Origin: Siccirubricoccus phaeus
Lineage (GTDB): Bacteria > Pseudomonadota > Alphaproteobacteria > Acetobacterales > Acetobacteraceae
Direction: 5' to 3'
Length of the DNA stretch: 64,000 nt
NCBI RefSeq assembly: GCF_008360935.1
Contig: NZ_SRXO01000003.1
Location: forward strand, 124,001 to 188,000
The number at the start of each line of letters is the position of its first letter. Position 1 is the stretch's first letter. Made by a program: the position numbers and the translations under genes. Below the pieces are notes generated by a model that saw only the letters and a list, made by a program, of their open reading frames with translations, was not told where the DNA came from and searched no databases. This document shows, piece after piece, positions 1-64,000 of this stretch.

Positions 1-2
1 GC

Positions 3-863
3 TCATCCCTCGACGAAGGCGAGAATCTCGGAGAAGAGGCGGTCCGGCGCATCGATCCGCATGGTGTGGCTGCTCTCCTCCAGGATAAGCAGGCGGGAAT
101 TGGGGATCAGCGCATGGATTTCCTCGGAGAATTCCGGCGGGCAGATCCAGTCATGCCGGCCGGCCAGGATCAGCGTCGGCGCGGCGATGCGGGACAGTTC
201 CGGCCGCAGGTCGAAGCGGCGGAGGAAGCCATCGGGCCGGAAGGCCCGGTTGAGTGCTTCCGGTGAATGGATGGTGCGCGCGATGCCGGCCTCCGCCGCA
301 GCCGCGTCAAAGCGCCGGGAATAGAGCGGCCCCACTACCCGATAATAGTGCTTCAGCTCGGCCTCATCGGCGAAGCCGCCCTCCCATACCTTCGCGCACA
401 GCGCCTGCTGCTCCGGCGTACCGCGTTCCGCCAGGATCTGCTGCGCCCGTGGGATGAAGCCGCCATGCGCGGCGGTGACCACCAGGATCAGACGCGACAG
501 CGCCTCCGGATAGCGCGCCGCATGCGCCATGGCCACCATGCCGCCATAGGAGGTGCCGATGGAGACTATGCGGCCGCAGCCGAGATGGCGGCGGAGCGCT
601 TCCATATCCTCGACATTTTCATCGAGCGTCCAACGTGTGGGATCGCTGCGGGCGGAGCGGCCCTGGCCACGATGGTCGAAATAGACCACCTGCATTGCCG
701 CGGTCAGGGCGGCGTAGCCCGGCTTGAAGCCGCTATGATCGGAGCCCGGCCCACCATGCACGGCGAAGGCGATGGGCCGTTCCCGCATCTGCGGCCCCTC
801 CGGGATGAGGCCGGCGCCTTCGATGTCGAAATAGATCTCGGTGTGGCGGATCCGGGCATGCAT
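3..863 (-). CDS. Alpha/beta hydrolase, S33 proline-iminopeptidase-like
   Basis: A 286-residue alpha/beta-hydrolase. The oxyanion motif HGGPG is at residues 36-40, the nucleophile elbow GTSYGG at 103-108 (Ser105), an acidic residue at Asp238 (GRHDW) and the catalytic His at 266 (SSHTM). HGGPG with GxSxGG is typical of peptidase family S33, which includes proline iminopeptidases and related amide or ester hydrolases. The reading frame stays open upstream to 1046, but that part overlaps the amidohydrolase gene and is arginine/serine shadow sequence. The ATG at 863 begins the recognisable fold. There is no signal peptide, so it should be cytoplasmic. It lies 31 bases after the amidohydrolase and is probably the last gene of a minus-strand operon with it and the periplasmic receptor. 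The substrate is unknown; a role in using the imported compound is inference. Confidence 0.85.
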   Translation of the reverse strand: MHARIRHTEIYFDIEGAGLIPEGPQMRERPIAFAVHGGPGSDHSGFKPGYAALTAAMQVVYFDHRGQGRSARSDPTRWTLDENVEDMEALRRHLGCGRIVSIGTSYGGMVAMAHAARYPEALSRLILVVTAAHGGFIPRAQQILAERGTPEQQALCAKVWEGGFADEAELKHYYRVVGPLYSRRFDAAAAEAGIARTIHSPEALNRAFRPDGFLRRFDLRPELSRIAAPTLILAGRHDWICPPEFSEEIHALIPNSRLLILEESSHTMRIDAPDRLFSEILAFVEG

Positions 864-894
864 GGGTGCGGCGAGTCCCTGGCAGAGAGCGGCC

Positions 895-1962
895 CTACAG
901 GCCGAGCAGCCGCTTCGCATTGCCCCCGGCGAGCGCCGCCCGGGTCTCGGCGTCGAAGCTTTCCACCGAGCAGATATGGCCGATCGGGTCGCTGTCGGCC
1001 ATGTCGAAGGGGAAGTCCGTGCCCATGACGATCTGCTCCACGCCATAGACCTTCACCAGGTATTCGAGCTGGTGCGGGGTGAAGACGATGGTGTCGAAAT
1101 AGATCTTCCGCAGATAATGGCTCGGCGGCTGCGGCAGCTTGCCATGGCTGTCGCTGCGGGCGCCCCAGGCATGGTCGATGCGACCGGAATAGGCGGGCAG
1201 GTAACCGCCGCCATGCACCGCCAGAATCCTGAGGTTGGGGTAACGCTCCAGCACCCCGTCAAAGATCAGGTAATGCAGCGCCACCGTGGTATCCAGCGGA
1301 TTGCCGATGACGTTGTTAAAGTAGTAGCGGGCGAGACGCCGGCCTTCGGTGAAGCCGTTGGGGTGGATCATCACCAGCGCGCCGAGCCGCTCCGCCGCTG
1401 CCCAGAAGGGCTCGAAGGCGGGGTCGGAGATCTCCTGGCCGAGGATGTTCGTCAGGATCTGCACGCCCTTAAAGCCGAGCGGGCCCATGCAGCGCTCCAG
1501 CTCCCGCACCGCCTCCGCGGCATCCTGCATCGGCACCGTGCCCATGCCGAGGAAGCGGTCCGGCTGCGCGGCGCAGAAGGCGGCGATGCCGTTATTCACC
1601 ATGCGGTTGGCCACCACCGCATGCTCCAGGGGCAGGGCGTAATAGCTCTGCGGCGGCGCCGGGGCGCAGAGCTGCAGGTCGATCCCCATCGCATCCAGCT
1701 CCGCCAGGCGCGGGCCGTGCTGGGTGCCGACGATGCGCCGGTCCACCTCCTGCTTGCGGTTGATGGCCTGGGTGGCGGGGGTGGCGAAGAGGTTGAGCGG
1801 GATGGCCTGGGTGTTCAGGTGGGGCGCAGCATAGGCGCCGGCTTCGGGTACGAAGACGTGAGCGTGGATGTCGATGGTGAGGCTCGCCGGCCGGATTTCC
1901 CGGCCCGGCTTGCCCTGCGGCCGCGCTGCGGTTGCACCATAATGGTTCGAGTTCTCGGCCAT
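895..1962 (-). CDS. Amidohydrolase family 2 (ACMSD-like) metal-dependent hydrolase/decarboxylase
   Basis: A 355-residue TIM-barrel protein of the amidohydrolase-2 group (relatives include aminocarboxymuconate-semialdehyde decarboxylase and gamma-resorcylate decarboxylase). Likely metal ligands are visible in order: DIHAHV (His33, His35), His200 in VMIHPNGF, His250 in AVHGGGYLP, and Asp316 in MGTDFPF. The start at 1962 is chosen because an AGGAGGG ribosome-binding site lies just upstream. The frame is open 36 codons further without family-like sequence. No secretion signal is seen. It sits between the receptor gene (104 bases upstream) and the S33-type hydrolase. The context suggests catabolism of a small carboxylated, possibly aromatic, compound. 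Whether it hydrolyses or decarboxylates cannot be told from sequence. Confidence 0.87.
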   Translation of the reverse strand: MAENSNHYGATAARPQGKPGREIRPASLTIDIHAHVFVPEAGAYAAPHLNTQAIPLNLFATPATQAINRKQEVDRRIVGTQHGPRLAELDAMGIDLQLCAPAPPQSYYALPLEHAVVANRMVNNGIAAFCAAQPDRFLGMGTVPMQDAAEAVRELERCMGPLGFKGVQILTNILGQEISDPAFEPFWAAAERLGALVMIHPNGFTEGRRLARYYFNNVIGNPLDTTVALHYLIFDGVLERYPNLRILAVHGGGYLPAYSGRIDHAWGARSDSHGKLPQPPSHYLRKIYFDTIVFTPHQLEYLVKVYGVEQIVMGTDFPFDMADSDPIGHICSVESFDAETRAALAGGNAKRLLGL

Positions 1963-2066
1963 GCCCACCCCCTCCTGCGTCGCGGGCAGGCTAACAGGCC
2001 GACGGGAAATGTCGCGCGGAATGGCATGGAGGCGCGTCGCGCCGCAGCCGGTGCCCTGCCCGGAGG

Positions 2067-3032
2067 TCACTCCGCCGTCGCGCCCGAGGCCCGGATGATC
2101 GGAATCCAGAGCGCCAGTTGCGTGTCCCAGAAGGAGGCCAGGACGTCGGCGCCCTCGCCACGGGGCTCAACGCCTGCCTCCTTCAGCCGGCGGCCCTGGC
2201 TGCGCACCGCGGCGATCCCGGCGGCCTCCAGTCGGGCGAGCAAGGCCGGGGGCGTGGCGCCGAGGGCGAAGAGGGCATGCCAATTATAGGTCTCGTAATC
2301 CTGTAGCCCCGCTTCCAGCGCTGTCGGCACTTCTGGCAGGGCCAAGCTGCGCTCCCGCGTGGTCACCGCGAGCGCCCGCACCTGGCCCGCCCTTATCGCG
2401 GGGATGATGCTGGCCATGGTGTCGACCATCATGTCGACCCGGCCGGCGACGAGGTCGGTGAAGGCGGGGCCAGAGCCGCGATAGGGCACATGGGTGGCGG
2501 TGGCACCGGCCCGCATCGCCAGCAGATGTGCCGATAGATGCGTGATGGTGCCGGCGCCGGAGGAGGCATAGGTAATCCGTCCCGGCTCCGCGCGCATCAG
2601 GGCGATAAGCTCCTGAAGGGTGCGGACGGGGAGGTTGGGGCTCACCATGACGATGTTCGGCAGGGTCCCGATCAGGACCAGTGGCGCGAAGGCGCGCCGC
2701 ACCTCGAAGGAGAGGTTGCGGTAGAGGCCGGCATTCAGCACCGCCGAGGACAGGCTGTGGAACACGAAGGTGTAGCCGTCCGGTGCAGCGGCGAGGGCCG
2801 CCTCGGAGCCGATGACGCCGCCCGAGCCGCCGCGATTCTCCACCACTACCGGCTGGCGAAGCACCTCCTGCATCCCAAGGGCGGTGATCCGGGCGACGAC
2901 ATCGGCGGAGCCGCCCGGGGCGAAAGGGACCACCAGGCGCAATGGCCGGTTGGGGTAGTCGGCCTGGGCCTGGGCCTGGGCCTGGGCGATGCCGGGCATG
3001 GCCAGGCTCGCAAGGAAAGCGCGGCGGAACAT
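2067..3032 (-). CDS. Tripartite tricarboxylate transporter receptor (Bug/TctC family)
   Basis: A 321-residue periplasmic solute-binding protein. The N-terminus is a short signal peptide with an alternating Ala-Gln tract before the mature start at DYPNRPLRLVVPF. The family hallmarks PFAPGGSADVVAR and the VVVENRGGSGG loop (ligand contact region) follow near residues 36-70. Bug proteins bind carboxylates, amides and aromatics for a TctA/TctB permease or for sensing. No tctA or tctB is present nearby, so it is an orphan receptor, common in Acetobacteraceae and Burkholderiales. An AGGGAG site 6 bases upstream supports the ATG at 3032. It heads a minus-strand group with the amidohydrolase and alpha/beta hydrolase, so its ligand may be their substrate (inference). 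Confidence 0.92.
   Translation of the reverse strand: MFRRAFLASLAMPGIAQAQAQAQADYPNRPLRLVVPFAPGGSADVVARITALGMQEVLRQPVVVENRGGSGGVIGSEAALAAAPDGYTFVFHSLSSAVLNAGLYRNLSFEVRRAFAPLVLIGTLPNIVMVSPNLPVRTLQELIALMRAEPGRITYASSGAGTITHLSAHLLAMRAGATATHVPYRGSGPAFTDLVAGRVDMMVDTMASIIPAIRAGQVRALAVTTRERSLALPEVPTALEAGLQDYETYNWHALFALGATPPALLARLEAAGIAAVRSQGRRLKEAGVEPRGEGADVLASFWDTQLALWIPIIRASGATAE
2962..2985. repeat. Four tandem copies of a 6-base unit (GCCTGG) inside the signal peptide
   Basis: Four exact GCCTGG units run head to tail and encode the Ala-Gln repeats of the receptor's signal peptide. The unit is a multiple of three, so copy-number change would lengthen or shorten the signal peptide without shifting frame. 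Confidence 0.85.
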
Positions 3033-3579
3033 GGACTGCTCCCTATGGGTCTTGCTGTTTCCCTAAACCGGATTCCCCGCACCGTGCATGGATGAAACAG
3101 CTCTGGCTCTTCGTCCGGACGCGTTTTCCGGATGGTGCGGCCTGGCGCCGGGGCGCGGAGTCCGGTCTTCGCCGCCAGGCCTGGGCGGGCCGTCCTGGTG
3201 CGGTACGGCTCCGCGGCGGCGGGGAAGCGAGGGGATCGGTCCCGAGGCATACAAACCCCTGTGTCAGGCCAAGGCAGTCGACTCGCCCCTGGGTGTCGCG
3301 GCCCCCAGATCGTCAGGCGGAAGCCGCTGGCGGGTTAGCCGAGACCGTTACGGCCATGACGGGACCGCGTCGCAGAGATCGCCCTGCCATCCGCATCCGG
3401 CCCGTTCATCGATAAGGCCCTGCTTTAGCTGGAAATTCCGGCCGATTGCCAATGAGTAGCCGGCATGTAGGGTGTTACAAGGGTGTCACGCTTGGGCGTT
3501 GAGGCGCTTCCCATCGCGACCGACGGTTTTGCGGCGGCAGCTTCGGCTGTATGAAGACCGTTCGAGGACGGAGACCTGG
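3033..3579. other. Intergenic region between the receptor gene and xseB
   Basis: A 547-base stretch separates two divergently read genes. Small reading frames exist on both strands, but none shows family-like sequence or a convincing ribosome-binding site. It should hold both promoters. Near the xseB end there is an imperfect 11-base tandem repeat at 3469-3490. I see no tRNA, terminator or other recognisable element. Confidence 0.6.
3469..3490. repeat. Two tandem 11-base repeats upstream of xseB
   Basis: AGGGTGTTACA is followed directly by AGGGTGTCACG (two mismatches). The 11-base period is about one helical turn, as in some activator or repressor sites. It lies about 90 bases before the xseB start. 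A regulatory role is only a possibility. Confidence 0.3.
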
Positions 3580-3831
3580 ATGGGCGAGGCTGAGACCCGG
3601 CCTGCCGCGGGCGATATCGAAGCCAAATCCTTCGAGGACGCGTTGGCGGAGCTGGAAGAAATCGTGAAAGCGCTGGAGGGCGGGAAGGGCAGCCTCGCCG
3701 AAGCCATCGAGAGTTATGCGCGCGGCGACGCCCTGCGGCGGCATTGCGAGCGCCGCCTGGCGGAGGCCGAGGCGAAGCTGCAGGCGGTGGTGGATGCGCC
3801 GCCCGGGCTCAGCCTGCGGGATGTGGAGTAG
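3580..3831 (+). CDS. xseB: Exodeoxyribonuclease VII small subunit
   Basis: An 83-residue helical protein matching XseB, the small subunit of the exonuclease that degrades single-stranded DNA and assembles on XseA. The family pattern SFEDALAELEEIVKALEGG (residues 17-35) and the later RRLAEAEAKL are present; usual length is 75-85 residues. The open frame runs 36 codons upstream, but ATG 3580 is preferred because a purine-rich GAGGACGGAG lies just ahead and the family homology starts there. The stop is 3 bases before ispA. The xseB-ispA-dxs order is widespread in proteobacteria. xseA is not in the window. Confidence 0.93.
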   Translation: MGEAETRPAAGDIEAKSFEDALAELEEIVKALEGGKGSLAEAIESYARGDALRRHCERRLAEAEAKLQAVVDAPPGLSLRDVE

Positions 3832-3834
3832 CGC

Positions 3835-4734
3835 ATGGTTGCCGCCACCCTGACGGCTGCCATGGCCCAGGCCGCCTATGAGATCGACGAGGCGCTGCAG
3901 ATGCTGCTGCCGCCGGAGGAAGGACCGGAGGCACCCCTCTTCGCCGCCATGCGCTACGCCGCCATCGGCGGCGGCAAGCGGTTGCGGGGCTTCTTGGTGC
4001 TGGAAGGCGCGCGGCAATTCGGCGTCGCCCGCAGTGCCGCGCTGCGCGTGGCAGCGGCCATCGAGATGGTGCACGCCTATTCTCTGGTCCATGACGACCT
4101 GCCGGCGATGGACGATGACGATCTGCGCCGCGGCAAGCCGACGGTGCACAAGGCCTTCGACGAGGCGACCGCCATCCTCGCCGGCGACGCGTTGCAGAGC
4201 CATGCCTTCACCGTGCTGGCCGAGGAGGACACGCATAGCGACCCCGGGGTGCGGGCAGAGCTGGTGCGCTGCCTGTCCAAGGCGGCGGGGCCGCGGGGCA
4301 TGTGCGGCGGGCAGATGCTCGACATGCTGGCGGAAGCCGCCGGCGCACCGCTGGACGAGGTGGCGATCGGCCGGCTGCAGACGCTGAAGACCGGCAAGCT
4401 CATCGAATTTTCCGCCGAGGCGGGAGCGGTACTCGGCAAGGCGCCGCTTGCCATGCGGCACGCGCTGCTGGGCTATGGCCGCGACCTGGGTGCCGCCTTC
4501 CAGATCGCCGACGACATTCTGGATGCAACGGTCTCGGCCGAGGAAGCTGGCAAGGCGACCGGCAAGGACGCCGCGGCGGGCAAGGCCACGCTCGTCGGCC
4601 TGCTGGGGCTGGAGCGTGCGCGGCTGCAGGCGGAGCGGCTGGTGATGCAGGCCAAGAGCCACCTTGACGGTTTCGGTGAGCGCGCCGACCTGTTGCGGAT
4701 GCTGTCCGATTTCGTGATCGAGCGGAGGAGCTGA
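3835..4734 (+). CDS. ispA: (2E,6E)-Farnesyl diphosphate synthase
   Basis: A 299-residue trans-isoprenyl diphosphate synthase that condenses isopentenyl diphosphate with dimethylallyl and geranyl diphosphate to make farnesyl diphosphate. The first aspartate-rich motif, [10 protein letters not shown], is at residues 87-96 and the second, FQIADDILD, at about 222-230. Lys/Arg pyrophosphate ligands lie in GGGKRLRG (45-52). Length is normal for IspA. It begins 3 bases after xseB and its TGA overlaps the dxs ATG (TGATG), so translation is probably coupled. A geranylgeranyl synthase role cannot be excluded from sequence alone, but the neighbourhood is that of ispA. Confidence 0.94.
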
Positions 4735-6656
4735 TGTCCCCCCCACCCTCCACCCCGCTCCTCGACCGTGTGAAATATCCGGCCGATCTGCGCAATTTCT
4801 CGGCGGAGCAGCTCAAGCAGCTCGCCGGCGAGCTGCGGGCTGAAACGATCCATGCGGTGAGCCAGACCGGCGGCCATCTCGGTGCCTCTCTCGGTGTCGT
4901 CGAGCTGACAGTCGCCGTGCATGCGGTGTTCGATACGCCGAGGGATCGGCTGATCTGGGATGTCGGCCACCAGGCTTATCCGCACAAGATCCTGACCGGA
5001 CGGCGTGACCGCATCCGTACCTTGCGTCAGGGCGGCGGCCTGTCCGGCTTCACCCGCCGCAGCGAGAGCGAGTACGACCCCTTCGGCGCGGCGCATTCCA
5101 GCACCTCCATCTCCGCTGGGCTCGGCATGGCCGTGGCCAGCGATTTGCTGGGGCGGCCGCGCAACGTCATCGCCGTCATCGGCGACGGCGCGATGAGCGC
5201 CGGCATGGCCTACGAGGCCATGAACAATGCCGGCGCCAACAAATCGCGGCTGCTGGTGGTGCTGAACGACAACGACATGTCGATCGCGCCGCCCGTCGGG
5301 GCGATGAGCGCCTATCTTTCGAAGGTCGTCTCTTCCCGTCCCTTCGTCTCCATCCGGGAGATCATGGCGAAACTCGCCCGCCTCTTCCCCGGGCCGCTGG
5401 AGCGGGCGGCAAAGCGGGCCGATGAATACGCCCGCGGCCTGCTGACCGGCGGTACGCTGTTCGAGGAGCTGGGCTTCTACTATGTCGGCCCGATCGACGG
5501 GCATGACCTTGACCACTTACTGCCGATCCTGCGCAATTTGCGCGACACGGAAATGCAGGGCCCGATCCTGCTGCATGTGGTGACGCAGAAGGGCAAGGGC
5601 TATGCCCCGGCCGAGGCCAGCGCCGACAAATACCATGGCGTGCAGCGCTTCAACGTCATCACCGGTGAGCAGGTGAAGGCGCCGCCCGGGCCGCCGAGCT
5701 ATACCAAGGTCTTCGCCAATGCGCTGATCGCCGAGGCGGAGGCGGATGAGCGGATCGTCGCGGTCAATGCGGCGATGCCGTCCGGGACCGGGCTGGATGC
5801 TTTCGGCAAGCGTTTCCCGAAGCGCACCTTCGATGTCGGTATCGCGGAGCAGCATGCGGTCACCTTCGCGGCCGGCATGGCGACCGAGGGGCTGAAGCCC
5901 TTCTGCGCCATCTACTCCACCTTCCTGCAGCGGGCCTATGACCAGGTGGTGCATGACGTGGCGCTGCAATCCTTGCCGGTGCGCTTCGCCATGGACCGCG
6001 CCGGGCTGGTCGGCGCCGATGGCGCGACCCATGCCGGCAGCTTCGACATCGCCTATCTTGGCTGTCTGCCGAACATGGTGTTGATGGCCGCCGCGGATGA
6101 GGCGGAGCTGATGCATATGGTGGCGACCGCCGCCGCGATCGACGATCGCCCCTCCGGCTTCCGCTATCCGCGCGGCGAGGGCGAGGGCCTCGCCCTGCCG
6201 CAGCGCGGCGCGCCGCTCGAGATCGGCCGCGGCCGCATCGTGAAGGAAGGCACGACGGTGGCCATCCTCTCCTACGGCGCGCGGTTGCGCGAATGCCTGA
6301 AGGCGGCTGAGGAATTGGGCGCGCGCGGCCTTTCGACCACCGTTGCCGATGCGCGCTTTGCCAAGCCGCTGGACACTGCGCTGGTGGAGCGGCTGGCGCG
6401 AGAGCATGCGGTGCTGATCACCATCGAGGAAGGCTCGGTCGGCGGCTTCGGCAGCTTCGTGCTGCAGCACCTGGCCTGGACAGGTTTGCTGGACCGCGGG
6501 CTGAAGGTACGGCCGATGGTGCTGCCCGACCGCTACATCGACCACGACAGTCCGCGGAAGCAGTATGATGAGGCGGGGCTGAATGCCGCCAACATCGTCG
6601 CCGCTGCGGTCGCGGCGCTGGGCAGCGGGACGGCAGTTCGGCCTGTCCGCGCCTGA
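4734..6656 (+). CDS. dxs: 1-deoxy-D-xylulose-5-phosphate synthase
   Basis: A 640-residue thiamine-diphosphate enzyme that joins pyruvate and glyceraldehyde 3-phosphate, the first committed step of the DXP route to isoprenoids and also the source of DXP for thiamine and pyridoxal. Visible features: the conserved [12 protein letters not shown] segment near residue 41; the ThDP/Mg motif [18 protein letters not shown] near 150-166; and the transketolase-type [17 protein letters not shown] near 367-383 with the activating Glu. Full length. It overlaps ispA by one base and supplies precursors for it. DXP is also a substrate of ThiG, whose gene is at 46.8 kb in this window. Confidence 0.96.
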
Positions 6657-6758
6657 GGCTCGGGCCGCGCGCCATGCTTCCTCTTGGCAGCCCTTTCTGT
6701 TGAGGTGGCTGGCGGCGAGGGAGCCGGGCTGCAGGGAAGGCGGGACCGAGGGGCCTCA

Positions 6759-6789
6759 CCTCCTTGGGCTTCTGCGTCCCAAGAGGAGG
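6759..6789 (+). terminator. Bulged hairpin after dxs, possible terminator
   Basis: CCTCCTTGGG (6759-6768) can pair with CCCAAGAGGAGG (6778-6789), leaving a 2-base bulge and a 9-base loop. There is no T-run after it, so an intrinsic terminator is not proven. It lies in the 231-base gap between dxs and tlyA, which otherwise shows nothing. Confidence 0.3.
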
Positions 6790-6887
6790 CAGGGCCGGCT
6801 GGCTGGGACCGGCGCGGTGCCGGCAGGGTGAACGACAATCACGCTCCTGGTCTCGCGGGACATGGTGCCAAAGGGCAGGACAGCCGG

Positions 6888-7625
6888 ATGCCGAGGAACC
6901 GTGCGGACGCGCTGCTGGTGGAGCTTGGCCTGGCCGAGAGCCGGACGCGGGCGCAGGCGCTGATCCTCGCGGGCAAGGTCTATTCGGGCGAGCGGCGCAT
7001 CGAGAAGCCGGGGCAACTCCTGGCCGAGGGGATGCCGCTCGAAATTCGCGGCCAGGACCATCCCTGGGTCTCACGCGGCGGAGTGAAGCTGGCGCATGGC
7101 CTGGCGCATTTCGGCCTCTCGCCGGCGGGCCGGATCTGCCTTGATATCGGGGCCTCCACCGGCGGCTTTACCGATGTCCTGCTGCAGCATGGCGCGGCGA
7201 AAGTCTACGCCGTGGATGTCGGCCATGGCCAGCTTGCCTGGAGGCTGCGCAACGATCCCCGGGTCGTGGTGCGGGAAAGGGTGAATGCACGCCATCTGGA
7301 CGCTTCCCAGGTACCGGAGGCGCCGGGGGTGCTGGTCTGCGACGCCAGCTTCATCGGATTGCAGACCGTGCTTCCGGCGCCTCTCGGGCTTTGCGCCCCC
7401 GGCGCCTGGGCCATTGCACTGATCAAGCCGCAATTTGAGGTGGGGCCGGCCGTTGCGAAGGGGGGCGTGGTCCGCGACCCGGCGGTGCATCAGGCGGTGT
7501 GCGACCGTATTGCTGCCTGGTGGTCCGACCTGCCTGGCTGGCGCATGCTGGGCGTGGAACCCAGCCCCCTGCTAGGTCCGGAGGGCAACCGGGAGTTCCT
7601 GATTGCGGCGCAGCGGGCGGAATGA
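6888..7625 (+). CDS. tlyA: TlyA family 16S/23S rRNA 2'-O-methyltransferase
   Basis: A 245-residue protein with an N-terminal S4 RNA-binding domain (about residues 1-65, beginning RADALLVELGLAESRTRAQ) followed by an FtsJ-like SAM methyltransferase domain. The SAM-binding motif CLDIGASTGGFTDVLLQ lies near residue 85, and ALIKPQFE supplies part of the K-D-K-E catalytic set. Family members 2'-O-methylate cytidines in rRNA. The frame is open 68 codons upstream, but ATG 6888 begins the S4 domain. It follows the isoprenoid genes as in many alphaproteobacteria. Some TlyA proteins are called hemolysins; that label is historical. Confidence 0.93.
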   Translation: MPRNRADALLVELGLAESRTRAQALILAGKVYSGERRIEKPGQLLAEGMPLEIRGQDHPWVSRGGVKLAHGLAHFGLSPAGRICLDIGASTGGFTDVLLQHGAAKVYAVDVGHGQLAWRLRNDPRVVVRERVNARHLDASQVPEAPGVLVCDASFIGLQTVLPAPLGLCAPGAWAIALIKPQFEVGPAVAKGGVVRDPAVHQAVCDRIAAWWSDLPGWRMLGVEPSPLLGPEGNREFLIAAQRAE

Positions 7626-7656
7626 CGCAGCGCAGCAACGCGGCTATATCAGCGGC

Positions 7657-8118
7657 ATGACCGATATCTCGCCCCCCGAAGCCCGGTTTCCCGGGCTGCA
7701 GACCGCCACCGTCCCGCCGGCCCTGCAGGCCGAGGGCTGGAAGCCTGTCCCGGCGAAGGACTACCCGGCCATGATCGGCCCCTTCTTCGCCCGCCGTGCT
7801 GAGGAGAGCTGGGAGTACGCGTTCCTGCCGGAGCAGCGACATCTCAATATCGGTGGCGTCGTCCATGGCGGCATGTTGATGAGCTTTATGGACGATGTGC
7901 TCGGCATGACCGTATGGGAGGCCGTCGGGCGCAAGCCAGTGACGACCGTGCAGCTCAATCATCATTTCATCGCCCCAGGCAAATTGGACGAGCTGGTCAT
8001 CGGCCGTGGCGAGGTTCTGCGCGTGACGCGGAGCATCGTCTTCATCCGGGGCACGCTGATGTCGGCCGGTCGCGTGCTGGTGCATGGCGATGGCGTATGG
8101 AAGATTCTTGGGAGCTGA
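7657..8118 (+). CDS. PaaI-type hotdog-fold thioesterase
   Basis: A 153-residue single hotdog domain. The PaaI-family signature is clear: LNIGGVVHGGMLMSFMDD at residues 63-80, with the HGG turn (70-72) and the acidic residue of the long helix (Asp79/80). It should hydrolyse acyl-CoA thioesters, probably as a dimer or tetramer in the cytoplasm. The ATG at 7657 is chosen; an earlier in-frame ATG at 7603 overlaps tlyA and adds unrelated residues. It starts 31 bases after tlyA. Substrate unknown. Confidence 0.88.
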   Translation: MTDISPPEARFPGLQTATVPPALQAEGWKPVPAKDYPAMIGPFFARRAEESWEYAFLPEQRHLNIGGVVHGGMLMSFMDDVLGMTVWEAVGRKPVTTVQLNHHFIAPGKLDELVIGRGEVLRVTRSIVFIRGTLMSAGRVLVHGDGVWKILGS

Positions 8119-8525
8119 CTGCGCCAAGGATTGCCATGTGCGGTGCCGGCGTGGCAGGGCGTTCGAGGTTATCGCCAATTGTGACGGACGACGATCAACT
8201 TACGGTTGTATTGATTGTCGCTCTGTTCCATCAAAATGACGTTTGATTCGAAATTGCAGGCACGAAAGCGCCGTTAAATGACCAGCGATTCGATGTGCCT
8301 GAGTTCAATTTTTCGTGTGATTCGTAAAATGGCCTGAAGAGACAAAAAATTACGATGAACCGGATGGGGCGCCTTCTCGGTACGAATCAGAAACATTCGA
8401 CTCGGACGGACTCCAGGCGGCGGGAGGCGTTACCCGGGAGCATACAGCGGGGGCGCCCCGTTGGCCGTCGGCCTCTGGCACCCTCTCAACATTGTCGGAT
8501 GTCGCCTATCCCCGCCGCGTGGGGC
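8119..8525. other. Gene-free AT-rich island
   Basis: Between two convergent genes. By hand count the 240 bases 8161-8400 are about 45% GC, against roughly 70% around them. GATTCG occurs at 8245, 8287 and 8319, its complement CGAATC at 8383, and TGATTCGTA (8318-8326) with TACGAATCA (8381-8389) forms a 9-base inverted repeat. No supported gene: a 100-codon frame from 8355 runs into hyuB antisense and has no family features. It could be a relic of foreign DNA, a nucleoid-protein site or a small RNA locus. Near 8450 there is a short GC-rich palindrome (CGGGGGCGCCCCG). Confidence 0.6.
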
Positions 8526-10169
8526 TCAGACCTTGCCGTCAGCAGCATCGGCCTCCCTGGCGCCCGGGCCGCGCAGGCCGGGGTCGCCATAGCCGCCTCC
8601 CCCTGCTGTTTCGATAACGACGCGATCTCCCTTGTTCAACCGGGTGACGATCTTTGAGGGGATCACCTCCTGCTGGCCATCGGCCCGGTGAATGACGCTG
8701 ACGGCCCGTGCGCCCTCCGCCCCCCCGAACAATCCTGGCGCTGCGCTGAAATGCCGTTCGCTCCGATGGGTGAAGGAGACATCATCCACCAGCGCCTCGT
8801 ATTCCCGGATGGTGCCCAGGCCACCACGCCAGGTGCCGTCTCCACCGGAGCCCGGACGCAGGGCGACGCGGTTCAGGCGGATGGGCGTTTCCAGTTCGGC
8901 CGCCTCGGCCGGCAGATTCATGCAATTCGTCGCATCTGTCTCTATGACGTCCACGCCGTCGCTGCCGCGGGCGGCGCCGCTGCCGCCGGCGATCAGGTCG
9001 CCGGTGACGAAGGGCGTGCCATCCGGCTTCCGACCGCCGAAGGCGACGATCACCATCTGCCCGGCGGAAGGCGCCGGGATGCGGTCTGGCAGCACTTGCG
9101 CCAAGGCGCCGATTATTGTGCCCGTGATGCGCTTGATCGTCGAGGTCCGGGCATTCACCGGGGCCGGTTCTCGCGGGTTGACCAGCGTGCCTTCCGGCAG
9201 ATGCAGGGTGATCGGCCGGAAGCAGCCGCCATTGGTCGGGATTTTCGGGTCGGTCAGCGCCCGCACGGCGAAGCAGGCGGCGGCAAGCGACCCCGAAGGC
9301 ACGCAATTCAGCGGCCCCCGGACCTGGGCGGAGGTGCCGGCGAAGTCGATATGGACGGCATCGCCCGCGATGGTCACGGCCACTTCGATGCGGATCGGCT
9401 TCTTCAGCTCCACCCCATCATTGTCCAGCCAATCGACATGACGGTAGGTGCCGTCCGGAATAGCGGCGAGGGCCAGCCGCGTCATCCGCTCTGAGCGGTC
9501 GAGCAATTCGTGGAAGATGGTGGTGAGAGCATTGCCGCCCTGTTTCTCCGCCAGCTCCGCGACCCGCCTGGCGCCGACGGCGCAGGCCGAGACCTGGGCG
9601 TGCAGGTCGCCCATCACGGTGTCGGGGATGCGGACATTCTGCCGGATCATCGCTTCCAGCGTCGCATTCACCACGCCGCGGTCACGGAATTTCAGGGGCG
9701 GGATGCGCAGGCCTTCCTGGAAGATCTCGGTCGCGTTGGTGGGGACGGAGCCGGCCGATAGCCCGCCCATATCCTGGTGATGCGTCATGGCCGCAGCGAA
9801 GGCGATGATACGGCCCTGGACGAAGATCGGCTGAATGACGGCGATGTCCGGCAGATGCGTGCCGCCGCAATAGGGGTCGTTCAGCACATAGCTGTCATCC
9901 GGCTGCATCGTCGCCGGCGGGAATTGCTGCAGGATCCGGGCGACGGCCGGGATCAGTGTGGCCAGGTGGATCGGAATGGAGCAGCTCTGCGCCAAGGTCT
10001 GGCCATCCGCGGTGAACAGCCCCGCCGAGGCATCCAGACCTTCCTTGACGATGGGCGAGAAGGAGGAGCGCAGCAGGGTGGACTGCATCTCATTGGCGAT
10101 GCCTTCCAGGCGATGCCGCGTCACCTCGACGGTGATGGGGTCGAGTCCGGCCGTGCTGAACCCATTCAT
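8526..10169 (-). CDS. hyuB: Hydantoinase B/oxoprolinase family subunit
   Basis: A 547-residue protein of the HyuB family, the partner of HyuA in ATP-dependent hydrolysis of hydantoins, 5-oxoproline or related cyclic amides; acetone and acetophenone carboxylases have related subunits. The N-terminal DPITVEVTRHRLEGIANEM is characteristic, as are NDPYCGGTHLPDI (a likely metal site) near residue 98 and the C-terminal GGGGYGDP. Length matches the family. Its ATG overlaps the hyuA stop by 4 bases (ATGA), indicating translational coupling. No separate HyuC-like subunit follows, which favours an N-methylhydantoinase/oxoprolinase-type enzyme over a carboxylase. Substrate unassigned. Confidence 0.93.
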   Translation of the reverse strand: MNGFSTAGLDPITVEVTRHRLEGIANEMQSTLLRSSFSPIVKEGLDASAGLFTADGQTLAQSCSIPIHLATLIPAVARILQQFPPATMQPDDSYVLNDPYCGGTHLPDIAVIQPIFVQGRIIAFAAAMTHHQDMGGLSAGSVPTNATEIFQEGLRIPPLKFRDRGVVNATLEAMIRQNVRIPDTVMGDLHAQVSACAVGARRVAELAEKQGGNALTTIFHELLDRSERMTRLALAAIPDGTYRHVDWLDNDGVELKKPIRIEVAVTIAGDAVHIDFAGTSAQVRGPLNCVPSGSLAAACFAVRALTDPKIPTNGGCFRPITLHLPEGTLVNPREPAPVNARTSTIKRITGTIIGALAQVLPDRIPAPSAGQMVIVAFGGRKPDGTPFVTGDLIAGGSGAARGSDGVDVIETDATNCMNLPAEAAELETPIRLNRVALRPGSGGDGTWRGGLGTIREYEALVDDVSFTHRSERHFSAAPGLFGGAEGARAVSVIHRADGQQEVIPSKIVTRLNKGDRVVIETAGGGGYGDPGLRGPGAREADAADGKV

Positions 10170-12217
10170 GCCCGTGCCTCCTTGCGAATCAGCAGCGCAC
10201 CGCCGGGGCCGAGCTGCGCCGTCCAGCCCGGCTCGACCAGTATCGTCGTATCCGGCTGCTCGATGATGGCCGGACCGGGGATGCGGTCCTCCGGCCGGAT
10301 GGCCTCGCGCTGCCAGATCGCGGCGATAACGGGGGTAGCGGACTGCCGCACCCGGATCGGCCGGGTGCCCGGCGGCGCCGCTTCGCCCTGCCGCACGCCG
10401 ATCCCGCCGGCCACGCTGCCGGCGCGGGAGCGGTGGACGCTGCGCAGATTGACGAATTTGGCCGGCAGCTCCGGCGCATGGCCATAGACCCGGCGGTGCG
10501 CGGCGAGGAAGGCCGCATAGGCCTCGCCGATCGGGTCGGCAGCCTCGAGGCGCAGCGGCACGTCCAGCCAGTAGGATTGGCCAATGTAGCAGAGATCGGC
10601 GGCATGGCTGATCTCCACCGCCTCCGCTGCGAGCCCTTCCGCTTCAGTCAGGCTGCGGCAGCGCGCATCCAGCCCCGCCAGGGCCGGGCGCAGCAGGGCG
10701 GGATCAAGCCCGGCGCAGGCATGCGGGAAGGCCGCGGCGACTTCATGCTCCACCGGCGCGCCGAGCAGCCCCGCAGCCGCCAGGACACCGGGATGCGGCG
10801 GGACGATGATGGTGGAAATGCCGAGATCCTCGGCCAGGGCGCAGCCATGCATCGGCCCGCCGCCGCCGAGCGGCAGCAGCGCATAGCCGCGCGGGTCGAT
10901 CCCTCGCCCGATCGAGACCAGCCGGATCGCTTCCGCCATCTGCGCATTCAGCACGCGGTGGATGCCGAGCGCGGCATCTTCCAGGGCGAGCCTGAGCGGC
11001 CGGGCGACGGTGTCTTCCACCGCCTGCCGCGCCAGCTCCGGCTGCAGCCGCAGCATGCCGCCGGCGAAATGCTGCGGATCAACGTAGCCGAGTACGACGG
11101 AGGCATCCGTCACTGTCGCGCGCCTGCCGCCCCGGCCATAGCAGGCCGGCCCCGGTTCCGAGCCGGCCGATTCCGGGCCGACCCGGAGCGAGCCCGCCGC
11201 GTCGATCCAGGCCAGGCTGCCGCCGCCCGCGCCGATGGCAGTGACATCCACCATCGGCACCCGCACGGTGAAGCCGTCGATCAGGCCCTCCGCCCGGATC
11301 AGCGGCATGCCGTCCGAGATCAGCGCGATGTCGCAGGAGGTACCGCCGATATCGACGGTGATGAGGTCGCGGAAGCCGGCATTCAGCCCGACATCGAGGC
11401 CACCGACGACGCCGCCCGCCGGGCCGGAGAGGAAGAGCCGCACCGGCCGCTGCCGGGCGATGGCAGAGGACATCAGCCCGCCGCGCGATTGCATCACCTG
11501 CAACGTGGCCGGCACGCCGGAAGCGGCCAAGCCGGTTTCCATGTTTTCCAGGTAGTCGGCGACCAGGGGCTTCACATAGGCATCGAAGGCGGTGGCGCAG
11601 ACACGCTCATATTCGCGGAAGGCGGGATCGACCTCGGAGGAGAGCGAGACGGGAAGGCCCGGCGCGATCGCGGCGATGATCTCCGCAATTCGGCGTTCAT
11701 GCGCGGGATGCAGGAAGGCGAAGATCAGGCACACGGCAATCGCCTCGACGCCCTGCGCCAGCAGCTCCGTCACGGCCTGCCGGGCGCTCGCTTCGTCCAG
11801 CGGCACCAGGACCCGGCCTTGCGCATCCACCCGTTCCCGCACCTCCCGCCGAAAACGCCCTGGCGCGAGGAAGGCTGGCGTTTCCGTGTGCAGCACCAGA
11901 TCGTACATCTGGTGCCGCATCTGCCTGCCGATCTCGATGACGTCCTTGAAGCCCTCCGTGGCGATCAGCCCGATGCGCGCCCCCTTGCGTTCCAGCACGG
12001 CGTTGGTGGCGACGGTGGTGCCATGGGTGAAGCGGCTGATCGCGCCGGCCGGCACCTGCCACTCCGCACCGGCGGTCTCGAGCGCTGCCAGCATGGCCTT
12101 GCTCGGATTGCCCCTAGTGGTCGGCACCTTGGTCAGCCGGATGCTGCCATCCGGGGCGCGGCAGACCACGTCGGTGAAGGTGCCGCCGATATCGATGCCG
12201 AATTCGTAGCTCGCCAT
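10166..12217 (-). CDS. hyuA: Hydantoinase A/oxoprolinase family ATPase subunit
   Basis: A 683-residue HyuA-family protein. Two actin-like ATPase phosphate-binding motifs are seen: FGIDIGGTFTDVV at residues 5-17 and VDIGGTSCDIAL near 300. The segment PHPGVLAAAGLL late in the protein is also typical. It couples ATP hydrolysis to ring opening together with HyuB. ATG 12217 is chosen because a GGGGAGG site lies just upstream and the ATPase motif starts there; 13 codons of open frame lie further upstream. It is first in a two-gene minus-strand operon with hyuB and divergent from the GMC oxidoreductase, with 125 bases between them for both promoters. Confidence 0.93.
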   Translation of the reverse strand: MASYEFGIDIGGTFTDVVCRAPDGSIRLTKVPTTRGNPSKAMLAALETAGAEWQVPAGAISRFTHGTTVATNAVLERKGARIGLIATEGFKDVIEIGRQMRHQMYDLVLHTETPAFLAPGRFRREVRERVDAQGRVLVPLDEASARQAVTELLAQGVEAIAVCLIFAFLHPAHERRIAEIIAAIAPGLPVSLSSEVDPAFREYERVCATAFDAYVKPLVADYLENMETGLAASGVPATLQVMQSRGGLMSSAIARQRPVRLFLSGPAGGVVGGLDVGLNAGFRDLITVDIGGTSCDIALISDGMPLIRAEGLIDGFTVRVPMVDVTAIGAGGGSLAWIDAAGSLRVGPESAGSEPGPACYGRGGRRATVTDASVVLGYVDPQHFAGGMLRLQPELARQAVEDTVARPLRLALEDAALGIHRVLNAQMAEAIRLVSIGRGIDPRGYALLPLGGGGPMHGCALAEDLGISTIIVPPHPGVLAAAGLLGAPVEHEVAAAFPHACAGLDPALLRPALAGLDARCRSLTEAEGLAAEAVEISHAADLCYIGQSYWLDVPLRLEAADPIGEAYAAFLAAHRRVYGHAPELPAKFVNLRSVHRSRAGSVAGGIGVRQGEAAPPGTRPIRVRQSATPVIAAIWQREAIRPEDRIPGPAIIEQPDTTILVEPGWTAQLGPGGALLIRKEARA

Positions 12218-12342
12218 GGCCTCCCCGCCGCCGCATCTGCCGGCGAAGCTAAGCAAGGATCGCGCCGGAGGGGAAATGCGCCGTGGCGGGGGCTTGACCC
12301 GGCCCCGCGCCGAGGGCGCAATCCGGCCGGGGGGAAGAGTCC

Positions 12343-13941
12343 ATGGATGATACCGATTATCTTGTGATCGGCGCCGGGTCGGCCGGCTGTGTGGTGGCCA
12401 GCCGGCTGAGCGAGACCAAGGCCCGGGTGACTCTGCTGGAAGCGGGGCCGAGCGATTGGTACCCGTGGATCCACATCCCCGCCGGGATGCTGAAGCTGGT
12501 GCGCAACCCGCGCGTCAACTGGATGTACGCGACGGAGCCGGAGAAGGGCAGCAATGACCGGGCGATCCACTGGCCGCGCGGCCGCGTGCTCGGCGGCTCC
12601 TCCTCTATCAACGGCATGCTCTATGTCCGCGGCAACCCGGCGGATTTCGACCTCTGGGCGCAGATGGGCTGCCGCGGCTGGAGCTTCGACGATGTTCTGC
12701 CCTTCTTCCGGAAGTCCGAGCATTACGTGCAGGGCGGGGAGGCGGAGTATCGCGGCCAGGGCGGGAAACTGCGGGTGGAGGATTACCGCACCATCCTGCC
12801 GCTGACCCATCGCTTCGTCGAAGCGGCGCAGCAGGCCGGACATGTCTTCCGCAAGGATCTGAATGGGCGGGAGCAGGAGGGTGTCGGCTATTCGCAGATG
12901 ACGCGGAATGGCCGGTTCCGCGGCTCCACGGCCCGTACCTTTCTGGCCGCGGCCAAGGGGCGGCCGAATCTGCGCATCGAGACCGGGGCGGTCGCCACGA
13001 AGCTGCTGTTCGAGGGGCGGCGCTGCATCGGGGCGCGGCTGCGCCAGGGCGGCGTGGAGCGCGATATCCGCACGGCGAAGGAGGTGATCCTTTCCGGCGG
13101 CGCGGTGAATTCGCCGCATCTGCTGCAGCTTTCCGGCCTGGGACCGGCAGAACACCTACGCGGGATCGGCGTGGAGGTGCTGCAGGACATGCCCGCAATC
13201 GGCGCCAATTTGCAGGACCATTACGTGACCAGGGTGCAGCATCGGGTGAAGGGCGAGATCTCCACCAACCAGCTCGCCCGCGGCTGGCGGCTGTTGCGGG
13301 AAGCGCTGCGCTATGCCGTGGATGGGCGCGGCGCCCTGACCTTCGGCGTGACGACCGCGCAGGTCTTCTGCCGGTCCCGCGAGGGGCTGGCGAGCCCCGA
13401 CCTGCAATTGCTCTTCACCCCCGCGACCTATGAGCGGGATGTGGTCGGCACGCTGGAGAAGGAGCCGGGGATGACCGTCGCGGTCTGCCCGGTGCGGCCG
13501 GACAGCCGCGGCACCATCCTGGCCAGGTCGGCCGACCCGCTGGAGAAACCAGCCATCCGGCCGAATTACCTCGGCGCGCCCGGGGACCAGCAGGTAATGG
13601 CGGCGGGCATCCGGCTGTCCCGGCAGATCCTCGCCGCCCCGGCCATCGCCCGGCATAGCGCCTTCGAATTGATGCCAGGTCCGGAGGTGACGAGCGATGC
13701 CGATCTCCTCGCCTATATGCGGCAATACGGCAGCACCATCTACCACCCAGTGGGTACCTGCCGGATGGGTGAGGATCCGGCCAGCGTGGTGGATAGCCGG
13801 CTGCGGGTCCGTGGCGTCGGTGGCCTCCGGGTGATCGATGCTTCGGTGATGCCGACCCTGACCACGGGGAACACCAATGCGCCGACCATCATGATCGGCG
13901 AGAAGGGGGCGGCGATGATCCGGGAGGATATGGCCGCCTGA
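12343..13941 (+). CDS. GMC family FAD-dependent oxidoreductase (choline dehydrogenase-like)
   Basis: A 532-residue glucose-methanol-choline oxidoreductase. The FAD dinucleotide motif GAGSAGC is at residues 9-15, the GMC signature GRVLGGSSSINGM near 82-94, the second signature SGGAVNSPHLLQLSG near 252-266, and the C-terminal catalytic segment YHPVGTCRMG near 467-476 with the active His. There is no signal peptide, so it is probably cytoplasmic and passes electrons to the quinone pool or another acceptor. The usual substrates are alcohols. It is divergent from hyuA. The specific alcohol cannot be read from sequence. Confidence 0.93.
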   Translation: MDDTDYLVIGAGSAGCVVASRLSETKARVTLLEAGPSDWYPWIHIPAGMLKLVRNPRVNWMYATEPEKGSNDRAIHWPRGRVLGGSSSINGMLYVRGNPADFDLWAQMGCRGWSFDDVLPFFRKSEHYVQGGEAEYRGQGGKLRVEDYRTILPLTHRFVEAAQQAGHVFRKDLNGREQEGVGYSQMTRNGRFRGSTARTFLAAAKGRPNLRIETGAVATKLLFEGRRCIGARLRQGGVERDIRTAKEVILSGGAVNSPHLLQLSGLGPAEHLRGIGVEVLQDMPAIGANLQDHYVTRVQHRVKGEISTNQLARGWRLLREALRYAVDGRGALTFGVTTAQVFCRSREGLASPDLQLLFTPATYERDVVGTLEKEPGMTVAVCPVRPDSRGTILARSADPLEKPAIRPNYLGAPGDQQVMAAGIRLSRQILAAPAIARHSAFELMPGPEVTSDADLLAYMRQYGSTIYHPVGTCRMGEDPASVVDSRLRVRGVGGLRVIDASVMPTLTTGNTNAPTIMIGEKGAAMIREDMAA

Positions 13942-13950
13942 GCCGCCCCG

Positions 13951-13966
13951 CCCCCCCGGGGGGGGG
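13951..13966. repeat. Homopolymer palindrome C7G9 after the GMC gene
   Basis: Seven C residues are followed directly by nine G residues, 10 bases after the stop. It is a perfect self-complementary run with no loop and no T-tail, so a normal terminator is unlikely. Such runs are prone to slippage and to sequencing error. Confidence 0.8.
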
Positions 13967-14013
13967 ACGACCACCCGCTTGCCCGGAGGCCCGATCCGCG
14001 CCACCCTCCACCC

Positions 14014-14769
14014 ATGGAGCGGTCGTCCGACATCGCCGAGCTCAAGCGGCTGCTGGCCGGGGCGGAGCGTGCCGTGGTGTTCACCGGGGCCGGCATCAGC
14101 ACCGAATCCGGCATTCCGGATTTCCGCAGCCCGGGCGGCATCTGGACCCAGATGAAGCCCATCATGTTCCAGGATTTCTGCGCCTCCGCCGAGGCGCGGC
14201 GAGAGACCTGGCGCCGCCGTTTCGCGTCGGATCCGGTGATGCGCGCCGCTGAGCCCAATCGCGGCCATCGCGCCGTGGCGCGACTGGTGCGGGAGGGCAA
14301 GGTTTCCGACGTCATCACCCAGAATATCGATGGGCTGCACCAGGCCTCCGGTATTCCGGACCGGCAGGTAATCGAGCTGCACGGCAATACCACCTATGCC
14401 ACCTGCCTCGATTGCGCTGAGCGCTACGAGATCCCGGAACTCCGCCAGGCCTTCGAGCGCGACGGCGAGGTGCCGGACTGCCGGGCTTGCGGCGGCTTCG
14501 TGAAGCCCGCCACCATCAGCTTCGGCCAGGCCATGCCGGAAGCCGCGATGCTGCGGGCGGAGCAGGCGATGCGGGCGGCCGATCTCTGCCTCGTCCTCGG
14601 CTCCTCCCTCGTCGTCTATCCGGCGGCCGGCTTCCCGGAAATGGCGAAGCGCCGCGGGGCGAAGCTTGTCATCGTCAACCGGGAGGAAACGCCGCTCGAC
14701 CCCTGGGCCGACCTCGTGATCCATGACGGGATCGGCGATGTGATGGGGGACGCCGTCGGGACCAATTAA
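14014..14769 (+). CDS. cobB: Sir2 family NAD-dependent protein deacylase
   Basis: A 251-residue sirtuin. NAD-binding motifs GAGISTESGIPDFRS (near residues 27-41) and TQNIDGLH (near 105-112) are complete. The catalytic His lies in ELHGN, and the zinc site is formed by CLDC and CRAC about 25 residues apart. Sirtuins remove acetyl or other acyl groups from lysines using NAD, for example to reactivate acyl-CoA synthetases. It starts 72 bases after the GMC gene and ends 12 bases before a luciferase-like enzyme, so co-transcription is likely. Gene symbol by family. Confidence 0.93.
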   Translation: MERSSDIAELKRLLAGAERAVVFTGAGISTESGIPDFRSPGGIWTQMKPIMFQDFCASAEARRETWRRRFASDPVMRAAEPNRGHRAVARLVREGKVSDVITQNIDGLHQASGIPDRQVIELHGNTTYATCLDCAERYEIPELRQAFERDGEVPDCRACGGFVKPATISFGQAMPEAAMLRAEQAMRAADLCLVLGSSLVVYPAAGFPEMAKRRGAKLVIVNREETPLDPWADLVIHDGIGDVMGDAVGTN

Positions 14770-14781
14770 GGGAGGCTGGAC

Positions 14782-15681
14782 ATGCGGTTGGGGGTGATGC
14801 TGCCGCTCTCCGATATCGGCGGCGAGCCGGAGGTGGTGCGGGATTTCGCCCTCGCCGCGGAGGAGATCGGCTTCACCAATCTCGGCCTGGCCGACCATGT
14901 GCTGGGGGTGAACGTCGCCTCCCGCCTGGATTGGGGGGACCGCAACACCTCCGCCGACCTGTTCCATGATCCTTTCGTCTGCTTCGGCTTTCTCGCCGCC
15001 TGCTGCCGGAAGACGACCGAATTCTCCACCCAGGTGCTGATCCTGGCGCAGCGCCAGGCGGCGCTGGTGGCGAAGCAGGCGGCCTGCCTGGATGTGCTGT
15101 GCGAGGGGCGCTTCCGCCTTGGCGTCGGGGTGGGCTGGAACCCGGTGGAATTCACCGCCCTGAACGAGAATTTCCACAATCGCGGCCGGCGCAGCGCGGA
15201 GCAGGTGCAGGTGATGCAGGCCCTCTGGGCGCAGCCGCATGTCACCTTCGAGGGGCGCTGGCACAGGGTCGAGGATGCCGGGATCAACCCGCTCCCCGTG
15301 CATCGCAAGGTGCCGGTCTGGTTCGGCGGCCATGTCGAGCAGACGCTGGAGCGCATCGCCACCCTGGGCGATGGCTGGATCATGAATGCCTACGGTCCGG
15401 GCGCCGAGATCGAGGCGGCCTGGGGCCAGATCCATCGCCAGGCGGAAGCAGCGGGCCGCGACCCGGGGCAGATCGGGCTGGAGGTCTGGATCTCCGGCGG
15501 TGGGGGTGACGAGACAAGCTGGGCCGAGGAGGCGCGCTACTGGAAGCGCCTCGGTGCCACGCATCTGACCCTGACGAATACCTACAACCGCCGCCGCCAC
15601 AAGCGCATCCCGGGCCGCTCCGTGGCGGAGCATTTGGCGGCGATGCGCCGTTTCCATGCGGCTGTGGCGGGGTTGCTCTGA
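14782..15681 (+). CDS. LLM class flavin/F420-dependent oxidoreductase
   Basis: A 299-residue bacterial-luciferase-like monooxygenase. It begins with the barrel strand MRLGVMLPLSDIGG and carries the characteristic segment LSEG-like CEGRFRLGVGVGWNPVEF near residues 110-127, where the family's flavin-binding barrel is best conserved. The N-terminus and overall length resemble the subgroup often annotated as F420-dependent; whether it uses F420 or FMN cannot be settled here. No signal peptide. It is followed after 2 bases by a second LLM gene, so the two are probably translated together and may act on related substrates. Confidence 0.86.
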   Translation: MRLGVMLPLSDIGGEPEVVRDFALAAEEIGFTNLGLADHVLGVNVASRLDWGDRNTSADLFHDPFVCFGFLAACCRKTTEFSTQVLILAQRQAALVAKQAACLDVLCEGRFRLGVGVGWNPVEFTALNENFHNRGRRSAEQVQVMQALWAQPHVTFEGRWHRVEDAGINPLPVHRKVPVWFGGHVEQTLERIATLGDGWIMNAYGPGAEIEAAWGQIHRQAEAAGRDPGQIGLEVWISGGGGDETSWAEEARYWKRLGATHLTLTNTYNRRRHKRIPGRSVAEHLAAMRRFHAAVAGLL

Positions 15682-15683
15682 CC

Positions 15684-16625
15684 ATGGCCCGGCGCATCGC
15701 GATTGGCCTGGGGCTGATGGAGTTCCCGTTCTCCGGCGCCGCTGCCTTCTGGCGCTGGGTGGATCTCTGCGAACAAGGCGGGGTGGACAGCCTCTGGCAG
15801 ACCGACCGGATCGTCAGCCGCCAGCCCATCCTGGAGTGCATGGCGACGCTCGCCGCCCTGGCCGGCCGCACGCGCCGGCTGAAATTCGGCGTCAATGTCG
15901 TCTCCCTGGCGATGCGGGAGCCGGTGCTGCTGGCCAAGCAATGCGCCACCATCGACATGCTCTCCGAGGGGCGGCTGTTGCCGGGCTTCGGTATCGGCAG
16001 CCCGCTGGCGCCGGAATGGGCGGCGCTGGGGCTGGAGCCGAAGGAGCGCGGCCGGCGGACCGACGAGGCGCTGGAGATCATTGCCCGCCTCTGGCGCGGC
16101 GAGACCGTGACCTATGAGGGCCGCCACAACCGGCTGCGCGAGGCGAGCATCTCGCCCCTGCCGGTGCAGCCCGATTTGCCGATGTGGATCGGCGGCGGCT
16201 CCGAGGCGGCGATCCGGCGGACGGCGCGCTACGGCACTGGCTGGCAGGGCGGGCCGGAGACGCCCGAGGAGGCCGGCGCGATCGTCACGGCCATCCGCGC
16301 GGCGCTGCGCGACACCGGGCGCGAGATCGACGAGGACCATTACGGCGCGGCCTTCGCCTTCCGCTTCGGCGGTGCCGATGACCCCGGCGTGGCCCGGTTC
16401 CGCGCGGCCTATGAGCGGCGGACCGGCAAGAGCGCGGATGGGCGGTTCGTCATCGGCGATGCGGCCGCCATCCTGGGGCGGATCGCCGCCTATGTGGAAA
16501 TGGGCATTTCCAAATTCATCCTGCGCCCCGCGGCCGGGGACGACGCGGAGATGGAGTGGCAGACCCGGCGGTTGATCGAGGAGGTGCTGCCGGAGGTCGC
16601 CCGCCTTTGGCCTAGATCCGGCTGA
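15684..16625 (+). CDS. LLM class flavin-dependent oxidoreductase
   Basis: A 313-residue luciferase-like protein, a diverged neighbour of the previous gene. The flavin-binding segment reads MLSEGRLLPGFGIGSPLAPEW near residues 92-112, and the characteristic RRTDEALEIIARLW follows. The N-terminal 80 residues differ from the upstream paralogue, so this is not a recent duplication. It begins 2 bases after that gene. Substrate unknown. The C-terminal region contains the usual closing barrel strand and helix (GISKFILRPAAGD). Confidence 0.85.
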   Translation: MARRIAIGLGLMEFPFSGAAAFWRWVDLCEQGGVDSLWQTDRIVSRQPILECMATLAALAGRTRRLKFGVNVVSLAMREPVLLAKQCATIDMLSEGRLLPGFGIGSPLAPEWAALGLEPKERGRRTDEALEIIARLWRGETVTYEGRHNRLREASISPLPVQPDLPMWIGGGSEAAIRRTARYGTGWQGGPETPEEAGAIVTAIRAALRDTGREIDEDHYGAAFAFRFGGADDPGVARFRAAYERRTGKSADGRFVIGDAAAILGRIAAYVEMGISKFILRPAAGDDAEMEWQTRRLIEEVLPEVARLWPRSG

Positions 16626-16634
16626 ACGACGCCG

Positions 16635-17276
16635 GTGATCCATCTCGCTCTGGTGCTTCTTCTGCTGGTCTGGCCGAGTGTGGCGCCAGGGGCTCCGGCG
16701 GCGAGCCGCACCGAGAACGCCGCCGGGCAAAGCCTGCTGGCGGCGCTGCGCGACGGCGGGCTGGTGCTGTTCTTCCGCCATGCCGATACGCGCGGCGAGC
16801 CCTGTGACCGCAGCTTCCGGCTCGGCGACCGCGCCGGGCAACGCAACCTGTCGCCGGCAGGACGCCGACAGGCGCAGGAGATCGGTGCCGGCCTGGCGGC
16901 GCTCGGCGTGCCCTTTCACGTCCCCATTCTCGCCGGACCGGTCTTCCGCGCGCGGGACACCGCGGAACTGGCCTTCGGGGCCGACCGGGTAGAGGTGACC
17001 GACAGCCTGCTCGCCGATGACTATGCGCGGGACCGGCTGCCCTGGGTGCTCGCCGAGCACCGACGCCTCTTCGCCGCGCCGGTGCCGCCCGGCGGCAACC
17101 GCGTGCTGGTCGGCCACCGGACCCCGGCGATCATGGTCGTCGGCGAGGAAATCGGCGGCACCGCCTTTCCGGAAGGGGCGGCGCTGGTGATCCGGCCGGG
17201 CGGGGAGGGCTTCACCCTGCTCGGCATCCTGGAACTCGTTCCCCTGCCGGGGGGCGGGTTCCACGGCTGCGGCTGA
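16635..17276 (+). CDS. Exported histidine phosphatase family protein
   Basis: A 213-residue protein starting at GTG 16635, 9 bases after the LLM gene. The first 20 or so residues (LALVLLLLVWPSVAPGAPA) form a signal peptide, so it is likely periplasmic. The phosphatase signature is FFRHADT (near residues 46-52), giving the phospho-accepting His; the second His is in VGHRTP near 155-160. Members of this superfamily remove phosphate from sugars, lipids or proteins. It is convergent with the OmpA-like gene, with only 7 bases between the stops. Substrate unknown. Confidence 0.85.
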   Translation: MIHLALVLLLLVWPSVAPGAPAASRTENAAGQSLLAALRDGGLVLFFRHADTRGEPCDRSFRLGDRAGQRNLSPAGRRQAQEIGAGLAALGVPFHVPILAGPVFRARDTAELAFGADRVEVTDSLLADDYARDRLPWVLAEHRRLFAAPVPPGGNRVLVGHRTPAIMVVGEEIGGTAFPEGAALVIRPGGEGFTLLGILELVPLPGGGFHGCG

Positions 17277-17283
17277 AGGGGCT

Positions 17284-17832
17284 TCAGCTATTGCCGATAT
17301 GGATGTCGATGAGGTCCGTCATCTCGTCACGATAGCCGGGATGGCTCGGGTCCCGGGTCTCGCGGTGCAATCGCGCGCGGTCGATACCGGCGGCGACCAG
17401 GGCGTCCTCCACCATCTGCAGCCGCATCTGCAGCATGGCGGCCGGCATCGCCCCGCCGGCGGGATCCGCCTGGCCGATGAGCCGGAGCGGCGCTTCGGCC
17501 TGGGCCCTGGCCGCTTCTACGACCCGGGCGACGGATTTCTTCGCCTCATTGTCCAGCAGGGCGGACCAGGGGCTGAAGCTGACCACGATGCCGGTCCCGA
17601 GGCCCTGCAGGCGCCGCACGATATTCGGATGGATCGCCCAGGGATGGCTGAAATCCGCCTGGTCGCCGGCATGGTAGCGCCAGAGCGCGTCGACTTCCGC
17701 GGATTCCCGGCAGGTGACGATCTCGAAGCTGGTCTCAGGCGGCAGGGTATTGGCCAGCAGGTCGTCGAGGTGGTCCACACCGGCAACCAGCCAGGTGGTG
17801 CCTTCGAATTGGGCGAGGATGATGTCGGGCAT
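17284..17832 (-). CDS. Uncharacterised protein with C-terminal OmpA-like domain, next to T6SS
   Basis: A 182-residue protein I cannot name. The C-terminal half resembles the OmpA/MotB peptidoglycan-binding fold: VVSFSPWSALLDNEAKKS corresponds to the first strand and helix, LRLIGQADPAGG to the usual V-GHTD-TG turn (here QAD, keeping the Asp), and LQMRLQMVEDALVAAGID to the LS-RA--V---L---GI helix, keeping the Arg. The N-terminal half has no match I recognise. There is no signal peptide, transmembrane segment or lipobox, which is unusual for a cell-wall-binding protein. It lies 119 bases downstream of another unknown gene on the same strand, beside tagH. The domain call is by eye. Confidence 0.7.
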   Translation of the reverse strand: MPDIILAQFEGTTWLVAGVDHLDDLLANTLPPETSFEIVTCRESAEVDALWRYHAGDQADFSHPWAIHPNIVRRLQGLGTGIVVSFSPWSALLDNEAKKSVARVVEAARAQAEAPLRLIGQADPAGGAMPAAMLQMRLQMVEDALVAAGIDRARLHRETRDPSHPGYRDEMTDLIDIHIGNS

Positions 17833-17951
17833 GTCTCGATATCCTCAACGGGCCGCCGTGGGGACGCTTGCACGATCCTGGCGCGGCAGGAAAGGCCGAC
17901 CATCTCCCGGCCATAGCCGGGCGGGCCAGGCAGCGCACTTCAGGCGGTGTG

Positions 17952-18914
17952 CTACTTGATCTTCTCGATCTCGTTGATCAGCCCCTGGGTCTCCTTGCCG
18001 AGCGCTTCCAGCTTGCCCCAGGCGGGCTCGATTTCGGGCGCGTTCGGCCATTTGGCGAGCCTGAAATCCGCGCGTCCGGCGCGGACCAAGGCGATCCAGC
18101 CATTGAGCAGGGCCTGGGTTTCGCTGATCACGCCCGAGATCTCGTCGATGCGCTTCGGATATTTCCCGAAGCAGTCGGCGAGCTTGTTCAGCGCCTCGCG
18201 CATCGCCTTCTGCGACGGGCTTTCCTTGGTGGCCGCCTTGGGGGGGTGGAGGCTGGGCGGCCGGGCCTTCATCCATTTCTGGATGTTCTTGAGGTCGCCG
18301 GTGAAGGTGGCGATCAGCTTCTCCGCCGGATCCTGGACCTTGATTGTCCACACCTCGTCCTTGCCACCCTTCTCGGGCAGCTTCGGGGCTTTCGGCCCGG
18401 CCAGGGAATCAGCTTCGAGCTTCAGGTCGAGCAATCCGCGGTCGAGCTCCTGGAACACCTTCAGGATCGCCTTGATCTTCGCCATGGTGTCCAGGAACTT
18501 CTTCGTCCCGCCTCCCTTCGGGTCGAAGGTCTCCGGCTGCTGCTGATCGGTCCCGCACAGATCGTCGATGGTGGCGTCCAGCAACTTGGTCAGTGTCCGC
18601 TTATAGGGCGCCAATTCCTTGTTGATCTGTGTCTGGGCCGGCTTCAGCGCCGAGGGCGGCACGTTGTTCTTCGAGGTGATCTTGTTTTCCTTCAGCACCT
18701 CATCGACCACATAGCTGATGGTGCCGAAGATGCCCTGGGCGGCCTTGTCGAAATCCTTTTCGATGTCCTTCAGCGTAATATGATCTTCATCGGTTTTTAC
18801 CGATTTGTCGTAGGTGAAGGTCGGCAGGTCGAGGAAGCTTTTGACGAGCTGGGGGAATTTGCCTTGGTAGCGCTCAGCGTATTTAACGCTGATCTTGACC
18901 TTCAACTCCGCCAT
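17952..18914 (-). CDS. Lysine-rich helical protein of unknown function, divergent from tagH
   Basis: A 320-residue protein not recognised. It looks almost entirely helical and charged, with no signal peptide, membrane segment or enzyme motif. By hand count it has about 44 lysines and 9 arginines, the reverse of its neighbours, which use arginine heavily; its codons are less GC-rich. This suggests transfer or unusual selection. Two starts are possible: ATG 18941 (weak site) and ATG 18914, preferred because a GGGGGG purine run lies 5 bases upstream and the protein then begins AELKVKISVKY. It is transcribed away from tagH across a 243-base shared region and may share a transcript with the OmpA-like gene. 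A T6SS accessory or effector-related role is inference from position. Confidence 0.7.
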   Translation of the reverse strand: MAELKVKISVKYAERYQGKFPQLVKSFLDLPTFTYDKSVKTDEDHITLKDIEKDFDKAAQGIFGTISYVVDEVLKENKITSKNNVPPSALKPAQTQINKELAPYKRTLTKLLDATIDDLCGTDQQQPETFDPKGGGTKKFLDTMAKIKAILKVFQELDRGLLDLKLEADSLAGPKAPKLPEKGGKDEVWTIKVQDPAEKLIATFTGDLKNIQKWMKARPPSLHPPKAATKESPSQKAMREALNKLADCFGKYPKRIDEISGVISETQALLNGWIALVRAGRADFRLAKWPNAPEIEPAWGKLEALGKETQGLINEIEKIK

Positions 18915-19157
18915 AGCCGCCCCCCACGCTCGGTCCGTCATTAACCCTAACCGAAATACACCCGGCTGCGTAGCGGTTCCGCTTCGTGCGGGGAGAATGT
19001 CGCGGTGTTACGCTGGTCACTTGCAATCTGCCGTGAGGCGAACGATCCTCCGGCCCGGTGGCCGGGGCGACGCTGCGCCTTTGTCACCTCAGGACAGCGA
19101 AAGGGTAGCTGCCATGTGCATGACCTGCCTCGCCACCTTTGTGCGCTGGCTTCGGAC
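18915..19157. promoter_or_regulatory. Divergent promoter region between the lysine-rich gene and tagH
   Basis: 243 bases with no supported gene, lying between divergent genes at the left edge of the T6SS island. It must carry promoters for both directions, but I found no clear -35/-10 pair or palindrome. The open frame reaching back to 19005 in the tagH frame shows no FHA-like sequence. Confidence 0.4.
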
Positions 19158-20942
19158 ATGCCGCTGACCCTCAGCCTGGCCGGGGAGGGCCCGCTCGGTC
19201 CGGTGCAGGAAGTGCGATCGCTTGATCGCGGCAGCCTCTCCCTCGGCCGCGGGCCGCAGAATGACTGGGTACTGCAGGATGCCGCCGCGCAGCTTTCCAA
19301 GCTGCACTGCACGATTGCCTTCGTCGCCGGCAATTACGTCCTGACAGATGTCAGCACCAACGGCGTGTTCCTGAACGGCGCCCCAGAGCGGATGCCACGT
19401 GACAGCCAGGTGGTGCTGCAGGAGGGCGATGAGTTCCGCCTGGGCGACTATGTGGTGCGGGTTTCCACCCAGGGGCCGGGCCCGGCGGCCTTCGCGCCGG
19501 TGGCCTCCACGCCCGTTGCCGGCGATCCCTTCGCCGCGGATCTGCTGGAAGACCCGCTGGGCCCGCCGCCGCCCGGCTTCTCCCACCCGCAGCGGATCGA
19601 AACGCCGATGCCGCGGGGGATGGACCCCTTCGATATCGCGGAGGAGAGCAGGCCGACCGCGCCGGAGATCGACAAATTCCGCGGCAGGGAGGCCGATCCG
19701 TCCTGGAGCGGCGCGGCACAGCGTGACAATGCGGATATCGGCAACCACTTCTACGCCGCGCCGCGCGTGGTGGCGCAGCCGACGCTGAGCGATGCCGATC
19801 TGGACGCGCTGCTCGGCGACCTGCCGCTGGGCCCGGGGGCCGGCGGGGCGGCCGCGCCGCCGCCGCCCTTCAACCCGCCGCCCACCCCCTTCGGCGGGCC
19901 GCAGATGGGGGGGCTTGCCCCCGTCGCCGGGACGGTGCCGGCGGATATCGACTTCGACGAGTTGCTGGGCGACCTGACGCCCGGGCAAGGCTTCGCGCCG
20001 GTGCCGCAGCCGGCGCCGGTCGTGGTGGAGACCCCGGCGGCCCCGCCCGCCCCGGTGTTGCTTGCCCCGGTGGTGGTGGCGGAAGCACCCGCGCTCCTGC
20101 CGGTGGTTGTCCCGGCCGCGCCGCCGGTGGTGGCGGAACTGCCGGCGGTGGCGCCCGCGCTGGCCGCCCCCGCGATTGCCCTGGTTCCGTCGGACCCGGC
20201 CGCCCCGCCGGCGGGGCGGAGCGAGAATCCCTTCGATGAGCCGGATCGGCCCGGCGTGGCCCTGGCCCTGCCGCCGGCCACCCCGGCGATGGCAGCCGCG
20301 CCGCTCCCCGCCCCGCCGGCGCCGGTGCCGGCCGCCACGGCCACCACTTCCACCGCGGATGCAGCACGGCTGATGGCGGCGTTCCTGGAAGGCGCGGGGC
20401 AGCCGAAGGTGGATCTCGCCGGCCAGGATCCGGAAGCCTATTTCCGGCTGGTCGGCCAGCTCATGAAGGTCATGGTCGAGAATCTGCGTGACGTTCTGAT
20501 GTCGCGCGCCGAGGTCAAGCGGGGCTTCGGTATCGAGCAGACCATGCTTCAGGCGCGGAACAACAACGTCCTGAAATTCTCGGTGACGTCGGAGGATGCG
20601 GTGGCGGCGATCCTCCAACCCGGACGGCCGGGCTACCTGCCGCCGCTGAAGGCGACCGAGGATGCGTTCCGCGACCTGCGGTCCCACCAATTGGCGGTCA
20701 TGGCCGGGGTGCAGGCGGCGCTGGTGGCGCTGCTGAAGCGCTTCGACCCGGCGGCGATCGAGGCCCGTATCACCTCGGCCGGGCTGCTTGGCAACCTGCT
20801 GCCCGGCAGCCGCAAATCCCGCACCTGGGAGCTGTTCTGCAACACCTATGCGGACATCGCCCGCGAGGCGGAGGAGGATTTCCAGGCGGTCTTCGGGCGT
20901 GAATTCGCCCGGGCCTATCAGGACCAGGAAAAGAAGCTGTAG
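19158..20942 (+). CDS. tagH: Type VI secretion FHA-domain protein TagH
   Basis: A 594-residue protein with a phosphothreonine-reading FHA domain at about residues 20-100 (GR at 30-31, SKLH at 47-50, STNG with Asn68-Gly69, FLNG). A long Pro/Ala-rich, probably disordered linker follows from about 110 to 400, then the helical C-terminal domain found in T6SS FHA proteins (from FLEGAGQP to the end). TagH/Fha proteins link a PpkA-type kinase to T6SS assembly; no kinase gene is in the window. ATG 19158 begins the domain; 51 upstream codons of open frame are shadow. First gene of the tagH-tssJKLM-vgrG run. Confidence 0.92.
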   Translation: MPLTLSLAGEGPLGPVQEVRSLDRGSLSLGRGPQNDWVLQDAAAQLSKLHCTIAFVAGNYVLTDVSTNGVFLNGAPERMPRDSQVVLQEGDEFRLGDYVVRVSTQGPGPAAFAPVASTPVAGDPFAADLLEDPLGPPPPGFSHPQRIETPMPRGMDPFDIAEESRPTAPEIDKFRGREADPSWSGAAQRDNADIGNHFYAAPRVVAQPTLSDADLDALLGDLPLGPGAGGAAAPPPPFNPPPTPFGGPQMGGLAPVAGTVPADIDFDELLGDLTPGQGFAPVPQPAPVVVETPAAPPAPVLLAPVVVAEAPALLPVVVPAAPPVVAELPAVAPALAAPAIALVPSDPAAPPAGRSENPFDEPDRPGVALALPPATPAMAAAPLPAPPAPVPAATATTSTADAARLMAAFLEGAGQPKVDLAGQDPEAYFRLVGQLMKVMVENLRDVLMSRAEVKRGFGIEQTMLQARNNNVLKFSVTSEDAVAAILQPGRPGYLPPLKATEDAFRDLRSHQLAVMAGVQAALVALLKRFDPAAIEARITSAGLLGNLLPGSRKSRTWELFCNTYADIAREAEEDFQAVFGREFARAYQDQEKKL

Positions 20943-21141
20943 GGCGCCACGGCAGGCCGGCGCGCCCGGCGCCCACGAGCCTCGCCGCTTCACAACTCGC
21001 GGCAAGGTGAGATGCCATGGCGGCCGGACCGTTCCACCTCTGGGCGAAGCCGGCGGAGTTAGGATACACTCACGGTGCTGTGGGTGTGGCAACAGGGCGG
21101 GCCAAAGCCGCCGGCACCCGTGGTCGTCTTGGGGGATATGC
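20943..21141. other. Gap between tagH and tssJ
   Basis: 199 bases, longer than any other spacing within the T6SS run. It may hold an internal promoter for tssJKLM; a weak AGGATACACT lies at about 21060-21069. No gene or strong hairpin seen. Confidence 0.35.
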
Positions 21142-21612
21142 ATGGCGCATACGGTGCTTCGCTTTGCCTGGCTGATTGGGCTCCTGGCGGGACTCTCGGC
21201 CTGTGCGCCGCCGGCTCCGCCGCCGCCAACCGTGGTGAACCTGACCCTGAAGGCGACCGGGGATGTGAACCCGACGGAAGCCGGCGCGGCGGCGCCGGTG
21301 CAGTTGCGCGTCTATCAGCTCACCTCGACCGCCGCCTTCAGTGGGGCCGAGTTCTTCGCCCTGTTGGACCGCGAAGCAGCCACCCTCGGCGATCAGCTCG
21401 TGCGGCGGGAGGATTTTCTCCTGGCGCCCGGTGCCACCCTTACCAGCACCCTGAATCCCGAGGCTCGAGTGACGTCGCTCGGGATCTTCATTGGGGTTCG
21501 CAGCGTCGATGGCGTGACCTGGCGTGCCACCTGGGCGGTGCCGTCCAACAAGACGAGCGCCGTCACCGTCACCGCCGCCAGATCCGGCCTCACCGTGGCG
21601 CCGACCCCGTGA
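21142..21612 (+). CDS. tssJ: Type VI secretion lipoprotein TssJ
   Basis: A 156-residue outer-membrane lipoprotein. The signal peptide ends in the lipobox LSAC with the lipidated Cys21, followed by a Pro-rich stretch and then the beta-sandwich typical of TssJ/SciN (VVNLTLKATGDVNP, VQLRVYQLTSTAAF, FLLAPGATLTS). TssJ anchors TssM to the outer membrane in the membrane complex. ATG 21142 is chosen for the signal peptide and the GGGGGA site just ahead. It is 36 bases before tssK. Confidence 0.93.
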   Translation: MAHTVLRFAWLIGLLAGLSACAPPAPPPPTVVNLTLKATGDVNPTEAGAAAPVQLRVYQLTSTAAFSGAEFFALLDREAATLGDQLVRREDFLLAPGATLTSTLNPEARVTSLGIFIGVRSVDGVTWRATWAVPSNKTSAVTVTAARSGLTVAPTP

Positions 21613-21648
21613 CGCGGTGGCCGGCGGCAGCGCGACGGAGCGCCTGAC

Positions 21649-22986
21649 ATGGGCTGGGACAACAAGGTCATCTGGAGCGAGGGGCTGTTCCTGCAGCCGC
21701 AGCATCTGCAGCAGCAGGACCGCTATGTGGAGCGCCTGGTGCGGGCCAGCACGGCCGGGCTGCGCCCCTTCGCCTGGGGACTCACAACGCTCGACATCGA
21801 CCGCGACCTACTGGCGCTGGGGAAATTCGCGACCCGTGCCATCTCTGGCATCCTGCCGGACGGCACGCCCTTCGCGGCCCCAGGGGACCTCGACCCGCCG
21901 CCGCCGATCGACCTGCCGGAAACGGCGCGCAACTCCATCATCTATCTGGTGCTGCCGGCCCGCCAGCCTGGGGTGACCGAGACGGCGCCGGCCGATGTGA
22001 CCGAGACCGTGGCCCGCTATGCCGCCGCGGAGCATGAAGCGGTTGACACCAATGCCGGCTACCAGTCCAACGCTACCGTCCCGGTCGGCAAGCTGCGGCT
22101 GCGCTACGCGCTGGAGCATGAGGCCCGGCAGGGCATGGCGGAGATCGGGCTGGCCCGCATCGTCGAGGTCCGCTCCGACAAATCCGTGGTGCTGGACGAG
22201 AATTACATCCCGCCCGTGCTGCTGAGCAGCGCCTCCTCCGTCCTCGGCGGCTTCGTCACCCAGGTCCAGGGCCTGGTGCACCACCGGGCGGAGGCACTGG
22301 CCGGGCGCGTTTCCGAGACGGCCACGCGCGGCGCCGCCGAATTCGCCGATTTCCTGCTGCTGCAGCTTTGCAACCGCAATGAGCCGGTCTTGACGCATAT
22401 GGCGGCGACGCTCGGCCAGCTCCATCCGGAGACCTTCTACCGCTACGCCGTCGGCCTAGCCGGCGAGCTGGCGACTTTCACCGAAAGCCGCAAGCGGCCG
22501 GCCGTCTTCCCGCCCTACCGGCATGAGGATCTGACCGCGACCTTCCGGCCGGTGATGGCGGCGATCCGGCAATCCCTCTCCGCGGTGCTGGAGCAGACCG
22601 CGGTGCCGATCCCGCTGCAGGAGCGGAAATTCGGCATCCGCGTAGCGCCGATCGCCGACCATTCGCTGGTCACCAACGCCACCTGGGTGCTGGTGGTCAC
22701 GGCGCAGATGCCGGCCGAGACGCTGCGCCGGAACCTGCCGAACCAGATCAAGATCGGACCGGTGGAACAGATCCGCGAGCTGATCAACGTGGCGCTGCCG
22801 GGCATTGCGGTGCGAGCGCTGCCCGTCGCGCCGCGCCAACTGCCTTACTACTCCGGCGCCTCCTATTTCGAGCTGGACCGCAGCAGCCCCTACTGGGCCG
22901 CGCTGTCCCGCTCCGGCGGCGCGGCGCTGCATCTTTCGGGCGAGTTCCCGGGCATCAACATGGAATGCTGGGCGATCAGGGGGTGA
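21649..22986 (+). CDS. tssK: Type VI secretion baseplate protein TssK
   Basis: A 445-residue protein of normal TssK length. The opening NKVIWSEGLFLQPQHLQQQD is the family's strongest signature, and the C-terminal region (PYYSGASYFELDRSSPYW and the GEFPGINMECWAI end) is also typical. TssK trimers connect the baseplate (TssEFG) to the TssJLM membrane complex. The gene ends 6 bases before tssL. The baseplate genes it must work with are not in this window. Confidence 0.95.
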   Translation: MGWDNKVIWSEGLFLQPQHLQQQDRYVERLVRASTAGLRPFAWGLTTLDIDRDLLALGKFATRAISGILPDGTPFAAPGDLDPPPPIDLPETARNSIIYLVLPARQPGVTETAPADVTETVARYAAAEHEAVDTNAGYQSNATVPVGKLRLRYALEHEARQGMAEIGLARIVEVRSDKSVVLDENYIPPVLLSSASSVLGGFVTQVQGLVHHRAEALAGRVSETATRGAAEFADFLLLQLCNRNEPVLTHMAATLGQLHPETFYRYAVGLAGELATFTESRKRPAVFPPYRHEDLTATFRPVMAAIRQSLSAVLEQTAVPIPLQERKFGIRVAPIADHSLVTNATWVLVVTAQMPAETLRRNLPNQIKIGPVEQIRELINVALPGIAVRALPVAPRQLPYYSGASYFELDRSSPYWAALSRSGGAALHLSGEFPGINMECWAIRG

Positions 22987-22992
22987 TGCGCG

Positions 22993-24351
22993 ATGTCCGA
23001 TGATCCCTTCGCCGAGCCCGAGGACACCGACCGCACGGTCATTCGTCCGCGCCCCGGCGGACGCGCGCCGGCGCCGCCGCCCATGGCGGCCCCGGTGCCC
23101 ACCATGTCGGCGAGCGCGCCGATCGGGCCGATGATGGCACTGCCCGTCATCGGGGTGAATCCGCTGGCCGCGGCGGCGGCGCCGGTGATGGGCGCCGCCA
23201 TCCGGCTGCTCGGCCGGTTCCAGCACCCGCAGCCGGACCAGCTCCGCCGCAGCATGGTGGAGGCGGTCCGCGAATTCGAGCGGCGGGCCCTGGCGACCGG
23301 CCTCGACACCCAGTCGCTGCGGGCAGCGCGCTACGCGCTCTGCGCCATGATCGACGACATGGTGCTCTCCACCCCCTGGGGCGCCAACAGCCCCTGGTCG
23401 CAGCAGAGCCTCACCAGCATCTTCCACAACGAGGTGGCGGGCGGCGAGCGCTTCTTCGAGATCCTGAAGCAGATGGAGGAGGATCCGGCGCGCCACGGCC
23501 AGGTGGTGGAGCTGATGTATCTCTGCCTCTCGCTCGGCTTCGTCGGCCGTTACCGGGTGCAGCAGCGGGGCGTCGCCTCGCTCACCGAATTCCGCGACGC
23601 GCTCTACCGCGTCATCCGGCAGCGGCGCGGGGAATTCGAGCGCGACCTCTCGGTGCGGTGGCAGGGCATCCCCGCCGGGCACCGGCCGCTGGCGCAGCGT
23701 GTGCCGCTCTGGCTGATCGGCACGCTCACCGTCTTCCTGCTGGCCTGCATCTATCTGGGCTTCAATTTCTCCCTGGCCGGCGATGCCGATGCGCTCGCGG
23801 CGCGGTACGCGCAACTGCCGCCCTCCGCCCCGCTGCTGCCGCCGCGCCCGCCCGGCGCGCCGCCGCCGCCACCGGCCCAGCCGGCGCCGCCACCGCCGCC
23901 TTCTTCCGCCCTGCCGCGGCTGCGTACCTTCCTGGCGCCGGAGATCCAGGCCCGGCTGGTGGATGTGCTGGAGGACAGCCAGACCATCACCATCCGGGTC
24001 GCGAACAACAACATGTTCGCCCTGGGTCAGGCGACGCTGAACGCCGGCTCCGTGCCCCTGCTGGAGCGCGTGGCGCGCGCGCTGAACGATGAGTCCGGCG
24101 CGATCCTGGTGACCGGCCATACCGACAGCTCGCCGATCCGTACGGCACGCTTCCCGTCGAACTGGCATCTCAGCCAGGCGCGGGCCGAGACCGTGGCCCG
24201 GCTGGTCGCCGGGAAGCTGGAGAATCCGAACCGGGTGCGGGCGGAGGGCAAGGCGGATACGCAGCCAGTCGCCTCCAACGACACACGGGAGGGCCAGCAG
24301 GCCAACCGGCGGACCGACATCATCCTGGTGAAGGCGGGGGATTCCCAGTGA
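22993..24351 (+). CDS. tssL: Type VI secretion inner-membrane protein TssL with OmpA domain
   Basis: A 452-residue extended TssL (DotU family). Domains in order: Pro-rich cytoplasmic leader (1-60), DotU helical domain (about 65-230), one transmembrane segment (WLIGTLTVFLLACIYLG, about 239-255), a Pro-rich periplasmic spacer, and a C-terminal OmpA-like peptidoglycan-binding domain from about 315. The last carries NNMFALGQATL near 338 and the TGHTDSS turn near 374-380. Such built-in OmpA domains replace a separate TagL. It overlaps tssM by 4 bases (GTGA). Confidence 0.94.
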   Translation: MSDDPFAEPEDTDRTVIRPRPGGRAPAPPPMAAPVPTMSASAPIGPMMALPVIGVNPLAAAAAPVMGAAIRLLGRFQHPQPDQLRRSMVEAVREFERRALATGLDTQSLRAARYALCAMIDDMVLSTPWGANSPWSQQSLTSIFHNEVAGGERFFEILKQMEEDPARHGQVVELMYLCLSLGFVGRYRVQQRGVASLTEFRDALYRVIRQRRGEFERDLSVRWQGIPAGHRPLAQRVPLWLIGTLTVFLLACIYLGFNFSLAGDADALAARYAQLPPSAPLLPPRPPGAPPPPPAQPAPPPPPSSALPRLRTFLAPEIQARLVDVLEDSQTITIRVANNNMFALGQATLNAGSVPLLERVARALNDESGAILVTGHTDSSPIRTARFPSNWHLSQARAETVARLVAGKLENPNRVRAEGKADTQPVASNDTREGQQANRRTDIILVKAGDSQ

Positions 24352-27300
24352 ACCGCTTCCTTTCCATGCTGTTCTCCCGCTGGGTGGTCACCTTCATCGG
24401 TGCCCTGCTGATCAGCCTGCTGATCTGGTTCTTCGGCGATCTGGTGGCGTTCGGCGAGTCGCGGCCGCTGGCGCCGGAATTCGCCCGTGTCATCGCGATC
24501 ATCCTCATCTTCGTGCTGTGGCTGGCGAACAACCTGCTGCGCATGTACCGCCAGCAGAAGCGGGACAAGAAGCTGGTCGAGGAAGTCTCGGCGCCGCCCA
24601 CTCAGGCGGAGCTGGACGCCGCGGCCACCGCCGATGAGGTGAACCTGCTGGCGACGCGCCTGAAGGAGGCGCAGCAGGCGTTGAAGAAGGCCGGCATGGC
24701 CGGGCGGTTCGGCACCGCGCTCTACCAGCAGCCCTGGTACATGTTCATCGGCCCACCCGGCTCGGGCAAGACCACGGCGCTGGTGAATTCCGGGCTGAAC
24801 TTCCCGCTGGCCGACAAGGGCGCGGTGCACGGCGTCGGCGGCACGCGGAATTGCGACTGGTGGTTCACCGACCAGGCGGTGCTGATCGATACCGCCGGCC
24901 GCTATACGACTCAGGACAGCCAGGAAAGCATCGACAGCAAATCCTGGCTCGGCTTCCTCAGCCTGCTGAAGAAGCACCGGCCGCGTCAGCCGATCAACGG
25001 TGTCATCCTCGCCATCAGCCTCTCCGACCTCTCCGCCATGAAGGAGAGCGAACAGTCCGACCACGCGCGGACCATCCGCAACCGCATCCGGGAGCTGCAT
25101 GACCAGCTCGGGGTGCGGATGCCGGTCTATGTCATGTTCACCAAGGCGGACCTCATCGCCGGCTTCGTCGAATTCTTCGACAATCTCGGCAAGGAGGAGC
25201 GCGAGCAGGTCTGGGGGATGACCTTCCCCCTGGACAATGGGAAGGACGCGGGCAACGCCGCGGTGACCAGGTTCGGCGCGGAATTCGACGCGCTGCTGCA
25301 GCGCCTGACGGACCGCATGCTGGAGCGGGTGCATCAGGAGCCGGACATGCAGCGCCGCGCCCTGATCTATGGCTTCCTGCAGCAGATGGCCTCGCTGCGC
25401 GAGACCGCGCAATCCTTCCTGACGGCGATCTTCCAGCCGAGCCGGCTCGAGCTTCCGGCCCTGCTCCGCGGCGTCTACTTCACCTCGGGCACCCAGAACG
25501 GCATGCCGATGGACCGGCTGCTGGGAGCCATGGCCAGCAATTTCGGCCTGCAGCGCCAGGCGGTGACGGCCTTCAGCGGCCAGGGGCGCAGCTACTTCCT
25601 TACCCGGCTGATGAAGGAGGTGGTGTTCCTTGAGAGCGGCTTGGTCAGCCTCGACCCGCGACTCGAGAAGCGCAACCGCCTGGTCTGGGGCGGCGCCTAT
25701 GCGGCGGCGGCGGTGGCCCTGCTCGGGATGACCGGCATCTGGTTCTATAGCTGGCTCGGGAACCGGGACCTGATCGCCGCGGCGCAGCTCGGCGTGACCA
25801 ATTACGAGGCGCAGCTCGCGATCCTGCGGCAGGATCCGGCGCCGGCCACCGATCTTCGGCCCGCCCTGCCGCCGCTGGCCACGCTGCGCACCCTGCCCGG
25901 CGGCTATGACCAGCGGGAGATGTCGACGCCGATCGGCCTCACCTTCGGCCTGTGGCAGGGGACGCGGCTGGGGACGCAGGCGCAGCAGGGCTACCGGCAT
26001 GCACTGAGCATGCTGCTGCTGCCCCGCCTGCTGGCCCGGGTCGAAACGGGGATGCGGGAGAATATCGGCAACCTCGACTACCTCTACACCGCGCTGAAGG
26101 TGTACCTGATCCTCGGCCGGCGCGGGCCGCTCGACGCCGATCTTGTGACGAATTGGCTGACCGCCGATATCGACCGCGACCTGCAGGATGACGAGACGGC
26201 GCGCGGCGCGGTCCTCGACCACATCACCGCGCTACTCGAGGAGCCGGTGGAGGAGGTCCCGCTCGACAACGTCCTGATCGACCAGGTGCGCAACGTGCTG
26301 CGCCAGATGCCGCTGGCGCAGCGGAGCTATCAGCGCCTGCTGACCAGCCAGCAGGTGAAGGCGCTGCCGGATTGGCGGATCGGCGACGCGGCGGGGCCGG
26401 CGGCGAACCGGGTCTTCGTGCTGCGGTCCGGCCGGCCGCTCACCACCGGGGTGGACGGCATCTTCACCTATCGCGGCTATCACCGCACCTTCCTCTCGCT
26501 GCTGCCGGAAGTGCTGCAGGATGTCAGCGAAGCGAGCTGGGTGCTGGGCGGCCGGGACGAGATCCAGGTCACCGATCTGCGGCGCATTTCCCAGCTACGG
26601 CGCGACGTCCAGGCGCTGTACTTCGAGGACTATATTCGCCGTTGGGACGCCATCCTGGCGGATGTGCAGATGCGCCCCTTCCAGACCACTTCCGATGCGC
26701 TGGATGTGCTGAACACCTTGTCCGGGCCGGTCTCGCCCTTCCGCAACCTGCTGCAGGCGATCGCGACCGAGACGACCCTGACCAAGGCGGACGACATCGA
26801 GGCGGCAGGGGCGCGGGCGACGGATACGGCGAGAGTGGCGGCACAGCGCGAATTGCGCCTCAACCTCTCGGCCCGGCAACGGACGGCGGTGGCGGCCTTG
26901 CAGGCGGCCTTCCGCTCCGACGATGCCCGCGCCCCGAACCCGGCGCAGCGAGTGGATGACCATTTCAAGCGGCTGCAGGATTTCGTCGGCACGCCGCAGC
27001 GGCCTGGCGAGATGGAGCAGGTCATCGCCAAGATGCTGCAGCTCTACCAGGGCTTCAGCCAGGCGGCGGCAGGCGGCGGCGCCGGGCTGCTGGGCGCCGC
27101 GGCCGGAGGTGGCGGTGGCGGCAGTCTGCCATCCCAGCTCCAGACCCTGGCGCGCAGCCTGCCGGCGCCGATCGACAACATGGTGGCCGCGACGGCGCGC
27201 AGTAGCGCCAGCGTGACTGCCGCCGGCGCCCGGGCGCAGATCGCCGAGAATTGGCGATCCAACATCGCGCCTTTCTGCGCGACGGCGCTGAACAATCGCT

Positions 27301-27932
27301 ATCCCTTCGTCGCCGGCAGCCCGATCGACGTGCCGATCGACGATTTCACCCGGCTGCTCGGGCCGGGCGGGATGATCGACGGCTTTTTTACCCAGAACCT
27401 CAAGGCCTTCGTCGACACGGCGACCAGGCCCTGGCGCTGGCAGGCGGTGGACCAGGCCCAGCTCGGCTTCTCGGCGGACAGCCTGGCGCAGTTCCAGCGC
27501 GCGGCGGACATCCGGGAAGGGCTCTTCACCGGCGGCCCGAACATGGTGGTGCGGTTCGAACTGCTGCCGGTCTCGCTCGATCCCTCCTTCGGCCAGGTGA
27601 GCATCGATCTCGATGGCCAGGTGCTGACCTATGCGCATGGGCCGCAGCAGCCGGTGCGCGTGCAATGGCCAGGGCCCAGCGGGCGCAACCAGGTGCGGCT
27701 GACCCTGACGCCGACCGCGGGCGTCCCGAGCATCACCGAGCGGACGGGACCCTGGGCCCTGTACCGGCTGCTCGATACGGCGCGGGTCGTCTCCGACGGT
27801 CAGCCGGACCGCTTCACGGTCACCTTCAACGCGGGTGGCCGCAACGCGGTGTTCCGGCTGACGGCCAGCAGCGTGATGAATCCTTTCACCATGACGGCGC
27901 TGCGGCAGTTCCGCTGCCCCGCCGGCCTCTAG
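24348..27932 (+). CDS. tssM: Type VI secretion inner-membrane protein TssM (IcmF family)
   Basis: An 1194-residue IcmF-family protein, translated from GTG within the tssL stop. Two N-terminal membrane helices (about residues 10-30 and 42-62) and a third at about 450-470 bracket the cytoplasmic domain, which has a complete Walker A motif, GPPGSGKTTALVNSG, near 135-149. The large C-terminal periplasmic part includes a Gly-rich loop (near 910-922) and the beta-rich end that contacts TssJ. It spans the envelope with TssL and TssJ. The intact Walker motif suggests NTP binding; not all TssM proteins keep it. Confidence 0.95.
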   Translation: MNRFLSMLFSRWVVTFIGALLISLLIWFFGDLVAFGESRPLAPEFARVIAIILIFVLWLANNLLRMYRQQKRDKKLVEEVSAPPTQAELDAAATADEVNLLATRLKEAQQALKKAGMAGRFGTALYQQPWYMFIGPPGSGKTTALVNSGLNFPLADKGAVHGVGGTRNCDWWFTDQAVLIDTAGRYTTQDSQESIDSKSWLGFLSLLKKHRPRQPINGVILAISLSDLSAMKESEQSDHARTIRNRIRELHDQLGVRMPVYVMFTKADLIAGFVEFFDNLGKEEREQVWGMTFPLDNGKDAGNAAVTRFGAEFDALLQRLTDRMLERVHQEPDMQRRALIYGFLQQMASLRETAQSFLTAIFQPSRLELPALLRGVYFTSGTQNGMPMDRLLGAMASNFGLQRQAVTAFSGQGRSYFLTRLMKEVVFLESGLVSLDPRLEKRNRLVWGGAYAAAAVALLGMTGIWFYSWLGNRDLIAAAQLGVTNYEAQLAILRQDPAPATDLRPALPPLATLRTLPGGYDQREMSTPIGLTFGLWQGTRLGTQAQQGYRHALSMLLLPRLLARVETGMRENIGNLDYLYTALKVYLILGRRGPLDADLVTNWLTADIDRDLQDDETARGAVLDHITALLEEPVEEVPLDNVLIDQVRNVLRQMPLAQRSYQRLLTSQQVKALPDWRIGDAAGPAANRVFVLRSGRPLTTGVDGIFTYRGYHRTFLSLLPEVLQDVSEASWVLGGRDEIQVTDLRRISQLRRDVQALYFEDYIRRWDAILADVQMRPFQTTSDALDVLNTLSGPVSPFRNLLQAIATETTLTKADDIEAAGARATDTARVAAQRELRLNLSARQRTAVAALQAAFRSDDARAPNPAQRVDDHFKRLQDFVGTPQRPGEMEQVIAKMLQLYQGFSQAAAGGGAGLLGAAAGGGGGGSLPSQLQTLARSLPAPIDNMVAATARSSASVTAAGARAQIAENWRSNIAPFCATALNNRYPFVAGSPIDVPIDDFTRLLGPGGMIDGFFTQNLKAFVDTATRPWRWQAVDQAQLGFSADSLAQFQRAADIREGLFTGGPNMVVRFELLPVSLDPSFGQVSIDLDGQVLTYAHGPQQPVRVQWPGPSGRNQVRLTLTPTAGVPSITERTGPWALYRLLDTARVVSDGQPDRFTVTFNAGGRNAVFRLTASSVMNPFTMTALRQFRCPAGL

Positions 27933-27965
27933 GCCGGCGGACGCCCTACTCGGGATTTGGCAAGT

Positions 27966-29987
27966 ATGGTCGATCTGCTCAACCGCCATGTCGAAATCGC
28001 GGTCAGCCCGGATCCGGGCTTCAAGCTGTTCTTCGACCGCCTAGTTGGGACGGAGGAATTGGGCCGACCCTTCCGCTATGAGGTGGATCTGGTCAGCACC
28101 TCGGTCACCAAGGCCGATCTGCTTGCCGTCATCGGCTCCAAGATGACGGTGAAGATCCTGCTGCCGGATGAAACGAATTACCGCTTCTTCAATGGGGTGA
28201 TCACCCGCGCCGCCTATCTCGGCCAGGGCAGCGGCTATGACCGCTACCGCTTCGAGCTGCGGCCGATGTTCTGGCTGCTCTCGCAGCAGGTGAAGTGCGT
28301 CATCTACCAGCAGAAGACCCTGGTCGACATCATCAAGCAGGCGCTGTCCGATGCCGGGATGGGCGGTCAGTTCGAAACCGCGATCGTCGATGCGGCCTCG
28401 CTGCCGGTGCAAGAATTCGTGGTGCAGTACCGCGAGAGCACCTTCGACTTCGTCAGCCGGCTGATGGAAGAGGTCGGCATCTATTACTATCACAAGCACG
28501 CGGATGGTGCGCACACCCTGATGCTGACCGACGACGCCTCCTCCCACCAGCCGATTCCGGGCGCGGCGGAGATCGCCTTCTTCGAGCCGGACCACACCTA
28601 TCGGCGCAAGGACGACCATATCTGGGACTGGCAGACGACGGCGAACATCACGCCGGCGCTCTACGTCCAGCGCGACTATAATTTCGAGACCTCGGGCACC
28701 GACCTCACCTCGCAGCTCCGTCTTGCGCCCTCCCACAGCGCCCATAATGCCTATGAGGTCTATGACTACCCGGGCAGCTACGCCACCACTGCGGAGGGCA
28801 GCAAGGTTGCGGCGATCCGCATGCAGGAACTGGCCGCGCCGCGCACGATCGCGCAGGGGGAGGGCAATATCCGCCCGCTCAGCACCGGCTATACCTTCAC
28901 CCTGAAGGATTTCGCCGATGACACCCAGAACATCTCGCACCTGGTCATCGGCGCCAGCTATTTCATGACCGTGGAGGAGACGACCGGGGAGGGCGGGGAA
29001 ACCCGCGACACCTTCCGGGCGGTCTTCCAGACAGTGCCAGCCACCACCCCCTGGCGGCCGCGGCGGCTGACGCGGCGGCCGGTCATCACCGGGCCGCAGA
29101 CGGCCAAGGTGGTCGGCCCCGCCGGCAATGACGACATCTATACGGACAAGTACGGCCGGGTGAAGGTCCAGTTCCATTGGGACCGCATCGGCACCAATGA
29201 CGAGAATTCCTCCTGCTGGATCCGCGTCTCCCAGCCCTGGGCAGGGCTCAGCTATGGTGGCATCATCCTGCCGCGCATCGGGCAGGAGGTGGTGGTCGAA
29301 TTCCTGGAGGGCGATCCCGACCGGCCGATCATCACCGGCCGCGTCTACAATGATGCGCAGACCGTGCCCTACGCCCTGCCCGGCGAGAAGACCAAATCCA
29401 CGCTGAAGAGCAAGTCATCGCCGAATGCCGATGGCTTCAACGAGATCCGCTTCGAGGACAAGGCGGGCTCGGAAGAGTTCTTCATGCATGCGCAGAAGGA
29501 CATGAACATCATCGTCCTGAACGACCAGACCAGCACCATCACGAAGAACCGGACGGTTACCATCAACGATGTCGACGACACGCTGACGGTGAAGACCGGC
29601 AAGCGCACCGTCACGATCAAATCCGACCATACGGTGACGGTGCAGAGCGGCAACCAGGCCATCAATGTCGATACCGGCAACCAGACCACGACCATCAAGA
29701 CCGGCAATCACGAGCTGAAGGTCAGCGCCGGCACCAGCAAGATCGATGCGGCGCAGAGCATCACCCTTGTCGTGGGCGGGACGAAGGCGGTGCTGGATAC
29801 CAGCTCCATCACCTTGTCGATCGGCGGCAGCACGATGAAGATGGACGCCACGAGCATCAAGCTCACCGCAGGCGCGAGTTCGGTGGAGCTCGGCCCGGCC
29901 GGTGCCAAGATGAGCGGGGCGCCGAATGCCGAGGTCTCGGGTGCTGCCATGGCCAGCATTTCCGGCGCGATGGTGAAGATCAATTGA
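27966..29987 (+). CDS. vgrG: Type VI secretion spike protein VgrG (TssI)
   Basis: A 673-residue VgrG. The gp27/gp44-like base domain occupies about residues 1-390, the gp5-like OB fold follows (YGRVKVQFHWD near 396, then SCWIRVSQPWAG and GRVYNDAQTVPY), and the C-terminus is a beta-helix of short repeats rich in TV, GN and TG from about 495 onward. No extra C-terminal toxin domain is present, so cargo would be carried by PAAR or adaptors. An in-frame TTG at 27957 is an alternative start 3 codons upstream. It follows tssM by 33 bases and is convergent with the unknown gene at 30218-31357. Confidence 0.95.
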   Translation: MVDLLNRHVEIAVSPDPGFKLFFDRLVGTEELGRPFRYEVDLVSTSVTKADLLAVIGSKMTVKILLPDETNYRFFNGVITRAAYLGQGSGYDRYRFELRPMFWLLSQQVKCVIYQQKTLVDIIKQALSDAGMGGQFETAIVDAASLPVQEFVVQYRESTFDFVSRLMEEVGIYYYHKHADGAHTLMLTDDASSHQPIPGAAEIAFFEPDHTYRRKDDHIWDWQTTANITPALYVQRDYNFETSGTDLTSQLRLAPSHSAHNAYEVYDYPGSYATTAEGSKVAAIRMQELAAPRTIAQGEGNIRPLSTGYTFTLKDFADDTQNISHLVIGASYFMTVEETTGEGGETRDTFRAVFQTVPATTPWRPRRLTRRPVITGPQTAKVVGPAGNDDIYTDKYGRVKVQFHWDRIGTNDENSSCWIRVSQPWAGLSYGGIILPRIGQEVVVEFLEGDPDRPIITGRVYNDAQTVPYALPGEKTKSTLKSKSSPNADGFNEIRFEDKAGSEEFFMHAQKDMNIIVLNDQTSTITKNRTVTINDVDDTLTVKTGKRTVTIKSDHTVTVQSGNQAINVDTGNQTTTIKTGNHELKVSAGTSKIDAAQSITLVVGGTKAVLDTSSITLSIGGSTMKMDATSIKLTAGASSVELGPAGAKMSGAPNAEVSGAAMASISGAMVKIN

Positions 29988-30217
29988 TCTCCGCTGGCGG
30001 TCACGGGTGAGGGTGAGGCCTGCAACTGGCCCCTGAGCGGCGGTTGCGCGCTGCAGGAACGGTCTGCCGCAGACGGGTGGGTCAAGGGTCAGCGCCGCCG
30101 GCATAGGCTCGCAGGCGCGGGCGCCCTGGCCACTCCTGGCTGAATTGGATTCCCGACGTCCCGTCGCCTCGCGTCGTCAGGGGCGGCCTGCCGCATTCCG
30201 CGATGGCGTCGCGCGGC
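29988..30217. other. Convergent intergenic region after vgrG
   Basis: 230 bases between the vgrG stop and the stop of the opposite-strand unknown gene. No gene supported and no hairpin with a T-tail found. Confidence 0.4.
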
Positions 30218-31357
30218 TCAGAAATCCGGCAGGACAAGGGAGGGGTTGGGCTGTCCCGGAATGGCGGGCGGCTTGACCGCAGGCGCATCCTTGCCGGGTA
30301 GCCCGTTCGGCACCAGGACCGGCCCCATATTCTGCAGCAGCGCCAGGGCATTGAGGCCGGGAATAGAATCCTGGATCGGCAGCTTGTCGGGAATCTTCCA
30401 ATCGACCTTGGCGATCTCGGACAGGTCGGTGTTCATGATCTCCTCCACCGTTTCCGGCGTCGGCAGCGCCGGCGGCGTGTTAGCCAGGTTGGCGAATTGC
30501 TGCGGCCCGATGCAGGAGGGGATGGGCGGGACGTTCAGCCGCAGGATGGCCGCGATATGGGCACGGAAGACCGGCAGGTTCAGCGCGATATCGGCGATCG
30601 GCCAGATGGCGTTGATGCGTGCCAGCAGATAGAGATTCGGCAGCAGCGAGGGCATGACGGCCAGTATCGGCAGCCGGACCGAAAGCAGCATGCGGAGCTG
30701 CGCCGAGAAATAGGGAATAGTGCCCGGCAGCCGCAGATTGACACCCATCATCTCTGCGATGGAGAACAGCATGCGGACATTGAGCAGATACCGCAGGATG
30801 CCCATCAGGTTCGGCAGCATGTAGGGCGGCGGCAGGGGCACGCCGAAGGCCGGCAGGGCCTTCGGCAGATTCTCCTGGATCCGTAGGGTAGCATCGACCT
30901 GGGAGGGGCCGATGTTGAGGCGAACCCGGAGCAGGGCGCCGATATTCATCAGCATGTGCAGCCCGCTCAGCGGCCCCCAGGGCATGCGGGCGATCAGGGA
31001 CAGCGCGCTGAGGTCGAGCTTTTCCATCAACGCCGCCAGAAGCTGCATGGAATGCGGGATGGGAAAGCCGAGCCGGACGGCCACCAGGAAGCGCAGATTG
31101 GCCAATACCCCCAGCATCGGCATGCCGTTCAGCAGGGGGATGGGCGGCAGCACCATAGACATCAGCCGCCGCAGCAGGTCGGGGGGCAGCGTCGGGTAGC
31201 ACCCCGCTGGGACGCCCAGGGCCTGGCCGGAGGGGATCATGCCCAGGCGCTGCTCAAGCGCCGCCATATGCGGCGGGATCGGGGCGTGCAGGGTGGGCAA
31301 TTGTGTCGCGAGTTTGGCGATATTGCTGATCGCCTGCTGGTCGATGCGGTAGTCCAT
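30218..31357 (-). CDS. Leu/Pro/Met-rich repeat protein of unknown function between vgrG and PAAR genes
   Basis: A 379-residue protein I cannot assign. It is very rich in Leu, Ile, Pro and Met and has an internal repeat with core pattern L--LL-VRL---I: LRFLVAVRLGFPI (88-100), IGALLRVRLNIG (139-150), LRYLLNVRMLFSI (188-200), LRMLLSVRLPILA (221-233), LYLLARINAIWPI (242-254) and a weaker copy at 268-280. No signal peptide or catalytic motif; the C-terminal 80 residues are Pro-rich and less hydrophobic. ATG 31357 is used; the frame opens 14 codons earlier without a good site. It is antisense to the T6SS genes and divergent from the PAAR gene (136 bases apart). A pore-forming effector, adaptor or scaffold are possibilities, all inference. 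Confidence 0.75.
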   Translation of the reverse strand: MDYRIDQQAISNIAKLATQLPTLHAPIPPHMAALEQRLGMIPSGQALGVPAGCYPTLPPDLLRRLMSMVLPPIPLLNGMPMLGVLANLRFLVAVRLGFPIPHSMQLLAALMEKLDLSALSLIARMPWGPLSGLHMLMNIGALLRVRLNIGPSQVDATLRIQENLPKALPAFGVPLPPPYMLPNLMGILRYLLNVRMLFSIAEMMGVNLRLPGTIPYFSAQLRMLLSVRLPILAVMPSLLPNLYLLARINAIWPIADIALNLPVFRAHIAAILRLNVPPIPSCIGPQQFANLANTPPALPTPETVEEIMNTDLSEIAKVDWKIPDKLPIQDSIPGLNALALLQNMGPVLVPNGLPGKDAPAVKPPAIPGQPNPSLVLPDF

Positions 31358-31493
31358 GCGCGCAATCCGCCCGTTTCTATGCCGCCGTTCCGCAAGCATA
31401 CTGTCGCGAGGTCGAGGAGTCAGGGCATTCGCCGGCTTTCCGGAACGGAAGCGGTCGGATTAGACTACACCGCTGCGTGAAAAGGAGGGGGCC

Positions 31494-31877
31494 ATGCCGC
31501 CAGCGGCGCGAATCGGCGATATGGTGCTGCAGGATGGGCCGCACTGCCACGCCCCCATCCATCCGCCCGCGCCCGTTCCCACGCCCGTGCCGCACCCGCC
31601 GATGCCGCTTGCCATCACGGTCGGCGTGCCGACTGTGCTCATCGGCGGCGCACCGGCGGCGACCGTGACGAGCATCACTGCGCCCTGCACCCTGGCGGCC
31701 TGCGTTCCCGGCGGTCCGGGCATGGTGGCCATGGGCTCGGCGACTGTCCTGATCGGCGGGCTCCCCGCGGCCCGGGTGGGCGACATGACCTCGCATGCCG
31801 CCTGCGTTGCCGTGATCCCGATGCCCACGGGCAAGGTCCTCCCGCCCGGCTGTCCGACGGTGATGATCGGCGGCTGA
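31494..31877 (+). CDS. PAAR-domain protein (T6SS spike tip)
   Basis: A 127-residue stand-alone PAAR protein. It shows the repeated Gly/Pro/Val hairpins of the fold: PPAARIGDMV at the start, VGVPTVLIGGAPAATV, MGSATVLIGGLPAARVGD, and the closing GCPTVMIGG. His and Cys residues in HCHAPIH, CTLAAC and HAAC may supply the zinc site. It sharpens the VgrG spike and often recruits effectors. No extension is present, so any effector is separate. It lies 6 bases before a methyltransferase gene. Confidence 0.92.
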   Translation: MPPAARIGDMVLQDGPHCHAPIHPPAPVPTPVPHPPMPLAITVGVPTVLIGGAPAATVTSITAPCTLAACVPGGPGMVAMGSATVLIGGLPAARVGDMTSHAACVAVIPMPTGKVLPPGCPTVMIGG

Positions 31878-31883
31878 GCCGGC

Positions 31884-32951
31884 ATGCGCCGCCGCCATTT
31901 CGACGCTTTCCGCCCGCTGTGCCCGCATTGCCTGCGCAGCGGTGCGGGGGAGCAGGCCCTGCTGCTGGCCCATGTGGCGGCGGAGGAAAGCGGGGACATC
32001 CTCTCCGGCATCCTGCAATGCCCCAACCCCGCCTGCTTGCATGAATACCCGATCCTCGGTGGCGTGCCGCTGATCGTGCCGGAGCTGCGCCGGATGCTCG
32101 GCGAAAGGGCGGTGGAGCTGCTGCTGCGGGAGGATCTGGATCCGCTGCTGGAAAGTCTGCTGGGCGATGCGATCGGTCCCGATAGCTGGTTCGACAGCAT
32201 CCGCCTCACCGCCTCCACCTATGGCTGGGACGGTTATGCCGATCTCGACCCGGCGGAGGAGGACGTACCGCACGGGCCGCGTCCGGGGGCCGTGCGGCGT
32301 TGCCTGGCGCGGCTGCTGGACCTCGCGCCGGGCGTCGGGGGCGGGCGGCTGATCGATGCTGGCTGCGGCGCCGGCCGGACCAGCTTCGACCTGGCGGCGC
32401 GGCATCCGGAGGCGCTGGTGCTCGGCTGCGACGTCAATCTCGGCGTGCTGCGCCTGGCGCGGCGGGCGTTAGAAGGTCGGATGCGCTATCCGCGTCGCCG
32501 CATCGGGTTGGTCTATGACCGGCGGGAATTCGCGTTGCGGCTGTCGGGCGCCGAGCGGGTGGATTTCTGGGCCTGCGATGCCGGCTGCCTGCCCTTTGCG
32601 CCCGGCGGGGCGGCGCTGGTGGCGGCGCTCAACCTGTTCGACTGCGTGCCGGATCCGCCGCAATTGCTGGCGGCCCTGGCGGCGCAATTGGCGCCGGGAG
32701 GCCATCTCCTGCTGGCCACGCCCTATGACTGGGCCACGCGGGCCACGCCAGTGACGTCCTGGGTCGGCGGCCATTCCCAGCGCGGCACCATGGCCGGCGC
32801 AGCCGAGCCGCTGCTGCGCAGCCTGGTCACGGCGCAGCCAGGGCTGGCGATTCAGGGCGAGGATCTGGCCTTCCCCTGGCAGACGCGGCTGCATGACCGT
32901 TCGGCCGTGGCCTATCGGGCACATCTCCTGGCGGCATCCAGGCAGGGCTGA
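31884..32951 (+). CDS. SAM-dependent methyltransferase with N-terminal zinc ribbon, downstream of PAAR
   Basis: A 355-residue protein. The N-terminal 70 residues resemble a Trm112-like zinc-binding module (Cys13, Cys16, Cys46, Cys51, then [11 protein letters not shown]). A class I methyltransferase domain follows, with motif [17 protein letters not shown] near residue 155, an acidic motif II ([10 protein letters not shown]) and the motif IV-like [12 protein letters not shown]. Residues 75-140 are not recognised. The substrate could be a protein, lipid or small molecule. Its start is 6 bases after the PAAR stop, so the two are almost certainly co-transcribed. A role in T6SS, for example modifying a secreted partner, is inference. 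Confidence 0.82.
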
Positions 32952-33115
32952 GGCCGAGCCGCGACGCCGGCCAGCCGTTGCGGACCATGCGCGGCCGGCG
33001 ACCGATCACGTGGCGCGGCTCCGGGCAGGCGGCTGCCCAGGAAAGGGGCAAGGTGTTGCGCCGCAGCGAGTCCGGCCTTGCCGGCCGCTGGCACGCCGAT
33101 TGCGTCACCCGCCGC

Positions 33116-34171
33116 ATGAGCGCACCCCTTCCTTTCCCTGAAGATCGCGGCGGCCCGGCCCAGCCGCTGCTGCGTCTCAACGGCCTGAAGAAGCATTTCC
33201 CCATCCGCGGCGGCATGTTCGGCGCCACGGTAGCAACGGTGCGCGCCGTGGACGGTGTTTCCTTCGCCGTCCGCAAGGGTGAGACGCTGGGCATCGTCGG
33301 GGAGAGCGGCTGTGGCAAATCCACCACCGCTCGCCTGCTGATGCGGCTGATGGACCCTGATGCCGGCGAGATGGTCTTCGACGGCGAGGGCGTGGGGCAG
33401 GACAGCCAGACCGGCGGCATCGCGCTGAAGGATTACCGTCGCCAGGTGCAGATGGTGTTCCAGGACAGCTACGCCTCGCTCAACCCCCGCCTGCCGATCG
33501 AGGACAGCATCGCCTTCGCCCCGAAGGTGCATGGTGTATCCGGGCCGGAGGCGCGGCAGCGGGCGCGGGAATTGCTGGCGGCGGTTGGCCTCTCCCCGGC
33601 GCAATTCGCCCGGCGCTACCCGCATGAGCTCTCCGGCGGCCAGCGCCAGCGGGTGAACATCGCCCGCGCCCTGGCGCTGCAGCCGCGCCTGGTGCTGCTG
33701 GATGAGCCGGTCTCCGCCCTCGACAAATCGGTCGAGGCGCAGGTGCTGAACCTGCTGATGGATCTGAAGGAGAAATTCGGCCTCACCTATGTCTTCATCA
33801 GCCATGACCTGAACGTCGTGCAGTACATCTCGGACCGAGTGCTGGTGATGTATCTCGGCCAGGTGGCGGAGCAGGGGCCGGTGGACGCCATCTATGACCG
33901 GCCGGCGCATCCCTATACCCAGGCGCTGCTGGCCAGCCGGCCGAGCATGGACCCGACGAAGCGCCGGACCGAGCCGCCCCTGACGGGCGACCCGCCCAAC
34001 CCGATCAACCCGCCCTCCGGCTGCCGCTTCCGCACCCGCTGCCCCTATGCCGAGGCGGTCTGCGCCGAGCGGGCGCCGGTCGCGGCCGATCTCGGCGCCG
34101 GGCATGAGGCGGCCTGTCACATGGCGTTGCCCGGCAGCGGGCACAGCAAGGCCGGGAGGCTGGCGGCATGA
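33116..34171 (+). CDS. Oligopeptide/dipeptide ABC transporter ATP-binding protein (OppF/DppF type)
   Basis: A 351-residue ABC ATPase. Walker [10 protein letters not shown] is at residues 62-70, the signature LSGGQRQR near 180, and Walker B with [10 protein letters not shown] just after. The C-terminal oligopeptide-type extension contains a Cys-rich segment ([14 protein letters not shown]) that in relatives binds an iron-sulfur cluster or metal. ATG 33116 is chosen since the 46 upstream codons are unrelated. It overlaps the next ATPase gene by 4 bases (ATGA). No permease or binding-protein gene is adjacent. The specific substrate is unknown. Confidence 0.92.
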
Positions 34172-35175
34172 GCGAGATACTGGAACGCCCGGTCGTGACC
34201 ACCGCTGCGGCATCGCCGCTCATTACCATGCGCGACGTGCATGTGCGCTTCGTGACGCGCGACCGCACGGTGCATGCGGTGAATGGCGTGGATCTCGACC
34301 TCGCCGCCGGCGAGGTGCTCTGCATTCTCGGCGAAAGCGGCTCCGGCAAATCCGTTACCATGCGGGCGCTGATGAAGCTGCTGCCGCGGACGGCCAAGGT
34401 GTCCGGCCGCATCGAGGTGGCGGGCCGCGACGTGACGGCGATGAGCGAGGGCGAGCTGCAGGATTTCCGCGGCAGCGACGTGGCGATGATCTTCCAGGAG
34501 CCGATGACGGCGCTGGACCCGGTCTTCACCATCGGCAGGCAGATCGCCGAGACGGTGCAGCGGCATGAGGGGCTTTCCCGCGCCGCGGCCATGGCGCGGG
34601 CGTTGGAGCTGCTGGAGCTGGTGCAGATCCCCTCGGCCAGGCGCCGGCTGGAAGCCTATCCGCATGAGCTTTCCGGCGGCTTGCGGCAGCGCGCCATGAT
34701 CGCCGTGGCGCTGGCCTGCAAGCCTAAGCTGCTGCTGGCGGATGAGCCGACCACGGCGCTGGACGCCACGGTACAGATCCAGGTGCTGTTGCTGCTGCGC
34801 AAGCTGCAGGAGCAACTTGGCATGGGCGTCGTCTTCGTCACCCATGATCTGGGCGTGGCGGGCGAGATCGCCGACCGGGTGGCGGTGATGTATGCCGGCA
34901 GGGTGGTGGAGGAGGGGCCGGTCGGCGCGCTGATGACCGGCCCGCTGCACCCCTATCCGCGCGGCTTGCTGGGGGCGACGGTGCATGGCGGCATGCGCGG
35001 CCAGCGGCTGACCACCATCCCCGGCGCGCCGCCGAGCCTGGAGACCGTGCCGGTGGGTTGCCCCTTCGCGCCGCGCTGCACCGAGGCCGAAGAGGTCTGC
35101 ACGGTGGGCGAGATCGCGCCGCGGCGCCCGGTGCCGGGCCGTATGGCCCGCTGCGTGCACGTGCCGGCGGAATAG
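34168..35175 (+). CDS. Oligopeptide/dipeptide ABC transporter ATP-binding protein (OppD/DppD type)
   Basis: A 335-residue ABC ATPase that would form a heterodimer with the preceding one. Walker A GESGSGKSV is at residues 55-63, the signature reads LSGGLRQR, and Walker B is followed by ADEPTTALD. The C-terminal oligopeptide-type domain has CPFAPRCTEAEEVC. It starts inside the stop of the OppF-type gene. The usual order is D before F; here it is reversed. The membrane subunits must be encoded elsewhere or have been lost. Confidence 0.92.
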   Translation: MSEILERPVVTTAAASPLITMRDVHVRFVTRDRTVHAVNGVDLDLAAGEVLCILGESGSGKSVTMRALMKLLPRTAKVSGRIEVAGRDVTAMSEGELQDFRGSDVAMIFQEPMTALDPVFTIGRQIAETVQRHEGLSRAAAMARALELLELVQIPSARRRLEAYPHELSGGLRQRAMIAVALACKPKLLLADEPTTALDATVQIQVLLLLRKLQEQLGMGVVFVTHDLGVAGEIADRVAVMYAGRVVEEGPVGALMTGPLHPYPRGLLGATVHGGMRGQRLTTIPGAPPSLETVPVGCPFAPRCTEAEEVCTVGEIAPRRPVPGRMARCVHVPAE

Positions 35176-35187
35176 GGCGGCGCCCGG

Positions 35188-35232
35188 CCTGCCTGGACTC
35201 GCTGTGCGTTGGGGGCCGAGCCGGCAGGCAGG
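35188..35232. repeat. Inverted repeat with long loop after the ABC ATPase genes
   Basis: CCTGCCTG (35188-35195) and CAGGCAGG (35225-35232) are complementary with a 29-base loop. It lies just after the last ATPase stop and could help termination, but there is no T-tail. Confidence 0.3.
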
Positions 35233-35380
35233 CGCCGGCGAGCCCGCCGTCTGGGTGAAGCTGCTTGGCCGGCTCCCGCCGGACTAACGTGCCGCCGGAG
35301 AGGCTGGCCGGTGAGGATCCCCCTTCAATTCCAACCCTCCTGCTCTGCTACGCTGCCTCCCAAAGCCAGGGAGGGAGTCC

Positions 35381-36952
35381 ATGCAGGAGATCGGCAGCCG
35401 CGCGCGGCGCAACACCATCGGCGATGCCATCCGCCGTTCCGGCGCCCGCTTCGGCGAGCGGCCGGCGCTGCGCTTCGGCGACCGTGCCTGGTCCTTCCGC
35501 TCCCTGGACCAGGCGGCCGACCGCGTCGCCCGCTTCCTGCTGGCGCAGGGGCTGCGGCCGGGCGACCGCGTCTGCGCCTTCGGCCGCAATAGCGACGCCT
35601 ATATCCTGCTGTGGCTGGGCTGCGCCCGGGCCGGGCTTGTCCATGTCCCGGTGAATTACGCCCTCACCACGGCGGAGCTCGACTACATCCTGCGCCAATC
35701 CGGCGCCGCGGCGCTCTTCACCCAGCCCGCGCTGGCCGGGACGGCGGAGGCCGCCGGCGGCCCCCTGCTGCGCGGCACGCTGGATGTGGGTGGAGGGGAG
35801 GCGGACATCCTCGCCGCCGCCCTCGACGCAGGCTGGGATGCCGGCCCTGCCCCGGGCGAGGCGGTGCGTGAGGAGGATCTGGTCCAGCTTCAATACACTT
35901 CCGGCACCACCGGCCTGCCGAAGGGCGCGATGATGACGCATCGCGCGCTGCTGGCGGAATATGCGAGCTGCATCATCGAGTTGGAGATGCGGCGCGACGA
36001 CCGCTGCCTCGCCGCGCTGCCGCTGTACCACACGGCGCAGATGCATGCCTTCACCATGCCGTCGCTGCTGAACGGCGCCTTCACCCTGCTGATCGAGGCG
36101 CCGCACCCCGCCGAGGTGCTGGAGCTGATCGAGCGTGAGCGCATCACCACCTTCTTCGCCCCGCCCACCGTCTGGATCGGCCTGCTGCAGCACCCGGATT
36201 TCGCCACCCGCGACCTCTCCAGCCTGGAGAAGGTGCAGTACGGCGCCTCCATCATGCCGGTGCCGGTGCTGCAGGAGCTGCGGCGGCGCCTGCCCCAGGC
36301 GCGGCCCTTCAACTGCTACGGCCAGAGCGAGATCGCCCCGCTCGCCACCGTGCTGCGGCCGGAGGAGCATGAGGCCCGCCCCGGCTCGGTCGGCCGCCCG
36401 GTGCTGAATGTGGAGACCCGCGTGGTGGATGCCGAGATGCGCGACGTGGCGCCGGGCGAGCGGGGCGAGGTGGTGCATCGCTCGCCGCAGCTTCTCCTCG
36501 GCTACTGGAACATGCCGGAGGAGACGGCGAAGGCCTTCGAAGGCGGCTGGTTCCACAGCGGTGATGTCGCCACCATCGACGAGGAGGGCTATCTCGCCAT
36601 CGTTGACCGTACCAAGGACCTCATCAACACCGGCGGCGTGCTGGTGGCGAGCCGGGAGGTGGAGGAGGCGCTGTTCACCCATCCGGCGGTGGCGGAGGTG
36701 GCCGTCATCGCCGTGCCCGATCCGAAGTGGATCGAGGCCGTGGCGGCGGTCGTCGTGCTGCGCGCCGATCCGCCGGCGGCGGTGGAGGCGGCACTGCTCG
36801 CCCATGCGCGGGACAGGCTGGCGCCCTACAAGGTGCCGAAGCGGATCATCATTGCGGAGTCCCTGCCGAAGAACACCGCGGGCAAGCTGCTGAAGCGGGA
36901 GTTGCGGCAGCTCTATGCCGGCACCACCAGCGGCGCGCTGGGGGCAGGCTGA
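35381..36952 (+). CDS. AMP-forming acyl-CoA synthetase (long-chain fatty acid ligase-like)
   Basis: A 523-residue adenylate-forming enzyme. The P-loop-like motif YTSGTTGLPKG is near residues 171-181, the A5 motif YGQSEIAP near 313, GYWNMPEETAKAF with GWFHSGD near 374-393, and the C-terminal catalytic Lys in PKNTAGKLLKREL. It should activate a carboxylic acid to its CoA thioester through an acyl-adenylate. GGGAGGGAG upstream of ATG 35381 is a strong ribosome-binding site. It is followed after 49 bases by a SnoaL-like gene. Chain length and substrate cannot be fixed from sequence. Confidence 0.92.
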   Translation: MQEIGSRARRNTIGDAIRRSGARFGERPALRFGDRAWSFRSLDQAADRVARFLLAQGLRPGDRVCAFGRNSDAYILLWLGCARAGLVHVPVNYALTTAELDYILRQSGAAALFTQPALAGTAEAAGGPLLRGTLDVGGGEADILAAALDAGWDAGPAPGEAVREEDLVQLQYTSGTTGLPKGAMMTHRALLAEYASCIIELEMRRDDRCLAALPLYHTAQMHAFTMPSLLNGAFTLLIEAPHPAEVLELIERERITTFFAPPTVWIGLLQHPDFATRDLSSLEKVQYGASIMPVPVLQELRRRLPQARPFNCYGQSEIAPLATVLRPEEHEARPGSVGRPVLNVETRVVDAEMRDVAPGERGEVVHRSPQLLLGYWNMPEETAKAFEGGWFHSGDVATIDEEGYLAIVDRTKDLINTGGVLVASREVEEALFTHPAVAEVAVIAVPDPKWIEAVAAVVVLRADPPAAVEAALLAHARDRLAPYKVPKRIIIAESLPKNTAGKLLKRELRQLYAGTTSGALGAG

Positions 36953-37001
36953 CGGGGCAGCTGAAACGACCTAGGTTCGCCGCGAGGAAAGGAGCCCGAC
37001 G

Positions 37002-37472
37002 ATGCCGACCAACCTGCCCCTGCCGGAAGCCGATCCCGCGACCAGCGCCACCATCAAGGCGTGGCTGGCCCGCTTCGCGGCCTGCGTACGGGAGGTGGAT
37101 TACGCCAGCGCCTACCCCTTCTGGCACGACGCCATCGTCATCTTCGGCACCTACCAGGAGCTGGTGAAGAGCCGCCAGCGCTGGACCGACACGCAATGGG
37201 ACAATGTCTGGCCGCGCACCGCCGACTTCACCTTCGACCTGGAGAACACGATGGTGCTGGCCTCCCCGGACGGTGCCATGGCGGTGGCGGTCACGCCCTG
37301 GACCAGCACCGGCTTCCAGCCGGACGGTACGCCCTTCGACCGGCCGGGCCGCGCGACCATCGTGCTGGCGAAGCAGCCGGATGGGCGCTGGGTTGGGGTG
37401 CACAGCCATATGTCGCTCGGTCGCGGCGTGCCGCAGGACAGCCATGGGAAGCGCCGGGTGAAGGCGCGGTAA
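37002..37472 (+). CDS. SnoaL/NTF2-like fold protein
   Basis: A 156-residue protein with the pattern of small NTF2-like domains: helix IKAWLARFAACVREVDYASA, the FWHDAIVIFG strand pair, and a final strand with WVGVHSHMSLGRGVP. Such proteins include ketosteroid-isomerase-like enzymes and many of unknown function. It lies 49 bases after the acyl-CoA ligase in the same direction, so a shared transcript is likely. Catalytic residues are not evident. Function unassigned. Confidence 0.8.
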   Translation: MPTNLPLPEADPATSATIKAWLARFAACVREVDYASAYPFWHDAIVIFGTYQELVKSRQRWTDTQWDNVWPRTADFTFDLENTMVLASPDGAMAVAVTPWTSTGFQPDGTPFDRPGRATIVLAKQPDGRWVGVHSHMSLGRGVPQDSHGKRRVKAR

Positions 37473-37508
37473 CCCAGGGTGGCCGCGGTATCGCCCGGCC
37501 GTCTGGCC

Positions 37509-38084
37509 TTACCCTTCCAGCTCGGTATCCCAGTAGAGATAGTCCCGCCAGCTCTCATGCAGGTAGTTCGGCGGGAAGGCCCGGCCATTCTCCTGCAGTT
37601 CCCAGCTCGTCGGCTGGCGCGGCGACTGGCGGGGATGCATGTTGATCTCCCGCGGCAGGCGGTTGCCCTTGCGCAGATTGCAGGGCCCGCAGGCGGTGCA
37701 GACATTGTCCCAGCTCGTCCGCCCGCCGCGGCTGCGGGGGATAACGTGGTCGAAGGTCAGATCATGGGTCGGCCGCCCCTCACCGCAATACTGGCATTCG
37801 AAGCGGTCGCGCAGGAACACGTTGAACCGGGTGAAGGCCGGGCGCCGCGCCGCCGGGATATATTCCTTCAGCGCGATTACGCTGGGCAGCCGCATGCAGA
37901 GCCGCGGCGAATGCACCTCGGCCTCATACTCGTTCAGCACGGAGACGCGGTCGAGGAACACCGCCTTCACCGCATCCTGCCAGGACCAGATGGAGAGCGG
38001 AAAATAGGAGAGCGGCCGGAAGTCAGCGTTCAGCACGAGCGCCGGAAAGCCCTGGCCACCGATGAAGCTACCGCCGTCAGGCAA
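37509..38084 (-). CDS. HNH endonuclease
   Basis: A 191-residue protein with a clear HNH domain at about residues 92-150. Zinc-binding Cys pairs CQYC and CGPC surround the catalytic segment LTFDHVIPRSRGG, with the second element DNVCTACGPCNLRKGNR. The N-terminal part (ALVLNADFRPLSY) is conserved in a widespread family of stand-alone HNH proteins in alphaproteobacteria whose role is not settled; they are not part of a restriction system here. It reads opposite to the preceding gene, with 36 bases between the stops. Confidence 0.9.
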   Translation of the reverse strand: MPDGGSFIGGQGFPALVLNADFRPLSYFPLSIWSWQDAVKAVFLDRVSVLNEYEAEVHSPRLCMRLPSVIALKEYIPAARRPAFTRFNVFLRDRFECQYCGEGRPTHDLTFDHVIPRSRGGRTSWDNVCTACGPCNLRKGNRLPREINMHPRQSPRQPTSWELQENGRAFPPNYLHESWRDYLYWDTELEG

Positions 38085-38119
38085 GCACCGCTCCTTTTCC
38101 GGTGCGGGGCCAACCAGAA

Positions 38120-38149
38120 ATGGGGCCTGTTCCGGCGAACAGGCCCCAT
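38120..38149 (-). terminator. Intrinsic terminator of the carboxylesterase gene
   Basis: A perfect 13-base-pair stem (38120-38132 with 38137-38149) closed by a 4-base loop. On the minus strand it is followed by TTTCTGGTT. It lies 78 bases after the carboxylesterase stop and before the HNH gene, both read leftward. The stem plus T-rich tail makes a good rho-independent terminator. Confidence 0.75.
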
Positions 38150-38226
38150 ATGCTGTGGCGCCGCCGAATCGTCACCGCATTCTTGCCAGCCCGGCCCAGG
38201 CGGCGCAACTGCGGGGTGGCGTGGTT

Positions 38227-38889
38227 TCACTCCGGTGTCACGCCGAAGGCACTACACAGGGCGGCCTTGCCGGCGGCAATGCCGGCCGCATCGATGCCAT
38301 GGGCCAGGCCGGGGCGATACAGCGTCTCCACCGGAACGCCCGCGGCCAGCAGCGCCGTGGCAGCACTCCGCGTCGCGGCGACGGGCACGACATCATCGGC
38401 GTCTCCATGCACCAGCAGCACCGGGGGGCGGCAGGTGATCTCCGCCGCCAGGCTGGCAGGGGCGAGCAGCGCGCCGGAATAGCCCAGGATGGCGGCCGGG
38501 GCGGTGGCGCGCCGCAGCCCGCAGAACAGCGCCATCATGCAGCCCTGGCTGAAGCCGGCGAGGGCGAGGGCCGAGCCCGGCAGGCCGAGCCGGGCCAATT
38601 CGGCATCCAGGAAGCTCTGCAGCGCCGGGGCGGCGGCGCGGAGGCCCACCTCCATCCGGGCCGGGTTGCGGTCCTGCAGGCTGAACCATTGCCGTCCCCA
38701 GGGCGCCATGTCGCAGGGGGTCGGGGCATCCGGGGCGATGAAGGCGGCATGCGGCAGGGACTCGGCCCATTCCGGGGCGAGGCTGATCAGATCCTGCCCA
38801 TCCGCGCCCAGCCCGTGCAGCAATACGACCAATTGCTGCGCTGCACCGCCGGCGCGGGGGCCGAGGCGGGGTCCATCCAGGGTGGCCAT
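38227..38889 (-). CDS. Phospholipase/carboxylesterase family alpha/beta hydrolase
   Basis: A 220-residue esterase of the carboxylesterase-2/thioesterase (YpfH-like) family. The opening VVLLHGLGADGQDL gives the oxyanion region, GFSQG (near residues 118-122) the nucleophile Ser, HGDADDVVP the Asp, and the His is in GLAHGID near 196. No signal peptide. It is divergent from gluQ with only 44 bases between the two starts, so the promoters overlap. The substrate is unknown; relatives cleave short esters or acylated proteins. Confidence 0.9.
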   Translation of the reverse strand: MATLDGPRLGPRAGGAAQQLVVLLHGLGADGQDLISLAPEWAESLPHAAFIAPDAPTPCDMAPWGRQWFSLQDRNPARMEVGLRAAAPALQSFLDAELARLGLPGSALALAGFSQGCMMALFCGLRRATAPAAILGYSGALLAPASLAAEITCRPPVLLVHGDADDVVPVAATRSAATALLAAGVPVETLYRPGLAHGIDAAGIAAGKAALCSAFGVTPE

Positions 38890-38933
38890 GCGGCTTGCTC
38901 CTCTGCTGCGGCCTCGCTACCCCGCACCTGGTC

Positions 38934-39788
38934 ATGCCGGCAACCATCACCACCCGCTTCGCCCCCAGCCCGACCGGGCTGCTGCATCTGGGCCATGCCT
39001 ACAGCGCGCTCCGCGCCTGGCGGGCGGCGCGGGAGGCGGGCGGGCGCTTCCTGTTGCGGCTCGAGGATATCGACGCCACACGCTGCCGGCCGGAATTCGC
39101 CGCGGCGATCCTGGAGGATCTGGCCTGGCTCGGCCTGGACTGGGACGGGCCGGTCCGGGTGCAATCCGAACATTGGGGGGAGTATCGCCGGGCCCTGGAC
39201 CGGTTGGCGGCGCGCGGGCTGCTCTACCCCTGCTTCTGCACCCGGGCGGAGATTCTGCGGGAAGTGGCGCAGGCGGGGCAGGCGCCACATGGCCCGGATG
39301 GGCCGCTCTACCCGGGCACCTGCCGGCGCCTCAGCCCGCGGGAAAGGGAGGCAAGGCAGGCGGTGGGGGAACCCTTCGCGCTGCGCCTGGACATGGCGGC
39401 CGCCCTGGCAGCGATCTCATCCCCGCTTTTCTTTGAGGAAGTCGGCGAGGGACGGATCCGCTGCGACCCAGCGCAATTCGGCGATCCGGTGCTGGCGCGG
39501 AAGGAGATGCCGGGGAGCTACCATCTCTGCGTCACCCATGATGATGCGCTGCAGGGCGTGACCCTGGTGACGCGGGGCGAGGATCTGAAGCCGGCGACGC
39601 ATCTGCACCGGCTGCTCCAGGTCCTGCTGGGCTGGCCGGCCCCCGCCTATGCGCATCATCCCCTGCTACGGGATGCCAGCGGGCGGCGCCTGGCGAAGCG
39701 GGACAGGGCGCCGACCCTGCGCGCCCTGCGCGAGGCGGGGCGGAGCTCGGAGGAAGTGCAGGCCCTGGCCGGCGAGGCGCATCCATGA
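38934..39788 (+). CDS. gluQ: Glutamyl-queuosine tRNA(Asp) synthetase
   Basis: A 284-residue truncated glutamyl-tRNA synthetase lacking the anticodon-binding domain, as expected for GluQ-RS, which attaches glutamate to queuosine in tRNA-Asp. Class I motifs: TRFAPSPTGLLHLGH (HIGH-equivalent, about residues 6-20) and RLAKRD (KMSKS-equivalent, near 252). Zinc ligands are likely in CFC and the later YPGTC. ATG 38934 is chosen because the catalytic core starts at once; the frame is open 13 codons upstream. Its stop overlaps the EamA gene start (ATGA). Confidence 0.93.
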   Translation: MPATITTRFAPSPTGLLHLGHAYSALRAWRAAREAGGRFLLRLEDIDATRCRPEFAAAILEDLAWLGLDWDGPVRVQSEHWGEYRRALDRLAARGLLYPCFCTRAEILREVAQAGQAPHGPDGPLYPGTCRRLSPREREARQAVGEPFALRLDMAAALAAISSPLFFEEVGEGRIRCDPAQFGDPVLARKEMPGSYHLCVTHDDALQGVTLVTRGEDLKPATHLHRLLQVLLGWPAPAYAHHPLLRDASGRRLAKRDRAPTLRALREAGRSSEEVQALAGEAHP

Positions 39789-40663
39789 TCCGCAGCCGGT
39801 CCGACCCGCGCGGCCTGCTGCTGCTGGCTTTCGCCGTCATCGGTTGGGGCGCCAATTGGCCCCCGCTGAAGCTGCTGCTGCAGGAACTGCCCCCCATGGC
39901 CGCGCGCGCCTGGGCCGGGCTGGCGGCCGCCCTCATCCTGGCCGTGCTGGTGCGGGCGGCGGGCACGCCGCTCAGCGTCCCGCCGGCCCTCTGGCCGCGG
40001 CTCTGGCTGGCGGCGCTGCTCAATTTCAGCGGCTGGATGGGGCTCGCCACCCTCTCGCTGATCTGGCTGGAGGCGGGAGAGGCCTGCATCATCGCCTACA
40101 CCATGCCGGTCTGGGCCGCCCTGCTCGCCTGGCCGGTGCTGGGCGAGGTGCCGACGCCCCGCCGGCTGGGCGCCCTGGCCTGCGGGCTGCTGGCGCTGCT
40201 GGTGGTGGTGGGCGGGAAGGGGATCGATCTCGGCCTGGCCAAGCTGCCGGGGGTGGCGCTGGCGCTGTCCGGCTCCATGCTTTTCGCCCTTGGCACCGTG
40301 GTGACCAAGCGCTGGCCGCTGCCCATGCCGGCGCCGGCGGCGGTGGTGTGGCAGGTGGGGCTCGGCTCCCTGCCGCTGGCCGCGGCGACGCTGCTGCTGG
40401 AACGGCCGGATTTCGCGGCGCTCTCGCCGCGCAGCTGGGCTTTCCTCGCCTTCATGGCCAGCTTTCCGCTTTGCCTCTGCTACCTCGCCTGGTTCGCGGC
40501 GCTACGGCGCCTGCCGGCTTCGCTGGCCACGGTTGGGACGCTGCTGGCGCCGGTCATCGGCGTCATCGGCTCGGCTCTGCTGATCGGCGAGGGCTTCGGG
40601 CTGCGGGAGGGGGCGGCGCTGGCGCTGACCCTGGGCGGCGTGCTGCTGGCGGTGCGGGGGTAG
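39785..40663 (+). CDS. EamA/DMT family transporter
   Basis: A 292-residue membrane protein with about ten hydrophobic segments in two EamA repeats. Conserved stretches are LLLAFAVIGWGANWPPLK at the start and SLATVGTLLAPVIGVIGSALLIGE near the end of the second repeat. Members export amino acids, metabolites or drugs. It starts 4 bases inside the gluQ stop, so translation is coupled, though a functional link to tRNA modification is not expected. It is convergent with serA (24 bases). Substrate unknown. Confidence 0.9.
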   Translation: MIRSRSDPRGLLLLAFAVIGWGANWPPLKLLLQELPPMAARAWAGLAAALILAVLVRAAGTPLSVPPALWPRLWLAALLNFSGWMGLATLSLIWLEAGEACIIAYTMPVWAALLAWPVLGEVPTPRRLGALACGLLALLVVVGGKGIDLGLAKLPGVALALSGSMLFALGTVVTKRWPLPMPAPAAVVWQVGLGSLPLAAATLLLERPDFAALSPRSWAFLAFMASFPLCLCYLAWFAALRRLPASLATVGTLLAPVIGVIGSALLIGEGFGLREGAALALTLGGVLLAVRG

Positions 40664-40687
40664 CAGTCCCGCGCCGCCGGCGGGCGG

Positions 40688-41938
40688 TTATTCCCGCTCG
40701 TAGATCAGCCGGGCCCGGATGGTGCCGGGCAAAGCGCGCAATTCGGCGAGGATGGCCTCCGCCTGGTCCCGCGCCTCGACGCTTTCCACCACCACGTAAC
40801 CCAGCTCCGCCTGGGTCTGGTAATACTGCGAGGCGATGTTGAGCCCGCGCCGCCCGAAGGCTTCGTTGATGCGGGAGAGCACGCCAGGCGCGTCGCGATG
40901 CACATGGGTCCAGCGGGCGCCGGTGGGGCGGGGCGGGAGCTGGACCTGGGGGAAATTCACCGCGCCCAGGGTCGCGCCGGTATCGCTGTAATCCACCAGC
41001 TTGCGCGCCACCTCCTGGCCGATTCGGGCCTGCGCCTCCTCCGTGCTGCCGCCGATATGCGGGGTCAGGATCACGTTCGGCAGGCCCTGCACCGGGCTCT
41101 CGAAGCGCTCGCCATTCAGCGCCGGCTCCACCGGGAAGACATCGGCAGCGAAGCCGAGGAGCTGGCGGTCGCGCAGCGCCGCGGCCACCGCCTCCAGATC
41201 CACCAGCGTGCCGCGGGCATTGTTGATCAGGATGCTGCCCGGCTTCATCGTGGCGATCTCGGTCGCGCCGATCATGCCGATGGTCTCCGGCGTCTCCGGC
41301 ACGTGCAGCGTGACGATATCCGCCTCCGCCAGCAGCTCCCCGAGCGAGGCGCAGGGGCGGGCATTGCCATGCGGCAGCTTGGTGGTGTGGTCGAAATAGA
41401 TCACCCGCATGCCGAAGGCCTCGGCCAGGACCGAGAGCTGGCTGCCGATATTGCCGTAGCCGACGATGCCGAGGGTGCGGCCACGCACCTCGAAGCTGCC
41501 CTTGGCCGATTTGTCCCAGCCGCCCTGGTGCGCGGCGCGGGAGCGGTCCGGGATGCCGCGCAGCAGCATCACCACCTCGCCCATCACCAGCTCCGCCACC
41601 GAGCGGGTATTGGAGAAGGGCGCGTTGAACACCGGGATGCCACGCAGCCGCGCCGTCTCCAGATCGACCTGGTTGGTGCCGATGCAGAAGCAGCCGACGG
41701 TGATCAGCCGGTCGGCAGCCGCCAGCGCCGCAGCGGTGAGCTGGGTGCGGGAGCGGATGCCGAGGATGTGGACGCCTTGCAGCGCCTCCGCCAGCGCCGC
41801 GCCTTCCAGCGCCTTGGCGTGGCGGGTGACGGTCTCATAGCCGGCGGCCGCCAGCAGTTCCGCCGCGCTGTCGGCAATGCCTTCCAGCAGCAGGACGCGG
41901 ATCCGGTCCTTGGGGAGCGAGATGCGATTGGCGTTCAT
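40688..41938 (-). CDS. serA: D-3-phosphoglycerate dehydrogenase
   Basis: A 416-residue SerA of the E. coli length class, oxidising 3-phosphoglycerate as the first step of serine synthesis. The Rossmann motif LGIVGYGNIGSQL is near residue 160. The catalytic Arg is in NNARGTL, the Glu in FPVEP, and the His in TPHIGGSTEEAQ. A C-terminal ACT domain (about 340-416), which usually binds serine for feedback control, is present. ATG 41938 is chosen; a further 68 codons of open frame run into the palindromes upstream and are not family-like. The palindromes at 41964-42088 lie between this start and the next gene. Confidence 0.94.
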   Translation of the reverse strand: MNANRISLPKDRIRVLLLEGIADSAAELLAAAGYETVTRHAKALEGAALAEALQGVHILGIRSRTQLTAAALAAADRLITVGCFCIGTNQVDLETARLRGIPVFNAPFSNTRSVAELVMGEVVMLLRGIPDRSRAAHQGGWDKSAKGSFEVRGRTLGIVGYGNIGSQLSVLAEAFGMRVIYFDHTTKLPHGNARPCASLGELLAEADIVTLHVPETPETIGMIGATEIATMKPGSILINNARGTLVDLEAVAAALRDRQLLGFAADVFPVEPALNGERFESPVQGLPNVILTPHIGGSTEEAQARIGQEVARKLVDYSDTGATLGAVNFPQVQLPPRPTGARWTHVHRDAPGVLSRINEAFGRRGLNIASQYYQTQAELGYVVVESVEARDQAEAILAELRALPGTIRARLIYERE

Positions 41939-41963
41939 ATGACCTTCCGAGGCGGTCCCGCGG

Positions 41964-42014
41964 GCCGGCCCTGGATTGACGGAACCGGGCCGTTCCGGCC
42001 AATCCAGGGCTGGC
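41964..42014. repeat. Two-tier palindrome 1 upstream of serA
   Basis: Outer arms 41964-41978 and 42000-42014 are complementary over 15 bases with one mismatch (core CCCTGGATTG with CAATCCAGGG). Inside, CGGAAC and GTTCCG form a second 6-base stem around CGGGCC. It starts 26 bases upstream of the serA ATG, within its leader. Confidence 0.85.
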
Positions 42015-42033
42015 TGCTCCGCATTGGATGCTG

Positions 42034-42088
42034 CCGGAGCACGATCCCCGCGCTGACCCGTTCCGGCAGCGCGGGGATCGTGCTCCGG
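42034..42088. repeat. Perfect 22-base inverted repeat 2 upstream of serA
   Basis: Arms 42034-42055 and 42067-42088 are perfectly complementary over 22 bases with an 11-base spacer. An alternative 9-base pairing (GCTGCCGGA 42030-42038 with TCCGGCAGC 42062-42070) excludes part of the main stem. No T-tail on either strand, so not a standard terminator. Confidence 0.9.
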
Positions 42089-42321
42089 GGCGGCGCTATC
42101 TGCGCCCACCGCCCGGCCTTGTCCACCTTGGGCATGCGGCAAGGGCGCCGCTTCACAGGCCCCGTCGGATGTGGCGCGGGTAGCCCTTGGCCATGTGCGT
42201 TGCAGTCAGGACGCGGGCGGCAGTGGGCGGAGGCAGGAGCTTCCTTCGCCTGCTGGCCGAAACCCTGTCCGAGCCCGTGCTCCATCTTCGAATGCGCCGC
42301 CATACTGGGCGGCGGGGCGCT

Positions 42322-43086
42322 TCATCCGGTGGCGGGTGGCGGCAGGTCCCTGGTCCGGTAGCGCGCCACCGTCTGGCCCGCCGGCACCTTCTGGAAGACC
42401 AGGAAATAGCTGTGGTTCTTCCGCGCATGCACCTGGCGCTTCAGCCGCGCCACGGCGGGGCGGTTGCTGCGCACCAGCACGAAGAGGTCGCGGGTGTAGA
42501 AGCCGATCGCCTCCAGCCCGACCACGATCTGTACATGGGTCAGCTCCTGGCGGTTGGCGCTGACCTCGTCCTGGCATTTCACCAGCAGCAGCCCGTGGTC
42601 GCGCAACACCCGCCGCGCCTCCCGGCCGGCCTCCAGATAGAGGTCCAGCACCGCCTGGTGCCAGCGCCCGCCACCTGGCGCCTTGCCCTCGCCGCCCGCG
42701 GCGTACCAGCCGCGCAGCCCGGCATGGCTGCCCTGGCCGCCCCTGGTCTCGGCCTTTTCCCGCAGCAGCCCCTCCATATAGGGCGGGTCCAGCACCAGCG
42801 CGTCCAGCGCGGCATCGGCATAGGGCAAGTCGCGGCAATCGGTACCGGTGGCGAGGTCACTCTTCAGCAGCCGGTAGCGGCCTTCCGGCACGAGGCGCCA
42901 GAACACCCCCTGGCCATAGGTGACATCCGCGATCAGCGCGCCCGGCGGCACATGCAGCTCAAGGATCCGCCGGAACAGCTCGGCATTGCCGCCGGCATGG
43001 GCGGAAAGCACCACCTCGCTGGTCGCCTTGCCGCCCTGCACGCGCTTGCGCGGTGGCGGCGGTGCTTCCGAGGTGTCGAGGCTCAC
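42322..43086 (-). CDS. SAM-dependent DNA/RNA methyltransferase with DPPY motif
   Basis: A 254-residue methyltransferase. [16 protein letters not shown] (near residues 51-66) is the SAM-binding motif I, and [10 protein letters not shown] (near 98-107) is the catalytic DPPY motif of N6-adenine/N4-cytosine amino-methyltransferases. The segment [11 protein letters not shown] and the basic [18 protein letters not shown] end are consistent with nucleic-acid binding. No restriction gene is nearby, so it is an orphan enzyme. Its ATG overlaps the aat stop by 4 bases, so it is translationally coupled to an N-degron enzyme. Target unknown; DNA is more likely than RNA by motif. Confidence 0.83.
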
Positions 43087-43751
43087 GCGGCGGGCGGCCG
43101 CAGGGCGCGGATGGCGGCTTCGAGTTGCGCAGGCTCGGGGGCCGACAGCCAGCGCGCTGCGGCCAGGATGGCATTGGCCAGGCGCCGCTTGTAGTCGGCG
43201 CGGGGAATCTCATGCGCGCCGAATTGGCTGAGATGCTCGGTGAGGAATTGCGCATCCAGCAGCGAGAAGCCGCCGAGGCGCAGCCGTGCCACCAGATGCA
43301 CCAGCGCGACCTTGGAGGCGTCGCGGGCGCGGCTGAACATGCTCTCTCCGAAAAAGGCGCCGCCCAGCACCACGCCGTAAAGGCCGCCGACCAGCTCCTC
43401 CCCCTGCCACACCTCCACCGAATGGGCATGGCCCTGATGGTGCAGGGAGAGGAAGAGATCCTCGATCTCCGGGTTGATCCAGGTGTCCTCCCGCCCTGGC
43501 GCCGGGGCGGCGCAGCCGGCGATGGCGCCGGCGAAGTCGAGATCGGCGGTGACGCGGTAGGGGCCGGAGAGCACGGTACGCAGCAGCCGCTTCGGCAAAT
43601 GGAAGCCGCCATCCAGCGGGATGATGCCGCGCCGCTCCGGATCCAGCCAGTAGAGCCGGTCGCCACGCCGGCTCTCCGCCATGGGGAACAGCCCGGCGCG
43701 ATAGGCCCGCAGCATCAGCTCCGGCGTGATGTCGATATGCCGGCGGCTCAT
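43083..43751 (-). CDS. aat: Leucyl/phenylalanyl-tRNA--protein transferase
   Basis: A 222-residue enzyme that adds Leu or Phe from tRNA to proteins with N-terminal Arg or Lys, marking them for ClpS/ClpAP. Family motifs: [19 protein letters not shown] at the start, [15 protein letters not shown], then [19 protein letters not shown] and [18 protein letters not shown], and [18 protein letters not shown]. Full length. It precedes the methyltransferase gene with an ATGA overlap. clpS and clpA are not in the window. Confidence 0.95.
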
Positions 43752-43950
43752 GCCGGACTCCAGGTCCAGCGCAGTCGCACCGGCATGGAGCGGCGAGAGC
43801 TTCGGGTCAGGGCAGCCACCTGGAATTGCGACGCGCGGCGTCCATACCCTTCAGAATAGGCGCTGCGGCAGCCCAAATCCAGGATGTCACTTTGCGTAAC
43901 GCGGGATTATCGAGCGTATCCGCAACGATTCCCGGTGCGGGCCAGGGGGC

Positions 43951-45303
43951 TCAGCCGCCGCGCCGGGCGGCCACGAAGCCTTCCAGCCAGTGGATGGTGT
44001 AGTCGCCCGCCTGGAATTCGGCATCCTCCATGATGGCGCGATGCAGGGGCAGCGTGGTCTCGATGCCGTCCACCACCATCTCGGCGAGGCTCCGCCGCAG
44101 CCGGGCGATCGCCTCCGCCCTTGTCGCGCCATGCACGATGAGCTTCGCCACCAGGCTGTCGTAATGCGGCGGCACCGAATAGCCCGAATAGAGCGCCGAA
44201 TCGACCCGCACCCCGAGCCCGCCCGGAGCGTGGTAGGTGTGGACGCGGCCGGGGGAGGGGGCGAAACTCTCGGGATGCTCGGCGGTGATCCGGCATTCGA
44301 TGGCATGGCCGTGGAAGCGGATCTCGGACTGGTCGTAGCCCAGCGCCTCCCCGGCGGCGATGCGGAGCTGCTCCTTCACCAGATCCACGCCGCAGACCAT
44401 CTCCGTTACCGGATGCTCCACCTGCAGCCTCGTGTTCATCTCGATGAAGGCGAATTGCCCGTCCTGCCAGAGGAATTCCAGCGTGCCGGCATTGCGGTAG
44501 CCCAGCTCCCGCAGCGCCTTGGTCACCTGGGCGCCCAGCGCATCCCGCTCCGCCGCCGAGAGGACCGGCGAGCCGGCCTCCTCCACCAGCTTCTGATGGC
44601 GGCGCTGCAGGGAGCAGTCGCGCTCGCCGAAATGGACGACGTTGCCATGCGCGTCGGCCAGCACCTGCAGCTCGATATGCCGCGGCCGGTCGAGATATTT
44701 CTCCATATAGACGCTGTCATCGCCGAAGGCGGCCTTGGCTTCGGTGCGGGCGACGCGCCAGGCCTCCTCCAGCTCCGCCTCGCTGCGCGCCACCTTCATG
44801 CCGCGCCCGCCGCCGCCGGCGGCGGCCTTGATGAGGACGGGGTATTTCACCTCCGCGGCGACGGCGCGGGCTTCCTCCAGCGAGGCCAGCGCCCCGGGCG
44901 AGCCCGGCACCAGCGGTACGCCGAGCCGCCGCATCGCGTCCTTGGCCGCGATCTTGTCGCCCATCATGCGGATATGCTCGGGCCGCGGGCCGATGAAGGC
45001 GAGGCCATGCGCCTCCACCATTTCGGCGAAATTGGCGTTCTCCGAGAGGAAGCCATAGCCCGGATGCACCGCATCGGCGCCGGTGATGGCGGCGGCGGAG
45101 AGGATGGCGGCGACGTTCAGGTAGCTGTCCCGCGCCGGCGGCGGGCCGATGCACACGCTCTCATCCGCCAGCCGGACATGCATGGCGGTGGTGTCCGCGG
45201 TGGAATGGACGGCGACGGTGCGGATGCCCATTTCCTGGCAGGCACGATGGATGCGGAGCGCGATTTCCCCTCGATTCGCGATCAGCACCTTGCCGAAGGG
45301 CAT
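43951..45303 (-). CDS. accC: Acetyl-CoA carboxylase, biotin carboxylase subunit
   Basis: A 450-residue biotin carboxylase of standard length that carboxylates the biotin on AccB using ATP and bicarbonate. Visible: N-terminal FGKVLIANRGEIALRI, the glycine-rich ATP-grasp loop AAAGGGGRGMKV near residue 161, the CSLQRRHQK segment near 230, and MNTRLQVEHPVTEM near 288 with catalytic Arg/Glu. It follows accB by 4 bases in the minus-strand aroQ-accB-accC operon. Carboxyltransferase genes accA/accD are elsewhere. Confidence 0.96.
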   Translation of the reverse strand: MPFGKVLIANRGEIALRIHRACQEMGIRTVAVHSTADTTAMHVRLADESVCIGPPPARDSYLNVAAILSAAAITGADAVHPGYGFLSENANFAEMVEAHGLAFIGPRPEHIRMMGDKIAAKDAMRRLGVPLVPGSPGALASLEEARAVAAEVKYPVLIKAAAGGGGRGMKVARSEAELEEAWRVARTEAKAAFGDDSVYMEKYLDRPRHIELQVLADAHGNVVHFGERDCSLQRRHQKLVEEAGSPVLSAAERDALGAQVTKALRELGYRNAGTLEFLWQDGQFAFIEMNTRLQVEHPVTEMVCGVDLVKEQLRIAAGEALGYDQSEIRFHGHAIECRITAEHPESFAPSPGRVHTYHAPGGLGVRVDSALYSGYSVPPHYDSLVAKLIVHGATRAEAIARLRRSLAEMVVDGIETTLPLHRAIMEDAEFQAGDYTIHWLEGFVAARRGG

Positions 45304-45307
45304 GCGG

Positions 45308-45790
45308 CTACTCCAGCACCAGCAGCGGGGCGCCGTATTCCACCGGCTGGCCGTTCTCGATGAGGATGCGGGTGACGGTGCCGGCCTTCGGCGCGCGGAT
45401 CTGGTTGAAGGTCTTCATCGCCTCGATCAGCAGCAGGGTCTGGCCCTGCGCCACTTTGGCGCCCACCGCGATGAAGGGCGGCTGGCCCGGCTCCGGGAAC
45501 AGGTAGGCGACGCCGACCATGGGCGAGGAGACGAGGCCAGGATGCTTGAGGTCCGGCGGCGCCTCCGCCGCGGCCGGCGCGACGGCGGCCGGGGCCGGGG
45601 CAGCGGGCAGGGCGGCGGCGGGGGGCGCGGCCCAGGCGATGGGCGGCGGCGCCATCACCGCCGGCGCCTGGCGCGCCACGCGGATGCGGCTGTCCTTCTC
45701 CACCAGCTCGATTTCCGTCAGGTCAGTGTCCTTCAGGATCTGCGCCAAAGCGCGGATCGCCTCGGGATCGAATTGGATGCCGTTGCTCAT
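45308..45790 (-). CDS. accB: Acetyl-CoA carboxylase, biotin carboxyl carrier protein
   Basis: A 160-residue BCCP. An N-terminal segment (about 1-45) is followed by an Ala/Pro-rich flexible linker (about 43-80) and the biotinyl domain (about 85-160) with the modification motif EAMKTFNQI, biotin on Lys126. The thumb-like insertion [11 protein letters not shown] is present. It starts 4 bases inside the aroQ stop (ATGA) and ends 4 bases before accC. The frame continues upstream into aroQ as shadow; the start is set by the overlap and the family N-terminus. Confidence 0.95.
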
Positions 45791-46251
45791 GGCAGGTCTT
45801 CCGCCTCCGTCGGCGCGAGGAGCTGCGCCATGGCCCGGAGCGCCAGCGCATAGCCCTGCACGCCGAGCCCGGCGACGACCCCGGTCGCGGCCTTGGAGAC
45901 ATAGGAATTGTGGCGGAATTCCTCCCGCCGGTGGATGTTCGTGATGTGCACCTCGATCACCGGCAGCTCGACCGCGATGAGCGCGTCCAGCAGCCCGATG
46001 GAGGTGGTGGTGTAGCCGGCCGGGTTGATGATGATGCCGGCGGCGCGGCCGCGGCATTCCTGCACCCAGGTGATCAGCTCGCCTTCCCCGTTCGTCTGGC
46101 GGAAATCGATGGCGAGGCCCAGCTCCTCCGCCACCTCGGCGCAGAGCGACTCGACGTCGTCGAGCGTCGCGGTGCCGTATTTCGCCGGTTCGCGGATGCC
46201 GAGGAGGTTGAGGTTCGGGCCGTTCAGGACGGCGATCAGGGGCGGAGTCAC
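45787..46251 (-). CDS. aroQ: Type II 3-dehydroquinate dehydratase
   Basis: A 154-residue enzyme of the shikimate pathway. The signature [17 protein letters not shown] (near residues 8-24) carries the conserved Arg and Tyr, and [19 protein letters not shown] holds the catalytic His. GTG 46251 is proposed as start because no ATG lies between the family N-terminus and the distant ATG at 46440, which would fall inside the thi riboswitch on the other strand. The gene is coupled to accB by an ATGA overlap and leads the aroQ-accB-accC operon, a common alphaproteobacterial arrangement. Confidence 0.93.
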
Positions 46252-46420
46252 GGCGGGCGGGGTCCGATCGCTGGCAGGCGGGCCGGCTAGCACGGGGGGG
46301 TGAGGGGGGCAAGCCGCGTCTCGCCCCCCGCTGGCGCGCCGGCGGCCCGGCTTCCCGCGGGCGTGAGGCAGGGGGCCACGATATTGACGCCCCCGCCCGA
46401 CGGGCGCAGCATAGGCCGGA

Positions 46421-46519
46421 CCAAGGGGTGCCCTTGCCACAGGGCTGAGACTCCGCGCCGGACGCGGGGAACCCTTAGAACCTGATCCGGGTCATGCCGG
46501 CGAAGGGATGGGTGCAAGG
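46421..46519 (+). promoter_or_regulatory. TPP riboswitch (THI element) upstream of thiS
   Basis: Conserved thi-box elements occur in order: GGGGTGC near 46425, the pyrimidine-sensing CTGAGA at 46445-46450, GGGGAACCC near 46466-46474, AGAACCTGATCCGGGTCATGCC around 46477-46497, and GAAGGGA at 46502-46508. This is a complete thiamine-pyrophosphate aptamer directly ahead of thiSG. The rest of the 315-base gap from 46252 to 46566 holds the divergent aroQ promoter region and no gene. Confidence 0.95.
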
Positions 46520-46530
46520 CATCGGCGCGA

Positions 46531-46557
46531 CCCTTCCCTCCGAAACGACTCTAGGGA
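46531..46557 (+). promoter_or_regulatory. Probable expression platform of the TPP riboswitch
   Basis: CCCTTC (46531-46536) can pair with GAAGGG at the aptamer's 3' edge (46502-46507), while the overlapping TCCCT (46535-46539) can pair with AGGGA (46553-46557) in the thiS ribosome-binding region. The two pairings exclude each other, so ligand binding would free the pyrimidine strand to mask the ribosome-binding site. Pairing is seen; the mechanism is inference. Confidence 0.55.
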
Positions 46558-46566
46558 TGAAGCGAG

Positions 46567-46797
46567 ATGCCTGACACCTTGTCAGTGCCCCCCACCGTCA
46601 TGCTGACCGTCAATGGCGAGGCGCGCAGCGTTCCCGAAGGCACCAGCGTCGCCGGGCTGCTGGCGCAGATCGGCCTGGCCGAGCGCAAGGTGGCGGTGGA
46701 GCGCAACCTCGAGATCGTGCCCCGCTCGCGCTATGCCGAGACGCTGCTGGCGGCCGGCGACGCTATCGAGATCGTCCATTTCATCGGAGGAGGCTGA
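46567..46797 (+). CDS. thiS: Sulfur carrier protein ThiS
   Basis: A 76-residue ubiquitin-like sulfur carrier. [21 protein letters not shown] is the typical first half, and the protein ends HFIGGG, giving the C-terminal Gly-Gly that is adenylated and converted to a thiocarboxylate for thiazole formation. The 11 residues before MLTVNGE are an extension; MLT (Met12) could be an alternative start. It lies just downstream of the TPP riboswitch and 4 bases before thiG. Confidence 0.94.
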
Positions 46798-46801
46798 GCC
46801 C

Positions 46802-47611
46802 ATGGACGGCACCCCGAACCAGGCCGTGGCGGGCGACGATTCCTGGGAGGTGGCGGGGCTCCGCTTCCGCTCCCGCCTGATCGTCGGCACCGGGCGCTAC
46901 AAGGACCTGGAGGAGACCGGGGCGGCCATCGCCGCCTCGGGGGCGGAGATCGTCACGGTTGCGGTGCGGCGGGTCAATCTCGGCGATCCCTCGGCGCCGA
47001 TGCTGCAGGATTACGTAGACCCCAAGCGCTACACCTATTTGCCCAACACCGCCGGCTGCTTCACGGCCCAGGACGCCGTGCGCACCCTGCGCCTGGCGCG
47101 GGAGGCGGGGGGCTGGAACCTGGTGAAGCTGGAGGTGCTGGGCCCGCCGCCCTTTCTCTACCCCGATATGCGGGCGACCTTCGAGGCGCTGGAGGCGCTG
47201 CTGAAGGACGGCTTCCAGGTGATGGTCTATTGCTCGGACGATCCCATCGCGGCGAAGCGTCTGGAGGAGATGGGGGCGGTGGCGGTGATGCCGCTGGGGG
47301 CGCCCATCGGCAGTGGGCTCGGCATCCAGAACCCGGTGATGATCCGGGCCATCATCGAGAACGCCAAGGTGCCGGTGCTGGTCGATGCCGGCGTCGGCAC
47401 GGCGAGCGACGCGAGCGAGGCGATGGAACTGGGCTGCGACGCGGTGCTGATGAACAGCGCCATCGCCCACGCGAAGAACCCGGTGCTGATGGCGCGTGCG
47501 ATGAAGGCGGCGGTGGAGGCGGGGCGCCTCGCCTACCTCGCCGGCCGGATGCCGCGGCAATATGCGGCGGATCCGTCGAGCCCGCTGCAGGCAGGGCTGA
47601 TCGGGCGCTGA
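46802..47611 (+). CDS. thiG: Thiazole synthase ThiG
   Basis: A 269-residue TIM-barrel enzyme that forms the thiamine thiazole from DXP, dehydroglycine and ThiS thiocarboxylate. Motifs: [12 protein letters not shown] (near 24-35), [21 protein letters not shown] with the Schiff-base Lys, and the phosphate-binding [14 protein letters not shown] and [10 protein letters not shown]. The 15 or so N-terminal residues before WEVAGLRF are variable. Controlled with thiS by the TPP riboswitch. Other thi genes (thiC, thiE, thiO) are not in the window. Confidence 0.95.
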
Positions 47612-47642
47612 CGCGCCCGTCGTAACCCGTGCCGCCCGTTGT

Positions 47643-47667
47643 CCTTCCGCGGCTTTGCCGCGGAAGG
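47643..47667. terminator. Hairpin between thiG and the efflux operon, possible bidirectional terminator
   Basis: CCTTCCGCGGC (47643-47653) pairs perfectly with GCCGCGGAAGG (47657-47667) around a TTT loop, in the short convergent gap after thiG. No T-tail follows on either strand, so termination strength is uncertain. Confidence 0.5.
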
Positions 47668-47703
47668 CTGTCCGAAGACATCGGGCATTGGGCGATTCCG
47701 GGG

Positions 47704-47734
47704 CCCCCGACGGCGCGTCGCGCGATGTCGGGGG
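47704..47734. repeat. Second inverted repeat in the convergent gap
   Basis: CCCCCGAC (47704-47711) pairs with GTCGGGGG (47727-47734), with a 15-base loop that is itself self-complementary in part. It lies 5 bases after the efflux gene stop on the minus strand. Confidence 0.5.
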
Positions 47735-47738
47735 GCGT

Positions 47739-49331
47739 TCAATGCGCCGGCCCCGCGCCCGCGCCGCGCGGCTTGGCGAGCAGAAAGACCAGCGGCGCCA
47801 CCAGCAGGAACAGCGCCGCCATCGCCATCAGCACGTCGTTATAGGCCAGCACCAGCGCCTGCTGCTGCACCAGCCCCACCATGCGCTTCAGCGCCGCCAG
47901 CTCCGCCTGCTCCGGCTGCATCAGCCGCGTGCCGAGCAGGTCCTGCATATTCTGCATCGCCGCCGTGGCGGAGGGCCGGCCGGAACTCACCCCTTCCGCC
48001 AGGTGCAGCCGGTGCGCCGCGCTGCGGTCCGTCGCCATGGTATTGATCATCGCCAGGCCGAAGGCGCCGCCCAGGTTGCGCATCAGGTTGTAGAGGCCGG
48101 AGGCGTTCTTCAGCCGCTGCGGCGGCAGGGTGCCGAGCGCCACCGTCGTCGTCGGGATCATGATGAACATCATCCCCACGCCGCGCAGCAGCAGCGGGAA
48201 CCAGAGCTGCGGCGAGCCGGATTGCACCGTCAGCCCCGCCGTCAGCCATAGCGCGACGCCCGTGGTCGCCAGGCCGATGGCTACCAGCACCCGCAGATCC
48301 ACCCGCCGCGAAAGCTGGCCGATGATCGGCGAGGCGACGAACATGCCGATGCCGGTCACGAACATCGTCTCGCCGATCTGCAGGCTGTTATAGCCCCGCA
48401 CCCGGCCGAGGAAGAGCGGCACCAGATAGACCGAGCCATAGAGTCCGATACCCAGGATGAAGGCGAAGAGCGCGCCGATCGCGAAATTCCGGTCGGCATA
48501 GGCGCGCAGATCGACGATCGGCTCCGCCGCCGTCAGCACCCGCCAGAAGAAGCCGATCCCGGCCAGCGCCGCCACCACCGCGAAGGTCTTGATGGTGTCG
48601 TCCTCCAGCCACTGCCAGCGCGCGCCTTCCTCCAGCACGTAATCCATGCTGCCGAGGAAGACCGCCATCAGCAGCAGCCCCGGCAGGTCGAAGCGGCGCA
48701 GCAGGCTGCGGTCCGGCTTGTCGATATCCATGGTCAGCCAGACCGTCACCGCGATCAGCGCGCCGATCGGCACGTTGATGAGGAAGAGCCAGTGCCAGGA
48801 GAAGGTCTCGGTCAGCAGCCCGCCGACCGTGGGGCCGATGGTCGGCGCCAGGGTCGCGGTCAGGCCGATCAGCACCGTCGCCTTCACCCGCGCGGCGCCA
48901 GGGAAGAGCAGGAAGGAGGTGGCGAAGACGGTCGGGATCATCGCCCCGCCGAGGAAGCCCTGCAGCGTCCGCGCCGCGACCATGGCGGGCAGCGAGGTGG
49001 CGAAGGCGCAGGCCAGCGAGAATACCGTGAAGCCGGCGGCGGAGAGGGTGAACAGCACCCGGGTGGAGAGCAGGCGGGAGAGGTAGCCGGAGAGCGGGAT
49101 CATGACGATCTCCGCGATCAGGTAGCTGGTCTGCACCCAGCTTGCCTCATCCGGGCTGGCGGCCAGCCCCGCCTGGATGTCGGCGATGGAGGCGGAGACG
49201 ATCTGGATGTCCAGGATCGCCATGAACATGCCGAGCACCATGGCGGCGAAGCCCAGCAGGCGGCGGCCGCCGACCGCGCCCAGGCCGCCGGCGGCGGGGG
49301 CCGCGCCCGGCGCCGCCAGGCTCGCACTCAT
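47739..49331 (-). CDS. DHA2 family multidrug efflux permease (EmrB/QacA type)
   Basis: A 530-residue major facilitator with about 14 hydrophobic segments. Family stretches: FMAILDIQIVSASIADIQ near residues 35-52 (the DIQIVN-like motif of DHA2 exporters), EASWVQTSYLIAEIVMIPLSG, and the motif C-like region ATLAPTIGPTVGGLL. It should export drugs or toxic compounds by proton antiport, together with the adaptor encoded just upstream. Its ATG overlaps that gene's stop by 4 bases. Probably repressed by the divergent TetR regulator. Substrate unknown. Confidence 0.93.
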   Translation of the reverse strand: MSASLAAPGAAPAAGGLGAVGGRRLLGFAAMVLGMFMAILDIQIVSASIADIQAGLAASPDEASWVQTSYLIAEIVMIPLSGYLSRLLSTRVLFTLSAAGFTVFSLACAFATSLPAMVAARTLQGFLGGAMIPTVFATSFLLFPGAARVKATVLIGLTATLAPTIGPTVGGLLTETFSWHWLFLINVPIGALIAVTVWLTMDIDKPDRSLLRRFDLPGLLLMAVFLGSMDYVLEEGARWQWLEDDTIKTFAVVAALAGIGFFWRVLTAAEPIVDLRAYADRNFAIGALFAFILGIGLYGSVYLVPLFLGRVRGYNSLQIGETMFVTGIGMFVASPIIGQLSRRVDLRVLVAIGLATTGVALWLTAGLTVQSGSPQLWFPLLLRGVGMMFIMIPTTTVALGTLPPQRLKNASGLYNLMRNLGGAFGLAMINTMATDRSAAHRLHLAEGVSSGRPSATAAMQNMQDLLGTRLMQPEQAELAALKRMVGLVQQQALVLAYNDVLMAMAALFLLVAPLVFLLAKPRGAGAGPAH

Positions 49332-50488
49332 GGCCGCAGGCCGAGGGTCGCGGCCGCCACCGCCCAAACGCCGCGCGGGGCAGCGGGGTCGTCTCGCGTA
49401 TCCACCTCCGCCACGGCGGAAAGGCCCGGGCGTAGCTGTGCCGCGGCCGCTTCCGGGTCATCGAAGCGGATCTTCACCGGCACGCGCTGCACGATGCGGG
49501 TGAAATTCCCCGTCGCATTCTCCGGCGGCAGCAGGCTGAACAGCGCCCCGGTGGCCGGCGAGAGCGAGTCGATATGGGCGTGCAGCTCCGCTCCCGTCAC
49601 GTCCAGGGTGACGGTGACGGGCTGGCCCGGGCGCATGCGGGCGAGCTGGGTTTCCTTGAAATTCGCCACCAGCCAATGCTGTTCCGGCGGTCGCGCCACG
49701 GCGATCAGCGCCTGCCCCGGCCGCACATGCTGGCCGATCTGCGCCGCGCGATTGCCGACGACGCCGTCGAAAGGCGCGCGGATCTCGGTATAGGCGAGGC
49801 TGCTTTCGGCCAGCGCCAGCGCGGCCCGGGCGGCCGTCACCTGGGATTCGGCGCCGGCCGCCTGGGCCTCCAGCACCGGCAGGGCGGCACGGGCGGCGGT
49901 GAGGTTGGCCTGGGCCGCGGCCAGCGCTGCTTCCGCCTTGCGCTGATCGGCCAGGGCGCGCTCCGCCGCCTGCCGGGCGCCGACGCCGCCGACGGCCAGG
50001 GTGTCGTAGCGCACCGCATCCTGGGTGGCCCGCACCCGCTCCGCCTCGGCCTGGCGGATGCTGGCTTCCCCGGCGGCGATGGTGGCGAGCTGCTGCTGGC
50101 GCTGCGCCAGGATGGTGGTGTGGGTCGCCTCGGCGGCGGCCAGGCTGGCGGCGGCACTGTCGCGGCGGGCGCGCCAATCCTGCTGCTCCAGCCGGATCAG
50201 CACCTGGCCGGCCGTCACCTGCTGGTTATCCGCCACCAGGATCTCCGCGACGTCGCCCTCGATGCGGGCGGCCAGCGGGGCGATGTCGCCGGCGAGATAG
50301 GCGTTGTCCGTGCTCTCCTGGAAGCGCCCGACCTTCCACCACCATTCGCCGCCCAAGGCCGCGCCGGCCAGCAGCGCCAGCAGCAGCAGGGGGCGGAGGT
50401 GGCGAAGCAGGCGGCGGCGCAAGGGTGGCGGGGCGCCGGCGGGCTGCATCAGCGGGGGCGCGGCGGCGTGGGGGGTCTCGGCATTCAT
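49328..50488 (-). CDS. HlyD/EmrA-type membrane fusion protein
   Basis: A 386-residue periplasmic adaptor. A Pro-rich cytoplasmic leader is followed by one membrane segment (LLLLALLAGAALGG, about 33-46), the first lipoyl half with STDNAYLAGDIAPLAARIEG, a long Ala/Gln-rich coiled-coil hairpin (about 105-205), the second lipoyl half with FDGVVGNRAAQIGQHVRPGQ, and a C-terminal beta-barrel. ATG 50488 is preferred over 50548, which lies among the operators. It is the first gene of the efflux operon; the operator at 50493-50507 sits directly upstream of its start codon. Confidence 0.93.
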   Translation of the reverse strand: MNAETPHAAAPPLMQPAGAPPPLRRRLLRHLRPLLLLALLAGAALGGEWWWKVGRFQESTDNAYLAGDIAPLAARIEGDVAEILVADNQQVTAGQVLIRLEQQDWRARRDSAAASLAAAEATHTTILAQRQQQLATIAAGEASIRQAEAERVRATQDAVRYDTLAVGGVGARQAAERALADQRKAEAALAAAQANLTAARAALPVLEAQAAGAESQVTAARAALALAESSLAYTEIRAPFDGVVGNRAAQIGQHVRPGQALIAVARPPEQHWLVANFKETQLARMRPGQPVTVTLDVTGAELHAHIDSLSPATGALFSLLPPENATGNFTRIVQRVPVKIRFDDPEAAAAQLRPGLSAVAEVDTRDDPAAPRGVWAVAAATLGLRP

Positions 50489-50492
50489 GGCG

Positions 50493-50507
50493 ACTGAACC
50501 GTTCAGT
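50493..50507. promoter_or_regulatory. Palindromic operator 1 (ACTGAAC-N-GTTCAGT)
   Basis: A perfect 7+1+7 palindrome just upstream of the membrane fusion gene. It matches operator 2 exactly in both half-sites, and lies in the divergent region with the TetR gene, as expected for a local repressor site. Confidence 0.75.
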
Positions 50508-50553
50508 TCACTGGCGGGAAGGATGGGAAAGGGTGTGCACTGCGTCAAGAGAA

Positions 50554-50570
50554 AACTGAACGGTTCAGTT
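50554..50570. promoter_or_regulatory. Palindromic operator 2 (AACTGAAC-N-GTTCAGTT)
   Basis: A perfect 8+1+8 palindrome, sharing its inner 14 half-site bases with operator 1. The centres (50500 and 50562) are 62 bases apart, close to six helical turns. It lies 46 bases before the TetR start. Confidence 0.8.
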
Positions 50571-50616
50571 CAGTCGGTGCTTGCAACCGGCCGCCTTCCG
50601 CCCCCAGATTGGCGCC

Positions 50617-51279
50617 ATGTCAGAGCACGATGATCAGCCAGGCTGCGAGGCCGCACCGGAGGCCCGCAGCGCCAAGGCGCAAGCCATCATGGAAGCGGCC
50701 GCCGAGCTGTTCCTCGCCCAGGGCTATGCGGCGACCAGCATGGAGGCGGTGGCGCGCCGTGCCGGCGTTTCGAAGGCCACGCTCTATGCGCACTTCCCCG
50801 GCAAGGACACGCTCTTCCGGGCGGTGGTGGGCGAGCGCTGCAACCGCATGGCGATTGAGGCGGTTGGCGGGCGGAGCCATGACGAGCCCCTGCGGCCGAC
50901 GCTGGAAAGGCTGGGCACCATCCTGCTGCGCTTCCTCATTGCCCCCGCCACACTGGCCATCTACCGCACCGTGAAGGTGGAGGCGCTGCGGGAGCCGGCG
51001 CTGGCGGAGATCTTCTACGCTGCCGGCCCCGCCATGGCCCGCACCCGCCTGGCGGCCTGGATCGCCGAGGCGCAGCGCCGCGGCCGGATCCGCGCCGATG
51101 CCGATCCCAGCCGGGCGGCGGTGGATTTCGGCTCCTTGCTGCGGGGCGATTTGTGGCTGCGGGCGACGCTCGGCCTGCCGCCCGCGCCGGATGAGGCGGC
51201 GATCGCGGCGGAGGCCAGGGCGGCGGCCGATGTGTTCCTGCGCGCCTATGGGATGCCGGAAGCCGAGCCCCAGGGCTAA
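50617..51279 (+). CDS. TetR/AcrR family transcriptional regulator
   Basis: A 220-residue regulator. The N-terminal helix-turn-helix (about residues 20-70) reads AAELFLAQGYAATSMEAVA then RRAGVSKATLYAHFPGKDTLF, a textbook TetR DNA-binding domain. The C-terminal ligand-binding region resembles the AcrR-type C-domain (LGTILLRFLIAPATLAIYRTV). ATG 50617 is chosen; 12 extra upstream codons lack a site. Divergent from the efflux pair with two matching palindromes between, so it probably represses both itself and the pump. Inducer unknown. Confidence 0.92.
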   Translation: MSEHDDQPGCEAAPEARSAKAQAIMEAAAELFLAQGYAATSMEAVARRAGVSKATLYAHFPGKDTLFRAVVGERCNRMAIEAVGGRSHDEPLRPTLERLGTILLRFLIAPATLAIYRTVKVEALREPALAEIFYAAGPAMARTRLAAWIAEAQRRGRIRADADPSRAAVDFGSLLRGDLWLRATLGLPPAPDEAAIAAEARAAADVFLRAYGMPEAEPQG

Positions 51280-51690
51280 GCCGGACCGGTCGTTTCCCGG
51301 CGGAGTCGCAGCAAGGCACGCGGATAAGCGCGAGCCCCGCGGAGCTTCCGGAGGAGTTTCCGGTGCCCCGGGGTGGGCACGCGAAAAATCTCCGGCCGGG
51401 GCCGAATTTCCGCTTTGCACCCCTGGGCGAGCGGCCTATATGCCGCCGCAGACGCAGTACGCACGTGCCTCTGGCCCCAGGCCCACGGAATCGCGGCGCC
51501 CCTCCATCAAGGCGCCAAACTGAAGCGATCACCGCGGCGCAAGGTTTACGCAACGACGTCAAGCGTTCTGGCAACCCCGTTCGGCGCAAGCCGGGCGGTC
51601 CCCTTGGTCGCTGGTTCGTTGGACCGTTTCGTTAATCTGGGGCCACCACCCGATGAGGGGGTGGTCCTCATTGTCTGAGGAGGGTGTGCG
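51280..51690. other. Long leader region of the ornithine decarboxylase gene
   Basis: 411 bases between the TetR gene and the decarboxylase. The first 250 bases show nothing recognisable. The last 100 are dense in inverted repeats and end with a ribosome-binding site that can be masked (see the leader RNA entry). Several small plus-strand frames exist but none has support. Confidence 0.55.
51596..51683 (+). ncRNA. Structured 5' leader, candidate speF-type leader RNA
   Basis: Three stacked pairings: CGGTCC (51596-51601) with GGACCG (51621-51626); ACCACCC (51645-51651) with GGGTGGT (51659-51665); and CCTCA (51666-51670) with TGAGG (51676-51680), the last covering part of the AGGAGG site (51678-51683) ahead of the start at 51691. 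Alphaproteobacterial ornithine decarboxylase genes are known to carry the speF leader RNA family. The pairing is seen; membership in that family is inferred from position and not tested. The true 5' end may lie further upstream. Confidence 0.5.
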
Positions 51691-52821
51691 ATGACCCCAA
51701 AGGTCGCTCGCTTCCTGCGCGATTCCATGCCGGCGACGCCCTGCCTGGTCCTGGATGTGGACCGGGTGGAGGAGAATTACCGGCGGATGGCCGCGGCCCT
51801 GCCGCTGGCCCGCATCTACTATGCGGTGAAGGCCAATCCGGCGGCGCCGATCCTGGAGCGGCTGGTGGGTCTCGGCTCCTCCTTCGATGCCGCGAGCTGG
51901 GAGGAGGTTTCCGCCTGCCTGGAGGCTGGCGCCCGGCCGGAGGCCATCAGCTTCGGCAACACCGTGAAAAAGGAAAGCGCCATCCGCGCTGCCCATGCGG
52001 CGGGCGTGCGCATGTTCGCCTTCGATTCCGAGGCGGAGCTGCGCAAGCTGGCGCGCAGCGCCCCCGGTGCGCGGGTCTATTGCCGCATCCTGGTCGGCAA
52101 TGACGGCGCCGAGTGGCCGCTCTCCCGGAAGTTCGGCTGCGAGGTGGCAATGGCGAAGGAGCTGATGGTCCTGGCGGGGGAGCTGGGCCTCGACCCCTAT
52201 GGCATCTCCTTCCATGTCGGCAGCCAGCAGACCAAGACCGCAGCCTATGAGGCGGCGATCGCCAAGGTCGCCATGCTGTTCACCGACCTGAAGGAGGCCG
52301 GGGTGAATGTCCGCATGGTCAATCTCGGCGGCGGCTACCCGGTGCGCTACCGGCAGGAGGTGCCGGAGATCGACGATTTCGGCGCCGCCATCATGGGCGC
52401 CATGGCGGAGCATTTCGGCAATGCCCTGCCGGAGATCGTCATCGAGCCGGGCCGCTTCATGGTGGGCGATGCGGGGGTGGTGAGCGCCGAGGTGGTGCTC
52501 GTCTCCCGCAAGGGCGCCGAGGATCCGGTGCGCTGGGTCTATCTGGATATCGGCCGCTTCGGGGGGCTGGCGGAGACCGAGGGCGAGGCCATCAAATACG
52601 CCTTCCGCACGCCGCATGATGGCGGGGCGGAAGGGCCGGTGACCATCGCCGGCCCCACCTGCGACAGCACCGACACGCTCTACGAGAAGTCCAATTACCG
52701 GCTGCCCCTGGCGCTGGAGAGCGGGGACCGGGTGGAGCTGCTGGCGACGGGGGCCTATGTCACCACCTATGCCAGCCAGAAGTTCAACGGCTTCCAGCCG
52801 CTGGCCGAGCACTACTTGTAG
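51691..52821 (+). CDS. Ornithine decarboxylase (type III, alanine-racemase fold)
   Basis: A 376-residue PLP enzyme of the eukaryotic-type ornithine/diaminopimelate decarboxylase family, making putrescine from ornithine. PLP Lys47 is in YYAVKANP. The His stacking on PLP is in GISFHVGSQ, the phosphate-binding loop is NLGGGYP, and EPGRFMVGDAG follows. The catalytic CDSTD near residue 325 is the ornithine/lysine decarboxylase form (diaminopimelate enzymes have CESGD). Length matches short bacterial ODCs. AGGAGGG lies 8 bases upstream, in the structured leader. Some lysine decarboxylase activity is possible. Confidence 0.92.
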   Translation: MTPKVARFLRDSMPATPCLVLDVDRVEENYRRMAAALPLARIYYAVKANPAAPILERLVGLGSSFDAASWEEVSACLEAGARPEAISFGNTVKKESAIRAAHAAGVRMFAFDSEAELRKLARSAPGARVYCRILVGNDGAEWPLSRKFGCEVAMAKELMVLAGELGLDPYGISFHVGSQQTKTAAYEAAIAKVAMLFTDLKEAGVNVRMVNLGGGYPVRYRQEVPEIDDFGAAIMGAMAEHFGNALPEIVIEPGRFMVGDAGVVSAEVVLVSRKGAEDPVRWVYLDIGRFGGLAETEGEAIKYAFRTPHDGGAEGPVTIAGPTCDSTDTLYEKSNYRLPLALESGDRVELLATGAYVTTYASQKFNGFQPLAEHYL

Positions 52822-53008
52822 TTCCCCGCGAAGCCGCTGCGCGACTCTGCGGGGGCCCAGGAGTCGCTGCGGGCCTGAGGCCTTGCACAGCCAGCCGCGG
52901 CTGGGCAACGGGCAGGGCGGAGGGAGGCGGGGAGCCGGCAGCCCTGTCGTCGCGCCGGTTGTGATTCCTTCCGTTCACAGCGCTGGCGTCGGCGCTTAAG
53001 CTGGCGCC

Positions 53009-53476
53009 ATGGACGAAATCGACCGGAACATCACCGTTGCCCTGCAGCTCGATGGCAGCGCGGGGCTGGCGGAGCTGGCCAAGGTTGCCGGGCTTTCGGT
53101 CTCGGCGACCGCCGAGCGGGTGAAGCGGCTGGAGGAGCGTGGGGTGATTCGCGCCTGGCGGGCGGATATCGACCCCGTCGCGGCCGGCTGTCCCCTGCTG
53201 GTGCATATCCTCGTCACCGTTGCCCCGGGCAAGGACGAGGCCGCTTTCCGCAAGGCGATGAAGAAGCAGGAGGCGGTGCTGGAGTGCCACGCCATCACCG
53301 GCGACTGGACTTATCTGCTGAAGGTGCGCCTGGCCAATCTGGTGGCGCTGGACGCCTTCCTGAATGACGAGCTGCGCGCTCAGGCCGGCGTCCAGCGCGT
53401 GGAAACGCTGTTGGCGATCGCCACGGTGAAGGAGACCTCGATCCTGCCGATCGCACCGGCGGACCCGGAGGAATAG
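53009..53476 (+). CDS. Lrp/AsnC family transcriptional regulator
   Basis: A 155-residue regulator. The N-terminal helix-turn-helix reads LDGSAGLAELAKVAGLSVS then ATAERVKRLEERGVIRAW (residues 12-49), followed by the alpha/beta RAM ligand-binding domain with HAITGDWTYLLKVRL near 96-110. Such proteins respond to amino acids and often control adjacent transport or degradation genes. It lies 187 bases after the ornithine decarboxylase in the same direction; control of that gene is possible but not shown. Its TAG stop coincides with the start of a repeated hairpin element. Confidence 0.93.
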   Translation: MDEIDRNITVALQLDGSAGLAELAKVAGLSVSATAERVKRLEERGVIRAWRADIDPVAAGCPLLVHILVTVAPGKDEAAFRKAMKKQEAVLECHAITGDWTYLLKVRLANLVALDAFLNDELRAQAGVQRVETLLAIATVKETSILPIAPADPEE

Positions 53477-53513
53477 ACTCAAGGGTTCCAAGGGCCTTTC
53501 GGCCCTTGGCGGG
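53475..53513 (+). repeat. Copy 1 of a 39-base hairpin repeat at the Lrp stop codon
   Basis: The element contains a perfect stem CCAAGGGCC (53488-53496), loop TTTC, GGCCCTTGG (53501-53509). It matches copy 2 (57767-57805, opposite strand) at 37 of 39 bases. Both copies begin at or just after a TAG stop, with the same orientation relative to the gene. Confidence 0.9.
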
Positions 53514-53525
53514 CAGGGGTTTGGG

Positions 53526-53546
53526 GGTTGCGGCACGGCCGCAACC
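53526..53546. terminator. Hairpin in the convergent gap, possible terminator
   Basis: GGTTGCGGC (53526-53534), loop ACG, GCCGCAACC (53538-53546), a perfect 9-base stem between the convergent Lrp and SDR genes. No clear T-run; G- and C-rich flanks. Confidence 0.45.
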
Positions 53547-53565
53547 AGAGCCCTCCCCCAATAGC

Positions 53566-54315
53566 TCAACCGCGCGCGATCCAGGGCATCTTCGCCGCCG
53601 CGATGGTCACGAATTGGATGTTCGCGTCCAGCGGCAGATTCGCCATCATCAGGATGGTGCTGCCGACATGCGTCACGTCGAAGGTCGGCTCCACCTTGAT
53701 CTCGCCATTGGCCTGCTGCACGCCGCGGGCCATGCGCGCCGTCATCGGCGTCGCCGCGTTGCCGATGTCGATTTGGCCGGAGACGATGTCGAAGGCTCGC
53801 CCGTCGAGCGCCAGCGTCTTGGTCAGCCCGGTGATGGCGTGCTTCGTCGAAGTATAGGCCACGCTGTTCGGCCGCGGCACATGCGCGCTGATGCTGCCAT
53901 TGTTGACGATGCGCCCGCCGATGGGGGCCTGGTTCTTCATGATGCGGAAGGCGGCCTGGGCGCAGAGGAAACTGCCCGTCAGGTTCACCTGCACCACCCG
54001 CGCCCAATCCTCGTATTTCAGGTCCTCGATCGGGCCGGCCGGGACATTGCCACCCGCATTGTTGAACAGGAAGTCGAGGCGCCCCCACTCGCTCTTCAGC
54101 TTGTCGAACAGCGCGTTCACCGAGGCAGGGTCGCCGACATCGGTCGGCACCGGCAGGGCCTTCGGCGCGTTGTTGCCGGCCAGGCTCACCGTCTCCGCCA
54201 GCGCATCGGCGCGGCGGCCGGCCAGGGCCACGGTCCAGCCATCGCCCAGCAGGGCCAGGGCGGCGGCGCGGCCGACGCCCGAACCGGCCCCCGTCACCAC
54301 AGCATATTTGCTCAT
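53566..54315 (-). CDS. Short-chain dehydrogenase/reductase
   Basis: A 249-residue classical SDR. The cofactor motif TGAGSGVG is at residues 8-15, NNAG near 89, the catalytic Ser in NNGSISAH, and YTSTK gives the Tyr-x3-Lys pair. The residue after beta-2 (GRRAD) is Arg-rich, which can favour NADP. It is the last gene of the enolase-dehydrogenase-SDR group, 12 bases after the 2-hydroxyacid dehydrogenase, and should oxidise or reduce a hydroxyl or keto group in the same pathway (inference). Confidence 0.92.
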
Positions 54316-54327
54316 CTCGATGTCTCC

Positions 54328-55371
54328 TCAGGAATTCGGGCCGCGGCCCATGCCGATGGGCTGCCAGCGCTGCAGCGTGGTGTTCTGCAGCACGGCGGGA
54401 TTCACGCAGCTCATCGGCCATTTGCCGGAGAGCACCAGCGCCAGCTCATGCCCCACGCGGCGCTTCCGCGCCTCGTCGAAGCGGGCGGAGGCGCTGGCGA
54501 CATGGGCGGTGAGGGTGACGTTCTCCATGCGCAGCAGCGGGTTGTTGTGCGAGGGCGGCTCCACCTCCAGCACGTCGAGCGCGGCATGGGCGATCCAGCC
54601 TTCCTGCAGCGCCTTGATCAGCGCCGATTCATCCACCGTCGGGCCACGGCCGACATTGACGAAGATGGCGCTCTTCTTCATGCGGCGGAAATGCTCCTCC
54701 CGCAGCATATGCGTGCATTCAGGCCGCGCCGGGGCGTGCATGGAGACGAAGTCGGACTGCTCCATCACCTCGTTCAGCGTCGCCGGCATGACACCGTATT
54801 CGGACATCAGCATCTCCTCGACGAAGGGGTCGTAGGCGATGAGGCGGAGGCCGAAGGGGGCGGCACGCTTCGCCACCGCGCGGGCGACGCGACCGAAGGA
54901 GACGAAGCCGAGAGTCTGGCCCATGAGGCGGGGGAGCTTGAGGAGGGCAGGGCGGCCTTCCTTCCAGCGGCCTTCGCGCACCATGCGGTCCTGCTCCAGC
55001 AACCGGCGGAAGCCGGCCAGCAGCAGAGTCATGCAATGGTCGGCGACTTCTTCGATGAAGGTGTCCGGGATGTTCGTTACCGGAATGCCGCGCGCCGTCG
55101 CTGCCTTCACATCCACGCTGTCCACGCCGACGCTGCCGAGGCTGATGACCTTACAATTCTCCAGCGCGTCGATGATGGCCTTGGTGATGGGGATACCCTT
55201 GGCATAGACCGCGTCGGCGGTTTTCGCCGCGGCGATGAAGCCGGCCTCGTCGGTCGGACCCTCGACGATCTCGGCGTCGAGCCCGGCGAGCGCTTCCGAT
55301 TCCAGCGCGTAGCCGCCGCCGGCGACGGTGAAGCTGGCGCCGGCGGGCGTCACGATACGGTACTTTGCCAT
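54328..55371 (-). CDS. D-isomer-specific 2-hydroxyacid dehydrogenase
   Basis: A 347-residue NAD-type dehydrogenase. The catalytic set is intact: Arg242 in NVGRGPT, Glu271 in EVEP, His290 in LTAHVAS. The nucleotide loop is unusual: GFVSFGRVAR at 155-164 has Ser158 and Ala163 where the family usually has Gly (GxGxxG), leaving only Gly160. The substrate would be a 2-hydroxy or 2-keto acid. It lies between the enolase-superfamily gene (38 bases upstream) and the SDR (12 bases downstream). Phosphoglycerate dehydrogenase activity is not excluded, but serA is elsewhere in the window. Confidence 0.9.
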   Translation of the reverse strand: MAKYRIVTPAGASFTVAGGGYALESEALAGLDAEIVEGPTDEAGFIAAAKTADAVYAKGIPITKAIIDALENCKVISLGSVGVDSVDVKAATARGIPVTNIPDTFIEEVADHCMTLLLAGFRRLLEQDRMVREGRWKEGRPALLKLPRLMGQTLGFVSFGRVARAVAKRAAPFGLRLIAYDPFVEEMLMSEYGVMPATLNEVMEQSDFVSMHAPARPECTHMLREEHFRRMKKSAIFVNVGRGPTVDESALIKALQEGWIAHAALDVLEVEPPSHNNPLLRMENVTLTAHVASASARFDEARKRRVGHELALVLSGKWPMSCVNPAVLQNTTLQRWQPIGMGRGPNS

Positions 55372-55409
55372 TCTCTCCCCCTCCTCGGTTCGTGGCGCGG
55401 CAAGCTGCG

Positions 55410-56582
55410 CTATTGCGGCGGCCGGGCGCGGATCGCCGCCTCATTCACCTCGACGCCCCAGCCAGGTCCGGTCGGCAGCACCAGCTCGCCCTTCTCGATG
55501 GCCGGGGGCGGCGTGAATTCGTCGCGCCAGGAGACGCTGTCGATGTCGATCTCCATCACCCGGAAATTCGGGATGGTGGCGGAGAAATGCGCGCTGATCA
55601 TGCTGCAGAGGTTGCCGTAGAAATTATGCGGCGCGCAGTTCACCTCATAGACATCGCAGAGCGCGGCGATCTTCAGCGATTCGGCCAGCCCGTTCCAGAT
55701 CACGTCGATGATGCCGACATCCATCGCGTAATGCTCGAGATAGGGCCGGAATTCGCGGCGGCCATGCAGCGTCTCGGCGCTGGCGATGGGGCAGGGGGCC
55801 ATGCGCTTGATGCTGGCAAGCGCCGGCGCGTCGTGGATGTCGATCTCCAGCCAGGTGAGGTTGAAGGGCTCGACCGCCCTTGCGACGCGTTGGAAGCCTT
55901 CCGTCCGGAAGTGAAAATTGGTGTCGAGATGGATGTTGAAGTCGGGACCCACCGCGTCGCGGATGGTGCCGAGATGCTGCTGCAGGAGCGAGAGGGTCTT
56001 GTTGTCCCAATTCAGCTCCGGCCAGCCGGCATGGCGGCCGAAGCCTGGCGAATACTGGAACAGCTTGCCATCCGGCCCGGGGATCAGGATGTTGGTCTTG
56101 AGGCCGCGGAAGCCCATCGCCTTCACCTCGGCGGCATGGCGCGCCACCTCCGCCCAGTCCAGGCAGGGGGGCGTGCCCATGTACTTCGAGTTGCGCACGC
56201 GGTAGCTGCCGAAATGCGACCAGTAGACCGGGATGCGCTCGCGGATCGGGCCGCCGAACAGGGCATAGACAGGGATGCCGCGGGCGCGGGCGGCGATGTC
56301 GAGCAGCGCGTTCTCGATGGCGGCGATGGCCTGCTGGTTCAGCCCGCCGCGGGACTGCCGCGTCATCACATGCAGCCAGGCCGTCACCTCCTCGAAGCGG
56401 CGGGGATCGCGGCCGATGATGAGCGGCGTCAGCCCCTCGATCACCGAGGACAGGCCGGTGGAGCCGAAGCTCTCATTGTATTCGGACCAGCCGGTGAGGC
56501 CGTCATCCGTGGTGACCTTGAGGAAGGAGAAGAGGCGCCAACCGGCATCGGCGCGCAGGGTTTCGACCCGGGCGATCTTCAT
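55410..56582 (-). CDS. Enolase-superfamily (mandelate racemase/muconate lactonizing) enzyme, likely sugar-acid dehydratase
   Basis: A 390-residue protein. Metal ligands are Asp220 (HLDTNF), Glu246 (LEIDIHD) and Glu270 (ASAETLH). A general-base Asp293-His319 pair (IIDVIWNG, CAPHNFYG) places it near the mandelate racemase subgroup. The second-strand Lys motif reads GLKTNIL: Lys162 is present but the usual second Lys of KxK is Asn164. Superfamily members racemise or dehydrate sugar acids. ATG 56582 follows a GGAGAG site; the upstream 33 codons are shadow. First gene of the minus-strand group with the 2-hydroxyacid dehydrogenase and SDR. Confidence 0.9.
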   Translation of the reverse strand: MKIARVETLRADAGWRLFSFLKVTTDDGLTGWSEYNESFGSTGLSSVIEGLTPLIIGRDPRRFEEVTAWLHVMTRQSRGGLNQQAIAAIENALLDIAARARGIPVYALFGGPIRERIPVYWSHFGSYRVRNSKYMGTPPCLDWAEVARHAAEVKAMGFRGLKTNILIPGPDGKLFQYSPGFGRHAGWPELNWDNKTLSLLQQHLGTIRDAVGPDFNIHLDTNFHFRTEGFQRVARAVEPFNLTWLEIDIHDAPALASIKRMAPCPIASAETLHGRREFRPYLEHYAMDVGIIDVIWNGLAESLKIAALCDVYEVNCAPHNFYGNLCSMISAHFSATIPNFRVMEIDIDSVSWRDEFTPPPAIEKGELVLPTGPGWGVEVNEAAIRARPPQ

Positions 56583-56715
56583 GCTGCTCTCCGTTCCTTC
56601 CCATGATCTTGCGGCGCCGCCGGCGGGCCGCGGCTGGTGCCGGGGCGGGACATCGCGGGCCGTGCCGGCGGAGCGAAGCACGGCCGCGCCCTGGCCACAA
56701 GCCGTTGCGCCGGGC

Positions 56716-56766
56716 TAGAGCAGATCGCCGGAGGGCGGCATCGCCCGGAAGCGTGAATCTGCTCTA
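56716..56766. repeat. Palindrome A (TAGAGCAGAT arms)
   Basis: TAGAGCAGAT (56716-56725) pairs with ATCTGCTCTA (56757-56766). Inside, GGGCG (56733-56737) pairs with CGCCC (56742-56746) around GCAT. Confidence 0.85.
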
Positions 56767-56777
56767 CAATCCATAAG

Positions 56778-56821
56778 CTAGAGCGGTTTCGCGCTGCACA
56801 GTCAGCGTGAAACCGCTCTAG
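56778..56821. repeat. Palindrome B (CTAGAGCGGTTTC arms)
   Basis: Perfect 13-base arms (56778-56790 and 56809-56821) with CTAG at both ends. A second 5-base stem, CGCTG with CAGCG, lies inside around CACAGT. Confidence 0.9.
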
Positions 56822-56824
56822 TGT

Positions 56825-56874
56825 CCTGCCCGCGAAGTTCGCTGGATTTCCAGCGAATGCAGCGGGCAAGCAGG
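56825..56874. repeat. Palindrome C (GCCCGC arms with inner 8-base stem)
   Basis: GCCCGC (56828-56833) pairs with GCGGGC (56862-56867), extended by CCT/AGG across a small bulge. Inside, TTCGCTGG (56838-56845) pairs with CCAGCGAA (56850-56857) around ATTT. Confidence 0.8.
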
Positions 56875-56889
56875 CCTCTGAAAACAAGA

Positions 56890-56940
56890 GCTAGTGGCCC
56901 GAGAACGAAGTCCGCAGGACTTCGGAATCGGGCCACTAGC
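56890..56940. repeat. Palindrome D (GCTAGTGGCCCGA arms)
   Basis: Perfect 13-base outer arms (56890-56902 and 56928-56940) and a perfect 8-base inner stem (CGAAGTCC 56906-56913 with GGACTTCG 56917-56924), separated by matching GAA spacers. It ends 25 bases before the SDR start codon. Confidence 0.9.
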
Positions 56941-56965
56941 CTCCGGCATCTGGAGAAGGGACCCC

Positions 56966-57727
56966 ATGGGCAGGCTCAGCGGCAAGATCGCCTGGGTGAC
57001 GGGCGCCGGCAGCGGCATTGGCGAGGCGGTGGCGGAGCGCTTCGGCGCGGAGGGCGTGGTCACCGTCGTCAGCGGCCGGCGGCGGGACCGGCTGCAGGAG
57101 GTGGCGGGGCGGATCACCGCCAAGGGCGGCACCGCGCATGTGCAGCCCGCCGACCTGACCGATGCCGCAGCGGTGGAAAAGGTGGCGGGCTGGATCGAGG
57201 CGACCTTCGGGCGGCTCGACATCCTGGTGAACAATGCGGGCGTGAATGTCCAGGACCGGAGCTGGGCGCGGCTGGGCCCGAAGGAAATCGACACGCTGAT
57301 TCAGGGCAATCTTACCTCCGCCTTCTACGTAGTGCAGGCGGTGCTGCCGGTGATGCGCCGGCAGGGCGGCGGGGTGCTGATCCACACCGCCTCCATGGCC
57401 GGGCGGAATGTGAGCCCGATGAGCGGGCCGGGCTATGGCGCGGCGAAGCACGGCGTGGTGGCGATGAGCCATAGCATCAACATGGAGGAATGCGTCAACG
57501 GCATCCGCAGCACGGTGTTCTGCCCGGGCGAGGTGAATACCGAGATCCTGAAGCAGCGGCCCAACCCGCTGACGGCGGAACAATTGGCGCAGATGCTGCA
57601 GCCGGAGGATTGCGCTGACCTCATCGCCTATGCCGCCGCGCTGCCGCCGCATGTGACGATGAACGAGATCTGGCTGACGCCGACGCATAACCGCGGCTAT
57701 GTCGCGGCGCTGGGGCGGAAGCTGTAG
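56966..57727 (+). CDS. Short-chain dehydrogenase/reductase
   Basis: A 253-residue classical SDR, distinct from the one at 53.6-54.3 kb. Cofactor motif VTGAGSGIGEAV at residues 11-22, NNAG near 90, catalytic Ser in HTASMAG, and YGAAK with the Tyr-x3-Lys. GRRRDRL after beta-2 suggests NADP. ATG 56966 is chosen for the SDR N-terminus (GRLSGKIAWVTG); GGAGAAGGG lies upstream. It is read opposite to the surrounding catabolic genes. Substrate unknown. Confidence 0.92.
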   Translation: MGRLSGKIAWVTGAGSGIGEAVAERFGAEGVVTVVSGRRRDRLQEVAGRITAKGGTAHVQPADLTDAAAVEKVAGWIEATFGRLDILVNNAGVNVQDRSWARLGPKEIDTLIQGNLTSAFYVVQAVLPVMRRQGGGVLIHTASMAGRNVSPMSGPGYGAAKHGVVAMSHSINMEECVNGIRSTVFCPGEVNTEILKQRPNPLTAEQLAQMLQPEDCADLIAYAAALPPHVTMNEIWLTPTHNRGYVAALGRKL

Positions 57728-57728
57728 A

Positions 57729-57757
57729 GAAAAAATCAGGAGGGGCTTTGCCCCTCC
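57729..57757 (-). terminator. Intrinsic terminator of the sugar ABC operon
   Basis: GGAGGGGC (57739-57746) pairs with GCCCCTCC (57750-57757) around a 3-base loop. On the minus strand the stem is followed by TGATTTTTT. It lies about 50 bases after the last permease gene's stop and marks the end of that operon. Confidence 0.8.
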
Positions 57758-57766
57758 CGAACCCTC

Positions 57767-57805
57767 CCCACCAAGGGCCGAAAGGCCCTTGGAACCTTTG
57801 AGTCT
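57767..57805 (-). repeat. Copy 2 of the 39-base hairpin repeat, at the permease stop codon
   Basis: Read on the minus strand it matches copy 1 (53475-53513) at 37 of 39 bases, with the same CCAAGGGCC/GGCCCTTGG stem. It begins 2 bases after the TAG stop of the permease gene and precedes the T-tailed terminator. Confidence 0.9.
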
Positions 57806-57807
57806 GG

Positions 57808-58710
57808 CTATTCCTTCACCGCGCCTGTGAGCGAGGAGACGTAGTAGTCCACGAAGAAGGAGTAGAAGATCGCCACCGGCAGGGAGCCCAGCAGGCTGCC
57901 CGCCATCAGCGCGCCCCATTGATAGACGTCGCCGGAAACCAACTCCGTCAGGATGGCCACCGGCACCGTCTTGCTCTCGCTGCTCTGGATGAAGGCGAGG
58001 GCGTAGATGAACTCGTTCCATGAGAGAGTGAAGCTGAAGATGCCGGCGGAGATCAGCCCCGGCACCGCCAGCGGCAGGGTGATCTGCCGCAGGATCTGCA
58101 GCCGCGTCGCGCCGTCGATCAGCGCGCATTCCTCCAGCTCATAGGGGATCGACTTGAAATAGCCGATCAGCAGCCAGGTGCAGAAAGGGATGAGGAAGGT
58201 CGGGTAGGTCAGGATCAGCGCCAGCGGGCTATCGAACAACCCGAGCTGATAGACCATGGTCGCCAGCGGGATGAAGAGGATCGAAGGCGGCACGAGATAG
58301 GCCAGGTAGATCGCCAGCCCCACATACTGGCTGCCCTTGAAACGCAGCCGCTGGATGGCATAGGCGGCCAGGGTGCTCGCCACCAGCGACAGGAAGGTGG
58401 AGCAGATCGCCACCGTCATCGTCGTCACCAGCCAGCGCGGATAGGCGGTGTTGAACAGCAGGTGGTAGATGTGGTCCAGGGTCGGCGAGCTGATCCAGAA
58501 CGGGTTGTAGGTCTTGTAGTCGAACAGCTCGGCATTCGGTTTGAAGGCGGTCAGCGTCATCCAGTAGAAGGGGAAGAGCAGGATGACGACGAAGCAGGCC
58601 AGCGGCAGATAGAGCGTCACCATTCGGCGCGCCCGGCTGTCCCAGGCCATGGTTTCCGGCTGGGCGGTGGCGGCGTTGCCGGCCGCCGGCGTTGCGACGG
58701 CCTCAGTCAT
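57808..58710 (-). CDS. Sugar ABC transporter permease (MalG/UgpE type)
   Basis: A 300-residue inner-membrane permease with six predicted helices. The cytoplasmic EAA loop reads YELEECALIDGATRLQILRQ (near residues 191-210), the contact site for the ATPase. The first helix (LYLPLACFVVILLFPFYW) follows a 32-residue cytoplasmic leader. It is the second of two permeases; its start overlaps the MalF-type gene end by 8 bases. Last gene of the ABC operon, followed by a hairpin repeat and terminator. Confidence 0.94.
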   Translation of the reverse strand: MTEAVATPAAGNAATAQPETMAWDSRARRMVTLYLPLACFVVILLFPFYWMTLTAFKPNAELFDYKTYNPFWISSPTLDHIYHLLFNTAYPRWLVTTMTVAICSTFLSLVASTLAAYAIQRLRFKGSQYVGLAIYLAYLVPPSILFIPLATMVYQLGLFDSPLALILTYPTFLIPFCTWLLIGYFKSIPYELEECALIDGATRLQILRQITLPLAVPGLISAGIFSFTLSWNEFIYALAFIQSSESKTVPVAILTELVSGDVYQWGALMAGSLLGSLPVAIFYSFFVDYYVSSLTGAVKE

Positions 58711-59659
58711 TGCCTTCTCCTTGCTGCCATTTGCGCCGGGCCAGGCCGAAATAGCTGAACAGCGTGGCGAAGACGAGGAAGGGAATCATCGAAACGGCGA
58801 TCGCCGCGCCTTCCCCGAGCTGGCCGCCCGGGATGCCGCGCTGGAAGGCGAGCGTCGCCAGCAGATGGGTGGAATTCACCGGCCCGCCGCGGGTGATGGC
58901 ATAGACGAGCTGGAAATCGGTGAAGGTGAAGATGATGCTGAAGGTCATGACGATAGCCAGGATCGGCAGCAGCATCGGGAAGGTGACGTAGCGGAAGCGC
59001 TGCCAGGCCGAAGAGCCATCGAGCAGCGCCGCCTCATAGAGCGAGGGCGAGATGGTCTGCAGCCCGGCCAGCAGCGAGATGGCGACGAAGGGAATGCCGC
59101 GCCAGATATTGGCCGCGATGAGGGACCAGCGCGCCGGCCAGGCGCTGCCGAGGAAGTCGATATTATGGTCCAGCACCCCCAGCATGTCGTTCAGCAGGAA
59201 GGAGATGATGGAGAATTGCGGGTCGTAGATCCACCAGAAGGCAATGGCCGAGAGCACGGTGGGCACGATCCAGGGCAGCAGGATAATGGCGCGCAGCAGC
59301 GACTTGAACGGCATGTGGTTGTTCAGCAGCAGCGCCAGCCACAGGCCGAGGCCGAATTTCCCGATGGTCGCGACGCCGGTGTAGAAGACGCTGTAGAACA
59401 CCGCGTTCCACCACAGCGGGTCTTCCAGCAGATACTCGAAATTCTCCAGCCCCACCCAGATGCCGCGACGGCCGATGGTGGTGTCCGTGAAGGCCAGCCA
59501 GATGCCGAGGCCGAGCGGGTAGGTGAGGAAGACGGTCAGCAGCCCCACCGCCGGCAGCAGGCAGGCGACGACGAGGAAGGGCTTCCACTCGAACAGCCGG
59601 ACCAGCCAGTTCGGCTGCTGGCGGGTCCGGCTCCAGGCGGCGGCGGTGGTGGCGGACAT
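58703..59659 (-). CDS. Sugar ABC transporter permease (MalF/UgpA type)
   Basis: A 318-residue permease with six or seven hydrophobic segments. First helix at about 28-50 (FLVVACLLPAVGLLTVFLTYPLG). The EAA loop reads LYEAALLDGSSAWQRFRYVT near 209-228. It forms the membrane channel with the MalG-type subunit encoded next. It starts 52 bases after the binding-protein gene. Confidence 0.94.
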   Translation of the reverse strand: MSATTAAAWSRTRQQPNWLVRLFEWKPFLVVACLLPAVGLLTVFLTYPLGLGIWLAFTDTTIGRRGIWVGLENFEYLLEDPLWWNAVFYSVFYTGVATIGKFGLGLWLALLLNNHMPFKSLLRAIILLPWIVPTVLSAIAFWWIYDPQFSIISFLLNDMLGVLDHNIDFLGSAWPARWSLIAANIWRGIPFVAISLLAGLQTISPSLYEAALLDGSSAWQRFRYVTFPMLLPILAIVMTFSIIFTFTDFQLVYAITRGGPVNSTHLLATLAFQRGIPGGQLGEGAAIAVSMIPFLVFATLFSYFGLARRKWQQGEGND

Positions 59660-59711
59660 GACAGGGCTCCCCCGAAGGGCGGGCGGCGCCGCATGGGCGC
59701 CGCCCCTTCGT

Positions 59712-61040
59712 TCAGCGGCGGAAGATGCGGCGAGCGCGGCGCTCGGCTTCGCGCGCCGCCTGTTCCGGCGTGGCCTGGCCGGAGGCGACGGCGGCGCACA
59801 TTTGCACCGTGACGTACTCGGCGTTCGCCTGGCCCGAGGCCTCGGAGATCGGCCCCTTATAGCCGTTCCAGAACTTGTTGTTCATGCTGTCCTTGAAGAT
59901 CGCGATCTTCGGATCACTGCTCCAGACCGCGCTGGCGCCATAGGCGGCCAGCGGATGCGCCCAGTAGCCGAGGTTGGCGATCAGCCAGGGATCGTACTGC
60001 TCCCGCTCCATCATGAATTGCAGGAAGGCCTTGGCGGCGTTCGGGTAGCGGCTGTGCTTGAACACCATGGCGTTCAGCGTCAGCGGCGCGCTCGGCCAGC
60101 TCGAAGCCTGTCCCAGCGGCAGGAGGTCGTGCTCGGTATCCTCGGCGATCGGTGCCGTCGCCGGATCGCCCTTCAGGGAGAAATAGAGCGAGACGCCGTT
60201 GGAGGTGACCCAGCACTCATTCGCCGCATAGGCGCGGTTGTTGCTGATATCGCCCCAGGAAAGGGTGCCCTGCACGAAGGTGGGATACAGCTCCTTCAGG
60301 TAGTTCAGCGCGGCGATGGTCTGCGGGCTGTTGATGGAGACCTTGCCCTCCTCGTCGGTGAGCGATGCGCCATGCGACCAGAGCAGCCAATTGGCGAAGC
60401 CGTTGCCGTCACCGACAGCATTGCCCAGCGCGAAGCCAGGCGGCTTGTTCGCCGCCTTCAGCTTCTTGCAGAGATCGAGGAAGCCTGCGTGATCCTGCGG
60501 CGGCTTCTCGAACCCCACCTGGTTCACCGCGGATTTACGCCACACCAAGGGCCCGGCGGTGCCGCCGAAGGGCAGCCCGATCCAATTATTGGTGCCGTGG
60601 CGCTTGCCGTATTTCTCGCCCACCGCGAGCCAGCCGCCATAGCGCTTGCCGAGATATTCGGCGATGTCGGTGATCTCGATCAGCTTCTCGGCGAAGATAT
60701 GCGGCGCGTCGCCGAAGCCGATGATGAGGTCCGGGCCGGCGCCGGTATTCGCCGTGACAGCAGTCTGCTGGGTGATGTCCTCCCAGCCGACGAAATCGAC
60801 GCGCACCTGCACGCCGGTCGCCTGGGTGAAGCGGGCGGCATTGGCGCGGAACACATCCTCATCCGGCTGCACGAAGCGGACCGGGCGCAGCATGCGCAGC
60901 GAAGCGCCGGATTCGATCGGCAGGCGCGGCGCCGGCGTATCGGCGGCGGCGATGGGGGCCTGGGCGGAGGCACGGAACGCCGCCAGCGCCGCGGCCCCGA
61001 TGCCGAGCTGCAGCGCCGTGCGGCGGTGAATGATGTGCAT
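59712..61040 (-). CDS. Sugar ABC transporter substrate-binding protein
   Basis: A 442-residue periplasmic binding protein of the large (cluster B, MalE-like) family. The N-terminus HRRTALQLGIGAAALAAF has a twin arginine before a mild hydrophobic stretch, which may direct it to the Tat pathway, and a likely cleavage near SAQA. Family features: FTQATGVQVRVDFVGWEDI, NTGAGPDLIIGFGD, and IGLPFGGTAGPLVWRKS. The ligand is probably a sugar or polyol, or a sugar acid given the neighbouring enzymes (inference). 36 bases after the ATPase gene. Confidence 0.92.
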   Translation of the reverse strand: MHIIHRRTALQLGIGAAALAAFRASAQAPIAAADTPAPRLPIESGASLRMLRPVRFVQPDEDVFRANAARFTQATGVQVRVDFVGWEDITQQTAVTANTGAGPDLIIGFGDAPHIFAEKLIEITDIAEYLGKRYGGWLAVGEKYGKRHGTNNWIGLPFGGTAGPLVWRKSAVNQVGFEKPPQDHAGFLDLCKKLKAANKPPGFALGNAVGDGNGFANWLLWSHGASLTDEEGKVSINSPQTIAALNYLKELYPTFVQGTLSWGDISNNRAYAANECWVTSNGVSLYFSLKGDPATAPIAEDTEHDLLPLGQASSWPSAPLTLNAMVFKHSRYPNAAKAFLQFMMEREQYDPWLIANLGYWAHPLAAYGASAVWSSDPKIAIFKDSMNNKFWNGYKGPISEASGQANAEYVTVQMCAAVASGQATPEQAAREAERRARRIFRR

Positions 61041-61076
61041 TCTTGGACGCTCCCTTTGGGATCTTCTGCTTGAGGT

Positions 61077-62126
<1,050 letters not shown>

Positions 62127-62365
62127 CTTACCTCCCCTGGTCGGGCGCTGCTTGCCGCGCGCCCGTATTCAGCCCTGCCTGTCCGGCTCAGGTCTGCATT
62201 ACAGCCATGTTAGCACGGCTGTGCGCAACAAAATTTGCGTCGAGGCCCGGCCCCGCCCACGCCCCGAGGCGGGATGGGTCGGGCCTCGCCCACCCATCCT
62301 GGTCCGGCGCGCTGTTCGGCCACGCGATTCAGGGTCTCGGTGAGGCCGCCGCAACCGATCGCGCT
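62127..62365. promoter_or_regulatory. Upstream region of the ABC operon
   Basis: 239 bases between the ThDP enzyme gene and the ATPase gene, both on the minus strand. It is locally AT-richer around 62200-62240 and carries two small inverted repeats there, so a promoter with an operator is plausible. No gene seen. Confidence 0.45.
62201..62222. promoter_or_regulatory. Inverted repeat ACAGCC-N10-GGCTGT, possible operator
   Basis: Six-base perfect arms with a 10-base spacer, about 75-96 bases upstream of the ATPase start. A second short repeat CGCAA/TTGCG (62224-62239) follows. The regulator is unknown and not encoded nearby. Confidence 0.35.
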
Positions 62366-63991
62366 CTAGAGCCGCGAGACCTGAGTCTCCTTGCTGGTGA
62401 TGAATTCCAGCAGCACCGGGATGCCCGCCTTTGTCTTCTCGATGCCGCGCTTGATGGCGGGGACGATCTCGCTCGGGTCGGTCACCCGCTCGCCATGGCC
62501 GCCGAAGGCGCGGGCCATGGCGGCGTAGTCGCCGGAGATGTCGGTGCTGCGGTATTTCTCCGTGCTGACCGGCATCACCTTCAGCTCGATCGCCATGGAG
62601 AAATTATTCAGCAGGATGGACATGATGGGGATGCGCTCGCGCACCGCCGTCTCGAAATCCATGCCGGTGAAGCCGATCGCCGCATCGCCCCACACATTCA
62701 TGCAGAGCTTTTCCGGCGCCGCCAGCTTGGCGCCCATGGCGAGGCCGAGGCCGTAGCCGAGCTGCGTGGTCTTGCCCCAGCCGAGGTAGGAGAGCGGCGT
62801 CGTCGCTTTCCAGAAGGGGGAAATCTGGTCGCGCGGGCTGCCGGCATCATGGGTGATGATGCAATTGTCCCGGTCCACCGTGTGCTGCAGATCCCACAGC
62901 ACCCGGTAGGGGTTCAGCGGCGCGTCCTTGCTGGTGAGCTTCGGCATCCACTCCGCCAGCCAGGGCTCCCGCACCGTCTGGATTTCGACCGCCACCGGCG
63001 TCGGATCGCGTGGGCTCGGCACCAGCGTGGCAAGTTCGGCCAGCAGCGCATCCAGCGTCAGCGCCGCATCGCCGATCAACCCAATCTCCGCCCGCACATC
63101 CTTGTTCAGATGCATCGGGTCCAGCGTGCCGTGAATGATCTTCGGCCCCTTCGGCATCTTCACGCCGAAATTGGTCTCGGTGAAGGAGCAGCCGATGCCG
63201 AAGATGACATCCGCCTTGTCGAGGAAATGCCGCACCGGCTTGGAGATGGCGAGGCCGCCGGAGCCGAGGCTCAGCGGATGCTCCTCATTGAAGGCGCTCT
63301 TGCCGCCAAGGCTGCTGGTGACCGGCGCTGCCAGCAATTCGGCCAGCGCCTTCAACTGCGGCCAGGCCCGCGCCCAATGCACGCCCTGGCCGGCATAGAT
63401 CACCGGCCGCTTCGCCTCCGCCAGCAGCTTCGCCGCGCGCTTCACCTCCGCCGGGTCCGGGCCGTAGCGCGTCGCCATCACCGGCGCGTAGTCCAGCTCG
63501 CCGACCTCCTCGTTCCACAGATCGGTCGGCACTTCCACCAGCACCGGGCCGCCGCGGCCGTTGCGCAGCCGGGTGAAGGCGCGGCGCATGATGTTGCCGA
63601 TCTCGGCCGCCAGCACCACCGGCTCGGCCGATTTCACCACATGGTGCATCGCCTGGGTGGAGTTGAAATTCGGGTCGACATGCGCGATCCGGCGTGGATA
63701 GCCCTGCGGCACCACCAGCACCGGCACGCTCTCGCCATAGGCCTGGGCGACGCCGCCATAGGCGTTCTCGGACCCCGGCCCGTGCTGCATGCAGAAGGCG
63801 CCGATCTTGCGGCCGGCGGTGACGCGGCTGATGGCATCCGCCATGTGCAGCCCGATGCGTTCCTGCCGCACCATCACCGGGCGGATGTCGCGCGCCGCGG
63901 CGAATTCGATGAGGTGGTTGACCGGATAGCCGGTGAGGATCTCGACGCCTTCGCGCCGCATGATCTCGGCAATGGCTTCGCCCAGCTTCAT
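62366..63991 (-). CDS. Thiamine-diphosphate-dependent enzyme (acetolactate synthase/decarboxylase superfamily)
   Basis: A 541-residue ThDP enzyme with the three-domain pattern of acetolactate synthase, glyoxylate carboligase, oxalyl-CoA decarboxylase and benzoylformate decarboxylase. The activating Glu44 is in VRQERIGLHMAD. The ThDP/Mg motif begins GDAAIGFTG near 434 and ends LLNN about 27 residues later; Ala replaces the usual third-position Gly of GDG. The acetolactate synthase label often given to such proteins is not supported: there is no small subunit or branched-chain gene nearby. It probably decarboxylates or ligates a 2-keto acid linked to the neighbouring importer (inference). Only 9 bases of the window lie upstream of its ATG. 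Confidence 0.88.
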   Translation of the reverse strand: MKLGEAIAEIMRREGVEILTGYPVNHLIEFAAARDIRPVMVRQERIGLHMADAISRVTAGRKIGAFCMQHGPGSENAYGGVAQAYGESVPVLVVPQGYPRRIAHVDPNFNSTQAMHHVVKSAEPVVLAAEIGNIMRRAFTRLRNGRGGPVLVEVPTDLWNEEVGELDYAPVMATRYGPDPAEVKRAAKLLAEAKRPVIYAGQGVHWARAWPQLKALAELLAAPVTSSLGGKSAFNEEHPLSLGSGGLAISKPVRHFLDKADVIFGIGCSFTETNFGVKMPKGPKIIHGTLDPMHLNKDVRAEIGLIGDAALTLDALLAELATLVPSPRDPTPVAVEIQTVREPWLAEWMPKLTSKDAPLNPYRVLWDLQHTVDRDNCIITHDAGSPRDQISPFWKATTPLSYLGWGKTTQLGYGLGLAMGAKLAAPEKLCMNVWGDAAIGFTGMDFETAVRERIPIMSILLNNFSMAIELKVMPVSTEKYRSTDISGDYAAMARAFGGHGERVTDPSEIVPAIKRGIEKTKAGIPVLLEFITSKETQVSRL

Positions 63992-64000
63992 GGCTGCCGC

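Follow-up and report, generated by a model that had tools for sequence, protein, structure and literature searches.

The window analysed here is a 64,000-nucleotide stretch of DNA from the soil bacterium Siccirubricoccus phaeus. It carries the gene order FHA-TssK-TssL-TssM-VgrG-X-PAAR (window positions 19005-32951), one part of a type VI secretion system (T6SS) that is split in this genome (Table 1). The other part lies on another contig (L102:4855-13738), where TagF, TssA, TssB and Hcp were assigned by Pfam, and a phosphatase, TssC and others by position or likeness. Between vgrG and the PAAR gene, an antisense open frame of 379 codons encodes a protein that we refer to as protein X; it is divergent from PAAR and convergent with VgrG. 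The original prediction had placed such a frame here and described its product as Leu/Pro/Met-rich and of no known family. Frame and position were borne out, and the residue make-up agrees (L 18%, P 14%, M 5.5%). The mechanical ORF opens 14 codons upstream, at 31399, and MDYRID was taken as the start because the alignable region begins there in both sister species.

Table 1. Protein X and neighbouring features, with window coordinates
Feature	Position	Strand	Basis
T6SS FHA protein	19005..20942	+	PF20232, E 1.1e-55; FHA, E 2e-14
TssK	21649..22986	+	PF05936, E 4.5e-156
TssL (DotU + OmpA)	22993..24351	+	PF09850, E 4.8e-68; PF00691, E 3.4e-14
TssM	24348..27932	+	PF06744 match
VgrG spike protein	27957..29987	+	TIGR03361, 580.8 bits, E 2.3e-174; PF05954, E 2.4e-79; protein given from 27996
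Protein X, 379 aa	30218..31357	-	ORF, conservation, purifying selection, family relations
Divergent intergenic region X/PAAR, 136 bp	31358..31493	.	Gap roughly 90-240 bp across PAAR-adjacent loci (match coordinates)
PAAR spike-tip protein, 127 aa	31494..31877	+	PF05488, 50.3 bits, E 2.9e-13
SAM methyltransferase	31884..32951	+	PF13649, E 3.4e-10; TIGR04345, 85 bits, under its 170 cut-off

Codon-position differences and dN/dS identify X as a real protein under purifying selection. The gene is present in 3/3 Siccirubricoccus members examined. Comparison with S. soli gave codon-position differences of 28/18/109 and a dN/dS of 0.126, and comparison with S. deserti gave a dN/dS of 0.368. The latter is similar to the values for VgrG (0.30) and the methyltransferase (0.31), whereas TssM (0.23), TssL (0.17) and PAAR (0.12) are lower. 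No promoter was identified in a three-species alignment of the X/PAAR intergenic region. Protein X had no match in Pfam (0 families at E <= 1), NCBIfam, PHROGs or PADLOC, and a search of PDB chains with profile A3 returned none at E <= 10, in line with the earlier statement that the family is not a known one. Pfam at E <= 1 likewise detected no PAAR or DUF4280 domain in the window protein itself.

Sequence comparison places X in a previously undescribed protein family. A direct search of 100 relatives returned the 3/3 genus members and one chance row. A three-sequence profile run against 397 Acetobacteraceae genomes recovered the genus members again, together with two chance rows and a copy in G326 that has 38% identity and is likewise divergent from PAAR. 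Further antisense Ala/Leu-rich proteins were seen upstream of PAAR in PAAR-bearing genomes (30/397 genomes with PAAR, of which 28/30 loci were parsed). Profile A4, built from five of these proteins, had matches in 22/397 genomes at E <= 0.001. X was thus detected in 26/397 sampled Acetobacteraceae genomes (4 + 22, with three surveys of 397 genomes taken as one draw, as sizes and handles agree), and 25/26 of these carry one copy. Pfam searches of six relatives gave just three unrelated weak families (E 0.06-0.28). One relative (L094:855-2618) has a C-terminal tail of ~240 residues with Gly/Ala/Leu/Ser repeats and no Pfam domain.

Profile-profile comparison, BLAST and one profile match link the window's X to this wider family. 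In hhalign, the window set and the A4 set matched with a probability of 79% (E 1.6e-5) when five sequences were used and of 93.5% (E 2.3e-7, score 58.7) with eighteen. As decoys, the reversed columns scored 18.2, while 100 column shuffles peaked at 21.9 and 100 shuffles of 20-column blocks at 37.8. The alignment is collinear up to a common W-x-[VI]-P near the C terminus. Members in six loci are also connected by BLAST at E <= 1e-4, and L093 is matched by profile A3 (E 4.5e-6, from a search of a small local set). In G000, the genome of the window, profiles A4 and A5 both miss the X gene (first-look candidates scored in such searches: 5/31 for A4 and 14/39 for A5). A class search of 385 genomes with A3 found the window's genome alone, apart from dropped rows, and a class search with A5 found 0/142, G000 among them. 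As A5 misses G000, it would also miss other members at a like distance, and confinement of X to Acetobacteraceae is therefore not proven. The rows dropped in these searches were G094 (E 4.4e-4), which has four internal stops and overlaps other ORFs, G103 and G058 (E 0.0036 and 0.0076), and G446 (two rows), G730 (two rows) and G058 at E 0.002-0.01. All except G094 were judged by eye to be chance matches within other genes, presumably ammonia-lyase-like, FlgI-like and others.

We classified 27 X loci from gene maps and BLAST, with the window itself and L008 included (G155 counts as two loci; G135 and G300, where X is in split pieces, count as one each). T6SS genes adjoin X at 22/27 loci. PAAR adjoins at 13 of them and is always divergent (its place in L050, L051, L055, L088 and L093 was taken from PAAR search coordinates). 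An Hcp-like gene adjoins at seven loci, which have no PAAR; it was Pfam-confirmed in L083 only (E 5.7e-9), and the rest were assigned by likeness. Other T6SS genes adjoin at two loci (L082 and L095), one locus is at a contig end (L085) and four are orphans (L092, L094, L097 and L098). PAAR relatives at E <= 1e-15 occur in 30/397 Acetobacteraceae, 21/30 of which also have X. Across the 397 genomes, X and PAAR are found together in 21, X alone in 5 (two being DUF4280 fusions) and PAAR alone in 9. Inspection of the gene maps by eye revealed no recurring neighbour fit for an immunity protein among the visible neighbours, with several contigs ending beside X. A methyltransferase relative lies downstream of PAAR in 11/13 PAAR-adjacent X loci, window counted, and could modify the tip or a cargo. 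The window's methyltransferase has an OvoA C-terminal-like domain and a weak Trm112-like start.

T6SS markers were profiled in 80 chosen genomes, comprising 26 with X and 54 without (40 from a one-per-genus list, 7 with PAAR and 7 genus mates). The VipB sheath gene was found in 26/26 X genomes vs 27/54 X-less genomes. TssM was found in 25/26 vs 22/54 (Fisher p 7e-7, a guide only, as the X-less set is not random and relatedness is uncorrected). The sole X genome without a TssM match, G326, has VipB. G030 and G156 are Acetobacteraceae with TssM and VipB but no X. The original prediction of a T6SS link thus survived a search for homologues in genomes lacking the system, and it agrees with the T6SS neighbours found at 22/27 loci, including the divergent PAAR at 13. 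By gene neighbourhood and genome co-occurrence, X is tied to type VI secretion.

An AlphaFold model of the relative L081, made with 25 sequences, is all-helical and confident (pLDDT 89.2, pTM 0.84). The predicted helices span residues 28-39, 66-86, 93-113, 121-141, 163-185, 193-204, 214-234, 243-264, 271-281 and 319-338, plus shorter ones. L081 is 20% identical to the window protein in the alignment, and the window protein's own model has a pLDDT of 34.8. No significant match to the L081 fold was found among PDB or viral models. The 25 aligned members range in GRAVY from -0.37 to 1.05 and in charged residues from 2.6% to 25%. GRAVY is 0.5-1.05 in 16/25 members, some with up to three transmembrane (TM)-like windows, and below 0.2 (-0.37 to 0.18) in 7/25, where L008 has a single TM-like window and the other six lack any. 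TM-like segments were called with a simple hydropathy window rather than with a trained predictor. The helical, hydrophobic-looking character first attributed to X is supported.

We then compared the predicted surface, using the 85 alignment columns charged in at least 2/4 hydrophilic members (L088, L093, L095 and L008; the groups were hand-chosen). At these columns, small or neutral residues, mostly Ala, Gln, Ser and Asn, make up 71% in eight hydrophobic members, and large hydrophobics 15% vs 39% across all columns (0/2000 random draws as low). Three members of the window's group have 23% large hydrophobics vs 42% (0/2000). The hydropathy and surface tests found no conserved membrane-spanning or membrane-inserting segments. 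We read X as one soluble fold whose surface is neutralised in many members, not as a membrane protein. The X of S. phaeus and its relatives is probably a water-soluble helix bundle.

Six copies of a core L--LL-VRL---I, five good and one weak, had been reported in the window protein. Four stood as good copies, at residues 88, 139, 188 and 221 (6, 5, 6 and 6 matches to the seven named letters), and those at 242 and 268 proved poor (3 and 1 matches). Windows with at least five of the seven letters number 4 in X vs 0.14 expected (0/2000 shuffles), a figure that is flattering, as the pattern was taken from the very sequence scored. When the profiles were compared with themselves, the wider family showed a weak repeat (E 0.0013), but the best off-diagonal match for the window's subfamily, at E 0.09, was not convincing. 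By alignment, each of the six places maps onto its own predicted helix of the L081 model; the places thus look less like a repeated sequence than like the helix faces that point into the core.

The two cysteine motifs, CxC at the N terminus and C-x(2-3)-CD at the C terminus, go together: 18 members have both and 6 have neither (24/24 assessable of 25; L091 was excluded because its N terminus is cut, and L087 was read with upstream codons). The members without these pairs are the sisters L085/L086 and the window's four-member subfamily, i.e., two lineages, not six events; the window's own X has neither motif. In members outside the window's subfamily, the cysteines may form a metal or disulphide clamp joining the termini.

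Two relatives from two genera (L097 and L098) carry the X domain followed by a Gly-rich linker and a DUF4280 domain (E 5.7e-30 and 1.1e-31, respectively). L097 is a 564-aa frame in G246, and L098 is 494 aa in G135, cut by the contig end. The fusion is found at 2/27 X loci, and 24/26 X genomes are without it. G246 and G135 have TssM and VipB elsewhere in the genome, and neither has the window's PAAR type at E <= 1e-15. According to the accessible part of one paper, DUF4280 folds as a PAAR-like tip and has cysteines that bind metal, and IglG has a helical N-terminal extension that binds a partner (PMC5014421); DUF4280 is also treated as a PAAR-like tip domain in the available portion of another (PMC8651086). 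A part covalently joined to the tip should be exported, and therefore the X fold can probably be exported. If the tip is exported, fused X could not be a protein retained in the cytosol. This fusion is the strongest clue to the mechanism of X, and the scaffold or cargo role suggested earlier fits it. L097 and L098 are distant, charge-poor members away from T6SS genes, and their role may therefore differ from that of the window member.

We propose that X is a soluble, charge-poor helix bundle that would travel as a passenger, loaded on the PAAR tip and exported with it, and we give this reading, drawn from sequence and gene context, a probability of about 0.5. In two relatives the loading would be covalent, with X as the N-terminal part of the DUF4280 tip protein. 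The divergent PAAR adjoining X in 13 loci suggests that unfused X would bind the neighbouring PAAR and use the same tip in trans, leaving together with the spike tip. As no recognised enzyme motif, recurring immunity gene or membrane-type surface was seen, X may be a non-enzymatic payload needing no bacterial immunity, or an adaptor attaching another payload. We only tentatively extend this to a new class of T6SS tip cargo, of which X would be the founding example, namely a non-enzymatic, immunity-less helical domain of new fold, carried on PAAR or fused to DUF4280, with a charge-stripped surface in many members that possibly aids the crossing of a membrane or target envelope. Its targets could be non-bacterial, which would explain the missing immunity gene.

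Eag and Tap are non-exported chaperones or adaptors for spike loading. The main rival for unfused members is that X would load or assemble the VgrG-PAAR spike and stay behind, like DUF2169/Tvp, Eag and Tap. The single copy in 25/26 genomes and the VgrG-like dN/dS (0.37 vs 0.30) would also fit such an apparatus accessory, as would the location beside PAAR, Hcp-like or other T6SS genes at 22/27 loci, the presence in 3/3 genus members examined, an evolutionary rate like that of the methyltransferase and the lack of a recurring immunity neighbour in view. However, members in two genera are covalently joined to a PAAR-like tip domain, and we therefore consider a retained chaperone doubtful. Pfam also gave no accessory-family match: neither the window protein nor six relatives matched DUF2169, DUF4123/Tap or DUF1795/Eag, which we take to be present as Pfam families. 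The original prediction of a membrane-active or pore-forming effector draws on the predicted helices of 20-23 residues, the GRAVY of 0.5-1.05 in 16/25 members, the up to three TM-like windows in some and a charge as low as 2.6%. It fared poorly, and we regard it as improbable, since 6/7 members at GRAVY -0.37 to 0.18 have no TM-like window, the surface columns are small or neutral rather than large hydrophobic, and no recurring immunity gene was seen among the visible neighbours. Finally, rather than delivered cargo, X could be a structural component of the tail or baseplate in a T6SS sub-lineage, for instance a tip collar or a tube plug. X often adjoins an Hcp-like gene, and extra sheath paralogues (divergent VipB, 130-170 bits) occur in 20/26 X genomes vs 1/54 X-less genomes, a count that includes the partial matches of G135 (87 bits, X genome) and G208 (133 bits, X-less). 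A structural role is nonetheless very unlikely in our view, given the orphan copies at 4/27 loci, of which two have a tip domain of their own attached, and the two genomes with TssM and VipB yet no X (G030 and G156).

T6SS tips carry enzymes and toxins. If X is a tip passenger as proposed, the cargo range of PAAR-type tips would extend to a helical protein with neither a recognised catalytic motif nor an immunity partner nor a known fold. X would also be a family-specific T6SS component for environmental Acetobacteraceae, and one fold spanning 2.6% to 25% charged residues would provide a natural series for protein solubility. No description of a protein like X was found in the literature searched. 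L097/L098 are like Francisella IglG as described in the accessible part of PMC5014421, which has a C-terminal DUF4280 and a helical N-terminal part, and whose extension is used to link another protein to the tip. In IglG, however, DUF4280 begins at residue 59 and the extension is short, whereas X has ~350 residues. DUF2169/Tvp genes, in the available text of two papers (PMC11883445; PMC13373197), are accessory genes of the T6SS that act on the spike tip and, like X, neighbour vgrG and PAAR-type genes, but DUF2169 pairs with DUF4150-type tips and X with PF05488 PAAR or DUF4280. The pore-forming T6SS effector Tke5, as presented in the accessible portion of PMC12909789, shares T6SS linkage with X. 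X differs from such pore-forming effectors in its soluble-type surface and in lacking both a conserved TM-like segment and, among the neighbours seen, a recurring immunity gene.

Several further T6SS-related genes were observed. In the window's genome, contig 45 (L101:8222-10195) encodes a 658-aa natural fusion of VipA and VipB (PF05591, E 1e-13; PF05943, E 2.9e-42), placed away from both T6SS clusters seen; among the weak-class VipB matches (130-170 bits), the VipA part was checked in L101 alone. A 342-aa neighbour of this fusion and a 329-aa protein at window 17952-18941, encoded next to the T6SS FHA gene but on the other strand, both have no Pfam match and are unrelated by BLAST. S. deserti has a second PAAR (L048:6966-7352; 75% identity), which clusters with genes for distant relatives of TssK, TssL and TssM; no X match was found in this cluster. 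A second full VipB sheath protein (PF05943 and VipB_2) is encoded between VgrG and the Hcp-like gene at L083:9950-11371 and L089:8836-10263. Absent from the window and S. deserti, genes of similar size and place occur in other X loci.
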